A DNA stretch of 48,521 nucleotides from an uncultured Clostridia bacterium. Lineage in GTDB: Bacteria > Bacillota > Clostridia > Christensenellales > Borkfalkiaceae. Shown here piece by piece: positions 1-48,521 of the stretch. Under the pieces are notes generated by a model. That model was not told where the DNA came from and ran no database searches. It saw only the letters and a list, made by a program, of their open reading frames with translations. The DNA is taken from contig CALVLK010000010.1 of NCBI GenBank assembly GCA_944337235.1, positions 1-48,521 on the forward strand, in the 5' to 3' direction. The position numbers were made by a program, and so were the translations under genes. Numbering within the stretch: position 1 is the first letter of the stretch; each line of letters begins with the position of its first letter.

Positions 1-2
1 TC

Positions 3-3000
3 TCGCCCATCACGCAGGTGCTCATCGAAAAGTACATCGGCGGCTGGAAGGAGATCGAGTTCGAGGTGCTGCGCGACGGCGCGGGCAACGTGCTTACCGT
101 CTGCTCCATGGAAAATTTCGACCCCGTCGGCGTACACACGGGCGACTCCATCGTCATCGCGCCCGCGGTGACGCTCTCGGACAAGGAATATCAGATGCTG
201 CGCTCGGCTTCGCTCTCCATCATCTCCGAACTGGGCATCGAGGGGGGCTGCAACTGCCAGTTTGCGCTGCGCCCCGACAGCTTTGAATATGCCGTCATCG
301 AGGTGAACCCGCGCGTTTCGCGTTCCTCGGCGCTTGCGAGCAAGGCGACGGGCTACCCCATTGCCAAGGTGACGACCAAGATCGCCTTGGGCTATACCCT
401 CGACGAGATCAGAAACGAGGTCACGGGCAAGACCTTCGCCTGTTTCGAGCCGACGCTCGACTATGTCGTCGTCAAGCTGCCCAAGTGGCCCTTCGATAAA
501 TTTTTGTACGCCAAGCGGGAACTCGGCTCGCGCATGAAGGCGACGGGCGAGGTCATGGCGATCGCGCCCACCTTCGAGCAGGCCATCATGAAGGCGGTAC
601 GCGGGGCGGAGATCTCGCTCACGACGCTCAATGCGCCCAAGTTCGAGGCGCTCTCGCGCGAGGAACTGTTTGCCGAGCTGCACAAGACGACGGACGAACG
701 GCTGTTCGCCGTGTTTGCGGCACTGAAGGCGGGCATCACCCCCGACGAGATCTTTGATATCACCAAGATCGATCGCTGGTTTTTGCATAAACTTCTCAAT
801 TTGGTGCGCTTTGAGGGAAGCATCGCGGGCAGCAAGCTGACGAGGGCGCAGTACCTTGCAGGCAAGCAGCTGGGCTATACCGACGCCGACCTTGCGCGCA
901 TCAGCGGGAACAAGGTCCCCCACCGCCGCGCATGCTTCAAGATGGTCGATACCTGCGCCGCCGAGTTCGCCGCGCAGACCCCCTATTTCTATTCCACCTT
1001 CGACGATCCCGCGCACGACGAGGCGGTCCCGTTCGTAAAAAACAGCAAGAAGCGCCGCGTCATCGTCATCGGCTCCGGCCCCATCCGCATCGGGCAGGGC
1101 ATCGAATTCGACTATTCCTCCGTCCACTGCGTGTGGACGCTCAAAGAGCTCGGCTACGAGGTCATCATCATCAACAACAATCCCGAGACGGTGTCGACGG
1201 ACTTCGATACGGCGGACAGGCTGTATTTCGAGTCGCTCACGCCCGAGGACGTGCAGAACGTCATCGACGTCGAAAAGCCGTACGGCGTCGTCATCACCTT
1301 CGGCGGGCAGACGGCGATCAAGCTGTGCGGATATCTCGCCAGGAAGGGCGTGCGCATTCTGGGCACGAGCGCAGACAGCGTCGACATGGCGGAGGACCGC
1401 GAGCGCTTTGACGAACTGCTCGAACAATTTCAGATCGCCCGCCCCAAGGGGCTCACCGTCATGACCAAGGAGGAGGCGATCCAGGCCGCCGAAACGCTGG
1501 GATACCCCGTGCTGCTGCGCCCCTCGTACGTCATCGGCGGGCAGAACATGACGATCGCCTTCACCGAAAACGATATCTCGCGCTATATGGACGTCATCCT
1601 GGCGCAGCATATCGAAAATCCCGTGCTCTGCGACAAGTATCTCATGGGGACGGAGCTCGAGGTGGACGCCATCTCCGACGGGGTGGACGTGCTCATCCCG
1701 GGCATCATGCAGCACATCGAGCGCGCGGGCGTGCATTCGGGCGACTCCATCGCCGTGTATCCGCCCTATCATCTGAGCGATCGCATGCTGAAAACGATCG
1801 TAGACATCTCGACGCAGCTGGCGCTCTCGCTCAAGACCAAGGGGCTCATCAACATTCAGTACCTCATCTATGAGAACAAACTGTATGTCATCGAGGTCAA
1901 TCCGCGCGCGTCGCGCACCATTCCCTATATCTCCAAGGTGACGGGCGTGCCCATGGTGGAGCTTGCCACCAAGATCATGGTGGGCGCCAAGCTCAGAAAG
2001 CTGGGTTACGGCACGGGGCTGTATCCCAACTCGCCCTATGTCGCCGTCAAGGTACCTGTGTTCAGCTTTGAAAAACTCAACGACGTCAACTCGCAGCTCG
2101 GTCCGGAGATGAAGTCGACGGGCGAGGTGCTCGGCATCGGCAAGACGATCGAAGAGACGCTCTTTAAGGGGCTTGTCTCGGCAGGGTTCAAGATGTGCCA
2201 CCCCACGCCGCACAGACCGGTCGGGGTATATTTCACCGTCAACGATCAGGACAAGTTCGAGATCGTGTCCATCGCCAAGAAATTTGCCGATCTGGGCTGT
2301 TCGCTGTATGCCACGGCGGGAACCGCAAAGGTCATCTCTGCGCTCGGTATCGACGTGACCGTGGTCGACCGGCTCAAGGCGACCAAGCAGGTATCCAAGC
2401 TCATGGACGATGGCAAGATCGACTATATCATCTATACGGGCAAGACGGACATGGATTCCATCAGCGACTATATCGAGCTGCATCACCATGCCATTCTGCT
2501 CGGCATCACCGTGCTTACCTCGCTCGATACGGCAAATGCGCTCTGCGACATCATCGCAAGCAAATTCACCGAATACAACACCGAGCTCGTGGACATCAAC
2601 CATCTGCGCACGGAGAAGATGAACTTAAGCTTCGTCAAGATGCAGTCCTGCGGCAACGACTATATCTACTTCGAAGATCCCGACGGGCAGATCACCTGTC
2701 CCGAATCGCTCGCCGTCAACTTTGCTTCGCGCAGGTACGGTATCGGCGGCGACGGCGTGGTGCTCATCGAGCGCTCGGAGGTCGCCGACGCCAAGATGCG
2801 CATCTTCAACCAGGACGGTTCGGAGGGCATGATGGCGGGCAACGCCATCCGCTGCGTGGCGAAATATCTCTATGAAGAGGGCATCGTGCCCAAGGAGGAG
2901 ATGCGCATCGAAACGAACAGCGGCGTGCGCAGCGTAAAGGTGTTCTCCTTCGGCGGCGTGGTGTCGTCGGCGAGCGTCGATCTGGGCGAGCCGATCTTTG

Positions 3001-3461
3001 ACGGCGCCAAGATCCCCTCTGTATGGAAGGGGGAGCGCATCGTCGATCAGCCCATGCTTATCGACGGCGAGGAGCTGCGCGTCACGCTTGTTAATCTGGG
3101 CAACCCGCACTGCGTGATCTTCTGCCCCAAGGTGGACGATGTGCCTGTGGAGACGCTCGGCCCCAAGATCGAGCACAGCGAATATTTCCCGCAGAAGGTG
3201 AATGTGGAGTTCATCCGCGTCGTCAACCCTTACACGATCAAGATGCGCGTATGGGAGCGCGGCAACGGCGAGACGTGGGCGTGCGGCACGGGTGCCGCTG
3301 CGGCTGCGGTCGCCTGCGTGCTCAACGGCCTGTGTGCGCGCGACACCGATATCACCGTCAAGCTGAAGGGGGGCGATCTGATCGTCAACTATCATTCGGA
3401 CGGATCCGTCACCCTCACGGGCGGCGTACAGAAAGTATATGAGGGGAAAGTGAGGTTCTGA
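3..3461 (+). CDS. carB-dapF: Carbamoyl-phosphate synthase large subunit (5'-partial) fused in frame to diaminopimelate epimerase
   Basis: The reading frame is open from the left window edge, so the start lies outside. The first ~870 residues are CarB, which makes carbamoyl phosphate from bicarbonate, ATP and glutamine-derived ammonia for arginine and pyrimidine synthesis. Visible are the end of the first ATP-grasp half (opening [17 protein letters not shown], then [20 protein letters not shown]), the oligomerisation region, the second ATP-grasp half ([35 protein letters not shown]) and the MGS-like allosteric domain (TAGTAKVI). Compared with the usual ~1070 residues about 200 N-terminal ones are missing. 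No stop codon follows CarB: after [14 protein letters not shown] the frame runs straight into DapF at nt 2619 and ends at TGA 3459-3461. carA is expected just left of the window. Either a true bifunctional protein or an mRNA with an internal start; the open frame itself is directly visible. Confidence 0.93.
2619..3461 (+). other. dapF: DapF (diaminopimelate epimerase) module of the fusion; possible internal start
   Basis: This 280-residue part converts LL- to meso-diaminopimelate for lysine and peptidoglycan synthesis. It begins [18 protein letters not shown], the normal DapF N-terminus, so the whole enzyme is present with no extra linker. The second catalytic cysteine is seen in [12 protein letters not shown] (about residue 222). 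The first one, normally in a CGNGxRC motif near residue 73, is replaced: the sequence reads MMAGNAIRC with Ala codon 2835-2837. GGAG at 2612-2615 lies only 3 nt before the ATG, a poor but possible ribosome binding site for separate initiation. The meso-DAP-type MurE at 28.5 kb agrees with a need for this product. Fold assignment is sure; activity is less so because of the missing cysteine. Confidence 0.88.
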
Positions 3462-4075
3462 TGCAGAGAGAGACTTTTTACGAAGAGAGCGCCGTCCCGG
3501 CGTCGAGTCTGCGCGAAGCAAAACTGTATAAGATGTTTCATATCGCACAGATCGTCGCCATCGTGCTGCTCTGCGCGCTGCTTTTGTTCTTTGTTCCCTA
3601 TTGGATGTCCCGTTGGGGCTTATATCGGAACGGAGATCTTACGATCGCAGAGTTTTTCGTGCTCATCATCCCGGAAGTGATGCTGATTGTGTTCATCGGG
3701 GTCGCGGCGCTCATCTTCTTTTTCATCAAGAGAAGGTTCAACATCAGCTACGACTATTCCTTTGTGGATGACGAGCTGCGCGTTTCAAAGGTGTTCAACG
3801 GCAAACGGCGCAAATTTCTCGTCCGCCTCGAGGCGGAATATATGCTCAAGCTCGGCTGGGCGGATCGCGAGTCCTTTCAGCGCACCTGCGCGGGGATGGA
3901 CAGAAAGAGCATCCGCTTCCTCACTCCGAACAAGGCGCCCGTCGAGGGAAAAGAGTTTTATTACGTGCTGTACACCACATCGCTGGGCAAAACGGTCTAT
4001 GTGCTCGAGGCGCGGCAGGAGATGCTCGAATGCCTGGTGCGTGCTGCGGGCGTGAATAAGTTGGAGCGCGCATGA
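3461..4075 (+). CDS. Uncharacterised two-helix membrane protein
   Basis: A 204-residue protein with two hydrophobic segments, about residues 28-48 (IVAIVLLCALLLFFVPYW) and 66-90 (FFVLIIPEVMLIVFIGVAAL), followed by a soluble C-terminal part of ~110 residues that begins with a basic stretch (KRRFNISYDYSFVDDELRV). The hydrophilic part resembles the PH-like cytoplasmic domains of small Clostridia membrane proteins of unknown function, but I do not recognise a named family with certainty. The ATG shares its A with the TGA of carB-dapF, and the stop overlaps the start of the cysteine desulfurase by 4 nt (ATGA), so it is translated as part of this operon. Overlaps on both sides are the main evidence that it is a real gene. 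No function is proposed. Confidence 0.85.
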   Translation: MQRETFYEESAVPASSLREAKLYKMFHIAQIVAIVLLCALLLFFVPYWMSRWGLYRNGDLTIAEFFVLIIPEVMLIVFIGVAALIFFFIKRRFNISYDYSFVDDELRVSKVFNGKRRKFLVRLEAEYMLKLGWADRESFQRTCAGMDRKSIRFLTPNKAPVEGKEFYYVLYTTSLGKTVYVLEARQEMLECLVRAAGVNKLERA

Positions 4076-5199
4076 AGATCTATCTGGACAACGCCGCGAC
4101 GACGCGGCCGAACGTCGACGCGGTACAGCGTGCCTTCTCTGCGCTCGGCGACGATTATTTCAATCCCTCCGCACTCTATCTGGAGGGGGTCGTCATGCAC
4201 AACGCGATCAGATCGGCACGCAAGACGCTGCTTGAGGCGGTTGCGGATCCCTTTCTGTATGATCTCATCTTTACCTCGGGCGGCACGGAGGCAGATAACC
4301 ATGCGCTGTTCGGCCTGTGCAGGCGGGGCAATGTCATCATTTCGCAGGGCGAACATGCGGCGGTGTACGAGAGCGCCATGGAGCTGAAACGGCGGGGGGC
4401 GGACGTGCGCCTTGCGCCCCTGCGCGCGGACGGGAGCGTGGATCCCGAAAAGCTGCTCGCCCTCGTCGACGACCGCACTTCGCTCGTCTCGGTGGTGCAC
4501 GTCAACAACGAGACGGGCGCCGTCAACGACATCGAGGCGCTCTCGTCGCAGGTCAAGGAGCGCAACGAGCACACGCTGTTCCACAGCGACGGCGTGCAGG
4601 CATACGGCAAGATCGCCTTTCGCCTGCCGCGCAGCGTAGACGCATACAGCATCTCTGCGCATAAGATCGGCGGCGCCAAGGGGACGGGCGCGCTCATCCG
4701 CAAAAAGAATATCCGGCTGCTGCCCTATCTCTTCGGCGGCGGGCAGGAGGGGGGCATGCGCAGCGGCACGGAGAACGTGTTCGGCATCCTCTGCTTTGCC
4801 TATGCCGCAGAGCCGAAATTTGTATCGCTTGCGCGCGAGGGCGCCCGCCTGAGCGCGCTGCGCGAACTGCTTTGGCAGAGTTTGAATTGCGACGTCTTCC
4901 GCCGCATATCCCCCGAAGACGGTTCGCCCTATATCCTCGCCGTGGCGGCGGACGGACTACGCGGCGAAATTTTGCAGCGGCTCATGGCGGAGCGCGGCGT
5001 GCTTGTCGGGACGGGCAGCGCCTGCTCTTCGCGCCATCCGTTCAGCCGCGTCGTGGCGGCGTGCGGGCTGGAGGAGCGCTTTTTGCACGGCGTTCTGCGC
5101 TTCAGCTTTTCGACGGAGACGACGCAGGAGGAGGTCATGGCGGCGGCAGCCGCCGCAAACGATGCGGCAAGCGAGCTGATCTCGCGCACGGGCCGCTGA
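4072..5199 (+). CDS. Cysteine desulfurase (NifS/IscS class V aminotransferase family)
   Basis: A PLP enzyme of 375 residues that takes sulfur from cysteine, leaving a persulfide on its own catalytic cysteine. Seen: the N-terminal YLDNAATTRPN motif, FTSGGTEADNHA, the PLP lysine in SAHKIGGAKGTG (Lys ~198), and the active-site loop GTGSACSSRHPFSRV with catalytic Cys ~318. The short active-site loop of this type is typical of dedicated desulfurases next to thiI, like Bacillus NifZ. thiI follows after 11 nt, so the likely job is to supply sulfur for 4-thiouridine in tRNA (inference from context). The start overlaps the preceding gene by 4 nt (ATGA). Confidence 0.94.
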   Translation: MKIYLDNAATTRPNVDAVQRAFSALGDDYFNPSALYLEGVVMHNAIRSARKTLLEAVADPFLYDLIFTSGGTEADNHALFGLCRRGNVIISQGEHAAVYESAMELKRRGADVRLAPLRADGSVDPEKLLALVDDRTSLVSVVHVNNETGAVNDIEALSSQVKERNEHTLFHSDGVQAYGKIAFRLPRSVDAYSISAHKIGGAKGTGALIRKKNIRLLPYLFGGGQEGGMRSGTENVFGILCFAYAAEPKFVSLAREGARLSALRELLWQSLNCDVFRRISPEDGSPYILAVAADGLRGEILQRLMAERGVLVGTGSACSSRHPFSRVVAACGLEERFLHGVLRFSFSTETTQEEVMAAAAAANDAASELISRTGR

Positions 5200-5210
5200 G
5201 AAGGAGTATC

Positions 5211-6359
5211 ATGGAAAAGGTCATCATCATCCGCTATGCGGAGATCCACCTGAAGGGAAAGAACAGGGGCTATTTTGAACGGGTCTTTGCCGTCAACCTC
5301 GAGCGGGCGCTGAAGGGCATCCGCCACGAATTGCACCGCACGAGCGGGCGCTATCTCATCGCCGCCTTCGACGAGGGGCGGACGGAGGAGATCCTCTCGA
5401 AGATTGCGCGCGTGTTCGGCGTTCATTCCTATTCGCTCGGATATCTTACGGGCGGGGAGCTCGACGAGATCTATGACGCATGCCTTCTGGTCGCGCCCAG
5501 GCGCGGCACGTTCAAGGTGGAGAGCCACCGCGCCTACAAAAATTATCCGCTCACCTCCATGCAGATCTCTGCCGAGATCGGCGCGCGGCTTCTGCAGGCG
5601 TTCCCCCTGAAGGTGGACGTCCATTCGCCCGAGCATACCGTCTATGTCGACGTGCGCACTGCGCACGAGGCGCTCGTGTTCTGCAGCTTTGAACCGGGGC
5701 CGGGCGGAATGCCCGTCGACACCTCAGGAAAGGGGCTGCTGCTGCTTTCGGGAGGCATCGATTCCCCCGTCGCGGGCTATATGATGGCAAAACGGGGCAT
5801 GAGCGTAGAGCTGCTGCACTTCCACAGCTACCCCTATACCAATGACGGCGCAAAGGAGAAGGTCAAGGAACTTGCCGCACTGCTTGCTGCCTATTCCATA
5901 TCTCCTGTGCTCACGACCATCAACGTGGCGCACATTCAGGAGGCGATCCACAGCAAGTGTGCGCCAGAGCTCAACGTGACGCTGCTGCGCCGCTTTATGG
6001 TGCGCCTTGCCGAGCGCGTGGCAAAGAGGAAGGGCGCGCAGTGCCTGATCACGGGCGAAAGCCTTGGGCAGGTCGCCAGCCAGACGATCGAGGGCATCAC
6101 CTCTTCCAACGCGGTGGCGACGCTCCCCATTCTGCGGCCGCTCATCGGGTTCGACAAGGATGAGATTATTCTGCACGCCAAAAAGATGGGCACGTTCGAT
6201 ATCTCCATTCAGCCGTTTGAGGACTGCTGTACCGTGTTCCTGCCAGATTTCCCCGCGATCAAGCCAAAGCTCTCCTTCGTAGAGGAAGAGGAAGGGAAGC
6301 TGGACGTCGAGGCGCTCCTGCAGGAGGCAATGGAGAGCGAAGAGACGTTCACCCTGTAA
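5211..6359 (+). CDS. thiI: tRNA 4-thiouridine synthase ThiI
   Basis: The enzyme adenylates U8 of tRNA and transfers sulfur from a desulfurase persulfide to form 4-thiouridine. The 382-residue protein begins MEKVIIIRYAEIHLKGKNRG, the conserved ThiI N-terminus, followed by a THUMP domain (to ~165) and a PP-loop ATPase domain with SGGIDSPVAGYMMAKRG (~185) and LITGESLGQVASQT. It ends shortly after the PP-loop domain and lacks the C-terminal rhodanese domain of E. coli ThiI, as is usual in Gram-positives; sulfur must therefore come directly from the partner desulfurase encoded just upstream. The ATG at 5211 is preceded by AAGGAG; the frame is open further upstream, but that part overlaps the desulfurase in another frame and is not ThiI-like. 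Confidence 0.96.
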   Translation: MEKVIIIRYAEIHLKGKNRGYFERVFAVNLERALKGIRHELHRTSGRYLIAAFDEGRTEEILSKIARVFGVHSYSLGYLTGGELDEIYDACLLVAPRRGTFKVESHRAYKNYPLTSMQISAEIGARLLQAFPLKVDVHSPEHTVYVDVRTAHEALVFCSFEPGPGGMPVDTSGKGLLLLSGGIDSPVAGYMMAKRGMSVELLHFHSYPYTNDGAKEKVKELAALLAAYSISPVLTTINVAHIQEAIHSKCAPELNVTLLRRFMVRLAERVAKRKGAQCLITGESLGQVASQTIEGITSSNAVATLPILRPLIGFDKDEIILHAKKMGTFDISIQPFEDCCTVFLPDFPAIKPKLSFVEEEEGKLDVEALLQEAMESEETFTL

Positions 6360-6373
6360 AAATTACCTGCAGC

Positions 6374-6401
6374 AAAAAGCCCGCGGATATGCGGGCTTTT
6401 T
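6374..6401. terminator. Bidirectional intrinsic terminator between thiI and the PBP gene
   Basis: AAAAAGCCCGC (6374-6384) pairs with GCGGGCTTTTT (6391-6401) around a 6-nt loop. The stem has T runs on both strands, fitting the convergent genes thiI (+) and PBP (-). Confidence 0.9.
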
Positions 6402-6416
6402 CCATATATCAATATA

Positions 6417-8585
6417 TTAAGGCAGCTCCCACCATTGGTCGGGCACATCGGCGGGAAGGGGAATGCGGACGGCGGGCAGAACGACCTCCTCGCCGCACAC
6501 GCCCTGCCATACGGGCTGTACGGAGTATTCGTAGCGTTCCCCCGCACATACGGAGTTGTCGCAGATGCAGTTGCGGTATTTTCCCTGATAGATCGTAGTA
6601 GTTTGTTCGCCACAACGCCTTTTTATGACGTAATCATAGTACTTTGTCTGACATAATACTATAGTCACGCCCCCATCATGGACGGTGATCTGCGGTTTTT
6701 GGATCTTGGGATGGGAAAAGCGCGTGCTCGTCTGCTGCGGTATGGCGCTCTTGCGGAAGAGTTCCTTGCGCGCAAGATAGGCGGGGGCGAGCGGATCGGC
6801 GAGCACCATGCGGTGATTGGCGGTATATTCTTCGTCGTCGAGCGCGACCTCGCATACCTCGTCGCTCTCCGGAAGGGGGCGGGGTGCGGCGGCATACATG
6901 GCGCGCAGGATGTCGCAGGCGATCGCGGCGGGCTTTGCGCCGCCCGTCGTCTGGACGGGGGAATTGTCGCGGTTGCCCAGCCATACGCACACCGTGTCCT
7001 CGCCCGTATAGGCGATCGTATAGGCGTCGGTATTGCCTGCGGCCCCTCCCCCCGTGCCCGTCTTGGCGCAGACGGGAAAGGGCAGAGTGTTCAGTTTTTT
7101 TGCCGTTCCTTCGCGCACAGCGGTCGTGAGCATGTCGTTGACGAGCACGCAGACGTCGCGCGAGAAGACGGGGCGCTCCTCCTCTCTGTTCTCGTAGAGG
7201 ATATGCCCCCGTTCATCCTTTACGCAGGTGATGAAGTGCCCCTTTGCAAAGGTCCCGCCCTTTGCAAAGGTTGCATAGGCGTCTGCAAGGGCGGGCAGCG
7301 TAAAGCCTTCGCGCATGCCGCCGAGCGCGAGCGCGAGCGTCTCGTCCTCCTCCGAAATACTTAAATCCATGCGGGAAAGGTATTGCGCCGCCCGATGCGG
7401 CGTAAGTGCGTTCAGCAATTTTACGGCGGGGATATTTACGCTGCTTGCAAGGGCCTTTCTTGCGCTCATGTATCCGCTGCAGGTGCCGCCGTAATTTTCG
7501 GGCGCATAGCCGCCGTAGTCGACGCGTTCGTCCAAAAGCGGGGTTGCGGGCGAGATGAGGTTCTCCTCCAGCGCCGGGGCATACACGGCGAGCGGCTTGA
7601 TGAGGGAGGCAGGCAGCCGCCTGATCATGCCGCAGGTGGAGTGAAAGGCGCGCACGGCATTCGTTGCGTGTTCCCGTACGAGCATGGCCGCGTCGCTCTC
7701 CGCCTCCTGCCCTTCGAGGCGCTGTTGCAGTGCGGGGTCATAACGGGTATAGACCGTCACGTTGTCCGAGGAAAGGTCGGGCAGAATGTGCGCAAGCTCT
7801 TCAAACAGGGCGTCGAGGAAGGCGTTGCGTTCCAGTTGTTCGCCCGGCGCTTTGGGCAGGGGCTGCGTTGCGGCATAGCGCTCCTCCGCCTCGGTCAGAT
7901 ATCCCTGCTCGCGCATGAGCGAGAGTACGTAATTCCGCCGTGCGAGGCATGCCGCGGGGTCGCGGAATGGGGAGTAGCGGTTGGGGGAGCGGATGAGTGC
8001 GGCGAGCATGGCGCTCTCGTGCGGGGCGAGTTCGGGTGGCGTCTTGCCGAAATACAGCCGCGCCGCGTCTGCAATGCCAAAGGCGCTGTGCCCGAAATAG
8101 ATGCTGTTGAGATAGCAGGAGAGGATCTCTTCCTTGCTCATTTCATGTTCGAGCATGCGCGCCAGGCGGATCTCGCGGCACTTGCGCCTGAGCGTCTTTT
8201 CCCCCGAAAGATGCGTGTTTTTGATGAGCTGCTGTGAGATGGTTGAGGCGCCCTCGCGGAAGGAGAAGGAGAGGGCGTTTTTCATTGTCGCCTTGACCAT
8301 CCTGCGCACGTCCACGCCGTGGTGTTTGAAGAAGCGCTTGTCCTCTACGGCGACAAAGGCGCTCCAGACGTGAGGGGGCAGCTCGTCGAACGCCTGCGCC
8401 CCCGCGGGCAGGGGGACGGGATTCCCCGCCCCGTCGAAGATGCTGACGCACGCCGTGTCCTTCGTGAGTTTTTCAAGGTCGAGTTTTGCCCCCGCCGTCA
8501 TGGCGAAGTAGAAGAGAAAGAGCGCCAACACAGCGGCAGAGAGCAGGGCGGTCAGCAAAAGAAAGAGTCGGAAAGTGCGGTTCAT
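6417..8585 (-). CDS. Class A penicillin-binding protein (glycosyltransferase/transpeptidase, PBP1A-like)
   Basis: A bifunctional peptidoglycan synthase anchored by one N-terminal helix (~residues 3-28). The GT51 glycosyltransferase domain is clear: EDKRFFKHHGVD with the catalytic Glu, GASTISQQLIKN, and RKCREIRLARMLE. The transpeptidase has SxxK as SLIK (in RRLPASLIKPL), SxN as SVN (ALASSVNIPA) and KTGTGGG. The segment just before SxxK is shorter than in typical PBP1A; the usual GGxxYxxSxFNRA stretch is hardly recognisable. A ~90-residue C-terminal tail (WELP end) looks like a fibronectin-type accessory domain. The start is taken at 8585 (MNRTFRLFLLL), which puts the membrane helix at the N-terminus; a longer frame reaches 8675 but lies over the cobB promoter. 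No good Shine-Dalgarno is seen. Transcribed divergently from cobB. 722 residues. Confidence 0.92.
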   Translation of the reverse strand: MNRTFRLFLLLTALLSAAVLALFLFYFAMTAGAKLDLEKLTKDTACVSIFDGAGNPVPLPAGAQAFDELPPHVWSAFVAVEDKRFFKHHGVDVRRMVKATMKNALSFSFREGASTISQQLIKNTHLSGEKTLRRKCREIRLARMLEHEMSKEEILSCYLNSIYFGHSAFGIADAARLYFGKTPPELAPHESAMLAALIRSPNRYSPFRDPAACLARRNYVLSLMREQGYLTEAEERYAATQPLPKAPGEQLERNAFLDALFEELAHILPDLSSDNVTVYTRYDPALQQRLEGQEAESDAAMLVREHATNAVRAFHSTCGMIRRLPASLIKPLAVYAPALEENLISPATPLLDERVDYGGYAPENYGGTCSGYMSARKALASSVNIPAVKLLNALTPHRAAQYLSRMDLSISEEDETLALALGGMREGFTLPALADAYATFAKGGTFAKGHFITCVKDERGHILYENREEERPVFSRDVCVLVNDMLTTAVREGTAKKLNTLPFPVCAKTGTGGGAAGNTDAYTIAYTGEDTVCVWLGNRDNSPVQTTGGAKPAAIACDILRAMYAAAPRPLPESDEVCEVALDDEEYTANHRMVLADPLAPAYLARKELFRKSAIPQQTSTRFSHPKIQKPQITVHDGGVTIVLCQTKYYDYVIKRRCGEQTTTIYQGKYRNCICDNSVCAGERYEYSVQPVWQGVCGEEVVLPAVRIPLPADVPDQWWELP

Positions 8586-8639
8586 GCAAACAGTATCTGT
8601 TTTTTGTAAAAAAATTTGCACGCGCGCAGGGCGCATCGA

Positions 8640-8686
8640 TTGAAAAAATATGCAATTTGTGCTATAATCGGACAAGAGATCTTGTC
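8640..8686 (+). promoter_or_regulatory. cobB promoter with inverted-repeat operator candidate
   Basis: TTGAAA (8640-8645), a 17-bp spacer and TATAAT (8663-8668) form a strong sigma-A promoter. Immediately downstream lies GACAAG-AGAT-CTTGTC (8671-8686), a 6-bp inverted repeat covering the expected transcription start, followed by a GTCCCC/GGGGAC hairpin (8684-8701) in the leader. The repeat could be an operator or simply leader-RNA structure. Confidence 0.75.
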
Positions 8687-8716
8687 CCCCGAAACGGGGA
8701 CGGAAGGGAGGACGGC

Positions 8717-9445
<729 letters not shown>

Positions 9446-9481
9446 GGCGGGAAGGCGGGGCAGCCCCGCAGCGGAGAAAAC

Positions 9482-10792
9482 ATGAAGTACGCTATCATCA
9501 CCTACGGATGTCAGATGAACCTGCACGAATCGGAAAAGATCGCGGGGGTTTTGCGCGAACACGGATACGACGAGCGCGCAGAGCTCGAAGACGCGGACAT
9601 CATCGTCTTCAACACCTGCTGCATCCGCGAAAATGCAGAAAATCACGCCTTCGGCAACATCGGGGCGCTAAAAAAATTAAAGCGGCAGAAGCGGCATCTC
9701 ATCATCGCCGTGGGCGGCTGTATGGCGCAGGAGGAGGGCAAGGCCGCCCTGCTCAAAGAGCGCTTTCCCTTCCTCGATATCATCTTCGGCACGCACAACC
9801 TCGACGAGCTGGGCGAGCTGATCGAGCGCAAACGCCGCGAAAAGCGGGCGATCATATCGCTGCGCGAGGAGCGCCGCAGCACGGAGGACGGCATCGTGCC
9901 CGTGCGCACGAGCTACCCCAACGCCTGGGTGAACATCACTTACGGCTGCAACAACTTCTGCAGCTACTGCATCGTGCCCTATGTGCGCGGCAGGGAGCGC
10001 TCCCGCCATGCCGAGGATATCATCGCCGAGGTGACTTCGCTCGTCAAGGAGGGCTATCGCGAGATCACGCTTCTGGGGCAGAACGTCGACTCCTATCATT
10101 CGGAGGAGGGCGTGCGCTTTCCCGCGCTGCTCGACGCCTGCGCGCGCATCGAGGGTAAATTCCGCCTGCGCTTTATGACCTCGCACCCCAAAGATTTTTC
10201 GGAGGAGCTCGTTGAAACGATCGCGCGGCACGAGAAGATCTGCAACCACATCCACCTGCCCGTGCAGTCGGGCAATGACCGCATTCTGGCGCTGATGAAC
10301 CGCCGCTATACGCGGGCGCACTATCTGGAATGCCTTGCCATGCTGCGCGCCCGCGTGCCCGGCTGCGCCGTATCGACCGACCTCATCGTCGGCTTCCCCA
10401 CCGAGACGGAGGAGGAGTTCTGCGATACGCTCTCGCTGGTGGAGGAGGCGGACTTTTCCACCGCGTTCACCTTCATCTATTCCCCGCGCAAGGGGACGAA
10501 GGCGGCCGCCATGCAGGGGCAGATCCCCGAGGCGGTGCAGAAGGAGCGCATCATGCGCCTTGTAGAGGCGGTGAACGCCAATACGCGCAGGCTGAGCGCG
10601 GGCTATGTGGGAAAGGATACGGAGATCCTCTGCGAGGATTTCGACAAAAAGCGCGGCATGTATCTCGGGCGCAATCCCGAGGGGCGCATGGGCTATTTCA
10701 CGAGCGACAGGGACAGGATCGGCGAATTTGTCACGCTGCACGTGACGAGCGCAAACGGCATTTCCCTGTACGGAGAAGAGAGGGGGGACTGA
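9482..10792 (+). CDS. miaB: tRNA-2-methylthio-N6-dimethylallyladenosine synthase MiaB
   Basis: A radical-SAM methylthiotransferase that adds a methylthio group to i6A37 of tRNAs, acting after MiaA. The N-terminal UPF0004 domain has the three cysteines of the auxiliary cluster (YGCQMNLHESEK, NTCCIRENAE, GGCMAQEE). The radical-SAM cluster is GCNNFCSYCIVPYVRGRE (CxxxCxxC), followed by TLLGQNVDSY and HLPVQSGNDRIL. A TRAM RNA-binding domain forms the last ~65 residues. 436 residues is the usual size. The i6A-making miaA lies 4.5 kb downstream in the same run of genes. Confidence 0.97.
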   Translation: MKYAIITYGCQMNLHESEKIAGVLREHGYDERAELEDADIIVFNTCCIRENAENHAFGNIGALKKLKRQKRHLIIAVGGCMAQEEGKAALLKERFPFLDIIFGTHNLDELGELIERKRREKRAIISLREERRSTEDGIVPVRTSYPNAWVNITYGCNNFCSYCIVPYVRGRERSRHAEDIIAEVTSLVKEGYREITLLGQNVDSYHSEEGVRFPALLDACARIEGKFRLRFMTSHPKDFSEELVETIARHEKICNHIHLPVQSGNDRILALMNRRYTRAHYLECLAMLRARVPGCAVSTDLIVGFPTETEEEFCDTLSLVEEADFSTAFTFIYSPRKGTKAAAMQGQIPEAVQKERIMRLVEAVNANTRRLSAGYVGKDTEILCEDFDKKRGMYLGRNPEGRMGYFTSDRDRIGEFVTLHVTSANGISLYGEERGD

Positions 10793-10796
10793 TGTT

Positions 10797-13349
10797 ATGG
10801 CGCTTTCACCGATGATGAAGCACTACCTTGCGATCAAGGAGAAGTACAAGGACTGCATCGTATTTTACCGTCTGGGCGACTTTTACGAGATGTTTTACGA
10901 CGACGCGCGCAAGGCGTCGGCGCTGCTCGATCTTACGCTGACCGGCCGCGACTGCGGTCTGGAGGAGCGCGCGCCCATGTGCGGCGTGCCCTATCATGCC
11001 GCCGACGGCTATATCGCAAAACTGGTGGCGGCGGGCGAGAAGGTGGCGATCTGCGAACAACTCAGCGACCCCAAGGAGGGGAAGGGCATGGTGGATCGCG
11101 ACGTCATCCGCATCGTGTCTGCAGGTACGCTCATCGAAGAGGATCTTCTCGACGCAAAGTGCAGCAACTATATTGCCTGCGCCGTAAAACAGGGGGAACG
11201 GTGCGCGCTCGCCTGGGCGGACATCACCACGGGCGAATGCGCCGCGAGCGAGGCGGAGAATGTGGAAAAGCTCCTTTCATCGCTCATCAATCTCTCTGTG
11301 GCGGAGGTCATCAGCAACGACGAGATGCTGCTTGCCTCCAAGGACAGCGAGGAGGTGCAGCGCGGGCTTCTGCCGCACTTTTCCTGCCCGCCTCCCTGGA
11401 CGTTTTCCGCGCCCGAGGCGGAGCGCGCGCTCAAAGAACAGTTCGGCGCCGCGTCGATGCAGGCGCTCGGGCTGGAGGGGCGGCCCGCCGTCACGGCGGC
11501 TGCGGGCGCGCTCATCGCCTACCTGCATGACACGCAGAAGCATGCGCTCAAAAATATCAACCGCCTGCGCGTTTCAGACGGTTCGCAATATATGGTGCTC
11601 GACCCCACCGCCGTGCGCAATCTCGAACTGGTACGCAGCAATGCGGAGGGGAAGAAATATGGCTCGCTTCTGTGGCTGCTCGACCGTACAAAGACGGGCA
11701 TGGGGGCGCGCAAGCTCGCCTCGCTCCTTCTGATGCCGCTGCAGAACAAACAGGAGATCGACGCCCGCCTTGATGCCGTGGACGAGATGTGCCGTGCCAC
11801 CGTCGTGCGCATGGGGATCAGCGACATGCTCTCGGGCATGCGCGATATTGAGCGGCTGACGGGGCGCATCTCCAACGGGAATCTGCAGCCGCGCGACTGC
11901 ATCGCGCTCTCCCGTTCGCTCGCCGTCGTGCCCTCGCTGCGGCTGCAGCTGGCGGGTTTTTCCTCGCCCCTCATGCAGGAGATCTCCTCCTCGCTTGCCG
12001 ACACCAAGGAGGTGTGCGCGCTCATCGACCGCGCCATCGACGAGCGGGCGGGGCTGCTGCGCGACGGCACATTCATCCGCGCGGGATATTGCAAGGAGCT
12101 CGACGACCTGCGCGAGATCAAGGACAAGGGCAAGTCGCTTTTGGCCGACCTCGAGGCGCGCGAGCGGGAGGAGACGGGCATCCGCACGCTGAAGGTGGGC
12201 TATAACCGCGTTTTCGGATACTATATCGAGGTGAGCAACTCCTTCAAGGAGAAGGTGCCCTATACCTATGTGCGCCGCCAGACGCTCTCTACGGGGGAGC
12301 GCTATGTCACGGAGGAGCTGAAAAAGCTGGAGGAGCGCATCCTCGGCAGCGACGACAGGGCGCAGCGGCTGGAAAACAGCCTGTATGCCGAACTTTTGGA
12401 GATCCTCGCGCGCAACATCGTCGTTTTTCAGACGATCGCCGACGCCGTGGCGCGGCTGGACTGCATCGTCTCGCTTGCGACCGTCGCCAAAGAGAATAAA
12501 TACTGCCGCCCGACCATTGTGGAAGAGGGCGCGCTCGAATACCGCGATGGGCGTCATCCCGTAGTAGAGGCGCTCTCGCGCGAGCGCTTTGTGCCCAACG
12601 ACTGCCTGCTGGACGGGGCGGAGAACCGCACCATGATCATCACGGGGCCGAATATGGCGGGCAAGAGCACCTTTCTCAGGCAGACGGCGCTCATCGTGCT
12701 CATGGCGCACATCGGCAGCTTTGTGCCCGCCGCAAGCGCCACCGTGCCGCTCGTCGACCGCATCTTCACCCGCATCGGTGCGAGCGACAATCTCATTCTG
12801 GACAGAAGCACCTTCATGGTGGAGATGACCGAGGTCGCCGCCATCCTGCGCGGCGCCACGCCGCGCAGCCTGCTCATCCTCGACGAGGTGGGGCGGGGCA
12901 CGAGCACATACGACGGGCTCTCCATCGCCTGGGCGGTGATCGAATATCTCAACGAAAATATCCGCGCCAAGACGCTGTTCGCCACGCACTATCACGAACT
13001 GACAGAGCTGGAGGGCAGACTTGCGGGCGTCAAAAATTACAAGATCAATGCGCGCGAGTCAAACGGGACGATCGTGTTCCTGCGCAAGATCGTGCGCGGG
13101 GGCGCCTCGCGCAGCTTCGGGGTGGAGGTCGCCGCGCTCGCGGGCGTGCCGCAGGAGGTCACAACGCGGGCAAAGCGCATTCTGCGTTCGCTGGAAAAGA
13201 ACGATCTTGCCGCGCGCCCGCAGGAGCGGGAGGAGGCGCCGCAGGATCCGCTCAGAGAGGAACTGAACGCCCTCGACGTCAATGCGCTCTCTCCCATGCA
13301 GGCGCTCGCCCTGCTCGCGCAGTGGAAGGAGAAATATCATGAAGATTAA
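10797..13349 (+). CDS. mutS: DNA mismatch repair protein MutS
   Basis: MutS recognises mismatches and starts repair as a dimeric ATPase. The mismatch-reading motif is GDFYEMFYDDA near the N-terminus (usual FxE). The ATPase domain has Walker A TGPNMAGKSTFLRQ, DRIFTRIGASD, Walker B LLILDEVGRGTSTYDG and ATHYHEL. 850 residues is a typical MutS1 length. It begins 4 nt after the miaB stop, preceded by AGGGGGG, and its last 11 nt overlap the start of mutL. Not MutS2: no Smr domain, and the mismatch-recognition domain is present. Confidence 0.98.
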   Translation: MALSPMMKHYLAIKEKYKDCIVFYRLGDFYEMFYDDARKASALLDLTLTGRDCGLEERAPMCGVPYHAADGYIAKLVAAGEKVAICEQLSDPKEGKGMVDRDVIRIVSAGTLIEEDLLDAKCSNYIACAVKQGERCALAWADITTGECAASEAENVEKLLSSLINLSVAEVISNDEMLLASKDSEEVQRGLLPHFSCPPPWTFSAPEAERALKEQFGAASMQALGLEGRPAVTAAAGALIAYLHDTQKHALKNINRLRVSDGSQYMVLDPTAVRNLELVRSNAEGKKYGSLLWLLDRTKTGMGARKLASLLLMPLQNKQEIDARLDAVDEMCRATVVRMGISDMLSGMRDIERLTGRISNGNLQPRDCIALSRSLAVVPSLRLQLAGFSSPLMQEISSSLADTKEVCALIDRAIDERAGLLRDGTFIRAGYCKELDDLREIKDKGKSLLADLEAREREETGIRTLKVGYNRVFGYYIEVSNSFKEKVPYTYVRRQTLSTGERYVTEELKKLEERILGSDDRAQRLENSLYAELLEILARNIVVFQTIADAVARLDCIVSLATVAKENKYCRPTIVEEGALEYRDGRHPVVEALSRERFVPNDCLLDGAENRTMIITGPNMAGKSTFLRQTALIVLMAHIGSFVPAASATVPLVDRIFTRIGASDNLILDRSTFMVEMTEVAAILRGATPRSLLILDEVGRGTSTYDGLSIAWAVIEYLNENIRAKTLFATHYHELTELEGRLAGVKNYKINARESNGTIVFLRKIVRGGASRSFGVEVAALAGVPQEVTTRAKRILRSLEKNDLAARPQEREEAPQDPLREELNALDVNALSPMQALALLAQWKEKYHED

Positions 13350-15273
13350 CATTCTTTCACCCGAGGTGTACAACCGCATCGCCGCGGGCGAGGTGGTGGA
13401 TCGCCCCTATTCTGTCGTCAAAGAGCTCGTGGAAAACGCCATCGACGCGGGCGCGGACGCGATCACGATCGAGATCGAAGGCGGCGGCAAAAAGCGGGTG
13501 CGCGTTGCGGACAACGGCAGCGGGATCCCCAAAGAGGAGCTGCGCGCCGCCTATCATCCGCACGCGACGAGCAAGCTTTCAAGCGCAGAGGATCTCTTCT
13601 CCGTCAGAACGCTCGGCTTCCGCGGCGAGGCGCTCGCCTCCATTGCCTCGGTGTCGCGCATGAGCATCTGCTCCAAGACGGCGGATGGCGAGGCGTGGGA
13701 GCTGAAAGCGGAGGGGGGCGTGCTCGGCGAGATCGTGCCCTCTGCCTCGGCAGACGGCACGACGGTGACGGTGGACGACCTCTTCTTCAACACGCCCGCG
13801 CGGCTGAAATTTCTCAAATCGGACGCACAGGAGGAGGGGGACGTCTCGGCCATGGCCGCCCGCTTCATCCTCTCCCGCCCGCACATCTCCTTCACCTACC
13901 GCATCAACGGAAAGGTGCGTTACCGCTCCTTCGGCGACGGACTCGAGAGCGCGCTGATCAACGTGTACGGCCCTTCGATCGTGCAGAACTGCTACGAGAT
14001 CTCGGCAGAGAAGAACGGCATCCGCCTCTATGGCTTTATCGGGAACCAGAACTTCGCCAAGCCCAACCGCAGCTATCAGACGCTGTTCGTTAACGGGCGG
14101 TATGTGGTCAACCAGACCGTTTCGGCGGCGATCGCCAATGCCTACGGCAACTATCTGATGAAGCGGCAGTTCGCCTTCTATGTGCTCTTTCTGGACATAG
14201 CGCCCGAAGCGGTGGATGTCAACGTGCACCCCAACAAGACGGACGTCCGCTTCCGCGACAACCAGGTCGTCTACGGCAATGTATATTCCATCATCTCCTC
14301 CGTGCTTGACGGCAATTCGCGCGCGCTCGAGTATGTCGTCTCCCGCGGCACATCTTCTGCAGAACAGGAGAGCGCTGCGCCTGCGCCCGGGGAGAACGCC
14401 CCCGCAGGACAGGAAAACGCCGCGGCGCCTCAAGAGAGGGGTTCTTTCTCCATAGGGCAGGGGGGATCTGCCGCGCCCGGGCGCAAGGCGCCCCCCATGC
14501 GGCAGATGACGGCGGAGGAGGCGCGCCGTGAGCTTGCATTCGACGTGACCCCTATGGGCATCCGCCGCGATCCCTTCCCCGCGCCCGAGGTAATGGAGGT
14601 GCGCTCCCCGCGCGTGCCGCCGCAGGAGGACGCCTTTGAAGAGAACCGCCGCCTTTTGCGCGAAGCGGAGGAAAAGCGGGGGCGGGAAAAGCTCGACCCG
14701 CAGGCGCTCGTCTATAAGGGGGAGCTGTTCCGCACCTATCTCATCTACGAGGCGGGAGACACGGCATACCTCATCGACCAGCACGCCGCGCACGAGCGCA
14801 TGCTGTACGATAAATTGCAGGAAAAGATGGAAAACGGCACGATCAATGTGCAGCCTTTGCTCGTTCCCTACATCTGCAATGCGAACGCGCAGGAGTTTGC
14901 CTTTTTGCAGCGCAGCTTCGGGGCGCTGCGCGCCCTCGGCTTTGAGATCGAGGAGTTCGGCGGCACGAGCGTAAAGGTCTCGGCGCTGCCCGCAGAGCTG
15001 ACGGGCATGGACATCGGCGCCTTCTTTTCCGAAGTGCTCTCCTCCATGGAGACGCTGCGCGCCATCAAGCTCGGCGAGCTTCTGCGCGACAAGTTGGCGG
15101 GCATGGCATGCAAGGCGGCGGTCAAGGGGGGCGAACGGCTCACGGAGGAGGAGGCGCGCGCCCTCGTCCGCGCGATGGACGGGGACATGGGCCTGCGCTG
15201 CCCGCACGGCAGACCGGTCTGCGCCCGCCTGACGCGGGCAGAGCTGGAAAAGCTGTTCAAGAGGACGGTATGA
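13339..15273 (+). CDS. mutL: DNA mismatch repair protein MutL
   Basis: A GHKL ATPase that couples MutS to downstream repair. The 644 residues begin MKINILSPEVYNRIAAGEVV and show ENAIDAGA, DNGSGI, TSKLSSAEDL and GFRGEALASI. A Pro/Ala/Glu-rich linker of ~100 residues leads to the C-terminal endonuclease domain with DQHAAHERMLYD, ACKAAVKGG and CPHGRP, so this is the nicking type found in bacteria without MutH. The last acidic residue of the DQHA(x)2E(x)4E motif is Asp instead of Glu. The start at 13339 lies within mutS (11-nt overlap); the longer frame from 13282 adds residues unlike MutL. miaA starts inside the stop codon. Confidence 0.97.
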   Translation: MKINILSPEVYNRIAAGEVVDRPYSVVKELVENAIDAGADAITIEIEGGGKKRVRVADNGSGIPKEELRAAYHPHATSKLSSAEDLFSVRTLGFRGEALASIASVSRMSICSKTADGEAWELKAEGGVLGEIVPSASADGTTVTVDDLFFNTPARLKFLKSDAQEEGDVSAMAARFILSRPHISFTYRINGKVRYRSFGDGLESALINVYGPSIVQNCYEISAEKNGIRLYGFIGNQNFAKPNRSYQTLFVNGRYVVNQTVSAAIANAYGNYLMKRQFAFYVLFLDIAPEAVDVNVHPNKTDVRFRDNQVVYGNVYSIISSVLDGNSRALEYVVSRGTSSAEQESAAPAPGENAPAGQENAAAPQERGSFSIGQGGSAAPGRKAPPMRQMTAEEARRELAFDVTPMGIRRDPFPAPEVMEVRSPRVPPQEDAFEENRRLLREAEEKRGREKLDPQALVYKGELFRTYLIYEAGDTAYLIDQHAAHERMLYDKLQEKMENGTINVQPLLVPYICNANAQEFAFLQRSFGALRALGFEIEEFGGTSVKVSALPAELTGMDIGAFFSEVLSSMETLRAIKLGELLRDKLAGMACKAAVKGGERLTEEEARALVRAMDGDMGLRCPHGRPVCARLTRAELEKLFKRTV

Positions 15274-16175
15274 AGCGGCTGCTCGTCATCTGCGGCCCGA
15301 CGGCGACGGGAAAGACGGCGCTTGCGGTGGAATGCGCAAGGCGGCTGAACGGGGAGATCGTCTCGTGCGACGCCCTGCTCGTCTACCGCGGACTGAACAT
15401 TGGGACCGCCAAACCGGACATGGCGGAGCGCGGCGGGATCGCGCATCACCTCATCGACGTGTGCGACGCGCGCGAAAGCTTCTCCGTCAGCGATTTCCGC
15501 ACCCTTGCCCTCGCTGCCGTCGAGGACATCTTTGCACGAAAAAAGACGCCCATCCTCTGCGGGGGAACGGGCTTTTATATGAATGCCGTGCTCTATCACA
15601 GCTCGCTGGGCGGGGCTGCCGCCGACGGGGCTGTGCGCGCGCGGTACGAGGCGATCGCGCGGGAGCGGGGCAAAAGATATCTCTGGGAGATGCTGCGCGC
15701 GTGCGATCCCGAGAGCGCGATGCGCCTGCATGAAAACGACGTCAAGCGTGTGGTGCGCGCCCTGGAGATCTACGAGGTGACGGGAACGAGGAAGTCCGAC
15801 CTGCACGACGGCGCGCCGCGCTATGCCTTCGAGGCGTTCGCCTTCGACTATCCGCGCGCGGAGCTGTACCGGCGCATCGAGGCGCGGGTGGACGAGATGA
15901 TGCGGTACGGCCTGATCGGCGAGGTGAAGGGGCTGCTCGAAGGGGGCGTTCCGCCCGACGCACAGTGCATGCAGGGGATCGGCTACAAGGAGGTCGTCGA
16001 GGGGCTGCAAAAGGGCGAGACGGAGCGTATCATCTCAGACAGGATCAAACAGAATACCCGCCGCTATGCCAAGCGGCAGCTCACATTTTTCAAAAAGACA
16101 GAACATCTGCATCTGCTTGCCCCCATGGCGGCAGCGGATGCGGCGCAGGAGGTCATGAATATCTATGGAACTTGA
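15270..16175 (+). CDS. miaA: tRNA dimethylallyltransferase MiaA
   Basis: Transfers a dimethylallyl group from DMAPP to A37 of tRNAs reading UNN codons; MiaB then acts on the product. The 301-residue protein has the P-loop GPTATGKTALA, the SCDALLVYRGLNIGTAKP region (usual D-S-Q/M-Q-x-Y changed to D-A-L-L-V-Y), HHLIDV, GGTGFYMNAVL and QGIGYKEVV. The ATG overlaps the mutL stop (ATGA). The downstream PLP enzyme begins 11 nt before the stop. hfq, often found after miaA in Clostridia, is absent here. Confidence 0.96.
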   Translation: MKRLLVICGPTATGKTALAVECARRLNGEIVSCDALLVYRGLNIGTAKPDMAERGGIAHHLIDVCDARESFSVSDFRTLALAAVEDIFARKKTPILCGGTGFYMNAVLYHSSLGGAAADGAVRARYEAIARERGKRYLWEMLRACDPESAMRLHENDVKRVVRALEIYEVTGTRKSDLHDGAPRYAFEAFAFDYPRAELYRRIEARVDEMMRYGLIGEVKGLLEGGVPPDAQCMQGIGYKEVVEGLQKGETERIISDRIKQNTRRYAKRQLTFFKKTEHLHLLAPMAAADAAQEVMNIYGT

Positions 16176-17394
16176 ACAGCTGATCCTCTCGCAGGAGCAG
16201 GCGCTCGCCCCGCTCTTTTGCGAGATCGATAAGATCGCCCTCTATAACCAGGAGAAGGTGCTCTCCGCCTTCCGTGAGGAGCGGGTTGCGCTCTACCATT
16301 TTGCGCCCAGCTCGGGCTACGGGTACGGCGACGAGGGCAGGGATACCCTCGGGCACGTGTATGCGTGCGTCTTCGGCGCCGAACGCGCGATCGTTTCGCC
16401 CGCGCTGCTCAGCGGCACGCATGCGCTCACGGTGGCGCTGTTCGGGCTGCTGCGCCCGGGCAATTCCGTGCTGTGCGTCACGGGTACCCCGTACGACACG
16501 CTGCGCGGCGTCATCTGGGGGGAAGGGAACGGCTCTCTGCATGACTTCGGCGTCACGTTCGACGTGATCGCGCTCAACAGGGAGGGCAAGCCGGACGAGG
16601 GAGAGATCACCCGCCTGCTGCAGGAGAAACAATACGACATGGTATATATTCAGCGCTCGCGCGGATATGAGCTGCGCGACGCTTTCACGATCGAAGAGAT
16701 CGGGGCGTGCGTCGCCTGCGTGCGCGCCGAGGGCTTTGCGGGGTGCATCTTTGTCGACAACTGCTACGGCGAATTTGCCGAGCGGCAGGAGCCGTGCGAC
16801 GTGGGCGCGGATATCGTGGTGGGCTCCCTCATCAAGAATCCCGGCGGCGGACTTGCGCCGACGGGCGGATATATCGCAGGCGGGGCAAAGTACATCGCCG
16901 CCGTCGAAAACCGCCTCACCGCGCCCTCCGTGGGGGGTGAGGTCGGCTCGTATGCCTTCGGGTATCAGTACTTTTTCGAGGGACTGTTCCTGGCGCCGCA
17001 CGTCGTGGCGCAGGCGCTCAAGGGGGGACTGCTCATCGGGGGCTGCCTCGAGGCGCTCGGCTTTGAAAATTTCCCCTCGGCAAAGCGGCTCCCGCCCGAT
17101 CTCACGCGCGCCGTGCGCTTCGATACGGAGGAGCAGCTCACTTCTTTCATCCAATCGGTGCAGGAGTGCTCCCCGGTCGACTCCTTTGTGCGGCTCGAGG
17201 CATGGGACATGCCCGGCTACGACTGCAAGGTCATCATGGCGGCGGGCAGCTTTGTGCAGGGTGCAAGCATAGAGCTCTCTGCCGACGCCCCCATCCGCAG
17301 GCCGTACACCGCCTATTTCCAGGGCGGTCTGACGTATGAGCATTGCCGCATCGCATGCCGTCATATTTTAAGCAAACTCATGCCGCGCGAATAA
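16165..17394 (+). CDS. Methionine gamma-lyase-like PLP enzyme ('aluminium resistance' family, YnbB-like)
   Basis: A 409-residue fold-type I PLP protein of the family annotated as aluminium resistance or methionine gamma-lyase-like (Pfam Met_gamma_lyase). Seen: FAPSSGYGYGDEGRDTLG near residue 50, ALLSGTHALTVALFGLLRPG (PLP phosphate region), FVDNCYGEFAE, and the PLP lysine in GSLIKNPGGGLAPTGGY. The physiological substrate of this family is not settled; a role in sulfur amino-acid catabolism is only suggested by homology. Its place after mutS-mutL-miaA is conserved in many Clostridia. It overlaps miaA by 11 nt and is the last gene of this run. Confidence 0.93.
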   Translation: MELEQLILSQEQALAPLFCEIDKIALYNQEKVLSAFREERVALYHFAPSSGYGYGDEGRDTLGHVYACVFGAERAIVSPALLSGTHALTVALFGLLRPGNSVLCVTGTPYDTLRGVIWGEGNGSLHDFGVTFDVIALNREGKPDEGEITRLLQEKQYDMVYIQRSRGYELRDAFTIEEIGACVACVRAEGFAGCIFVDNCYGEFAERQEPCDVGADIVVGSLIKNPGGGLAPTGGYIAGGAKYIAAVENRLTAPSVGGEVGSYAFGYQYFFEGLFLAPHVVAQALKGGLLIGGCLEALGFENFPSAKRLPPDLTRAVRFDTEEQLTSFIQSVQECSPVDSFVRLEAWDMPGYDCKVIMAAGSFVQGASIELSADAPIRRPYTAYFQGGLTYEHCRIACRHILSKLMPRE

Positions 17395-17410
17395 GAGTAT
17401 CGCCGGAACG

Positions 17411-17448
17411 ACAAAAGGGGCAACTCCGAAAAGAGCTGCTCCTTTTGT
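17411..17448. terminator. Bidirectional terminator between the PLP enzyme gene and potD
   Basis: ACAAAAGGGGCAACTC (17411-17426) pairs with GAGCTGCTCCTTTTGT (17433-17448), with two G-U-type positions, around CGAAAA. The convergent gene arrangement and the T-rich arm in each direction support termination from both sides. Confidence 0.8.
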
Positions 17449-17454
17449 GTACGG

Positions 17455-19017
17455 TCATTTCACCGTGAACGGTACCGGTTCCTCTTTGATCTTTTTGTAT
17501 CCCTTCTTGGGTTTCAGGCGGAAGAAGTCCACCTTGGCGCCCAGTTTTACATAGATGACGGCAAGCGCGATGACGAGCACGGCAACGCAGATGACGACGA
17601 TCGCCCAGGCGTCCAGCGTCTCGCCCTTGATCTGCGTCCACAGTTCGTTGATGCGTTCGCCCGCCTCGTCGGCGAAGTAGTCCATGACCGCGCAGCGGTG
17701 CATGACCTCCTCGGTGGGGTACTGCGCATACAGCTGGCGGGACAGCTGATCTTCATAGGTCAGAATGGTCGTTCCTTCGCCGAAGAAGTAGCTCACGTCG
17801 TATTCCACGGCGTCCTCCTCGTCGCCCTCTTCCACGCCGTAGGTGTCCTCGACATAGGCGAGTACCTCGTCGCCCGCAATCACGGAGGTGTAGCCGATGT
17901 AGTACATGTTGCGCACCGCCGTCTGCGGCATGGAGAGGTAGTTGATGAACGCCTGCGCCGCCTGCCGGTTGGCGCCCTTGGGCATCGCCCAGCCGTCGAA
18001 CCAGAGGTTTGCGCACTCCTCGGGCACATAGTAGTTGAAATAGGCGGGCTCCTCCTCTTCGCTTTCGGGGTACTCGGCAAGGTCCATGGCATAGACGGCG
18101 TCGCCGCTCCAGGCAAAGTTGATCCAGATCTTGCCTGTGACCATGTCGTTCTTGCCCGTATCCGTCTCGAATCCGTAGATGTTCGACTTCATTTCGAGCA
18201 GGATCTCCTGCACCCGGGCGACCGTCTCCTCATCCGTGCGGTTGAGCAGTTCGGTGATCGCCGCATTGTAGGCGTCGTCGTCGAGTTCCCCTGCGGCATT
18301 GCGCTCCTGCAGGGCGAGCAACTCGTCGCGGTAGAGAATGGCAAGCCCGACGAAATAGGTGTCGCGCACGTTGTCCTTGGTCGTCACCTTGTTGGCAAAT
18401 GCTGTGTCGAGCATGGTATCCCAGCCGTCCAGCTCCGCCTCGTCTACATACTCCGGGTTGTAGATAAAGCCCGTCGTGCCCCACATATAGCCGGCGGCGT
18501 ATTCGCTCCAGGAGTGCTCGCTGCGGCTGCCGTCTTCGCTTGTGATCGTGACGGAATTGTTCTCGAAGATGCCCTCGATGTAGGAGGAGACGTTGTTGAT
18601 ATAGTAGTTGTTCTCGTCGCTTTCGTCAAAGAAATCTTCGGTGAAGGGCTCGAGCATATCCTCCGCCATCAGCTTCATGATCATGTAGTCGGAGGGGCAG
18701 ACGAGGTCGTAGGTGTCGCCCAGCTTGAGCTGATTGTACAGATCCTCGTTGGTGCCGAAGGTGGAGTACTCCACGCGGATGGGCGTGCCGTATTCCTCCT
18801 CGTACCAGGCGCAGAAGTCGTCCAGTACGGAGGGGGCGTTCTCGTCGATCTCGTAGTCGTAGAGGTAGGAGCCCTCGCCGCCCTCGTCGATGTATTCCTC
18901 CCAGTTGTAGATGCGCAGGATGATCTCGTCGCTGCCGCTGCAGCCGGAGAGCGCCGCGGCGGAGGGGAGGAGAAGACATGCCGAGAGCAAAAGGGCGGCG
19001 GTGCGTCTTATCTTCAT
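17455..19017 (-). CDS. potD: Polyamine ABC transporter substrate-binding protein with C-terminal membrane anchor
   Basis: The extracytoplasmic receptor for spermidine/putrescine uptake. A lipoprotein signal ends at LSGC (Cys26). The mature protein starts LRIYNWEEYID, the typical PotD N-terminus, and contains YDLVCPSDYMIMKL, NFAWSGDAVYAM and WAMPKGANRQAAQAFINYL, as in PotD/PotF. At 520 residues it is ~150 longer than usual. The extra length comes from acidic insertions and a C-terminal part with a transmembrane helix (~470-492, AIVVICVAVLVIALAVIYV) followed by a basic tail. A receptor with both a lipid anchor and a C-terminal helix is unusual. The start overlaps the potC stop (ATGA); last gene of the operon. 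Confidence 0.93.
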   Translation of the reverse strand: MKIRRTAALLLSACLLLPSAAALSGCSGSDEIILRIYNWEEYIDEGGEGSYLYDYEIDENAPSVLDDFCAWYEEEYGTPIRVEYSTFGTNEDLYNQLKLGDTYDLVCPSDYMIMKLMAEDMLEPFTEDFFDESDENNYYINNVSSYIEGIFENNSVTITSEDGSRSEHSWSEYAAGYMWGTTGFIYNPEYVDEAELDGWDTMLDTAFANKVTTKDNVRDTYFVGLAILYRDELLALQERNAAGELDDDAYNAAITELLNRTDEETVARVQEILLEMKSNIYGFETDTGKNDMVTGKIWINFAWSGDAVYAMDLAEYPESEEEEPAYFNYYVPEECANLWFDGWAMPKGANRQAAQAFINYLSMPQTAVRNMYYIGYTSVIAGDEVLAYVEDTYGVEEGDEEDAVEYDVSYFFGEGTTILTYEDQLSRQLYAQYPTEEVMHRCAVMDYFADEAGERINELWTQIKGETLDAWAIVVICVAVLVIALAVIYVKLGAKVDFFRLKPKKGYKKIKEEPVPFTVK

Positions 19018-19814
19018 GTGCGGTCCTCCTTTTTCTTGCCGTCCACAAGATTCGCAATGAGCACAACGGCGAGAATGATGACAAAGATGATGGTGGTCAG
19101 CGCCCAGAAGGAGGCGAGCGTCTCCGCCGTATGCGCATTGCCCTTGGTGGTGGCGTTGTAGACATAGGTGGAGATGGTATTGAAGCCGGAGGGCTTGCAG
19201 TAGCTCGTCACGATGTAATCGTCAAGCGAGAGGGTAATGGCGAGCATGAAGCCGGAGATGACGCCGGGGATGATCTGCGGCAGGACGACCTTGAAGAGCG
19301 CCTTGGTGGGGCTTGCGCCCAGATCCAGCGCCGCCTCGTACAGGCTGTTATCCATCTGCTTGAGTTTGGGCGTGACCGAGAGGACGACGAAGGGAGTGCA
19401 GATGATCATGTGCCCGATGAGCAGGGTGAAATAGGATTTTTCCAGCCCCACGGTGACAAAGGCGATGGCGAGCGCGAGCGCCGTGACGATCTCCGCATTG
19501 ATGACGGGGATCTGCGATGCGCCGTACATGATCGTCCTGGTGCGCTTTTTGCTGTAATAGAAGCCGAGCGCGCCCGCGGTCCCGAGTACGGTGGAGAGCG
19601 CCGCCGCCAGCAGGGCAAGCCCCACGGTGTTGCCGATCATCTCTAAAATGACGGGGTCGCCGAACAGCTTTGCATAGTGTTCCAGAGAGAACGCGCCCCA
19701 TGTGCCGATGAGGTCGACCTCGTTGAAGCTGTACACGGCAAGCAGCAGGATGGGGGCATAGAGCAGCAGAAGGATGAGGCCGACATATGTCGCTTTGATG
19801 CACTTTTTGATCAT
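19014..19814 (-). CDS. potC: Spermidine/putrescine ABC transporter permease PotC
   Basis: One of two inner-membrane permeases of the polyamine importer. The 266 residues contain six hydrophobic segments and the EAA loop that contacts the ATPase (YEAALDLGASPTKALFKVVLPQIIPG). The N-terminus (LILLLLYAPILLLAVYSFNE) is typical for PotC. ATGA overlaps link it to potB before it and potD after it, so the transporter subunits are translationally coupled. Confidence 0.95.
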   Translation of the reverse strand: MIKKCIKATYVGLILLLLYAPILLLAVYSFNEVDLIGTWGAFSLEHYAKLFGDPVILEMIGNTVGLALLAAALSTVLGTAGALGFYYSKKRTRTIMYGASQIPVINAEIVTALALAIAFVTVGLEKSYFTLLIGHMIICTPFVVLSVTPKLKQMDNSLYEAALDLGASPTKALFKVVLPQIIPGVISGFMLAITLSLDDYIVTSYCKPSGFNTISTYVYNATTKGNAHTAETLASFWALTTIIFVIILAVVLIANLVDGKKKEDRT

Positions 19815-20602
19815 ATCGTTGCACCTCTCGTATTATTTTCCGAGCGGAATCCGCCCGAGAGCGCCGTTGTCGCAAAGACGATGACAAGCAGGATGAGCGC
19901 AATCATCGAGCCCATATGCCAGTCGGTGCCGAAGTACGTCTCGATGAATTTGCCGATGATGGTGATCTTGGAGTTGCCCAACATATCCGATACGACATAG
20001 TTGGTCATGGAGGGGAGGAACACCATCGTGATCCCGCTGAGCACGCCGGGCATGGAGAGGGGCACGGTCACGCGCGTAAAGGTGACAAAGGGGTTCCCGC
20101 CCAGATCGGCGCTCGCCTCGAGCAGGCTGTTGTCGATCTTGATCATGGTCGTGTACAGGGGCAGGATCATGAAGGGGAGGAAGTCGTACACCATGCCGAG
20201 CACGGTGTTGAAGTAGTTGGTCTCGCCGAGGAGACCGATCCAGTTGAGCAGCTCGCGGATGGCGTTCACGCGCAGCACGAAGTTGATCCACATGGGCGTG
20301 ACAAAGAGCAATAGCAGCACATATTTCTTCTTCATCTTGCTCCGCGCCAGAATGTAGGCGACGGGGTAGGCGATGAGCAGGGTAAAACAGGTCGTCAGAA
20401 GCGCTATGACAAGCGAATAGACGATGGTGGAAAGCTTTGTCGGGTCGGAGAAGAACTCGATAAAGTTTTCAAAGGAGAAGCGCATGTTCTGATCGGTGAA
20501 GGCGTACACCACGATGATCAGCATGGGAATGATGACAAAGCAGATCAGAAAGACGGCATAGGGTATGCCCAGCGTCTTTCTTGAAATTCTCGGGATCTTC
20601 AT
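19811..20602 (-). CDS. potB: Spermidine/putrescine ABC transporter permease PotB
   Basis: The partner permease of PotC, 263 residues. It begins [20 protein letters not shown] and carries the EAA loop [20 protein letters not shown] followed by [10 protein letters not shown]. The start at 20602 overlaps the potA stop as ATGA; the open frame continues upstream to 20686, but that stretch lies within potA and is not PotB-like. The end overlaps potC by 4 nt. Confidence 0.95.
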
Positions 20603-22104
20603 GATTTTGCCTCCTCCGTGCGCTTGAGCGTGAGTTTGATCTTTTCGGGCGGGATGATGACGGAGACGTAGTCGTTCTCGTTCCACAGATCGGGCGTGGC
20701 AAAGACGAAGTCCTCCTCTTCCTCCTCGGTGCGCACGATCAGGCGGTAGTGGTCGCCCTTATAGATGATGGAGATGATATGCCCCGTTGTGCCGCCCGCT
20801 TCGGCGTCGTCGCTGATGGTGATGTCGTTCATGCCGACCTCCACGGTGACTTCGGCGCCCGTAGGGTCGATGACCTCGCCCGTCTGGGTGACGAGATCGC
20901 CCTCCTCGTTGAGGCGGCTGCCGGGGTAGAGCTGCGTGACGTCGCACGCAAATTCGCCGTCGGCAAATTCCACCGTGTTGCGCTTGGTGATGACGCCGTC
21001 GAAGATGTTTGAAGTATATTTGGGCTTCATCAGGTGGATGCCGTCGGGATCGATATTCATGCCGATCTCTTCGCCCACGGCGCGGCTCTGCGTGCTCTGA
21101 ATGACCATTTCAAACTTGCCCACCTGCACGGTGATCTCGTAATGGATGCCCTTGAACACGACGGAGATGACCTTGCCCCGGAGCATGCCCTCTTCGGGAG
21201 CGCACATATGTACGTCCTCGGGACGGACGACCACGTCGACAAGTTCGTTCTTTTCAAAGCTGTCTACGCATTGGAAGGTCTTGCCGCAGAAGCGGACCTC
21301 TCTCTCCCCCGTCACCGTGCCGTTGAAGAGGTTGCTCTCGCCGATGAAGTCGGCAACGAAGGTGTTGGAAGGCTCGTTGTAGATGTCGGTGGGGGTGCCG
21401 ATCTGCTGCACGACGCCGTCTGCCATGACCACGATGGTGTCGGACATGGTAAGCGCCTCCTCCTGGTCGTGCGTGACGTAGATGAAGGTGATGCCAAGGC
21501 GCTTGTGCATGGCCTTGAGTTCGATCTGCATCTCCTTGCGCATCTTTAAGTCGAGCGCGCCGAGCGGCTCGTCAAGGAGCAGGATCTCCGGTTCGTTGAC
21601 GATGGCGCGCGCAATGGCGACGCGCTGCTGCTGCCCGCCCGAGAGGGTAGAGATGGAGCGCTTTTCAAACCCCTCCAGATCGACGAGCGCAAGCGCCTTC
21701 CTGACCTTTTCGGAGATCTCCTTTTTGGTGAGCTTCTCCTTTTTGGTGTAGCGATCGCCGCTGTCGTTTTCGTAGGTGTTGATCACCTTCTTGCAGCGCA
21801 GCCCGAAGGCGATGTTTTCAAACACGTTCAGGTGCGGAAAGAGGGCGTACCGCTGAAACACGGTATTGACGGGCCGCTTGTTGGGGGGCAGGGAAGAAAT
21901 GTCCTTGCCGTTGAGCAGGATCTGGCCGCTTGTGGGCAGGTCGAATCCTGCGATCATGCGCAGCGTCGTCGTCTTGCCGCAGCCCGAGGGGCCGAGAAAG
22001 GTGATGAATTCACCTTTGTTGACGTAGAAGCTGACGTTGTCGATGACGAGCGTGTCGTCATAGTACTTGGTGACGTTCTTGAGTTCGATGATGTGTTCGG
22101 ACAT
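20599..22104 (-). CDS. potA: Spermidine/putrescine ABC transporter ATPase PotA, with extended C-terminus
   Basis: The ATP-hydrolysing subunit. Walker A is [16 protein letters not shown], the Q-loop [13 protein letters not shown], the signature [15 protein letters not shown], Walker [13 protein letters not shown] and the switch [14 protein letters not shown]. Two features differ from usual PotA (~350-370 residues): a charged insertion of ~15 residues after AFGLRCKK ([17 protein letters not shown]), and a C-terminus that brings the length to 501. After a first TOBE-type domain ([24 protein letters not shown]) a second similar unit follows ([36 protein letters not shown]), so the regulatory domain looks duplicated. 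AAGGAG lies 8 nt before the ATG. First transporter gene after the regulator. Confidence 0.95.
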
Positions 22105-22148
22105 TTCAGATTCTCCTTATAACATACAAGCGGCATGCGCCGTCCTTG

Positions 22149-22682
22149 TCAGAAATTGGGGGGCGTGCTGATCCAGAGAAAGCGCGCCCTGGTCTTGCCG
22201 CGGTTGACGATGTAGTGCTCGCGGTCGGCACGGTAATAGAAGCTCTCACCCTTCTTGGCGGGGTACTGTTTTTCCGCCGTGACGACGGCGATGCGCCCCT
22301 CGAGCACATAGCCGAACTCCTCGCCCTCGTGCGGGAAGTCCACGCTGGTCGAGGCGCCCGCCTCCAGTTCGACGAGCACGGGCTCCATCATGTTCTTCTG
22401 CGCATTGGGGATGACCCAGTTCCAGATCATGCCGTCCGACTGCTTTTCGATGTACTCCGCCTGCGAAAAGACGATCTTCTCTTCGCTCTCCTCGCGGAAG
22501 AAGTGCCCCAGATCGCTCCCGAGGGCGTTCAGAATGTCGACGAGTGTGGCGATGGAGGGGCTCGTTACGTCGTTTTCCAGCTGCGAGATGTACCCCTTGG
22601 TCAGTTCGCAGCGATCCGCAAGCTCCTCCTGCGTAAGATTTTTTTGCAGCCGCATTTCGCGCAGTTTTGCGCCGATTTCCAT
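22149..22682 (-). CDS. XRE-family transcriptional regulator with C-terminal cupin domain (PuuR-like)
   Basis: A 177-residue regulator. Residues 1-60 form a helix-turn-helix (LREMRLQKNLTQEELADRCE, then TKGYISQLENDVTSPSIATL). Residues ~100-175 are a cupin (HEGEEFGYVLEGRIAV, then GESFYYRADREHYIVNRG) that likely binds a small ligand. Regulators of this make-up commonly control polyamine genes, and this one lies 44 nt upstream of potA on the same strand, so control of polyamine uptake is a good inference. Repeats in the upstream region (22709-22774) are the likely binding sites, which would also make it autoregulated. Confidence 0.93.
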   Translation of the reverse strand: MEIGAKLREMRLQKNLTQEELADRCELTKGYISQLENDVTSPSIATLVDILNALGSDLGHFFREESEEKIVFSQAEYIEKQSDGMIWNWVIPNAQKNMMEPVLVELEAGASTSVDFPHEGEEFGYVLEGRIAVVTAEKQYPAKKGESFYYRADREHYIVNRGKTRARFLWISTPPNF

Positions 22683-22708
22683 AAAATACCTCTCTTTCTG
22701 CCATTGCG

Positions 22709-22774
22709 GTTTAGTAAAAGTAAACTTTTAGTATGTTTTTGCGAAACCATTGTTATACTAAACCAAAAGTTTAA
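22709..22774 (-). promoter_or_regulatory. Upstream region of the xre-pot operon with paired inverted repeats
   Basis: GGTTTAGTA (22709-22717) is repeated inverted as TACTAAACC (22756-22764), and TAAACTTTT (22721-22729) as AAAAGTTTA (22766-22774). On the minus strand a TATAAC -10-like element lies between the two halves, but no -35 at 16-18 bp is convincing. The arrangement suggests two operator sites flanking the start of transcription, probably for the XRE/cupin protein. Confidence 0.55.
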
Positions 22775-22883
22775 TAATTGTAAACGAAAGACCGTGACAA
22801 GTATAGTATATCGCAAGGGGAATGTCAACTGAATCGACGCACTTTTTTGTAAAAAAACGGCGGAAAACGCATTTTTTTACAGC

Positions 22884-22911
22884 AAAAAAAGCCGGGTCGT
22901 CATGACCCGGC
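22884..22911 (-). terminator. Intrinsic terminator, minus strand
   Basis: GCCGGGTC (22891-22898) pairs with GACCCGGC (22904-22911), loop GTCAT; on the minus strand the stem is followed by seven T. It would stop transcripts from rpsT that pass the first terminator at 23007-23033, protecting the pot operon promoter. Confidence 0.75.
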
Positions 22912-22917
22912 AAAGCG

Positions 22918-22960
22918 GCGCCCCGCCGCCCGGAAGGGGAGGGCTGCGGGGCGCATTTTT
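22918..22960 (+). other. Long GC-rich hairpin with a plus-strand T tail
   Basis: GCGCCCCGC (22918-22926) pairs with GCGGGGCGC (22946-22954), with an inner GCCC/GGGC extension, followed by ATTTTT on the plus strand. It looks like a terminator for plus-strand transcription, but no plus-strand gene precedes it. The rest of the 22683-23059 gap holds only the operator region and two minus-strand terminators; no ORF is supported. Confidence 0.5.
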
Positions 22961-23006
22961 ATCATATAATATAGTCGCGCGCGAGCGCACATAAAATTTT
23001 GTAACG

Positions 23007-23033
23007 CAAAAAGGCGTCCGTTCAGGACGCCTT
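23007..23033 (-). terminator. rpsT terminator
   Basis: AAGGCGTCC (23011-23019) pairs with GGACGCCTT (23025-23033); on the minus strand it is followed by TTT beyond the stem. It lies 27 nt after the rpsT stop. Confidence 0.85.
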
Positions 23034-23059
23034 GAAAAGGTGATGCGATCGCCTTGCCA

Positions 23060-23326
23060 TCAGGCGGAAAGGGCGTTCAGGCGCTTTGCGAGCTTCGCCT
23101 TCTTGTTGCTGGCGTTGTTCTTGTGGAGGATGCCCTTCGAGCAGGCGGAGTCGATGGCGGAGACCGTCTCGGGATAAAGCTTTTCCGCCGCTTCCTTGTC
23201 GCCCGCGTTGACCGCCGCAAGGAACTTCTTGATCTGCGTCTTGAGCGCGGTCTTGATCGCCTTATTCTGCTGCGTCTTCTTCTCGGTTATGAGTACGCGT
23301 TTTTTTGCGGATTTGATGTTTGCCAC
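23060..23326 (-). CDS. rpsT: 30S ribosomal protein S20
   Basis: A primary 16S rRNA-binding protein of the small subunit. The 88 residues start MANIKSAKKRVLITEKK and carry the Lys-rich helices and conserved C-terminal HKNNASNKKAKLAKRLNAL of S20. Monocistronic: own promoter (23367-23395) and terminator (23007-23033). Confidence 0.98.
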   Translation of the reverse strand: MANIKSAKKRVLITEKKTQQNKAIKTALKTQIKKFLAAVNAGDKEAAEKLYPETVSAIDSACSKGILHKNNASNKKAKLAKRLNALSA

Positions 23327-23366
23327 GGTATATATTTCTCCTTCAAATGCATTTCAATACTTCGCC

Positions 23367-23395
23367 ATTTTATCATAAAATAGAATACTTGTAAA
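23367..23395 (-). promoter_or_regulatory. rpsT promoter
   Basis: On the minus strand TTTACA (23395-23390), 17-bp spacer, TAAAAT (23372-23367), about 40 bp before the rpsT ATG. Confidence 0.7.
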
Positions 23396-23460
23396 CTGTT
23401 TTCGCGCGGTTGGGCGAAAAATTTCCGAGAAGTTTGCCAAAAAAAGGGGAGGGACGGGAG

Positions 23461-24303
23461 ATGCAGCGGCACTGTATCGGCGTGTTTGACAGCGGCATGG
23501 GGGGACTGAGCGTGCTCGACGCCTGTCTGCGTGCGGCGCCCGGGCACAGATATCTCTATTACGGCGACAACCTGCACGCGCCCTATGGCGAGCGGGCGGA
23601 GGGGGAGGTGCGCGCCCTGGTGCGGCAGGGTGTACGCTCCCTTATGGCGGCGGGGGCGGAGGTCATCGTGCTCGCCTGCAACACGGCGACCGCACTCTGT
23701 GCGCAGGAGCTGCGCAGGGCGCTGCGCGTTCCCGTCATCGGTACAGAGCCGGACGTGCGCTCTGCCGCGCGCGTATGCCGGCATGCACTCGTGCTCGCCA
23801 CGCCGCATACGGCCAACAGTCCGCATCTGCGGCGCCTCATTTTGCGCGCCCCTTCGTGCCGGTTCGACGTCCTGCCGCTTGCCCGTCTTGCGGGGGAGAT
23901 TGAACGCTATGTCCGCGGCGGGGCGGCGCCCGATCTTTCCGTACTACCGCGCGGGGAGTACGACGGGGTCGTGCTCGGCTGTACGCACTACGCGCTGATC
24001 GCCCCCATGTTGCGGGATTATTTCCGGGTGCCGCTCTTCGACGGCGCCCCCAAAACGGCGGGGCGGCTTGCCCGTCTGCTGCCCCGCCTGCCCGTGCGCG
24101 GAGAGGGGAGATTTTTCGACGATTTTTTCAAAAAAACCAACACCGTTTTAGGGACGGATGACCACCTTTGCCCCATGTCAATATCGAACATATGTTTGCT
24201 ATATCATACTGAAATTAACACAAATTCTGAGATTATTTTTCTAAATTCGACAGGATTTATCAATAAATGCGCATACAAACAAATGTTTTTATCTTCCTTT
24301 TGA
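23461..24303 (+). CDS. murI: Glutamate racemase with atypical AT-rich C-terminal tail
   Basis: Converts L- to D-glutamate for peptidoglycan. Present: GVFDSGMGGLSVLDACL, YYGDNLHAPYG, the first catalytic cysteine in LACNTATA and the second in LGCTHYAL. The catalytic domain is complete by about residue 225 (GRFFDDFF). The last ~55 residues (from nt ~24130) are encoded by clearly AT-rich DNA and read TNTVLGTDDHLCPMSISNIC onward, unlike racemase C-termini; this may be read-through into former intergenic sequence. The start at 23461 has GGGAGGGACGGGAG upstream; the frame is open to 23410 but without racemase similarity. 280 residues. Transcribed toward the dcw cluster but separated from it by a strong promoter. 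Confidence 0.92.
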   Translation: MQRHCIGVFDSGMGGLSVLDACLRAAPGHRYLYYGDNLHAPYGERAEGEVRALVRQGVRSLMAAGAEVIVLACNTATALCAQELRRALRVPVIGTEPDVRSAARVCRHALVLATPHTANSPHLRRLILRAPSCRFDVLPLARLAGEIERYVRGGAAPDLSVLPRGEYDGVVLGCTHYALIAPMLRDYFRVPLFDGAPKTAGRLARLLPRLPVRGEGRFFDDFFKKTNTVLGTDDHLCPMSISNICLLYHTEINTNSEIIFLNSTGFINKCAYKQMFLSSF

Positions 24304-24338
24304 GCGATCTTAACGAAAATAAGCAAAAAAATTTTTGG

Positions 24339-24365
24339 AAAGTGGAAAAAAGTGGCCGCGAGTGG
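24339..24365 (+). promoter_or_regulatory. MraZ box: three AAGTGG-type repeats at 10-bp period
   Basis: AAAGTGG occurs at 24339-24345 and 24349-24355 and CGAGTGG at 24359-24365, exactly 10 bp apart and directly against the -35 box of the mraZ promoter. MraZ is known to bind tandem short direct repeats upstream of its own gene, so these are very likely its autoregulatory operator. Confidence 0.8.
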
Positions 24366-24394
24366 TTGACTTGCATTTTTTCTTATGGTATAAT
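24366..24394 (+). promoter_or_regulatory. Main promoter of the dcw cluster
   Basis: TTGACT (24366-24371), 17-bp spacer, TATAAT (24389-24394), 30 bp before the mraZ GTG. Near-consensus sigma-A promoter for the whole mraZ to ftsQ run. Confidence 0.9.
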
Positions 24395-24424
24395 GGACTC
24401 ATCTTAGCGGAGGGAGGGAAAAAG

Positions 24425-24841
24425 GTGAAGGCGCTTCTCGGCACATACGAGCATCAGCTCGACGCCAAAAACAGAATCCGTATCCCTGCCAAATTCCGCA
24501 AAGAGATGGGCGACGAGTTGTTCTTCATGCTCCGTCCCTCCGGCTGCATCGGGGTGTACAGCAGAGAGGGGATCGATCCCCTGCTTGAAAAGCTGAACAA
24601 CGTCACCACGAAGGAGGAGCTGGAGGCGGCGCGGATCATCTACCGGAGCATTCAGCCCGTCGAAGAGGACACGCAGGGCAGGATCGTGCTTTCCGCCTCG
24701 CTGCGTGCCGCCGCCAAGATCGAGCGCGACGTCGTCACGGTCGGTATGGGGCGCTATCTCGAGATCTGGCCGGCAGACAGGTGCGCCGATGAGGACGCCG
24801 CGGCGAGAGAAAATGCGTTCGCATTGCTCGGGGCATTCTGA
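24425..24841 (+). CDS. mraZ: Transcriptional regulator MraZ
   Basis: The ring-forming SpoVT-AbrB-like regulator of the division and cell wall cluster. The 138 residues start with the conserved LLGTYEHQLDAKNRIRIPAK and repeat the fold in the second half (QGRIVLSASLRAAAKI). The start is GTG at 24425, preceded by GGAGGGAGGG; the first in-frame ATG, at 24335, lies within the operator and promoter and cannot be used from that promoter. The ATG of rsmH shares its A with the mraZ stop. Probably binds the repeats at 24339-24365. Confidence 0.96.
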   Translation: MKALLGTYEHQLDAKNRIRIPAKFRKEMGDELFFMLRPSGCIGVYSREGIDPLLEKLNNVTTKEELEAARIIYRSIQPVEEDTQGRIVLSASLRAAAKIERDVVTVGMGRYLEIWPADRCADEDAAARENAFALLGAF

Positions 24842-25773
24842 TGGCGGAGTTTTACCACAGGCCCGTCATGCTCGACGAGGTGATTTCGGGCCTGAACATA
24901 CGCAGCGGCGGCGTCTATTACGACGCGACCGTGGGCGGGGGAGGTCACTCCTATGCCATTCTTGCACACGATCCGACGGTACGGCTGATCGGAACGGACA
25001 AGGATGACGAGGCACTCACCTATGCGGCGCAAAGGCTTTCGCCCTTTCAGGGAAGATTTCAACTGTATCAGTCGGATTATAAAAATTACGGTGAAGTACT
25101 CAGCCGGGCGGGTGCGGACAGATTGGACGGCGTGCTATTGGATTTTGGAATTTCCTCTCATCAGATCGATGACGAAACGAGAGGGTTTTCATACCTAAGA
25201 TCGTCCGCACCGCTCGATATGAGAATGGACCGCTCCTCCTCCTTCACCGCCGAGGCCGTCATAAACGAATACTCGGAAGAGAAACTCCTGCGCGTTCTGC
25301 GCGAGTATGGGGAAGAGCGCTTTGCTCCCCGCATCGCGCACATGATCGTGCAGGAGCGGCAAAAGGGGCGTATTACGACATCGGGGGAACTCGTGCGCAT
25401 CGTAGAGGCCTGTTATCCCGCGCGGCTGAGAACGCCCGCCTGCGCCAGGCAGACCTTTCAGGCGATCCGCATCGAGGTCAACGGCGAGCTTGTGGGGCTG
25501 CGCGAATGCGTGCGGGGGCTTACAAGAAGGCTGAACAAGGGCGGCAGGATCGCGATCCTCACCTTCCATTCGCTGGAGGACAGGATCGTGAAACAGACCT
25601 TTCAGGAACTGGCGACCGCCTGCACCTGTCCCAAATCCTTTCCCGTATGCGTATGCGGACACAAAAAGGAGATCGAACTCGTCAACAAAAAGCCGATCAC
25701 TGCGAGCGAGCAGGAACGGCAGGAGAATACGCGCAGCAAAAGCGCAAAGCTGCGGATCGCGGAAAAAATTTAG
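24841..25773 (+). CDS. rsmH: 16S rRNA (cytosine-1402-N4)-methyltransferase
   Basis: SAM-dependent methylation of C1402 in the ribosomal P site. The 310 residues contain HRPVMLDEVISGL, the SAM motif DATVGGGGHSYAIL, DGVLLDFGISSHQID, ERGF-like ETRGFSYL, PLDMRMD and LTFHSLEDRIVK. Overlaps mraZ by 1 nt (TGATG). Standard second gene of the dcw cluster. Confidence 0.98.
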   Translation: MAEFYHRPVMLDEVISGLNIRSGGVYYDATVGGGGHSYAILAHDPTVRLIGTDKDDEALTYAAQRLSPFQGRFQLYQSDYKNYGEVLSRAGADRLDGVLLDFGISSHQIDDETRGFSYLRSSAPLDMRMDRSSSFTAEAVINEYSEEKLLRVLREYGEERFAPRIAHMIVQERQKGRITTSGELVRIVEACYPARLRTPACARQTFQAIRIEVNGELVGLRECVRGLTRRLNKGGRIAILTFHSLEDRIVKQTFQELATACTCPKSFPVCVCGHKKEIELVNKKPITASEQERQENTRSKSAKLRIAEKI

Positions 25774-25817
25774 CATGATCGCGGCAACCAAAGAATAAAC
25801 TGTAAGGAGAGATACAA

Positions 25818-26690
25818 ATGGCGAACCCCGTTCTGGATAGAGATGCTCAGACGATCGATCCCGCGCGCACCGCTGCGGACCTGCAGGCGGAGAGCGAGCA
25901 CACAAGGGACATTCCTGGTAATTATCAAAGGTATTTCGGTTCAGAGGGGCAGAGCAGCTATGCGCCGGCAGCGCAGAGCAGCACCTATCTCGACGCGCCC
26001 GCCCGCCCCGCCGCCAACGACGGCATTCCTTCGGCGGCAAAGCGGCTTGCCGACTATGTGCCCGTGAAGGTGGGCATGAAGAAGGTACAGCGCATGGGCG
26101 ACATTCCCTCCTATCCGGAGCCCGCAGTCGTGGACTATGCGCCCGTGACCGAGGCGCCGGTGCGCGAGGAGACCAAAACGGAGACCAGGCGCCCGCAGCT
26201 GTTTGAAACGCTGTATTATAAGGACGGGCAGCTCATGGATACGGCCGCGCCCGCCTATGCGCCCGAAGTGATGCCTGAATACGCGCCCACCTATGCGCCT
26301 GCGCAGGCGCCTGCGCCCATGCAGACGCCCGTCTACGATCCTTCGATGATTCCTTCGGAGGAGGACGCAATGCCGAGCACGCGCACGATGGAGACGCTCC
26401 GTCAGCGGCACGAGCAGCAGGAGCAGACGGGGTTCTTCACCTCGCTGTCCGCCAAAACCAAGATCGCGCTCGCCGTGGTCGCATCCGTCATCGTGCTCAT
26501 GATCGCGCTCGTCTGCATCAATACGGTCATTCTCAGCTCGCTGCAGGCGGAGATCAGCTTCAAAGAGGCTGAGGTCCAGCAGCTGAGCGAAGAGGCGCAG
26601 CAGATCCGGGACGAGATCAGCGAGATCACCGATCCCGAGAACATCGCCGAATGGGCACAGCAGCAGGGGATGACGCGGGTCACCGACTGA
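25818..26690 (+). CDS. ftsL: FtsL-like septum protein with long disordered N-terminal extension
   Basis: A 290-residue single-pass protein between rsmH and ftsI, the position of ftsL. The C-terminal third looks like FtsL/DivIC: transmembrane helix ~216-239 (IALAVVASVIVLMIALVCIN) and a short extracellular coiled coil (LQAEISFKEAEVQQLSEEAQ) that ends with an NIAEWAQQQGM motif close to the FtsL 'A-x-x-x-G-M' end. In front is a ~210-residue cytoplasmic part rich in Ala, Pro, Tyr, Glu with repeated APxYAP-type units (PEYAPTYAPAQAPAPMQ), predicted disordered. Ordinary FtsL has a cytoplasmic tail of ~30-50 residues. Expected to join DivIC and FtsQ and to activate FtsW-FtsI. Identity rests on position and architecture rather than strong sequence match. 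Confidence 0.82.
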   Translation: MANPVLDRDAQTIDPARTAADLQAESEHTRDIPGNYQRYFGSEGQSSYAPAAQSSTYLDAPARPAANDGIPSAAKRLADYVPVKVGMKKVQRMGDIPSYPEPAVVDYAPVTEAPVREETKTETRRPQLFETLYYKDGQLMDTAAPAYAPEVMPEYAPTYAPAQAPAPMQTPVYDPSMIPSEEDAMPSTRTMETLRQRHEQQEQTGFFTSLSAKTKIALAVVASVIVLMIALVCINTVILSSLQAEISFKEAEVQQLSEEAQQIRDEISEITDPENIAEWAQQQGMTRVTD

Positions 26691-26701
26691 GAGCGGAGGA
26701 A

Positions 26702-28447
26702 TTGAATATCAAAGAACAGTTTGCATCGATAACTGTTTTACGAAAGAGGTTATTTGCCGTGATCATGGCGATAGCCTTTCTTTTTTGCCTTTTTCTCGGC
26801 AGATTCCTGTATGTGCAGGTGATCTGGCGGGAGACGCTCGTCTACCGCGCGCTCGATCAGTGGACGCGCGAGGTGCCCGTCATCGCGCAGCGGGGCAGGA
26901 TCTTCGACCGAAACGGAGAGCTGCTCGCGGGCAATGTGGCGGCATACAGCGTGTTCGCCCGCGCCAATGCCGTGCAGGACGCAGAGGACGGCGCGCGGCT
27001 GCTCTCGGCGCTGCTGCCCCTGAGCTATGAAGAGGCGCTTGCAAAGCTGACCGACCATTCCCGCTCGGAGATCACGCTGATCAAGCAGGCGGAAAAGTGC
27101 GTGGCGGAGCGGATCGCGGGCAGCGGCATCGCGGGGATCTATTATGCGCGCGACAATCTGCGCTTTTACCCCTACGGCGCGCTCGCCTGCCAGGTGCTCG
27201 GCTTCACCGCAGAGGGGCAGGCGGGCGTGACGGGACTGGAGCGGTACTACGACAGCTATCTCGCGGGCGAGGCGGGGGAGATCGTGTACGAGACAGACCT
27301 CGTGGGGGTACAGCTCGAGGGGACGGGGGCAAGCTATCTCCCCGCGACGGACGGGCTGGACGTCACGCTGACGATCGACAGCCGCATCCAGGCGCTTGCG
27401 GAGCGCGTCATGGCAGACGCCATGCAGCAATACAATGCCGCGGGGGTCACCTGCGTCGTGCTCGATCCGCAGGACTTCTCCGTATATGCCATGGTCGATT
27501 TGCCCTCGTACGATCTGAACGAGGTGCCGCGCGACGACCTCGACGTGCTCAACAGCCTCTCGCGCAACACCGTCGTCAGCGACGCATACGAGCCGGGCTC
27601 CACCTTCAAGATTGTCACGGCGGCGGCGAACATCGAGGAGTATCTGCGCGGGAACGAGCGCGCGTTCTCTCCCACCCATATCTTTTCGTCGGCGCGCACG
27701 CGCACGGTGGACGGGGGGAGCATCCGCTGCTGGAGCGACCATGCCAACGGAAAGCACAGCAATCAGACGCTCTCCATGGCGCTCAACAACAGCTGCAATC
27801 CCTGTTTTGTGGATATTGCGCTCTCGCTCGGCACACAGACGTTTTACGACTATCTCGAGGCGTTCGGATTTGGCAAAGTGACGGGCATCGACTTTTCGGG
27901 AGAGGCGGCGGGGATGCTTCTGAGCGAGCTTGCCGTGCGCGAGGGGGATCTTGCGCGCATCGGCTTCGGGCAGGCGATCGCCGTGACGCCTCTGCAGCTT
28001 GCATGCGCGGCCGCCTCCGCCGTCAACGGGGGGTATTATTACACGCCGCGGCTGCTCGATCACATCTCCTTTTCAGACGGCGCCCCCGCCGTGCAGGGCG
28101 AGAATGCGCTTGTAAGACGCACGGTGAGCGAAGAGGCGTCGCAGCTGCTCTCCTCCATGCTCGAGGGGGTGGTCGCAAACGGCAGCGGAAAGAACGCGTA
28201 CATCGAGGGCTATCGCGTGGCGGGCAAGACGGGCACGGCGCAGAAGTATGAGAACGGCGTCATCGCGCAGGGCAAATATGTCTCCTCCTTTCTCGGGTAT
28301 TTTCCCGCGCACGATCCCAAATATCTTGCGCTCGTCACGGTGGACGAACCGCAGGGCGCCTATTACGGCAGCGTGGTGGCGGCGCCCTGTGCCAGAGAGA
28401 TCTTCGAGGGGATCATCGAACTCATGGATATCCCCCCGTATGTATAG
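26702..28447 (+). CDS. ftsI: Septal transpeptidase FtsI/PBP2 (class B penicillin-binding protein)
   Basis: Cross-links septal peptidoglycan together with FtsW. An N-terminal membrane helix (~38-58) is followed by the dimerisation domain (RGRIFDRNGELLAGN) and the transpeptidase with STFK (in YEPGSTFKIV), SCN (NNSCNPCF) and KTGTAQ. It ends soon after the KTG box, with no PASTA domains, so FtsI rather than SpoVD. No ATG fits well: TTG at 26702 follows GGAGGA very closely, ATG at 26651 overlaps ftsL by 40 nt, and ATG at 26765 would cut into the membrane helix. I prefer the TTG with moderate certainty. 581 residues from TTG. Confidence 0.92.
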   Translation: MNIKEQFASITVLRKRLFAVIMAIAFLFCLFLGRFLYVQVIWRETLVYRALDQWTREVPVIAQRGRIFDRNGELLAGNVAAYSVFARANAVQDAEDGARLLSALLPLSYEEALAKLTDHSRSEITLIKQAEKCVAERIAGSGIAGIYYARDNLRFYPYGALACQVLGFTAEGQAGVTGLERYYDSYLAGEAGEIVYETDLVGVQLEGTGASYLPATDGLDVTLTIDSRIQALAERVMADAMQQYNAAGVTCVVLDPQDFSVYAMVDLPSYDLNEVPRDDLDVLNSLSRNTVVSDAYEPGSTFKIVTAAANIEEYLRGNERAFSPTHIFSSARTRTVDGGSIRCWSDHANGKHSNQTLSMALNNSCNPCFVDIALSLGTQTFYDYLEAFGFGKVTGIDFSGEAAGMLLSELAVREGDLARIGFGQAIAVTPLQLACAAASAVNGGYYYTPRLLDHISFSDGAPAVQGENALVRRTVSEEASQLLSSMLEGVVANGSGKNAYIEGYRVAGKTGTAQKYENGVIAQGKYVSSFLGYFPAHDPKYLALVTVDEPQGAYYGSVVAAPCAREIFEGIIELMDIPPYV

Positions 28448-28469
28448 CTGTCGTTTGGGAGGGAATTTC

Positions 28470-29915
28470 ATGAAATTATCGGCGATCGCATCGGAACTTT
28501 CGGGGGCGGAATATACGGCGGACGCAGAGATCCGCGGCCTCTGCACGGACAGTCGCACGGCGGCGGAGGGGGACCTCTTCTTCTGTCTGCGCGGCAGGAA
28601 CTACGACGCTCACGAGTTTGCGCGCGACGCGGCGGCGCGCGGGGTCGCCGCCGTCATGTGTGAGCGCAGACTGCCGCTCTCCTGCCCGCAGCTTATCGTG
28701 CCCGACGCACGCGCGGGAATGGCGATGGCGTGCGCGGCATTTTACCGCCATCCCGAGCGAAAAATGAAGATTGTCGGCGTCACGGGGACCAACGGCAAGA
28801 CGACGACGGCGCACATGATCTATCATATCCTTGCGCAGGCGGGGCAGAAGGCGGGGCTCATCGGCACGCTGGGCGCGGCCTACGCGGGCAGGAGCCTTGC
28901 GCCCACGCTCACCACGCCCGACCCCGTCATGCTCTTTTCGCTGCTTGCGGAGATGCGCAGGGCGGGGGTGCAGACGGTCGTGCTCGAGGTGTCGGCGCAC
29001 GCCCTTGCGCTGAAAAAGGAGTGCCCCATCGTCTATGAAGTGGGGGTATTTACCAATCTCTCGCGCGATCATCTGGATTTCTTTGCGGATATGAAGGCAT
29101 ACGGGGCGGCGAAGCTGGAGATGTTCCGCCCCGCGCGCTGCCGCTTTGCCGTGGTCAATGCCGACGACGATTTCTCGCGGGAGATCGTGCGCCTGCGCGG
29201 GGAGGCCTCTACGGGGTCGTATGCCTTAGAGACGCCCGCCGACGCCTTTGCGGTCGTGGAATCGGCGGGGCTGGGGGGAACGCGCCTCATGCTCAATCTC
29301 AGCGACGCGCTGTGCGAGGCGAGCATCCCGCTGCCCGGGCAATACAACATCAGCAATGCGCTCGCCGCGGCCTGTGCCGCGGAGCGGCTGGGGGCGGATA
29401 TGTCGGATATCGCGCTCGGGCTTGCCTCGACGGCGCATGTGGACGGGCGCATGGAGCGCGTGGCGCGCTGCAACGGCGGCACGGTGTTTGTGGACTACGC
29501 GCACACGCCGGACGGGTTGGAGAAGGCGCTCACCGCCCTCCGGGCGCATTGCGAGGGGCGGCTGATCGTGCTCTTCGGCTGCGGCGGCAACCGCGACGCG
29601 GGCAAGCGGCGGGAGATGGGGGAATGCGCCGCCCGCCTTGCGGACTTCGCCGTGCTCACGTCGGACAATCCGCGCTACGAGGATCCCTGCGCCATCCTCG
29701 CCGCGATCGAGGAGGGGTTCAAAGCGATCTCAGACCGCTACGTCGTCATCGAGGAGCGGGAGCGCGCCATCGAATACGCCGTGCGCATGCTGCGGCAGGG
29801 GGACGTGTTGCTCGTGGCGGGCAAGGGCGGGGAGCGCTATCAGGAGATCATGGGAATAAAATACGATTTTAATGACAAAGCTGTCATCAGATCGGTGGTG
29901 GAACGATGCAGCTGA
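28470..29915 (+). CDS. murE: UDP-MurNAc-L-Ala-D-Glu:meso-diaminopimelate ligase MurE
   Basis: Adds the third residue of the peptidoglycan stem peptide. Of 481 residues, the N-terminal domain binds the UDP-sugar (LCTDSRTAAEGDLFFCLRG), the central domain has the ATP motif GVTGTNGKTTTAHM and the carbamylated lysine region, and the C-terminal domain contains SDNPRYEDP. The DNPR motif is that of meso-DAP ligases, not of L-lysine ligases, which agrees with dapF in the same window. The ATG at 28470 follows GGGAGGG; a longer frame begins inside ftsI and is rejected. Overlaps mraY by 10 nt. Confidence 0.97.
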   Translation: MKLSAIASELSGAEYTADAEIRGLCTDSRTAAEGDLFFCLRGRNYDAHEFARDAAARGVAAVMCERRLPLSCPQLIVPDARAGMAMACAAFYRHPERKMKIVGVTGTNGKTTTAHMIYHILAQAGQKAGLIGTLGAAYAGRSLAPTLTTPDPVMLFSLLAEMRRAGVQTVVLEVSAHALALKKECPIVYEVGVFTNLSRDHLDFFADMKAYGAAKLEMFRPARCRFAVVNADDDFSREIVRLRGEASTGSYALETPADAFAVVESAGLGGTRLMLNLSDALCEASIPLPGQYNISNALAAACAAERLGADMSDIALGLASTAHVDGRMERVARCNGGTVFVDYAHTPDGLEKALTALRAHCEGRLIVLFGCGGNRDAGKRREMGECAARLADFAVLTSDNPRYEDPCAILAAIEEGFKAISDRYVVIEERERAIEYAVRMLRQGDVLLVAGKGGERYQEIMGIKYDFNDKAVIRSVVERCS

Positions 29916-30859
29916 GGCAGATCCTGTTATGTCTGACGGGGGCGGGCGCACTATCCCTGGTGTTGTGCGCCCTCGAGATCCCCCTCCTGCGCCGCCTGGG
30001 GGCGGGGCAGAATATTCTGCACTATGTCCGCGAACACGCGGGCAAGCGCGGCACGCCCTCGATGGGGGGATTGGGCTTTGTCGTCGCCGCGGCGGCGGTC
30101 GCCCTCGTGTTTGCCGAGCGGGACAGGCCCTTCTTCGTGGCGCTTGCCGTCGGGGTCGGGTACCTGCTCGTGGGCTTTCTCGACGACGTCATGAAGTGCC
30201 GCCGCCGGGACAACCGCGGGCTTACCCCCGGGCAGAAGCTCTTCTTTCAGTTTGCCGTGGCGCTGCTCGCCGCGCTGTACTGCTGCCGCGCCGGGCTCAC
30301 AAGCATATACCTTCCGTACACGCGCACAGCGGCGGACATCGGATTGTGGATGCTCCCGCTCGGGGTACTCGTCTTTCTTGCCACGGTCAACGGCGTCAAT
30401 CTCACGGACGGGCTGGACGGGCTTGCGGGCGGCGTCTCGGGCGTATTCTTTCTGGGGCTCGGCGTGCTCATTCTGCTTCAGGGCGGGGGCGGGGCGCTCG
30501 ATGTGCTCTGCTTTGCGCTCGCCGGGGCGCTGTTTGCCTATCTCGTGTTCAACACCAACCGCGCAAGCGTGTTCATGGGCGATACGGGCTCCCTCTCGCT
30601 GGGCGGTTTTGCCGCGGCGATCGCGCTCTTTTCGGGCAATGCGCTCGCAATCCCCCTCCTCGGCGGCGCGTTCGTGCTTTCGAGCATATCTGTCATCCTG
30701 CAGGTAATATACTATAAGCGGACGGGCAAGCGCATCTTTCTGATGGCGCCCATCCACCACCACTTTCAGGAGAAGGGATTTGCGGAGAGCAAGATCGCCT
30801 ATGCCTATGCCGCAGCGACGGCGTTTGTCGGCATGACGCTGCTCCTTCCGTTTGCATGA
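29906..30859 (+). CDS. mraY: Phospho-MurNAc-pentapeptide transferase MraY
   Basis: Integral membrane enzyme that forms lipid I on undecaprenyl phosphate. The 317 residues show about ten membrane segments and the family motifs KRGTPSMGGLGF, LVGFLDDVMK, NLTDGLDGLA, FMGDTGSLSLGG and the MAPIHHHFQ loop. In Clostridia murF commonly sits between murE and mraY; here mraY overlaps murE directly. Confidence 0.98.
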   Translation: MQLRQILLCLTGAGALSLVLCALEIPLLRRLGAGQNILHYVREHAGKRGTPSMGGLGFVVAAAAVALVFAERDRPFFVALAVGVGYLLVGFLDDVMKCRRRDNRGLTPGQKLFFQFAVALLAALYCCRAGLTSIYLPYTRTAADIGLWMLPLGVLVFLATVNGVNLTDGLDGLAGGVSGVFFLGLGVLILLQGGGGALDVLCFALAGALFAYLVFNTNRASVFMGDTGSLSLGGFAAAIALFSGNALAIPLLGGAFVLSSISVILQVIYYKRTGKRIFLMAPIHHHFQEKGFAESKIAYAYAAATAFVGMTLLLPFA

Positions 30860-30886
30860 TCTCAGGGTCCGAAAAAAGGAGGGAAG

Positions 30887-32290
30887 ATGTATTTTCAAAG
30901 ACAGTCGTTTCTTGTCGTCGGGCTATCCCGTTCGGGGGTGTCCGCCTGTGAATTTCTGCGTGCGCACGACGCCGTGGTGCGCTGTTACGACGACGGCGCG
31001 GGGGAGGCGCTCGCCGAGGCGGAGCGTTCGCTCGAAGAGAAGGGCTGCGTGATCCTGACCAAGGACACGCTGGAGGAGGGGAGCGCAGAGAGCGATATCC
31101 TGGTGCTCAGCCCGGGGGTGCCCATCGATCATCCGCTGCCCGTTGCCTTCCGCCGTGCGGGCAAGCGCGTCGTCGGCGAGGCGGAGCTCGGGGCGCTTGC
31201 GCTGGGCGCGCCCTGCATTGCCGTCACGGGTACGAACGGCAAGACGAGCGTCGTCACCCTCATCGACGCCATGCTGCGCGCCTCGCATATCCCGTCCGTC
31301 GCCTGCGGCAACATCGGCACGCCCATCACCGCGTGCGCCGGGCATATTCCGGAGGGGGGCGTCGCCGTGGCGGAGATCTCCTCCTTCCAGCTCGAGACGC
31401 TCGTCTCGCTGCGGCCGCACATCGCCGTCGTCACCAACATCTCGGAGGATCACCTCAACCGCCACTACAATATGCAGAATTACATATATCTCAAGTCGCG
31501 GCTGCTCAAAAACAGCACGGAGAGCGAATACGCCGTGCTCAACTACGACGACGAGAGGGTGCGCGCCTTTGCGGAGGGCTGCCGCGCCCAAGTGTATTGG
31601 TTCTCCCTGCGCGAGCGGGTGAAGGGGGCGCATCTTGCGGACGGGCAGCTGTGCTGGGAGGGAGAGCCCGTTCTTCCTGCCGAGCTGCTGGGTGCGGAGG
31701 GGGAGCACAACATACAGAATGCCCTCGCCGCCCTTGTCGCCGCAAAGTTGGCGGGGGCAAAGACGCAGGCGATCTGCGCGGCGCTTACCTCTTTTCGCGG
31801 CGTTGCCCACCGCATCGAACGGGTGGGGCGGGTGCGCGGCGTGTGCTTCATCGACGACAGCAAGGCGACGAACGTAGACGCTGCGATCAAGGCGATCGCA
31901 AGCATGCGCGAGGAGACGGTGCTCCTGGTGGGCGGGAAGGACAAGGGATATTCCTACGAGCCCCTGTTCGAGGCGGCAAAGCGCTCCCTCGTCGTGCATG
32001 CCGTGCTCTACGGGGAAAATGCCTTCCGCCTTTTGGAGGCGGCGCTGCATGCAGATTTTACCGCCGTCACCCTCTGCCGCCCCTTCGACGTCGCCGTGCG
32101 CGTCGCCTATCTTACGGCAAAGGAGGGGCAGAACGTGCTGCTCAGCCCCGCCTCGGCAAGCTTTGACAGCTTTCGCAATTTTGAGGAGCGCGGCGAAAGG
32201 TTCTGTGCGCTCATGCGCCGCTTTGCCGAGGAGGACGGGGAGCAGGAGGGAGCGCGGGAAGGAGATGCCCATGAAAAGGCCGGCAGCTGA
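30887..32290 (+). CDS. murD: UDP-MurNAc-L-alanine:D-glutamate ligase MurD
   Basis: Adds D-glutamate (made by MurI, encoded 7 kb upstream) to UDP-MurNAc-Ala. The 467 residues have an N-terminal Rossmann-like domain (VVGLSRSGVSACEFL), the ATP loop GTNGKTSVVTL, NISEDHLNRH and the C-terminal DDSKATNVDAA. AAAGGAGGG precedes the ATG. The last 20 nt overlap ftsW. Confidence 0.97.
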   Translation: MYFQRQSFLVVGLSRSGVSACEFLRAHDAVVRCYDDGAGEALAEAERSLEEKGCVILTKDTLEEGSAESDILVLSPGVPIDHPLPVAFRRAGKRVVGEAELGALALGAPCIAVTGTNGKTSVVTLIDAMLRASHIPSVACGNIGTPITACAGHIPEGGVAVAEISSFQLETLVSLRPHIAVVTNISEDHLNRHYNMQNYIYLKSRLLKNSTESEYAVLNYDDERVRAFAEGCRAQVYWFSLRERVKGAHLADGQLCWEGEPVLPAELLGAEGEHNIQNALAALVAAKLAGAKTQAICAALTSFRGVAHRIERVGRVRGVCFIDDSKATNVDAAIKAIASMREETVLLVGGKDKGYSYEPLFEAAKRSLVVHAVLYGENAFRLLEAALHADFTAVTLCRPFDVAVRVAYLTAKEGQNVLLSPASASFDSFRNFEERGERFCALMRRFAEEDGEQEGAREGDAHEKAGS

Positions 32291-33434
32291 CGGGCGGGGC
32301 AAGGGGGATCTCCTCTTTTTTGCCGCCGTGCTCCTTCTGGCGGGTTACGGCGTGGTGTGCGTGTATGCCGCAAGCAGCTATAATGCGCAGGTGCAGTACG
32401 GCGACAGCTTCTATTTTATGAAGAAACAGCTGATCGGCTTTGTGCTCGGCGCCGCCGCCATGCTGCTTCTGTCGCGCGTGCCCCTCTCGGCGCTGCGGCG
32501 GCTGGGCGTGCCCGCGCTGCTCCTCTCCGCGGTGCTGCTCGTGCTCGTCTTTGTGCCGGGGCTGGGCAAGAGCAACTATGGCGCAACGCGCTGGATCGGG
32601 CTGGGCGGCGTGACCATACAGCCCTCGGAGCTTGCCAAATACGGGCTCATCCTGTTTATCGCTGGCTATTTTGCCGCGCGTCCCGCGCGCATGCGCTCGC
32701 TTTTGGGCGTCTTGCCCGTACTGCTTGCGGGCGGCGTACTGTGCGTGCTCATCCTGCTCGAGCCAAACCTTTCCGTCACCATGTGCCTCGGGGCGGTCAT
32801 GCTGGGCATGATCTTCCTCTCCGGCCTGTCGTGGCGGGCCGCGCTCGTCATTCTGCTGCCCGTCGTCGCCCTCGTCCCCGCGCTCATTCTGGCGGCGCCC
32901 TATCGGCTGAAACGCCTCTCTGCCTTCCTCGACCCCTGGGCATCCCCCAGGGAGGAGGGGTATCAGCTCATTCAGTCGCTGTATGCGCTTGCCAACGGCG
33001 ACCTCTTCGGCGTAGGATTGTTCAACTCCCGCCAGAAATACCGGTTTCTGCCCTTTTCGGAGAGCGACTTCATCCTCTCCGTCATTGCGGAGGAGACGGG
33101 CTTTGTGGGCGTGCTGCTGCTGTTTGCGCTCATCGGCTTTATCCTCTGGCGCGGATTCCGCATCGCCGCCCGCTGCAAGACCTTTTACGGCTATATGCTC
33201 GCCTGCGGCATCATGCTCGCCTACGGCGTGCAGACGGCGCTCAACGCCCTCGTTGTGAGCGGCTGCATTCCGCCGACGGGGCTTCCGCTCCCCCTTGTGA
33301 GCGCGGGGAATACCTCGCTCATCGTCACGATGGCGGGCATGGGCGTCGTGTACGGCATCTCCCGCGGGCAGGGGAACGGGAAGGGCGCGCCGCGTCATAA
33401 AATACAACGACACGGATTAAGCGTGCGGGACTGA
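32271..33434 (+). CDS. ftsW: Septal peptidoglycan polymerase FtsW (SEDS family)
   Basis: Membrane glycosyltransferase that polymerises lipid II at the septum with FtsI. About ten membrane segments; SEDS motifs ATRWIGLGGVTIQPSELAKY, LEPNLSVTM, NGDLFGVGLFNS and PPTGLPLPLVSAGNTSL are present. Start chosen at 32271 because AAGGAG lies 6 nt upstream; the ATG at 32265 is too close. murG, often the next gene, is missing here and murA follows. 387 residues. Confidence 0.96.
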   Translation: MKRPAADGRGKGDLLFFAAVLLLAGYGVVCVYAASSYNAQVQYGDSFYFMKKQLIGFVLGAAAMLLLSRVPLSALRRLGVPALLLSAVLLVLVFVPGLGKSNYGATRWIGLGGVTIQPSELAKYGLILFIAGYFAARPARMRSLLGVLPVLLAGGVLCVLILLEPNLSVTMCLGAVMLGMIFLSGLSWRAALVILLPVVALVPALILAAPYRLKRLSAFLDPWASPREEGYQLIQSLYALANGDLFGVGLFNSRQKYRFLPFSESDFILSVIAEETGFVGVLLLFALIGFILWRGFRIAARCKTFYGYMLACGIMLAYGVQTALNALVVSGCIPPTGLPLPLVSAGNTSLIVTMAGMGVVYGISRGQGNGKGAPRHKIQRHGLSVRD

Positions 33435-33452
33435 GCCCTTCGGGCGTTTTTT
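33435..33452 (+). terminator. Short terminator-like hairpin between ftsW and murA
   Basis: GCCC-TTC-GGGC (33435-33445) followed by G and six T. It is nested inside a wider CGTGCG/CGCACG pairing (33422-33427 with 33453-33458). Only four stem pairs, so a partial attenuator at best; transcription probably continues into murA. Confidence 0.45.
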
Positions 33453-33469
33453 CGCACGGGGAGAGACTT

Positions 33470-34723
33470 ATGGAAAAATTGATCATAGAAGGGGGAAGGC
33501 GGCTGACGGGCGTCATCCGCGCCGAGGCGGCAAAAAATTCCGTATTGCCGCTCTTTTCTGCATCCATTCTCACGGACAGACAGGTGGTCATCCGCGGGGT
33601 GCCCGCCATCACAGACGTGCTCTGCATGGCAAAGATCTTGCGCGAGCTGGGCGCGAGCGTGCGTTTTTGCGGGGGCGACGTCGTCATCGAAAGCGCAGAC
33701 GCCTGCTGCCACGAGATCCCGTCCTCGCTCACGCGGGAGCTGCGTTCCTCCGTATTTATGCTGGGCGCGCTGCTCACGCGCTTCCGCCGCGCCGTCATTG
33801 CCTATCCCGGCGGGTGCGACATCGGGCTCAGGCCCATCGATCTGCATCTTTCCGCACTCAAACGATTGGGCGTCTGCATCCGCGAGCGCGAGGGCTATAT
33901 CCACTGCTCGTGCGACGTGCTGCGCGGGGCGGAGATCACGCTGGATTTTCCCAGCGTGGGTGCGACGGAGAACGTCATGCTCGCTGCCGTCATGGCGGAG
34001 GGTAGAACGGTGCTCGAGGGGGCGGCGAAGGAGCCGGAGATCGTCGATCTGCAGCGTTTCCTCAATGCCATGGGGGCAAAGGTGCGCGGCGCTGGCGGCG
34101 ACATCATCGAGATCGAGGGCGTATCGACGCTGCACGGCGCAGACTTTTCGCCCGTTGCCGACCGCATCGAGGCGGGGACCTACCTCATCGCCTGCGCCGT
34201 CTGCGGGGGCGAGCTTGAGGTGGAGGGCGTCCGGGCAGAGAATATCCGCCTGCTTTTACATAAACTGCGCGAAAACGGTTGCAAAATTCATACAAAAAAT
34301 GATAAAATAAGAATAGAGAGTTCGGGGCGGCTGCGCTGCAACCGTCGCATCGAGACGATGCCCTTCCCCGGCTTTCCCACCGATCTGCAGGCGCAGATGA
34401 CGGCGCTCAACTGCGCGGCGCGCGGCAGCGCGCTCATTGTGGAAAATTTGTTTGAAACGCGCTTCAAATATGTGCCCGAACTGCAAAAGATGGGCGCGGA
34501 TATCGAGGTGCGCGGCAGAAGCGCGATCGTGCGCGGTATTCCGCGGCTGCACGGCGCAAGCCTCACCGCATGCGATCTGCGCGGCGGCGCGGCGCTCGTC
34601 GTGGCGGCGCTGGGGGCGGAGGGCGTCTCCGAAGTGACGGAGCTTTCGCACATCGACCGCGGCTATGCCGATCTTGCCGGAAAGCTCTCGCGCATCGGGG
34701 CGTCGCTCAGGCGCGTCCCGTAA
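33470..34723 (+). CDS. murA: UDP-N-acetylglucosamine 1-carboxyvinyltransferase MurA
   Basis: First committed step of peptidoglycan synthesis: transfers enolpyruvate to UDP-GlcNAc. The 417 residues have AAKNSVLPLFSASIL (Lys22-Asn23 pair), the catalytic cysteine in YPGGCDIGLRPIDLH (fosfomycin target), GATENVMLAAV and FPTDLQAQM. A short AT-rich patch (TKNDKIRIESS, nt ~34280-34320) interrupts otherwise GC-rich sequence. The ATG is preceded by GGGGAGAG. Confidence 0.97.
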   Translation: MEKLIIEGGRRLTGVIRAEAAKNSVLPLFSASILTDRQVVIRGVPAITDVLCMAKILRELGASVRFCGGDVVIESADACCHEIPSSLTRELRSSVFMLGALLTRFRRAVIAYPGGCDIGLRPIDLHLSALKRLGVCIREREGYIHCSCDVLRGAEITLDFPSVGATENVMLAAVMAEGRTVLEGAAKEPEIVDLQRFLNAMGAKVRGAGGDIIEIEGVSTLHGADFSPVADRIEAGTYLIACAVCGGELEVEGVRAENIRLLLHKLRENGCKIHTKNDKIRIESSGRLRCNRRIETMPFPGFPTDLQAQMTALNCAARGSALIVENLFETRFKYVPELQKMGADIEVRGRSAIVRGIPRLHGASLTACDLRGGAALVVAALGAEGVSEVTELSHIDRGYADLAGKLSRIGASLRRVP

Positions 34724-34754
34724 TGCAAAAGAGCGCGATTATTAAGGAGTACCT

Positions 34755-35555
34755 ATGAAGAAAAAGATCCTGATCATGACGGCCGTCTGCGTCGTTCTGT
34801 TCGTTGCGGTCATCGCCGCCGCGCTCAATGCGGTCTTTACCGTGACGGAGGTACGCGTCCTGTGGCGCGCGCCCTTCTCCGAGGAGGGGGAAGAGGAGGT
34901 CTACGAATTGCAGGGCAGGCTGGAAGACGCCTTTGTCGGCAGCAGCACGACCTTTCTCAACCTCTCGGATGTCGCCGCCCTTGTTTCGGAATATCCCTTC
35001 CTCGAATTGGAATCTGCGGAAAAGAGCTATCCGCAGCGGCTGCTTCTGCAGATCAGCGAGCGCAGAGAGGTGTTCGCCTTTCAGCGGGAAAACGGCAGAT
35101 ATGCCGTGCTCGACGCGGAGGGGCGTTACCTCGGCGACAAGGACGGCAACCTCAACCGTTACGGCGGCGAGAACATTCTGCTTGTCGGCTTCTCGCTCAC
35201 GCAGGACGGGGCGGGTTTTGTGACGGGGGAGCTCTTTGACGAGGCGCTCGCCTTTGTCTCCTGTTTTGCGGCGGAGCTCGAAGACGTGCGCGCCAACATC
35301 CTCTCGATCGAGCTTGGGTCGTGGGGGGTCCCCAGCGATCCCGAAACGCTCTTCCGCGTGCGCATGCGCGAGGGAGTGAGCATCGAGATCTCCAGCCCCG
35401 AGGTGCATACCGAAGAGAAGATGCGTACGCTGCTTGCGGAATATCAACTCCTGAGCGAGACGGAGCGCACGCACGGTTTTCTGAACGTGACTGACGTGAC
35501 TGGCTCCGAGGAATTTACGGTGAGTTATTCGCAGGATCCCGTATTCGTATCTTAA
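34755..35555 (+). CDS. ftsQ: Cell division protein FtsQ/DivIB
   Basis: Single-pass divisome protein, 266 residues. Membrane helix ~5-28 (IMTAVCVVLFVAVIAAAL), then a POTRA domain (TVTEVRVLWR, then EYPFLELESAEKSYPQRLLL) and a beta domain (GRYAVLDAEGRYLGDKD). Expected to hold FtsL and DivIC in the divisome. Divergent in sequence but position and domain order fit. AAGGAG lies 7 nt before the ATG. Last gene before a terminator. Confidence 0.9.
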   Translation: MKKKILIMTAVCVVLFVAVIAAALNAVFTVTEVRVLWRAPFSEEGEEEVYELQGRLEDAFVGSSTTFLNLSDVAALVSEYPFLELESAEKSYPQRLLLQISERREVFAFQRENGRYAVLDAEGRYLGDKDGNLNRYGGENILLVGFSLTQDGAGFVTGELFDEALAFVSCFAAELEDVRANILSIELGSWGVPSDPETLFRVRMREGVSIEISSPEVHTEEKMRTLLAEYQLLSETERTHGFLNVTDVTGSEEFTVSYSQDPVFVS

Positions 35556-35570
35556 GCGAACGGCCCTGTG

Positions 35571-35599
35571 GGCGTCCGTGAAAAACGGGCGCCTTTTTT
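35571..35599 (+). terminator. Terminator after ftsQ
   Basis: GGCGTCCGT (35571-35579) pairs with ACGGGCGCC (35585-35593) with one T-G pair, followed by six T. Ends the mraZ-ftsQ transcription unit. Confidence 0.92.
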
Positions 35600-35630
35600 G
35601 TTTGATTCGGCAAAAAATTTATACAATCCC

Positions 35631-35659
35631 TTGACACTCTTGTGTTTCTTTGGTATAAT
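35631..35659 (+). promoter_or_regulatory. ftsA-ftsZ promoter
   Basis: TTGACA (35631-35636), 17-bp spacer, TATAAT (35654-35659): perfect consensus, 28 bp before the ftsA ATG. It uncouples ftsAZ expression from the upstream cluster. Confidence 0.93.
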
Positions 35660-35687
35660 TTAATAAGATTACCGAGAGGGAAGAAGC

Positions 35688-36839
35688 ATGACGGACAAGA
35701 GCGTTGCCATACTCGATGTGCGCTCCTCTGAGATCGCCGTTTTATACGGAGAAAGGGGGGTCAATCATACCTTTGTCTTTAAGGCAAGCGATACGCAGGC
35801 CTACAGCGGGTACGAAGACGGCGCGTTCTACGACGAGAAGGAACTTTCCGAGGCGGTGCACCGCGCCGTCGCCGCCGTCGAGCAGACGTGCGGGATCAGG
35901 CTGCGCGACCTATATGTGGGCGTTCCCGGCGAATTTACGCTGGCGCTGCCCGCGGAACAGTCGGTCAGCTTTCCCAAGCGGACAAGGATCGAGCGGAAGA
36001 CGCTCGACGCCATGGCAGAGAGAGCAAGGCCGCGCGTTGAGGGATACCGCCATATCCGCACGGCGGACGTCACCTTTGTCACGGCAGACAACCGCCGCGA
36101 AAGCGACCCCGTCGGCTCGTATGCAACGGGGCTTTCGGGCGTATTTACCTATTTTTTCTGCAGCGAATATTTCGCGGAGCGCATCGAAGCGATCTTCTCC
36201 GGCACCCGCGTGGCATTGCATTTTCTGCCCACGGAGTATGCCATGTGCAGCTACCTCATCCCGCCCGAAACGCGGGACGAGTGTGCGATGCTCGCCGATG
36301 TTGGCTTTCTCTCTACGACGGTGTGCGTCGTGCTCGGCAACGGGCTGTTGGCACAGAGCACCTTCTGGGTGGGAAGGGGGCAGATCGCCGTACGGCTCAT
36401 GCAGCGCTTTTCTCTTCCTTATGACGCCGCATTGGCGCTGCTCTCCAAGGCGAACTTAAATATGAGAAAGGGCGCGAAGGACAGGGAATTTACCCATCAG
36501 GGCGCCTATTACAGCATCCCCGTCAAGGATCTGATCGAAGAGATCAAAGCGGGACTGGACGGGATCTGCGAAAAGCTGGGCGGCTTTTTGGAGGAGTGCT
36601 CGGGCAAGGAGCTCGACAATAAGCCGCTGTATGTTACGGGGGACGGGCTGGACGGCATCCGCGGGGCGCTGGAATATATGACGCAGCGGCTCGACTGCGT
36701 CTGCGAACAGATCGCGCCCGATTTGCCCTATTATAACAGACCTGCGATGAGCTCCCGCGTGTCGCTCATCGACATGGCGTACGAAGATCACCGCAAATGC
36801 GGATTCTTATATCGACTCTTAAATTTGATCGGAGGTTAA
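35688..36839 (+). CDS. ftsA: FtsA-like actin-family cell division protein
   Basis: A divergent FtsA that would link FtsZ filaments to the membrane. The 383 residues show a weak actin-ATPase layout: N-terminal SVAILDVRSSEIAVLYGE (phosphate 1), the FtsA-specific 1C region (LRDLYVGVPGEF), phosphate 2 (CAMLADVGFLSTTVCVV) and an adenosine-type motif (PLYVTGDGLDGI). The C-terminus is a hydrophobic amphipathic helix (CGFLYRLLNLIGG), the typical membrane anchor of FtsA. The motifs are more degenerate than in common FtsA, so the name depends partly on its place 6 nt before ftsZ. AGAGGGAAG precedes the ATG. Confidence 0.86.
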   Translation: MTDKSVAILDVRSSEIAVLYGERGVNHTFVFKASDTQAYSGYEDGAFYDEKELSEAVHRAVAAVEQTCGIRLRDLYVGVPGEFTLALPAEQSVSFPKRTRIERKTLDAMAERARPRVEGYRHIRTADVTFVTADNRRESDPVGSYATGLSGVFTYFFCSEYFAERIEAIFSGTRVALHFLPTEYAMCSYLIPPETRDECAMLADVGFLSTTVCVVLGNGLLAQSTFWVGRGQIAVRLMQRFSLPYDAALALLSKANLNMRKGAKDREFTHQGAYYSIPVKDLIEEIKAGLDGICEKLGGFLEECSGKELDNKPLYVTGDGLDGIRGALEYMTQRLDCVCEQIAPDLPYYNRPAMSSRVSLIDMAYEDHRKCGFLYRLLNLIGG

Positions 36840-36845
36840 GCAACT

Positions 36846-38402
36846 ATGTACAACGACAGCATGCCCTTCCTGGGCGGAAATGATATGCCTGAGCAGCCGC
36901 AGGCACAGTCCATTGAGGATACCGTTCTGACGGGGCGTGCGCGCATCCGCGTCATCGGCGTGGGCGGTGCGGGCAACAACGCCGTCAACCGCATGATCGA
37001 CGCCGGCATCACGAGCGCAAGCTATATCGCCGTCAACACCGACGCGCAGGTGCTCGCGTGCAGCAAGGCAGACTATAAGATCCAGATCGGCGCGCACCTT
37101 ACCAAGGGCCTCGGTGCGGGCGCCGATCCCGAGATCGGCAGAAACGCCGCCGAGGAGAGCAAGGAGGAACTTGTGAAGGCGGTGGAAAATACCGACCTGC
37201 TCTTCATTACGGCGGGCATGGGCGGCGGCACGGGCACGGGCGCCGCGCCCGTCATTGCAAAGATCGCAAAGGATATGAAGATCCTCACCGTTGCGGTCGT
37301 CACCGAGCCGTTTGCTTTCGAGGGTAAGCGCAGAATGGAGAACACGATGAAGGGCATCGACAATCTGAGAAAGTATGTCGATACCATCATCATCATCCCC
37401 AATGAGAAGATCGCCGACGTCGCGCCCAAGAACGCGACGATGGAAGAGGCGCTGCGCATTGCGGACGACGTGCTCAAACAGGGCATCCGCGGGATCGCGG
37501 ACCTCATCGTCACACCTGCGCTCATCAACCTCGACTTTGCAGACGTCAGAACCATTCTGAAGGACAAGGGTCTTGCCCACATGGGCGTCGGCGTGGCGAA
37601 GGGCGAAAACAGGATCGTCGAGGCGGTGCGCCTTGCGGTCAACTGCCCGCTTCTTGAAACGACCATCGAGGGCGCCACGGGCGTCATCCTCAACGTGGTG
37701 GGCGGCAACGACCTCACCTTCGACGAGGCACGCCTTGCCGCATCCCTCATCCACAGCGTGGTCGATTATTCTGCGAACATCATCTTCGGCGCCTGCATCG
37801 ACGAAAACATCAGCGACGAGGTGGAGGTCACCGTCATTGCAACGGGTTTCCCTTCGGGCGACAGAACGCTGCAGGAGGCTGCGCGCGGCGCCGGCAATGC
37901 CCGCCCCGCCATGCAGCAGGGAACGCAGCAGCGCACGCAGGCTCCCGTCCGCGAGCGCCTCACGAATGCGTCCTATAACATGCCCCAGAATCAGCGCGCG
38001 CCCCAGCAGCCCCAGCAGAATTATGCGCCGCAGCAGCCGCAGGGGGCGGGAAATTATGCGCAGAATAACGGCTATCAGCAGAACAATGGCTATCAGCAGC
38101 CGCAGCACAGTACATATTACGGGGTAGAGAACAGCCGTCAGCCCGACATCGGGCTGCGCCCGCAGCAGCCGCAGGGCTATCCTCAGAACGGGTATACCCA
38201 GAACAACGGGTATCAGCAGCCGCAGGGCTATCCGTCGGTTTATCAGCAGGGTGCTGAAAGCCGGCAGGAGGCACAGCAGAAGTATCCGCCTGCCGTCTCC
38301 CGCGACGATATCGCCGAGCCGGACGGCGAGGAGCATACCTCCGCTTCGCGCGGACAGGGCCTGCCTCCCTTCGTGCAGAAGCTGCTCGGCAAAAAGAAGT
38401 AA
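36846..38402 (+). CDS. ftsZ: Cell division GTPase FtsZ with long Gln/Asn-rich linker
   Basis: Tubulin-like GTPase that forms the Z ring. The globular domain (to ~residue 330) has VIGVGGAGNNAVNRMID, the tubulin signature GMGGGTGTGAAPVIA, the NLDFADVRTIL loop and TVIATGFPSG. Total length is 518 against ~360-400 usually: the extra part is a linker of ~165 residues rich in Gln, Asn, Pro, Tyr, Gly with repeated NNGYQQ and QPQGYP units. The C-terminal peptide LPPFVQKLLGKKK corresponds to the usual DIPPFLR-type motif that binds FtsA and other partners. Followed by a strong terminator. Confidence 0.98.
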   Translation: MYNDSMPFLGGNDMPEQPQAQSIEDTVLTGRARIRVIGVGGAGNNAVNRMIDAGITSASYIAVNTDAQVLACSKADYKIQIGAHLTKGLGAGADPEIGRNAAEESKEELVKAVENTDLLFITAGMGGGTGTGAAPVIAKIAKDMKILTVAVVTEPFAFEGKRRMENTMKGIDNLRKYVDTIIIIPNEKIADVAPKNATMEEALRIADDVLKQGIRGIADLIVTPALINLDFADVRTILKDKGLAHMGVGVAKGENRIVEAVRLAVNCPLLETTIEGATGVILNVVGGNDLTFDEARLAASLIHSVVDYSANIIFGACIDENISDEVEVTVIATGFPSGDRTLQEAARGAGNARPAMQQGTQQRTQAPVRERLTNASYNMPQNQRAPQQPQQNYAPQQPQGAGNYAQNNGYQQNNGYQQPQHSTYYGVENSRQPDIGLRPQQPQGYPQNGYTQNNGYQQPQGYPSVYQQGAESRQEAQQKYPPAVSRDDIAEPDGEEHTSASRGQGLPPFVQKLLGKKK

Positions 38403-38420
38403 AACACGACACCGATCGGC

Positions 38421-38467
38421 ACGGAAAGGCCGCCAGAACACTTTGGCGGCCTTTCCGTGTTGTTTTC
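38421..38467 (+). terminator. ftsZ terminator
   Basis: A perfect 16-bp stem (38421-38436 with 38445-38460) around GAACACTT, followed by TTGTTTT. Lies between convergent ftsZ and the lipoprotein gene. Confidence 0.93.
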
Positions 38468-38475
38468 ACGTTTTA

Positions 38476-38898
38476 TTATGCACGGTATGAGATGTAGACC
38501 GAAAGGCGGTCCGGAATGCGGCTGATGCTCAGCCACCGCTCGCCGTCGGAGAGGATCATGGCGATGGACACATAGTCCTCGCCCTCGATCTCCTCCGAGA
38601 CGCTTTCAACGATGGAAAATCCTCCCTGCAGCAGAAGGGTCATATATGTGTTGTAGTCGCTCTCGCCAACGCCGACCAGTCCCACGCTGCAATTTTCGTG
38701 CTGCGTATCCAGCATCGCCCATTCAACCGTACCGGGCGGAACGGGAAGGCCGTCCGTGTATTCGTTGCGCGGCCATACGCCCGCATCGAGCACGATCATG
38801 TTGTCCGACGCGTCTTCCGTCTGCGGGGAGCGGGGGAGAGAGCATGCCGAGAGGGCGAGTGTCAGGATGGCGATCGGAATGCACAGATATTTTTTCAT
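38476..38898 (-). CDS. Small lipoprotein of unknown function
   Basis: 140 residues with a lipoprotein signal: MKKYLCIPIAILTLALSAC, lipobox LSAC with Cys19. The mature part is acidic, without a domain I recognise; it contains VEWAMLDTQHENCSVGLVG and ends with ILSDGERWLSISRIPDRLSV, suggesting a small beta-rich fold. It follows the HAAS protein gene by 3 nt, so it is the third gene of a padR operon and probably acts at the cell surface with that system (inference). Confidence 0.8.
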   Translation of the reverse strand: MKKYLCIPIAILTLALSACSLPRSPQTEDASDNMIVLDAGVWPRNEYTDGLPVPPGTVEWAMLDTQHENCSVGLVGVGESDYNTYMTLLLQGGFSIVESVSEEIEGEDYVSIAMILSDGERWLSISRIPDRLSVYISYRA

Positions 38899-38901
38899 GC
38901 G

Positions 38902-39360
38902 TTACCTCTCTCTTTTGTGCAGGATGCGGAATACCAGCAAAATTGCGATCAGCGCCGCGATGCATCCGACAGCCAAAACGATGGGCAGGACATCGAAGCC
39001 GAGCGCGCCCGCGATCTGAATATCGATCATTGCCTCGCCCTGACCGATCGCCGCGGGCGGAACTGCGTCTGATTGTGTTGCGGCGTAGAGGGAAAGGGAA
39101 AATATGGCGATCACAAGGGCGACGAGGGCGGCGATGACCGCTCTGCGTGTGCCCGTCTTTGCGCTGTTGTCGCAGATCTGATCTGCGATCCCGTCTGCAA
39201 ATTCTTTTGGCGGGCCAAGCCGTTTGATCACCTGTTCCTCTGTTTCCCCGTTGTCCAGGGCAGAGGCAAACATCTCATTTAGATCGCGCACGACCTCCCT
39301 GCGCAGTTTGCGCGAGACACGCAGCGCCCGCCTGACCTGTCTGATGTACGTTTCCTTCAT
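38902..39360 (-). CDS. HAAS/DUF1700-type membrane protein
   Basis: 152 residues. The first ~65 form a helical HAAS-type domain (RQVRRALRVSRKLRREVVRD, then ETEEQVIKRLGPPKEFADGI), the pattern found in DUF1700-like proteins. Two transmembrane segments follow (~75-95 and ~122-145), ending LVFRILHKRER. Such proteins are nearly always encoded next to a PadR regulator, as here (4-nt overlap with padR). Thought to be part of membrane-stress or signalling modules; exact role unknown. Confidence 0.87.
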   Translation of the reverse strand: MKETYIRQVRRALRVSRKLRREVVRDLNEMFASALDNGETEEQVIKRLGPPKEFADGIADQICDNSAKTGTRRAVIAALVALVIAIFSLSLYAATQSDAVPPAAIGQGEAMIDIQIAGALGFDVLPIVLAVGCIAALIAILLVFRILHKRER

Positions 39361-39716
39361 TTTCCTTCCTCCGTCAGCCTGTAATCTGCGATATAGTCGT
39401 CGACGCAGCGTTTATAGTCCGACCAGAACGAGATCAATTCGTTCAGTACCTGCCTTCCTTGCCCGGTCAGCGCATAGTATTTTTTCAGCCCGCCGTTTGC
39501 AGCGGCCTGCGCGAGACGGCATCGGACAAAGCCCGCTTTCTGCATTCGGTACAGAATGGGATAGATCGTCCCCTCTTTCGCAAAGCCAAGTACCGACGCA
39601 CGGCTGTTCAGCTCGGTCATGATCTCGTAGCCGTACCGCTCCCTTTGCCCGATCAGGCAGAGCAGGATCATCTCCAAAGAGCCCTTTTTGAATTGTCGGA
39701 GATAGCTCGGTTCCAT
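39357..39716 (-). CDS. PadR-family transcriptional regulator
   Basis: 119-residue winged-helix repressor: MILLCLIGQRERYGYEIMTE, then FAKEGTIYPILYRMQKAGFV and KKYYALTGQGRQVLNELI are characteristic of PadR. It ends with a dimerising helix. First gene of an operon with the HAAS protein and a lipoprotein; a palindrome just after its own promoter (39738-39750) suggests autoregulation. Confidence 0.94.
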   Translation of the reverse strand: MEPSYLRQFKKGSLEMILLCLIGQRERYGYEIMTELNSRASVLGFAKEGTIYPILYRMQKAGFVRCRLAQAAANGGLKKYYALTGQGRQVLNELISFWSDYKRCVDDYIADYRLTEEGK

Positions 39717-39737
39717 TCTCTGCCGTGATCCTTCTAC

Positions 39738-39791
39738 TTAGTAATGCTAAATAGCAAGAATATTATATCCCGAACGATGGGCGGATGTCAA
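39738..39791 (-). promoter_or_regulatory. padR promoter and operator candidate
   Basis: On the minus strand TTGACA (39791-39786), 18-bp spacer, TATAAT (39767-39762). Downstream of it TTAG-TAATG-CTAA (39738-39750) forms an inverted repeat near the transcription start, a plausible PadR site. Confidence 0.8.
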
Positions 39792-39922
39792 GCGTTTTCA
39801 AAAAAATCCCCTCCGGTTGCGGAAGGGAAATGCGCGGCGCAAACATTTTTGTTCAGTTGAAAGGTCAAGCGGTGCCTGAATTTGAATTTTGATTTGACCG
39901 GAGTCGTGGCGGGTGCTGACGG

Positions 39923-39957
39923 CTGTTTCGATAACAGTGGTCCGGGGTAAATATTAT
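39923..39957 (+). promoter_or_regulatory. Possible gal operon control region
   Basis: CTGTT-TCGAT-AACAG (39923-39937) is a perfect 5-bp inverted repeat, followed by a TATTAT -10-like element (39952-39957). No good -35 is present, so this promoter may need an activator, or lie elsewhere in the 280-bp gap. Confidence 0.35.
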
Positions 39958-40008
39958 AAGGAGATCTATAACAAAAACTGTCTGTAACGGAGGGAACACA
40001 GGACTGCA

Positions 40009-41538
40009 ATGGACGGAAAACTTCTGACGGAAAAACTCATCGCCTATGCCGGGGCGCATCTCTCGCTCGACGGGGAGGACGTGATCTATCTGCGCAACAC
40101 GCTGCTTGCGCTCTTCGGGCTGGACGCGCCGCTTGCAGAGGAGGCCGACGTCGCCGACGCCGTGCATGCGGACGTGCCCGATCGGCTTTTGGAGGAGGTC
40201 GCCTGCTATGCAAAGGAGCACGGCCTGTGCGGGGAGGGCGAGGAGCAGCTGTACGCCGTCGTCATCTTTGGCATGCTCATGCCGCGGCCTTCCGAGGTCA
40301 ACCGCACCTTCCGGCGCGTCTATGCAGAACAGGGGGCGCAGGCGGCGTGCGACTATCTGTACCGCCTCTCGGTCAAGAGCGGATATGTGCAGAAGACCGC
40401 CATTGCGCGCAACCTGAAATGGACATACGACGACGGGAAGAGCGGGCTTGAGATCACCGTGAACCTCTCGAAGCCAGAGAAGAGCAATAAAGACATCGCA
40501 AAACTTCTGGCGCCGTCCACCGACCGAAAGTATCCCCTCTGCGCGCTGTGCAAGGAGAACGAGGGCTTCAAGGGAAGCGCCGCGCACCCGCCGCGCGGGA
40601 ATCTGCGCACCGTCGAACTGACGCTCGGGGGCGAGGAATGGTTCTTGCAGTATTCGCCTTATGCCTATTACGAGGAGCACTGCATTGCGATCAACAAGGC
40701 GCACACGCCCATGCACATGGACGCTGCGACGCCCGAAAAACTCTTGGACTTTGTCGATCTTCTGCCCAATTATTTTATCGGGAGCAACGCGCCCCTTCCC
40801 ATCGTGGGCGGCTCCATTCTCAATCACGAGCATTTCCAGGGCGGAAAGCACCTGATGCCCATGCACAGGGCGAAGATGGAAAGGACGTACCGGAGCGCGG
40901 AATTCCCCACGCTCTCCATCGGCATCCTGGACTGGTACAACAGCGCCGTGCGATGTTCGGGCACGGACAGGAAAGAGGTTTCGCGCTTTGCCGCCAAAGT
41001 GATCGGGGCGTGGGAAAATTTCGACTGCCCCGCATGCAACATCCTCAGCCACACGGGGGAGGTTCGGCACAACGCCTGCTCGCCCATCTGCCGCAAGGAG
41101 GGGGATAAGTACATCTTCACGATCATCCTGCGGAACAACCGCACGGACGAGCAATACCCCGACGGCATCTTCCATGTACATCCCGAGTACCTCAACATCA
41201 AGAGCGAGGGGATCGGGCTGATCGAGGCGATGGGGCTGTTTATTCTGCCGCCCCGCCTCAAACGGCAGCTGGAGGAGATCGCAAAGATCCTCTGCGGGCA
41301 GACGCAGTACAATGCCGAAGTGCTCGCCGATCCCGCGCACGACCTCTTTGTGCACAGGAACATGATACGCGAGCTGCTCGCCGCGGGCGGCGCCGCAGAT
41401 CTCGGGCAGGCAAAGGCGGCGGTGTGCGACTACGTCGGCCGCGTCTGTGCAGCCATTCTCGACAACACGGCGGTGTTCAAGCGGGACGACGCCGGAAGGG
41501 CGGGCTTTGCACAATTTATGGAAAGCATTCTGAATTAA
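40009..41538 (+). CDS. galT: UDP-glucose:hexose-1-phosphate uridylyltransferase, Gram-positive type
   Basis: Exchanges UMP between UDP-glucose and galactose-1-phosphate in the Leloir pathway. At 509 residues it belongs to the long Gram-positive GalT family, unrelated in length to the ~350-residue E. coli type. Seen: the N-terminal helical domain (DVIYLRNTLLALFGL), RNLKWTYDD, AHPPRGNLRTVEL, EHCIAINKAHTPMHMD and the active-site region SILNHEHFQGGKHLMPM. ACGGAGGGA lies 18 nt before the ATG. First gene of galT-galK-galE. Confidence 0.96.
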   Translation: MDGKLLTEKLIAYAGAHLSLDGEDVIYLRNTLLALFGLDAPLAEEADVADAVHADVPDRLLEEVACYAKEHGLCGEGEEQLYAVVIFGMLMPRPSEVNRTFRRVYAEQGAQAACDYLYRLSVKSGYVQKTAIARNLKWTYDDGKSGLEITVNLSKPEKSNKDIAKLLAPSTDRKYPLCALCKENEGFKGSAAHPPRGNLRTVELTLGGEEWFLQYSPYAYYEEHCIAINKAHTPMHMDAATPEKLLDFVDLLPNYFIGSNAPLPIVGGSILNHEHFQGGKHLMPMHRAKMERTYRSAEFPTLSIGILDWYNSAVRCSGTDRKEVSRFAAKVIGAWENFDCPACNILSHTGEVRHNACSPICRKEGDKYIFTIILRNNRTDEQYPDGIFHVHPEYLNIKSEGIGLIEAMGLFILPPRLKRQLEEIAKILCGQTQYNAEVLADPAHDLFVHRNMIRELLAAGGAADLGQAKAAVCDYVGRVCAAILDNTAVFKRDDAGRAGFAQFMESILN

Positions 41539-41556
41539 AAGGGAAGGAGAGGAATC

Positions 41557-42708
41557 ATGGATTCGATCAAGCTTTTTGAGAAAACTTTCGGCGCGTCGCC
41601 CGTGTATGACATCAGCGCGGCGGGGCGCATCAACCTCATCGGCGAACACGTCGACTATTGCGGCGGGAAGGTCATGCCCGCGTCGCTGAATCTGAAGTGC
41701 CGCGTGCTCGGGCGCCCCAACGGGACGAATGTGATCAACGTGTATGCCGACGACCTCGATGAGACGGCGCGCCTTTTCATCCCCGAGATAGAGAGCTACC
41801 GCGGCCTCAGATGGGGCAAATATCAGGCGGGCGTGGCAGATGCCCTCATCAAGGCGGGGTATCCGCTCGTGGGGTGCGATCTGCTGTACTCCTGCTCCGT
41901 CCCCTTCGGGAGCGGGCTCTCCTCCTCCGCCGCCATCGAGGTCGCCACGGCCGTCGCGCTCAACGAGATCGCTGGGAACAGCTATGACCTCAAGGAGATG
42001 GCGCTCCTCTCGCAGAAGGCGGAAAACGAGTACTGCGGCGTCAACTGCGGGATCATGGACCAGTTCGCCTCGGCAATGGGCAGGAAGGACAGGGCGATCC
42101 TGCTCGACTGCAAGACGCTTGCGTATGAATACATCCCCTTTGAGCTCGGCGACTATGAGCTGATCGTGGCAAACTGCAACAAGCCGCACGCCCTCGTCAC
42201 GAGCAAATACAACGAGCGCCGCGGCGAGGTGGAGGAGGCGCTTGCCGCCCTGAAGGGGGTGTATCCCGAAATCTCCTGCCTGGCAGAACTGACGCCCGCC
42301 ATGTTCGAGGCGGCAAAGCATGTGCTGCACGGAAAGATCCTCGACCGCGCCACGCACGTCGTCTACGAATGTGCGCGCGTGGAGCGTGCCGCCGCGGCAT
42401 TGAAGGCGGGCGATATTCAGACGCTCGCCGCGCTCATCAACGCCTCGCACGACAGCCTGGCAAAGCTCTACGAGGTGACGGGCAGGGAGCCCGACGCGCT
42501 TGCCTATGCGGCGCGGGAGACGGAGGGCTGCATCGCCTCGCGCATGATCGGCGCCGGATTCGGCGGCTGTACGATCAGCCTTGTGCAGCGGGAGCGGGCG
42601 GAGTCCTTCAAGGAAATCGTCGGGAAAAAATACCGCGACGCAGTCGGCTACGAGGCGAGTTTTTACGATACCTCGGTGGAGGACGGCGTCACAGTCAAAA
42701 AAATATAA
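41557..42708 (+). CDS. galK: Galactokinase
   Basis: Phosphorylates galactose at C1. 383 residues with the galactokinase signature GRINLIGEHVDYCGGKVMP, the GHMP ATP loop PFGSGLSSSAAIEVATAV, CGIMDQFASAMG with the catalytic Asp, and the C-terminal GAGFGGCTISLV. AAGGAGAGG precedes the ATG. 18 nt after galT and 12 nt before galE. Confidence 0.97.
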   Translation: MDSIKLFEKTFGASPVYDISAAGRINLIGEHVDYCGGKVMPASLNLKCRVLGRPNGTNVINVYADDLDETARLFIPEIESYRGLRWGKYQAGVADALIKAGYPLVGCDLLYSCSVPFGSGLSSSAAIEVATAVALNEIAGNSYDLKEMALLSQKAENEYCGVNCGIMDQFASAMGRKDRAILLDCKTLAYEYIPFELGDYELIVANCNKPHALVTSKYNERRGEVEEALAALKGVYPEISCLAELTPAMFEAAKHVLHGKILDRATHVVYECARVERAAAALKAGDIQTLAALINASHDSLAKLYEVTGREPDALAYAARETEGCIASRMIGAGFGGCTISLVQRERAESFKEIVGKKYRDAVGYEASFYDTSVEDGVTVKKI

Positions 42709-42720
42709 GGAGATCTCAGC

Positions 42721-43737
42721 ATGCAAAACATTCTCGTTACGGGCGGGGCGGGCTTCATCGGCAGCCATACGCTGGTAGAACTTCTCAACGGCGGGTACGG
42801 CGCCGTCGTAGTGGACAATCTGTGCAATGCAAACGAAATTGCGCTTCGGCGGGTGGAGGAGCTCACGGGGAAGAAGGTCGCATTTTACAATGCGGACATC
42901 CGCGACCGCGCCGCGATAGAAAAGATCTTCTCTGCACATCGGTTTGACGCCGTCATCCACTTTGCCGGGCTCAAGGCGGTGGGCGAAAGCTGCGCAAAGC
43001 CGCTCGAGTACTACGATAACAACTTATACGGCACGCTCGTGCTGCTCGAGACGATGCGCGCGCACAATGTAAAGAAGATCGTCTTCTCCTCGTCGGCGAC
43101 GGTGTACGGCACCCCCGAAACGCTGCCCCTCACCGAGGACTGCAAAACGGGCGGGACGACCAATCCGTACGGGACGAGCAAGTATTTTCAGGAGATCATG
43201 CTCACCGACCTTTACAAGGCGGATCCCGCGTGGAACGTCATTCTGCTGCGCTATTTCAACCCTGTGGGTGCGCATGCGAGCGGGCGCATCGGCGAAGACC
43301 CCAAGGGCATCCCCAACAACCTGATGCCCTACGTCGCGCAGGTGGCGAGCGGAAAGCTGAAGAAGATCAACGTGTTCGGGAACGACTATCCCACTAAGGA
43401 CGGCACGGGCGTGCGGGACTATATCCATGTGGTCGATCTTGCGCGGGGGCATCTCGCCGCGATCGAACACTGCACGGACGCAGGCGTGCACGTCTATAAC
43501 CTCGGCACGGGCGTGGGTTACAGCGTGCTCGACATGATTCATGCCTTCGAGAAAGCGTGCGGAAGATCGCTGCCGTATGAGATCTGCCCGCGCCGCGCGG
43601 GCGACATTGCGGCGTGCTATGCAGACCCCGCCAAGGCAAACCGCGAGCTCAAATGGAAGGCGGAATACGGCATCGAAGAGATGTGCCGCGACCAATGGAA
43701 CTGGCAGAAGAACAATCCGAACGGCTACGAGGGATGA
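42721..43737 (+). CDS. galE: UDP-glucose 4-epimerase
   Basis: Interconverts UDP-galactose and UDP-glucose, closing the Leloir cycle. 338 residues with the NAD loop [38 protein letters not shown] with the catalytic Ser/Thr, Tyr-Lys in [11 protein letters not shown], and [18 protein letters not shown], which is diagnostic for GalE. AAGGAG lies 8 nt before the ATG. Last gene of the gal operon. Confidence 0.97.
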
Positions 43738-44066
43738 ATCAGGGCGGTGGTCGATCGCCGATGAACAAAGGCTCGCCTTCCGGCAAAACTGCCGGGAGAC
43801 GGATGGCGGTGCAAGATTCTTCTTGTGTTCGTGCAGATCAAACATTCGGCGAAAGAGAACAGATCCGTATGACGGGCGGGTGGAGACGAGCGATGAAGAC
43901 TGCCGTTTCGGACGTCGGGGGAGGGCTTCGCAGGATGTTGCCGCGATGAAAAATTTTTATCGGAAGGGATGCGCTGACGGGCAGAGGATCGTCTCCTTTT
44001 TGCAATGACGATAAAAGTGGGCGGCATGCCCGATCTCATCATGTATTATTTTGGGAGGAATGTTCT
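43738..44066 (+). other. Gene-free gap of ~330 bp after galE
   Basis: No gene is supported here. An ATG at 43734 overlaps the galE stop and opens a 71-codon frame to 43949 (Arg/Gly-rich, no recognisable motif, no usable ribosome binding site). A small hairpin CCGGCA-AAAC-TGCCGG (43780-43795) is present but lacks a T tail. No convincing promoter for the following flavoprotein gene is found; GGGAGG at 44053-44058 is its ribosome binding site. Confidence 0.6.
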
Positions 44067-45752
44067 ATGAAGTATGTGATCGTAGGCGGGAACACGGGCG
44101 GCGCAGGCGCCGCCGCAAGACTGAGACGGCTGGACGAAGGGGCTGAGATCGTCGTGCTGGAGAGGGGCGGATATGTCTCCTATTCCAACTGCAGCCTGCC
44201 CTATCGCCTGAGCGATACGGTAGATGACACGCAAAAACTCGTGCTCAATACGCCCGAGGCGCTGTTCGCGGCCTATCATATCGAGACGCGCCTGTTCAGC
44301 GAGGTCGTCTCGATCGACCGCGCCGCAAAGGAGGTCTGCGTCAGAGACATAAAGCAGGGGCGGACATATCGCGAGCGCTACGACAAACTGTTTTTATCGC
44401 CGGGCGCCCGCGCTATTCTGCCGCCCATTGCGGGGATAGAAAAGGCGGACGTGTTCACAGTCAAGACGGTGGACGACGTTGCCCGCCTGTATGCCTTTCT
44501 GCGGGACGGGAACAGGAGGCGCGTCTCCGTCATCGGCGGCGGGTTCATCGGCATAGAGGTGGCGGTGAACCTGCGCGAGGCGGGGTTTCAGGTCTCCGTG
44601 ATCGAGGCGGCGCCGCAAATCTTGAGGACCTTCGACGACGATACGGTGCAGATCCTGCAAAAGGAGATGTACGATCATGGCGTCGATCTGCTGCTCGGGG
44701 ATGCCGTTGCCGCATTCGAGGGGAACGATGTCCTGCTCGGCTCCGGGCGCAGGATACCGGGCGACGCCGTCGTCATGGCGGTCGGGGTAAGGCCGGATAC
44801 CGCCCTGGCGCAGCAAGCGGGGCTTGCATGCACCGAGCGCGGCGCGATCAAAGTGGACGCAAACTATTGCACAAGCGATCGAGATATCTATGCCGTGGGC
44901 GACGCGATCGAGGTATATAACCCGCTGACCCATCATGCCATGGCGCTGCAGCTTGCGGGACCTGCGCAAAAACAGGCGCGGCAGGCGGCGGATCATATGT
45001 GCGGGCGCACGGTTCGCAACACCGGGTACATCGGCTCCAACTGCATCAAGGTATTTCGGATGAATGCCGCGAGCACGGGGCTTACTGCGGCGCAGTGCGA
45101 GCAGGAGAAGATCCCCTATGACTTTGCGTATGTCCTGCCCAAGGACAGGGTGGGCATCATGCCGGGCAGCTGCACGATGCACTTCAAGGTCCTCTTTGAG
45201 GTGCCGACGGGGAGGGTCCTCGGCGCGCAGGCGATCTCGGAAGGGGACGCGACAAAGCGCGTCGATGTGGTGGCGACGCTTCTGAAGTTCGGGGGCACGG
45301 TCGATGATCTGCGCGATCTGGAGCTGTGCTATGCACCGCCCTTCAACGCACCCAAGGACGCATGCAACTATGCAGGACTCGTCGCGGACAATCTGCTTGA
45401 GCATGCCTTCCGCCAGGTGGGCGTGGCGCAGGTGAGAGAGCTCGTCGAGGCGGGCGCGTACATCCTCGACGTCCGTCCGAAGGCAATGTACGACGCGGCG
45501 CATCTGAAGAACGCCGTCAATATTCCCATGGCGCAGCTGCGCCAAAGGCTGAACGAGATCCCCAAAGACCGCCCCGTCTATATCCATTGCAGGGTCGGCC
45601 AGACAAGCTACAATGCCGTCATGGCGCTGCAGGGGAACGGGTTTGAGAACGTGTACAATGTTTCGGGCGGATTTCTCGGGATCTGCTATCATGAATATTT
45701 TAAGGACATGACGCAGAAAAGGGAGCCCATCGTAACGGGATACATCTTTTGA
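44067..45752 (+). CDS. CoA-disulfide reductase-like FAD/NAD(P) oxidoreductase with C-terminal rhodanese domain
   Basis: A 561-residue flavoprotein. N-terminal FAD site IVGGNTGGAGAAARLRRLD, active-site cysteine in SYSNCSLPYRLSD (CoADR-type SxNCxxPY), NAD site VIGGGFIGIEVAVNLRE, second FAD motif YAVGDAIEV, and the dimerisation domain to ~residue 445. The last ~100 residues are a rhodanese domain (YILDVRPKAMYD, then active-site Cys in IHCRVGQTSYNA). Proteins of this make-up reduce CoA disulfides, per- or polysulfides. A role in sulfur or redox balance is likely; the exact substrate cannot be told from sequence. Confidence 0.92.
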   Translation: MKYVIVGGNTGGAGAAARLRRLDEGAEIVVLERGGYVSYSNCSLPYRLSDTVDDTQKLVLNTPEALFAAYHIETRLFSEVVSIDRAAKEVCVRDIKQGRTYRERYDKLFLSPGARAILPPIAGIEKADVFTVKTVDDVARLYAFLRDGNRRRVSVIGGGFIGIEVAVNLREAGFQVSVIEAAPQILRTFDDDTVQILQKEMYDHGVDLLLGDAVAAFEGNDVLLGSGRRIPGDAVVMAVGVRPDTALAQQAGLACTERGAIKVDANYCTSDRDIYAVGDAIEVYNPLTHHAMALQLAGPAQKQARQAADHMCGRTVRNTGYIGSNCIKVFRMNAASTGLTAAQCEQEKIPYDFAYVLPKDRVGIMPGSCTMHFKVLFEVPTGRVLGAQAISEGDATKRVDVVATLLKFGGTVDDLRDLELCYAPPFNAPKDACNYAGLVADNLLEHAFRQVGVAQVRELVEAGAYILDVRPKAMYDAAHLKNAVNIPMAQLRQRLNEIPKDRPVYIHCRVGQTSYNAVMALQGNGFENVYNVSGGFLGICYHEYFKDMTQKREPIVTGYIF

Positions 45753-45806
45753 TTGTCTTGCCGAAGGCGGCCTTGCACATTGCCTTCGGGATCATGTACG
45801 AAATGC

Positions 45807-45835
45807 TTGCAATCGGGGTGGCGCAGTGCTATAAT
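45807..45835 (+). promoter_or_regulatory. ZIP transporter gene promoter
   Basis: TTGCAA (45807-45812), 17-bp spacer, TATAAT (45830-45835) with an extended -10 TGC in front; 50 bp before the ATG. Confidence 0.8.
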
Positions 45836-45885
45836 GGCTTGGTAAGTTTTTTACGAGTCGATTTTTTACAAGAGTCTGTATTGCT

Positions 45886-46755
45886 ATGAGTCCATTTGTA
45901 CTGGTTATTATCATCACTGCGATCGCCGGCGTCGTCGGTACGGGGCTGGGCGGCCTGATCGGCGTGCTGTTCACGCGCAATTCCGAAAAGATCGTCAGCC
46001 TGCTTCTGAGCTTTGCGGGCGGCGTCATGCTGAGCATCGTTTGCCTCGATCTGCTCTCGGATGCGCTCAGCCAGGTGCCCGGGTCGGTGGGACATGTCTT
46101 TTTCGTCGTCGCCATGACGGCGGTGGGCTTCGGGCTGATCTATCTTCTGAACGCCTTTGTCGACAAAAAGACCAACCCTCAGGTCAAGCATATCGATAAG
46201 AACCACCCCAAGACGGCAGATCAGCTTTCGGAGCTCATCCACAGCGACCACTATGAGGAGCACAAAAAGGAATATGAACAGACGAAGGAACAGAAGTCGC
46301 GCCGCCAGCTGTTTATCGCGGGGCTTGTCATGGCGTTTGCGATCGCGCTGCACAACTTTCCCGAAGGCATGGTCATCGGTGCGTCGTATGCAAGCGACGC
46401 GGTGACGGGCGGTATCGGCGGGCTTGCCACGGCGATCGTCATCGGGCTGCACAATATCCCCGAGGGCATGGCGGTCTCCGTGCCCCTTGTCGCGGGCGGC
46501 ATGGGCAAGGCGAAGGCGACCTTCCTTACGGCGATCACGGGCGCCCCGACCATCCTCGGCGCCATGCTCGGGTACTTTCTCGGATCGCTCAGCCCCGTCA
46601 GCCTTGCGCTCTCACTCAGCTTTGCGAGCGGCGCCATGCTCTACGTCGTATTCGGCGAACTGCTGCCCGAATCCATTCTGATGTGGCGCTCCAAGGCGCC
46701 CGCCTTTGCCATGCTTGCGGGGCTGCTCGTTGGCGTTGTGATCCTGTTTGTATAA
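45886..46755 (+). CDS. ZIP-family divalent metal transporter
   Basis: A 289-residue membrane protein that probably imports zinc or related metals. Eight hydrophobic segments; metal-site motifs HNFPEGMVIGAS in helix IV and HNIPEGMAVSVP in helix V. The cytoplasmic loop between helices III and IV (~residues 87-143) is long and charged with several His and Glu (HIDKNHPK, IHSDHYEEHKKEYEQ), as in ZIP proteins that sense metal. No clear Shine-Dalgarno is seen before the ATG. Own promoter and terminator. Confidence 0.94.
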   Translation: MSPFVLVIIITAIAGVVGTGLGGLIGVLFTRNSEKIVSLLLSFAGGVMLSIVCLDLLSDALSQVPGSVGHVFFVVAMTAVGFGLIYLLNAFVDKKTNPQVKHIDKNHPKTADQLSELIHSDHYEEHKKEYEQTKEQKSRRQLFIAGLVMAFAIALHNFPEGMVIGASYASDAVTGGIGGLATAIVIGLHNIPEGMAVSVPLVAGGMGKAKATFLTAITGAPTILGAMLGYFLGSLSPVSLALSLSFASGAMLYVVFGELLPESILMWRSKAPAFAMLAGLLVGVVILFV

Positions 46756-46808
46756 GGTTTTATAAGATCGCAGACCGCACGATCATATCAATAAGAATTG
46801 AATAAACT

Positions 46809-46867
46809 ATACGGCGCTGCGATCAGGGCAATGTTTGCACGATCGCAGCGCCGTATGCTATTTTTTT
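46809..46867. terminator. Terminator after the ZIP gene
   Basis: A perfect 16-bp stem, ATACGGCGCTGCGATC (46809-46824) with 46841-46856, followed by GCTA and seven T on the plus strand. The 46868-47034 stretch that follows holds no supported gene. Confidence 0.9.
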
Positions 46868-47034
46868 CTCTGTGATGATTTCGAGCAGAGGATCTCTGCA
46901 CGGAGCAAAAGGATTCATCGGCTCGGGCACTGACCCATGCCGGATGTGCAAAGAAACAGATGGGCGCAGCCGCGTTTTCCCTTTGCGCAAATTTGATGGA
47001 TTTTTCATCTCTTTTACGCCCGCGCATGTAGCCT

Positions 47035-47556
47035 TTAATCCTTGTATTGATTGGAATATGTAAGGCCATACGACATTTCATCCGGTCGGTTCTGCAAATA
47101 ATCAAATCCCGGATCACTGACAATGCGAAATCCTGCGTTCTGGTGCGCCTTCAAAGAGGCAAAATTGCGCTTGGATACACAGCTCGAAAGCGTAAAACAG
47201 CCTCGCTCTTTTAAGAACAGAATTGTCTCACAGAGCAGGCACGTTGCATAACCTTTGCCTCTTTGCGCCGGACGAGTTTCAAGCGCCTCGATATAGTAGC
47301 GGTTTTTTCCGATGCCATAGACCCGCATGGCGCCCAGCCATCGTTCTTGTTCCATCCATACAGCGCAAAAATTTTGTCCGTTCAAAAATTCTGTTTTGAG
47401 ATAATTCAAGTGACTGCGCTCTGCTTCCTGAAGCGCAAGCTTTTTGTCCTTGATGTGCGGAAAAAAATAGTCCGTGTTTTCGAGATTGCTCCGGGCATAG
47501 ATATCCATATATTGCCGTTTTTTGATCTGTTCGTAAGATGTGATGATTTTTAACAT
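47035..47556 (-). CDS. GNAT-family N-acetyltransferase
   Basis: A 173-residue acetyl-CoA-dependent acetyltransferase of unknown substrate. The acetyl-CoA loop is ETRPAQRGKGYATCLLCETI (R/Q-x-x-G-x-G/A type), preceded by NRYYIEAL and followed by SKRNFASLKAHQNAGFRIVS, a typical GNAT C-terminus. GGAG lies 10 nt before the ATG. Its DNA is visibly poorer in GC than the rest of the window, and it shares strand and region with the FtsK/EssC-like gene; both may belong to a transferred segment. Confidence 0.88.
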   Translation of the reverse strand: MLKIITSYEQIKKRQYMDIYARSNLENTDYFFPHIKDKKLALQEAERSHLNYLKTEFLNGQNFCAVWMEQERWLGAMRVYGIGKNRYYIEALETRPAQRGKGYATCLLCETILFLKERGCFTLSSCVSKRNFASLKAHQNAGFRIVSDPGFDYLQNRPDEMSYGLTYSNQYKD

Positions 47557-47676
47557 TCATTCACTCCTCAGCCGCCTTCTTGCACGGATTTGAAGGAATT
47601 TTCCTCCAATACAACCACCCCAACCAAAGGTAAAGGTACCCCGTATGGCCGCGGCTCTTTGCTGCCCGAGGGGCGC

Positions 47677-48521
47677 TTACAACAGGAGCGGGGTGCACAT
47701 CTCGTAACTGTAGTCCTCGACATAGTTATCGACGAGCAGCGTATCGGATGTCGGGAAGGATGCGCCCCGATAGAGGGGAAAGTCCCGTTTGGGCAATTTC
47801 GTCTGATGAAAGATCCGTCCCCTCAGGTCCCAATGCCCGAGAGATCCTTGGGGATATCGAATGGATACGAAGAGCGGATAGATCCCCAAATGCCAGCCGG
47901 CGCCTGCGATGCGCGGGAGCAGCCGCTCTGTCACTTCACGCTTTGCCCGGAAATCATCGTCGTCTTTTCCATACCTGAAATCCAGCGAATAAATTTCGAC
48001 TATGATGATCAGCTTTTGTACCGGCATCTCCGTTTCGTCGTATCCCCGCCCCGCATAAAATGCGAGCGTGGGGGCCCGCATGCGATCGGCCCGATCCGCG
48101 ATCTCGTCACACAGGTCCTGCAGCACCACGCTCATTGCCGCATAGGAGTATGCCCCCGTGACCGGAACGAGATTTCTCATTTCATCGAGATCGACAGATC
48201 TGTCGCAGGTGATGATTTGGATCTCGGGGCGGGGGACAACGCCCCTGTACTTCTTCTGCAGATTATGAATGATAAGCCGCAGGAATTGCGTGTGATCAAG
48301 GATATGGCAGAAAAATCCGTCCACGCCGGAGATGGGCCCGCCGCAGCACAGTCCTATTTCGACGATATCGTTCCCCTTTGTCGAGACGCCGATGGGGATC
48401 GCAAGGCTCTGGTTGTTCGGCCATGAGTAGCGGGGCAGTTTTTCCGTCAGGCGTGAGGCCAACGCAGGCGAACCCGACGCGCTGACTGTAACGCAGGCGC
48501 CCGACGGTCTTACCGAAGGCA
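47677..48521 (-). CDS. Degenerate FtsK/SpoIIIE/EssC-like domain protein, 5' end outside the window
   Basis: The frame is open to the right window edge, so only the C-terminal part (~280 residues) is visible; the first start-like codon is TTG at 48462. The layout follows FtsK/SpoIIIE-type domains: LPRYSW then SLAIPIGVSTKG (usual 'P.GxD..G'), a region where Walker A should be, a helix QFLRLIIHNLQKKYRG, LIIIVEIYSL where Walker B is expected, GAGWHLGIYPLFVSIRYPQ (usual 'AxGIHLxLATQRP') and GRIFHQTKLPKRD. Walker A reads GPISGVDGFFCH without GKS/T, and Walker B has lost its DE pair. This matches a non-catalytic domain such as the degenerate C-terminal ATPase domain of EssC/YukBA of type VII secretion, or a decayed gene. 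The resemblance was judged by eye. Confidence 0.55.
   Translation of the reverse strand, partial: PSVRPSGACVTVSASGSPALASRLTEKLPRYSWPNNQSLAIPIGVSTKGNDIVEIGLCCGGPISGVDGFFCHILDHTQFLRLIIHNLQKKYRGVVPRPEIQIITCDRSVDLDEMRNLVPVTGAYSYAAMSVVLQDLCDEIADRADRMRAPTLAFYAGRGYDETEMPVQKLIIIVEIYSLDFRYGKDDDDFRAKREVTERLLPRIAGAGWHLGIYPLFVSIRYPQGSLGHWDLRGRIFHQTKLPKRDFPLYRGASFPTSDTLLVDNYVEDYSYEMCTPLLL

Follow-up and report, generated by a model that had tools for sequence, protein, structure and literature searches.

A carB::dapF gene fusion of old, single origin in Clostridia and the probable loss of epimerase function from its DapF domain in an arginine operon

Why should the large subunit of carbamoyl-phosphate synthetase (CarB) continue without a stop codon into diaminopimelate epimerase (DapF), and is the second half of such a protein an epimerase? 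The question is raised by the first gene of the window, the whole stretch of 48,521 nucleotides from an uncultured Clostridia bacterium that was analysed here. A single frame, open at the edge from base 3, runs to a stop at 3459-3461 and encodes 1152 amino acids with zero internal stops. An earlier note on this DNA had described the MGS-like end of CarB as joined to a complete DapF in one stop-free frame, with no linker at the join. Both points were borne out, as window bases 3-3461 form that frame and DapF follows directly on the CarB C-terminus with zero added residues. The features of the gene are as follows.

3..3461, + strand: fused carB::dapF gene, with its 5' end outside the window, on contig C6 of the same genome
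3..2258, + strand: CarB part, comprising the rest of the first ATP-grasp half, the oligomerisation domain and the second synthetase half
2259..2519, + strand: MGS-like domain of CarB (Pfam PF02142), residues 753-839
2520..2618, + strand: C-terminal end of CarB running into DapF, stop absent
2619..2621, + strand: ATG at the would-be separate DapF start; Met is found there in 10/80 relatives
2619..3458, + strand: DapF domain, full length, a pseudo-epimerase as judged by sequence
2835..2837, + strand: Ala codon where the first catalytic cysteine (Cys73) of a DapF would stand
3282..3284, + strand: Cys codon for the second catalytic cysteine (Cys217), kept

Both halves were assigned to their families by profile scores. 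The CarB part reached 1077 bits against TIGR01369 (cut-off 1027) despite its truncation at the window edge, and its ATP-grasp, oligomerisation and MGS domains were in the Pfam order of CarB; the DapF part reached 272.4 bits against TIGR00652 (cut-off 114.65) over its full length. The end of contig C6 matches window bases 1-59 exactly and C6 carries the start of CarB, so the gene is truncated by the contig edge alone. The gene for the partner small subunit, carA, lies directly upstream on C6. No second CarB was found in the window genome, which is 89% complete. Downstream, a frame at 3461-4075 shares bases with the fused gene's stop codon (TGATG) and resembles a membrane protein by eye, and NifS-like and ThiI-like genes, also named by eye, follow it.

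When genome contigs were searched for the junction, 133 stretches encoding it emerged; the best 80, a set selected by likeness to the fusion, were kept. The matched stretch was open in all of these best 80 of the 133 related loci, and contigs from many separate assemblies shared the same CarB-DapF join. The stop codon at the junction that the earlier note had thought relatives might carry was found in 0/80, and the recurrence of the join across separate assemblies makes an assembly error near 2600-2620, which it had also raised, very unlikely. Named relatives among the junction matches include Candidatus Gallimonas, placed within Clostridia by the NCBI taxonomy, and Candidatus Borkfalkia. The note's proposal that related genomes be searched for the fusion was followed by drawing genomes at three ranks. 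Of 297 genomes drawn from the order, at least 87 had a full or nearly full-span fusion in a single frame and one more (G233) a partial fusion; of 291 drawn from the class, at least 40 had it, three of them from the window's own family. In the phylum draw of 159 genomes, five besides that of the window had the fusion, all five labelled as belonging to the phylum but to another class. The set taken forward consisted of 125 fused genomes (88 from the order draw and 37 from the class draw) spanning 36 family codes. No CarB-DapF fusion was described in the titles or abstract openings searched, with subscription journals mostly outside the search, and no carbamoyl-phosphate synthetase fused to a pseudoenzyme in this way was found in titles or abstract openings.

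In a tree of CarB alone (109 rows), the 93 fused rows, which had been picked because they were fused, made up one side of one branch with support 100. Unfused-length CarB frames from the window's family were then added (20 regions fetched, of which 18 were usable and two had no usable frame); 17 fell in a CarB clade apart from the fused one, and the frame of the last, G071, is cut at the junction by the end of its contig. The idea that unfused CarB is absent from the window's family was rejected, as many unfused-length frames occur in other genera of the family. Within the window's own genus, a CarB match was present in 15 of 19 genomes, all fused by frame length or as split pieces, and four had no match. 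These four nearly complete genomes (G042, G066, G092 and G123) have a DapF match and zero CarB match at the threshold, which reads as loss of the synthetase gene in its entirety. By the CarB tree, the fusion is old and of single origin.

The tree of DapF domains required two changes for the fused rows. Three stand-alone DapFs, L286 (G683), L287 (G521) and L291 (G434), had positions among the fused DapFs that were not strongly supported, and may have separated from the fusion at a later time; the stand-alone DapF of the window genome grouped with other stand-alone DapFs. A gene order from which the fusion could have arisen was seen in unfused form: carA-carB-dapF-dapL at L247 (G309:C13) and L284 (G466:C57), and carB-dapF-dapL at L285 (G685:C68), with the dapL and dapF of G466 confirmed. 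G309 has its unfused carA-carB-dapF-dapL operon alongside a fused copy with Ser73. It is plausible that carA-carB-dapF-dapL was the progenitor order.

The earlier note had also suggested a recent loss of the stop codon, tolerated because the DapF ATG could still be used. A single fused clade over 36 family codes does not fit a recent loss. Nor does the ATG serve as a general reason, since Met occupies the DapF start in 10 of the 80 relatives, and 15/57 cysteine-intact and 12/60 resolved cysteine-lost fusions had a Met close to the join; an internal DapF start was accordingly dropped as a conserved feature. A recent read-through tolerated through DapF's own ATG, or an artefact of assembly, is scarcely credible as an explanation of the gene. 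The ATG at 2619 is indeed preceded by GGAG, but the 80 best relatives of the 133 are all open across the join and belong with a single clade, the Met is seldom there, and a separately made domain would still be without Cys73.

Catalysis by DapF relies on two cysteines, 73 and 217, according to the sections of PMC4227774 drawn on here. The window DapF has Ala at 73, opposite Cys73 in five alignments to solved DapFs, and Cys at 217, and so does not carry the catalytic pair. Position 73 was Ala in 79 of 81 fused sequences, with one Gly and one Thr, and position 217 was Cys in 69, Ser in 11 and Gly in one. Stand-alone DapF loci carried both cysteines in 81 of 82 cases (78 distinct sequences), and the one locus that did not, L052, is a fused copy truncated at a contig edge. 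Across the CarB tree the cysteine state switches at least 10 times; the window sits in a 31-row clade (support 100) that is cysteine-lost throughout and covers 13 family codes. Both states occur within genus code g80, where the fusion is intact in G227, in which no further DapF was found, and G309, G406, G415 and G423 have Ser73 and another DapF. The window domain keeps its family membership, has lost a catalytic residue and stands in a gene under purifying selection, a combination that marks a pseudoenzyme, with the fold taken from sequence alone. The fused DapF half is predicted to be without epimerase activity here.

The surroundings of the gene point to arginine synthesis. The order is argG-argC-argJ-argB-argD-argF-carA-carB::dapF, with the arg genes and carA on C6 and each over its NCBIfam cut-off. 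The reading that we prefer, at a probability of about 0.45, is that a pseudo-epimerase domain has been retained on an arginine carbamoyl-phosphate synthetase, where it would probably bind a ligand and act in regulation. Context was compared among fused loci by motif matches, with at least 1.2 kb available on the relevant side and argF counted within 2.5 kb upstream. An argF motif preceded 27 of the 47 cysteine-lost fusions and none of the 49 intact ones, and the window's own NCBIfam-confirmed locus adds one arginine case; the 20 of 47 cysteine-lost fusions without the motif count against the preferred reading. Motifs for carA were found upstream of 22/47 cysteine-lost and 43/49 intact fusions, for purF at 2 cysteine-lost and 10 intact fusions, and for dapL downstream of 0/59 cysteine-lost and 10/52 intact ones. 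The argF context switches at least six times on the tree, and a comparison of independent pairs between argF context and cysteine loss, which was underpowered, gave six pairs, 1.6 versus 0.0 (p 0.5).

The loss of Cys73 was next set beside other sources of meso-DAP. The window genome has a stand-alone dapF with both cysteines (G000 contig C2:5372-6193, L085), and no match to a meso-DAP dehydrogenase was obtained there. By eye, L085 sits between genes resembling adenylosuccinate synthetase and CTP synthase. Among the 125 fused genomes, the fused domain had both cysteines in 57 and had lost a cysteine in 68. Both cysteines and no other DapF over the cut-off were seen in 53, and a lost cysteine with a stand-alone DapF in 50; a lost cysteine was accompanied by no other DapF in 16 and by DapF fragments only in two, and four had both cysteines and a stand-alone DapF, which counts against the preferred reading. 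A plain Fisher test with fragments counted as none gave p = 7e-15, for genomes that are related and in some cases incomplete. When independent pairs were compared, cysteine loss and stand-alone DapF went the same way in 3.2 of eight pairs and the opposite way in 0.7 (median p 0.375); with dehydrogenase admitted as an alternative to DapF (62 rows) the values were 3.1 versus 0.1 (p 0.25). Both comparisons were underpowered, and the lack of significance for stand-alone DapF counts against the preferred reading.

The search for meso-DAP dehydrogenase covered 76 of the 125 genomes. It was over the cut-off in 12 of the 16 cysteine-lost genomes without another DapF, and the remaining four were G097 (96% complete), G324 (91%), and G520 and G550 (65% each). 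That 16 of 68 cysteine-lost genomes are without another DapF, and four of them also without the dehydrogenase, is a further point against the preferred reading. The dehydrogenase was also present in 12 of 26 tested cysteine-lost genomes with a stand-alone DapF, in three of the four with both cysteines and a stand-alone DapF, and in one of the two with fragments. Fusions from outside the class run partly against the pattern, with both cysteine motifs present despite a second DapF match in G724, G806, G805 and G767; G839, the remaining one of the five, likewise has a second DapF match and carries Gly73. In G806 the fusion and the second DapF are about 8 kb apart on one contig (C62:3436-4641 and 12744-13592).

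These distributions bear on the earlier note's other proposal, a real bifunctional protein, which has to be divided. The 53 fusions with both cysteines and no other DapF are probably true bifunctional enzymes, judging by their residues and gene content, so the proposal is likely to hold for many relatives and unlikely to hold for the window, with its Ala73 and separate DapF. An active bifunctional CarB-DapF enzyme in the window organism itself is very improbable. It would agree with those 53 relatives, and with the 15 of 28 tested intact genomes without a stand-alone DapF in which no dehydrogenase was over the cut-off (13 had one), but the window has Ala for Cys73, its genome has a separate DapF with both cysteines, and the E. 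coli double mutant DapF(C73&217A) is described in the part of PMC4227774 consulted as making no meso-DAP.

In the portions of PMC8225329 and PMC12039745 used here, Asn11, Gly74, Asn75, Gly218 and residue 219 hold DAP at its reacting end, and Glu208, Asn64, Asn157, Asn190 and Arg209 at its far end. All ten contact residues (11, 64, 74, 75, 157, 190, 208, 209, 218 and 219) are kept in the window. The full set was present in 57/57 intact fusions, 81/81 stand-alone loci and 46/66 Cys73-lost domains (38/49 outside the window's family), and the 20 of 66 with an incomplete set count against ligand binding. Conservation by site was examined in the window's pseudo-epimerase clade (42 sequences, assigned by the analyst; 55 near-invariant positions). 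Nine pocket sites were kept at a mean of 0.899 and other non-catalytic sites at 0.902, with Cys73 at 0; since the pocket was kept as well as the core and not better, sequence cannot decide between a sensing and a structural role.

The main rival, a serious possibility, is a structural relic: the redundant domain would have lost catalysis and stayed for folding of the synthetase C-terminus or for dimer contacts, sensing nothing. It is favoured by the equal retention of pocket and core, by pocket drift in places, and by the fact that no domain loss was seen within the fused clade, 17 of the 18 unfused-length CarBs lying elsewhere and G071 being cut at the junction. Selection was estimated as dN/dS by the pairwise Nei-Gojobori method, in which the pairs are non-independent. 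For the best-80 junction loci the value was 0.209 for the DapF domain and 0.077 for the last 500 CarB codons (955 pairs), and this higher value for the domain also agrees with a relic. Against it, the domain value is not above that of stand-alone DapFs in the window's family (0.28, 48 pairs), and the ten contacts are complete in those 46 of 66 domains despite the missing catalytic residue. Retention for the fold alone would also show purifying selection, which counts against the ligand-binding reading. Intact fusions gave 0.192 for the domain and 0.106 for CarB (40 pairs), and the cysteine-lost fusions of the order and class draws gave 0.461 and 0.327 (90 pairs). The latter values speak for weaker constraint and are not leaned on, little weight being given to 0.461 because CarB is high too.

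A one-cysteine domain might instead catalyse a different reaction, such as an elimination or the exchange of a proton on one side only, although we consider this improbable. The window retains the second cysteine, as do 69 of the 81 sequences and 59 of 66 Cys73-lost domains, and a DapF-like racemase acting on another diamino acid is known, as reported in the section of PMC8225329 used; yet in 12 of the 81 sequences (11 Ser, 1 Gly) the second cysteine is lost as well, with the domain still present.

The course of events under the preferred reading may be outlined as follows. The carA-carB-dapF(-dapL) gene order would have given rise to the fusion, and its first product would have been an active two-function enzyme. 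Where another route to meso-DAP was available and the synthetase came to serve arginine synthesis, the fused half would have become a pseudo-epimerase; a suggested reason is that an essential DapF should not stand under arginine control. The likeliest present task of the pseudo-epimerase would be to take up DAP or a similar amino acid in its old pocket, and a closing motion of the DapF type could then act on the neighbouring MGS domain or affect how the synthetase assembles. The earlier note's suggested tie to carbamoyl-phosphate allostery would come close to this reading. Both an open form and a closed, DAP-bound form of DapF are known (PMC12039745).

A more specific version, which we hold doubtful, is that of a DAP sensor: LL- or meso-DAP would be bound unturned, closure would act on the MGS domain, and carbamoyl-phosphate synthesis from the arginine operon would track how much cell-wall precursor is supplied. 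Sub-lineages that carry Asp190 and Gln209 may have a pocket shifted towards a basic amino acid without a far carboxylate, such as ornithine or arginine. Asp190 together with Gln209 occurred in 10 of 170 fused ORFs, nine with Gly157 and one with Arg157, which counts against the ligand-binding reading; the 170 ORFs (160 distinct) pool the best-80 junction loci with the order-draw loci, so that some genomes are counted twice. As a lead only, these changes, with that at residue 157, would remove contacts to the far carboxylate of DAP. Positions 157, 190, 209 and 217 jointly differ from DapF in L061-L064, L068, L071, L073, L075, L078 and L080, which would change the DAP pocket at its far end.

Two states of one fusion thus exist within one class: an apparent sole DAP epimerase, and a domain that has lost a catalytic residue and yet persists. 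As the cysteine state changes at least 10 times, in one instance inside a genus code, naturally occurring pairs offer a way to test how an enzyme turns into a pseudoenzyme. In annotation, labelling the fused gene as DapF would assign the organism's epimerase to the wrong gene, and if ligand binding is borne out, the domain would represent a control input not known before for carbamoyl-phosphate synthetase.

The window protein agrees with DapF (TIGR00652) in its full-length domain over the cut-off and in all ten DAP-contact residues, and differs in having Ala for the first catalytic cysteine, a joined CarB and a separate DapF in the genome. With CarB (TIGR01369, NF003671) it shares the domain order, including MGS, and the position of argF and carA directly upstream, and differs by its extra C-terminal DapF domain. 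Mammalian CPS I carries a dead glutaminase domain, and HisZ is a dead tRNA-synthetase paralogue that regulates HisG. In these systems, too, an enzyme-derived part that has lost catalysis stays with or regulates a biosynthetic enzyme; the donor folds are different, and function is established there, whereas a role for the fused DapF is proposed. The closest precedent for a catalysis-free role of DapF itself is E. coli DapF, which, according to the sections of PMC4227774 drawn on, still binds RppH when inactive and stimulates that enzyme by direct contact, although there the two are separate proteins and the partner is a different one.
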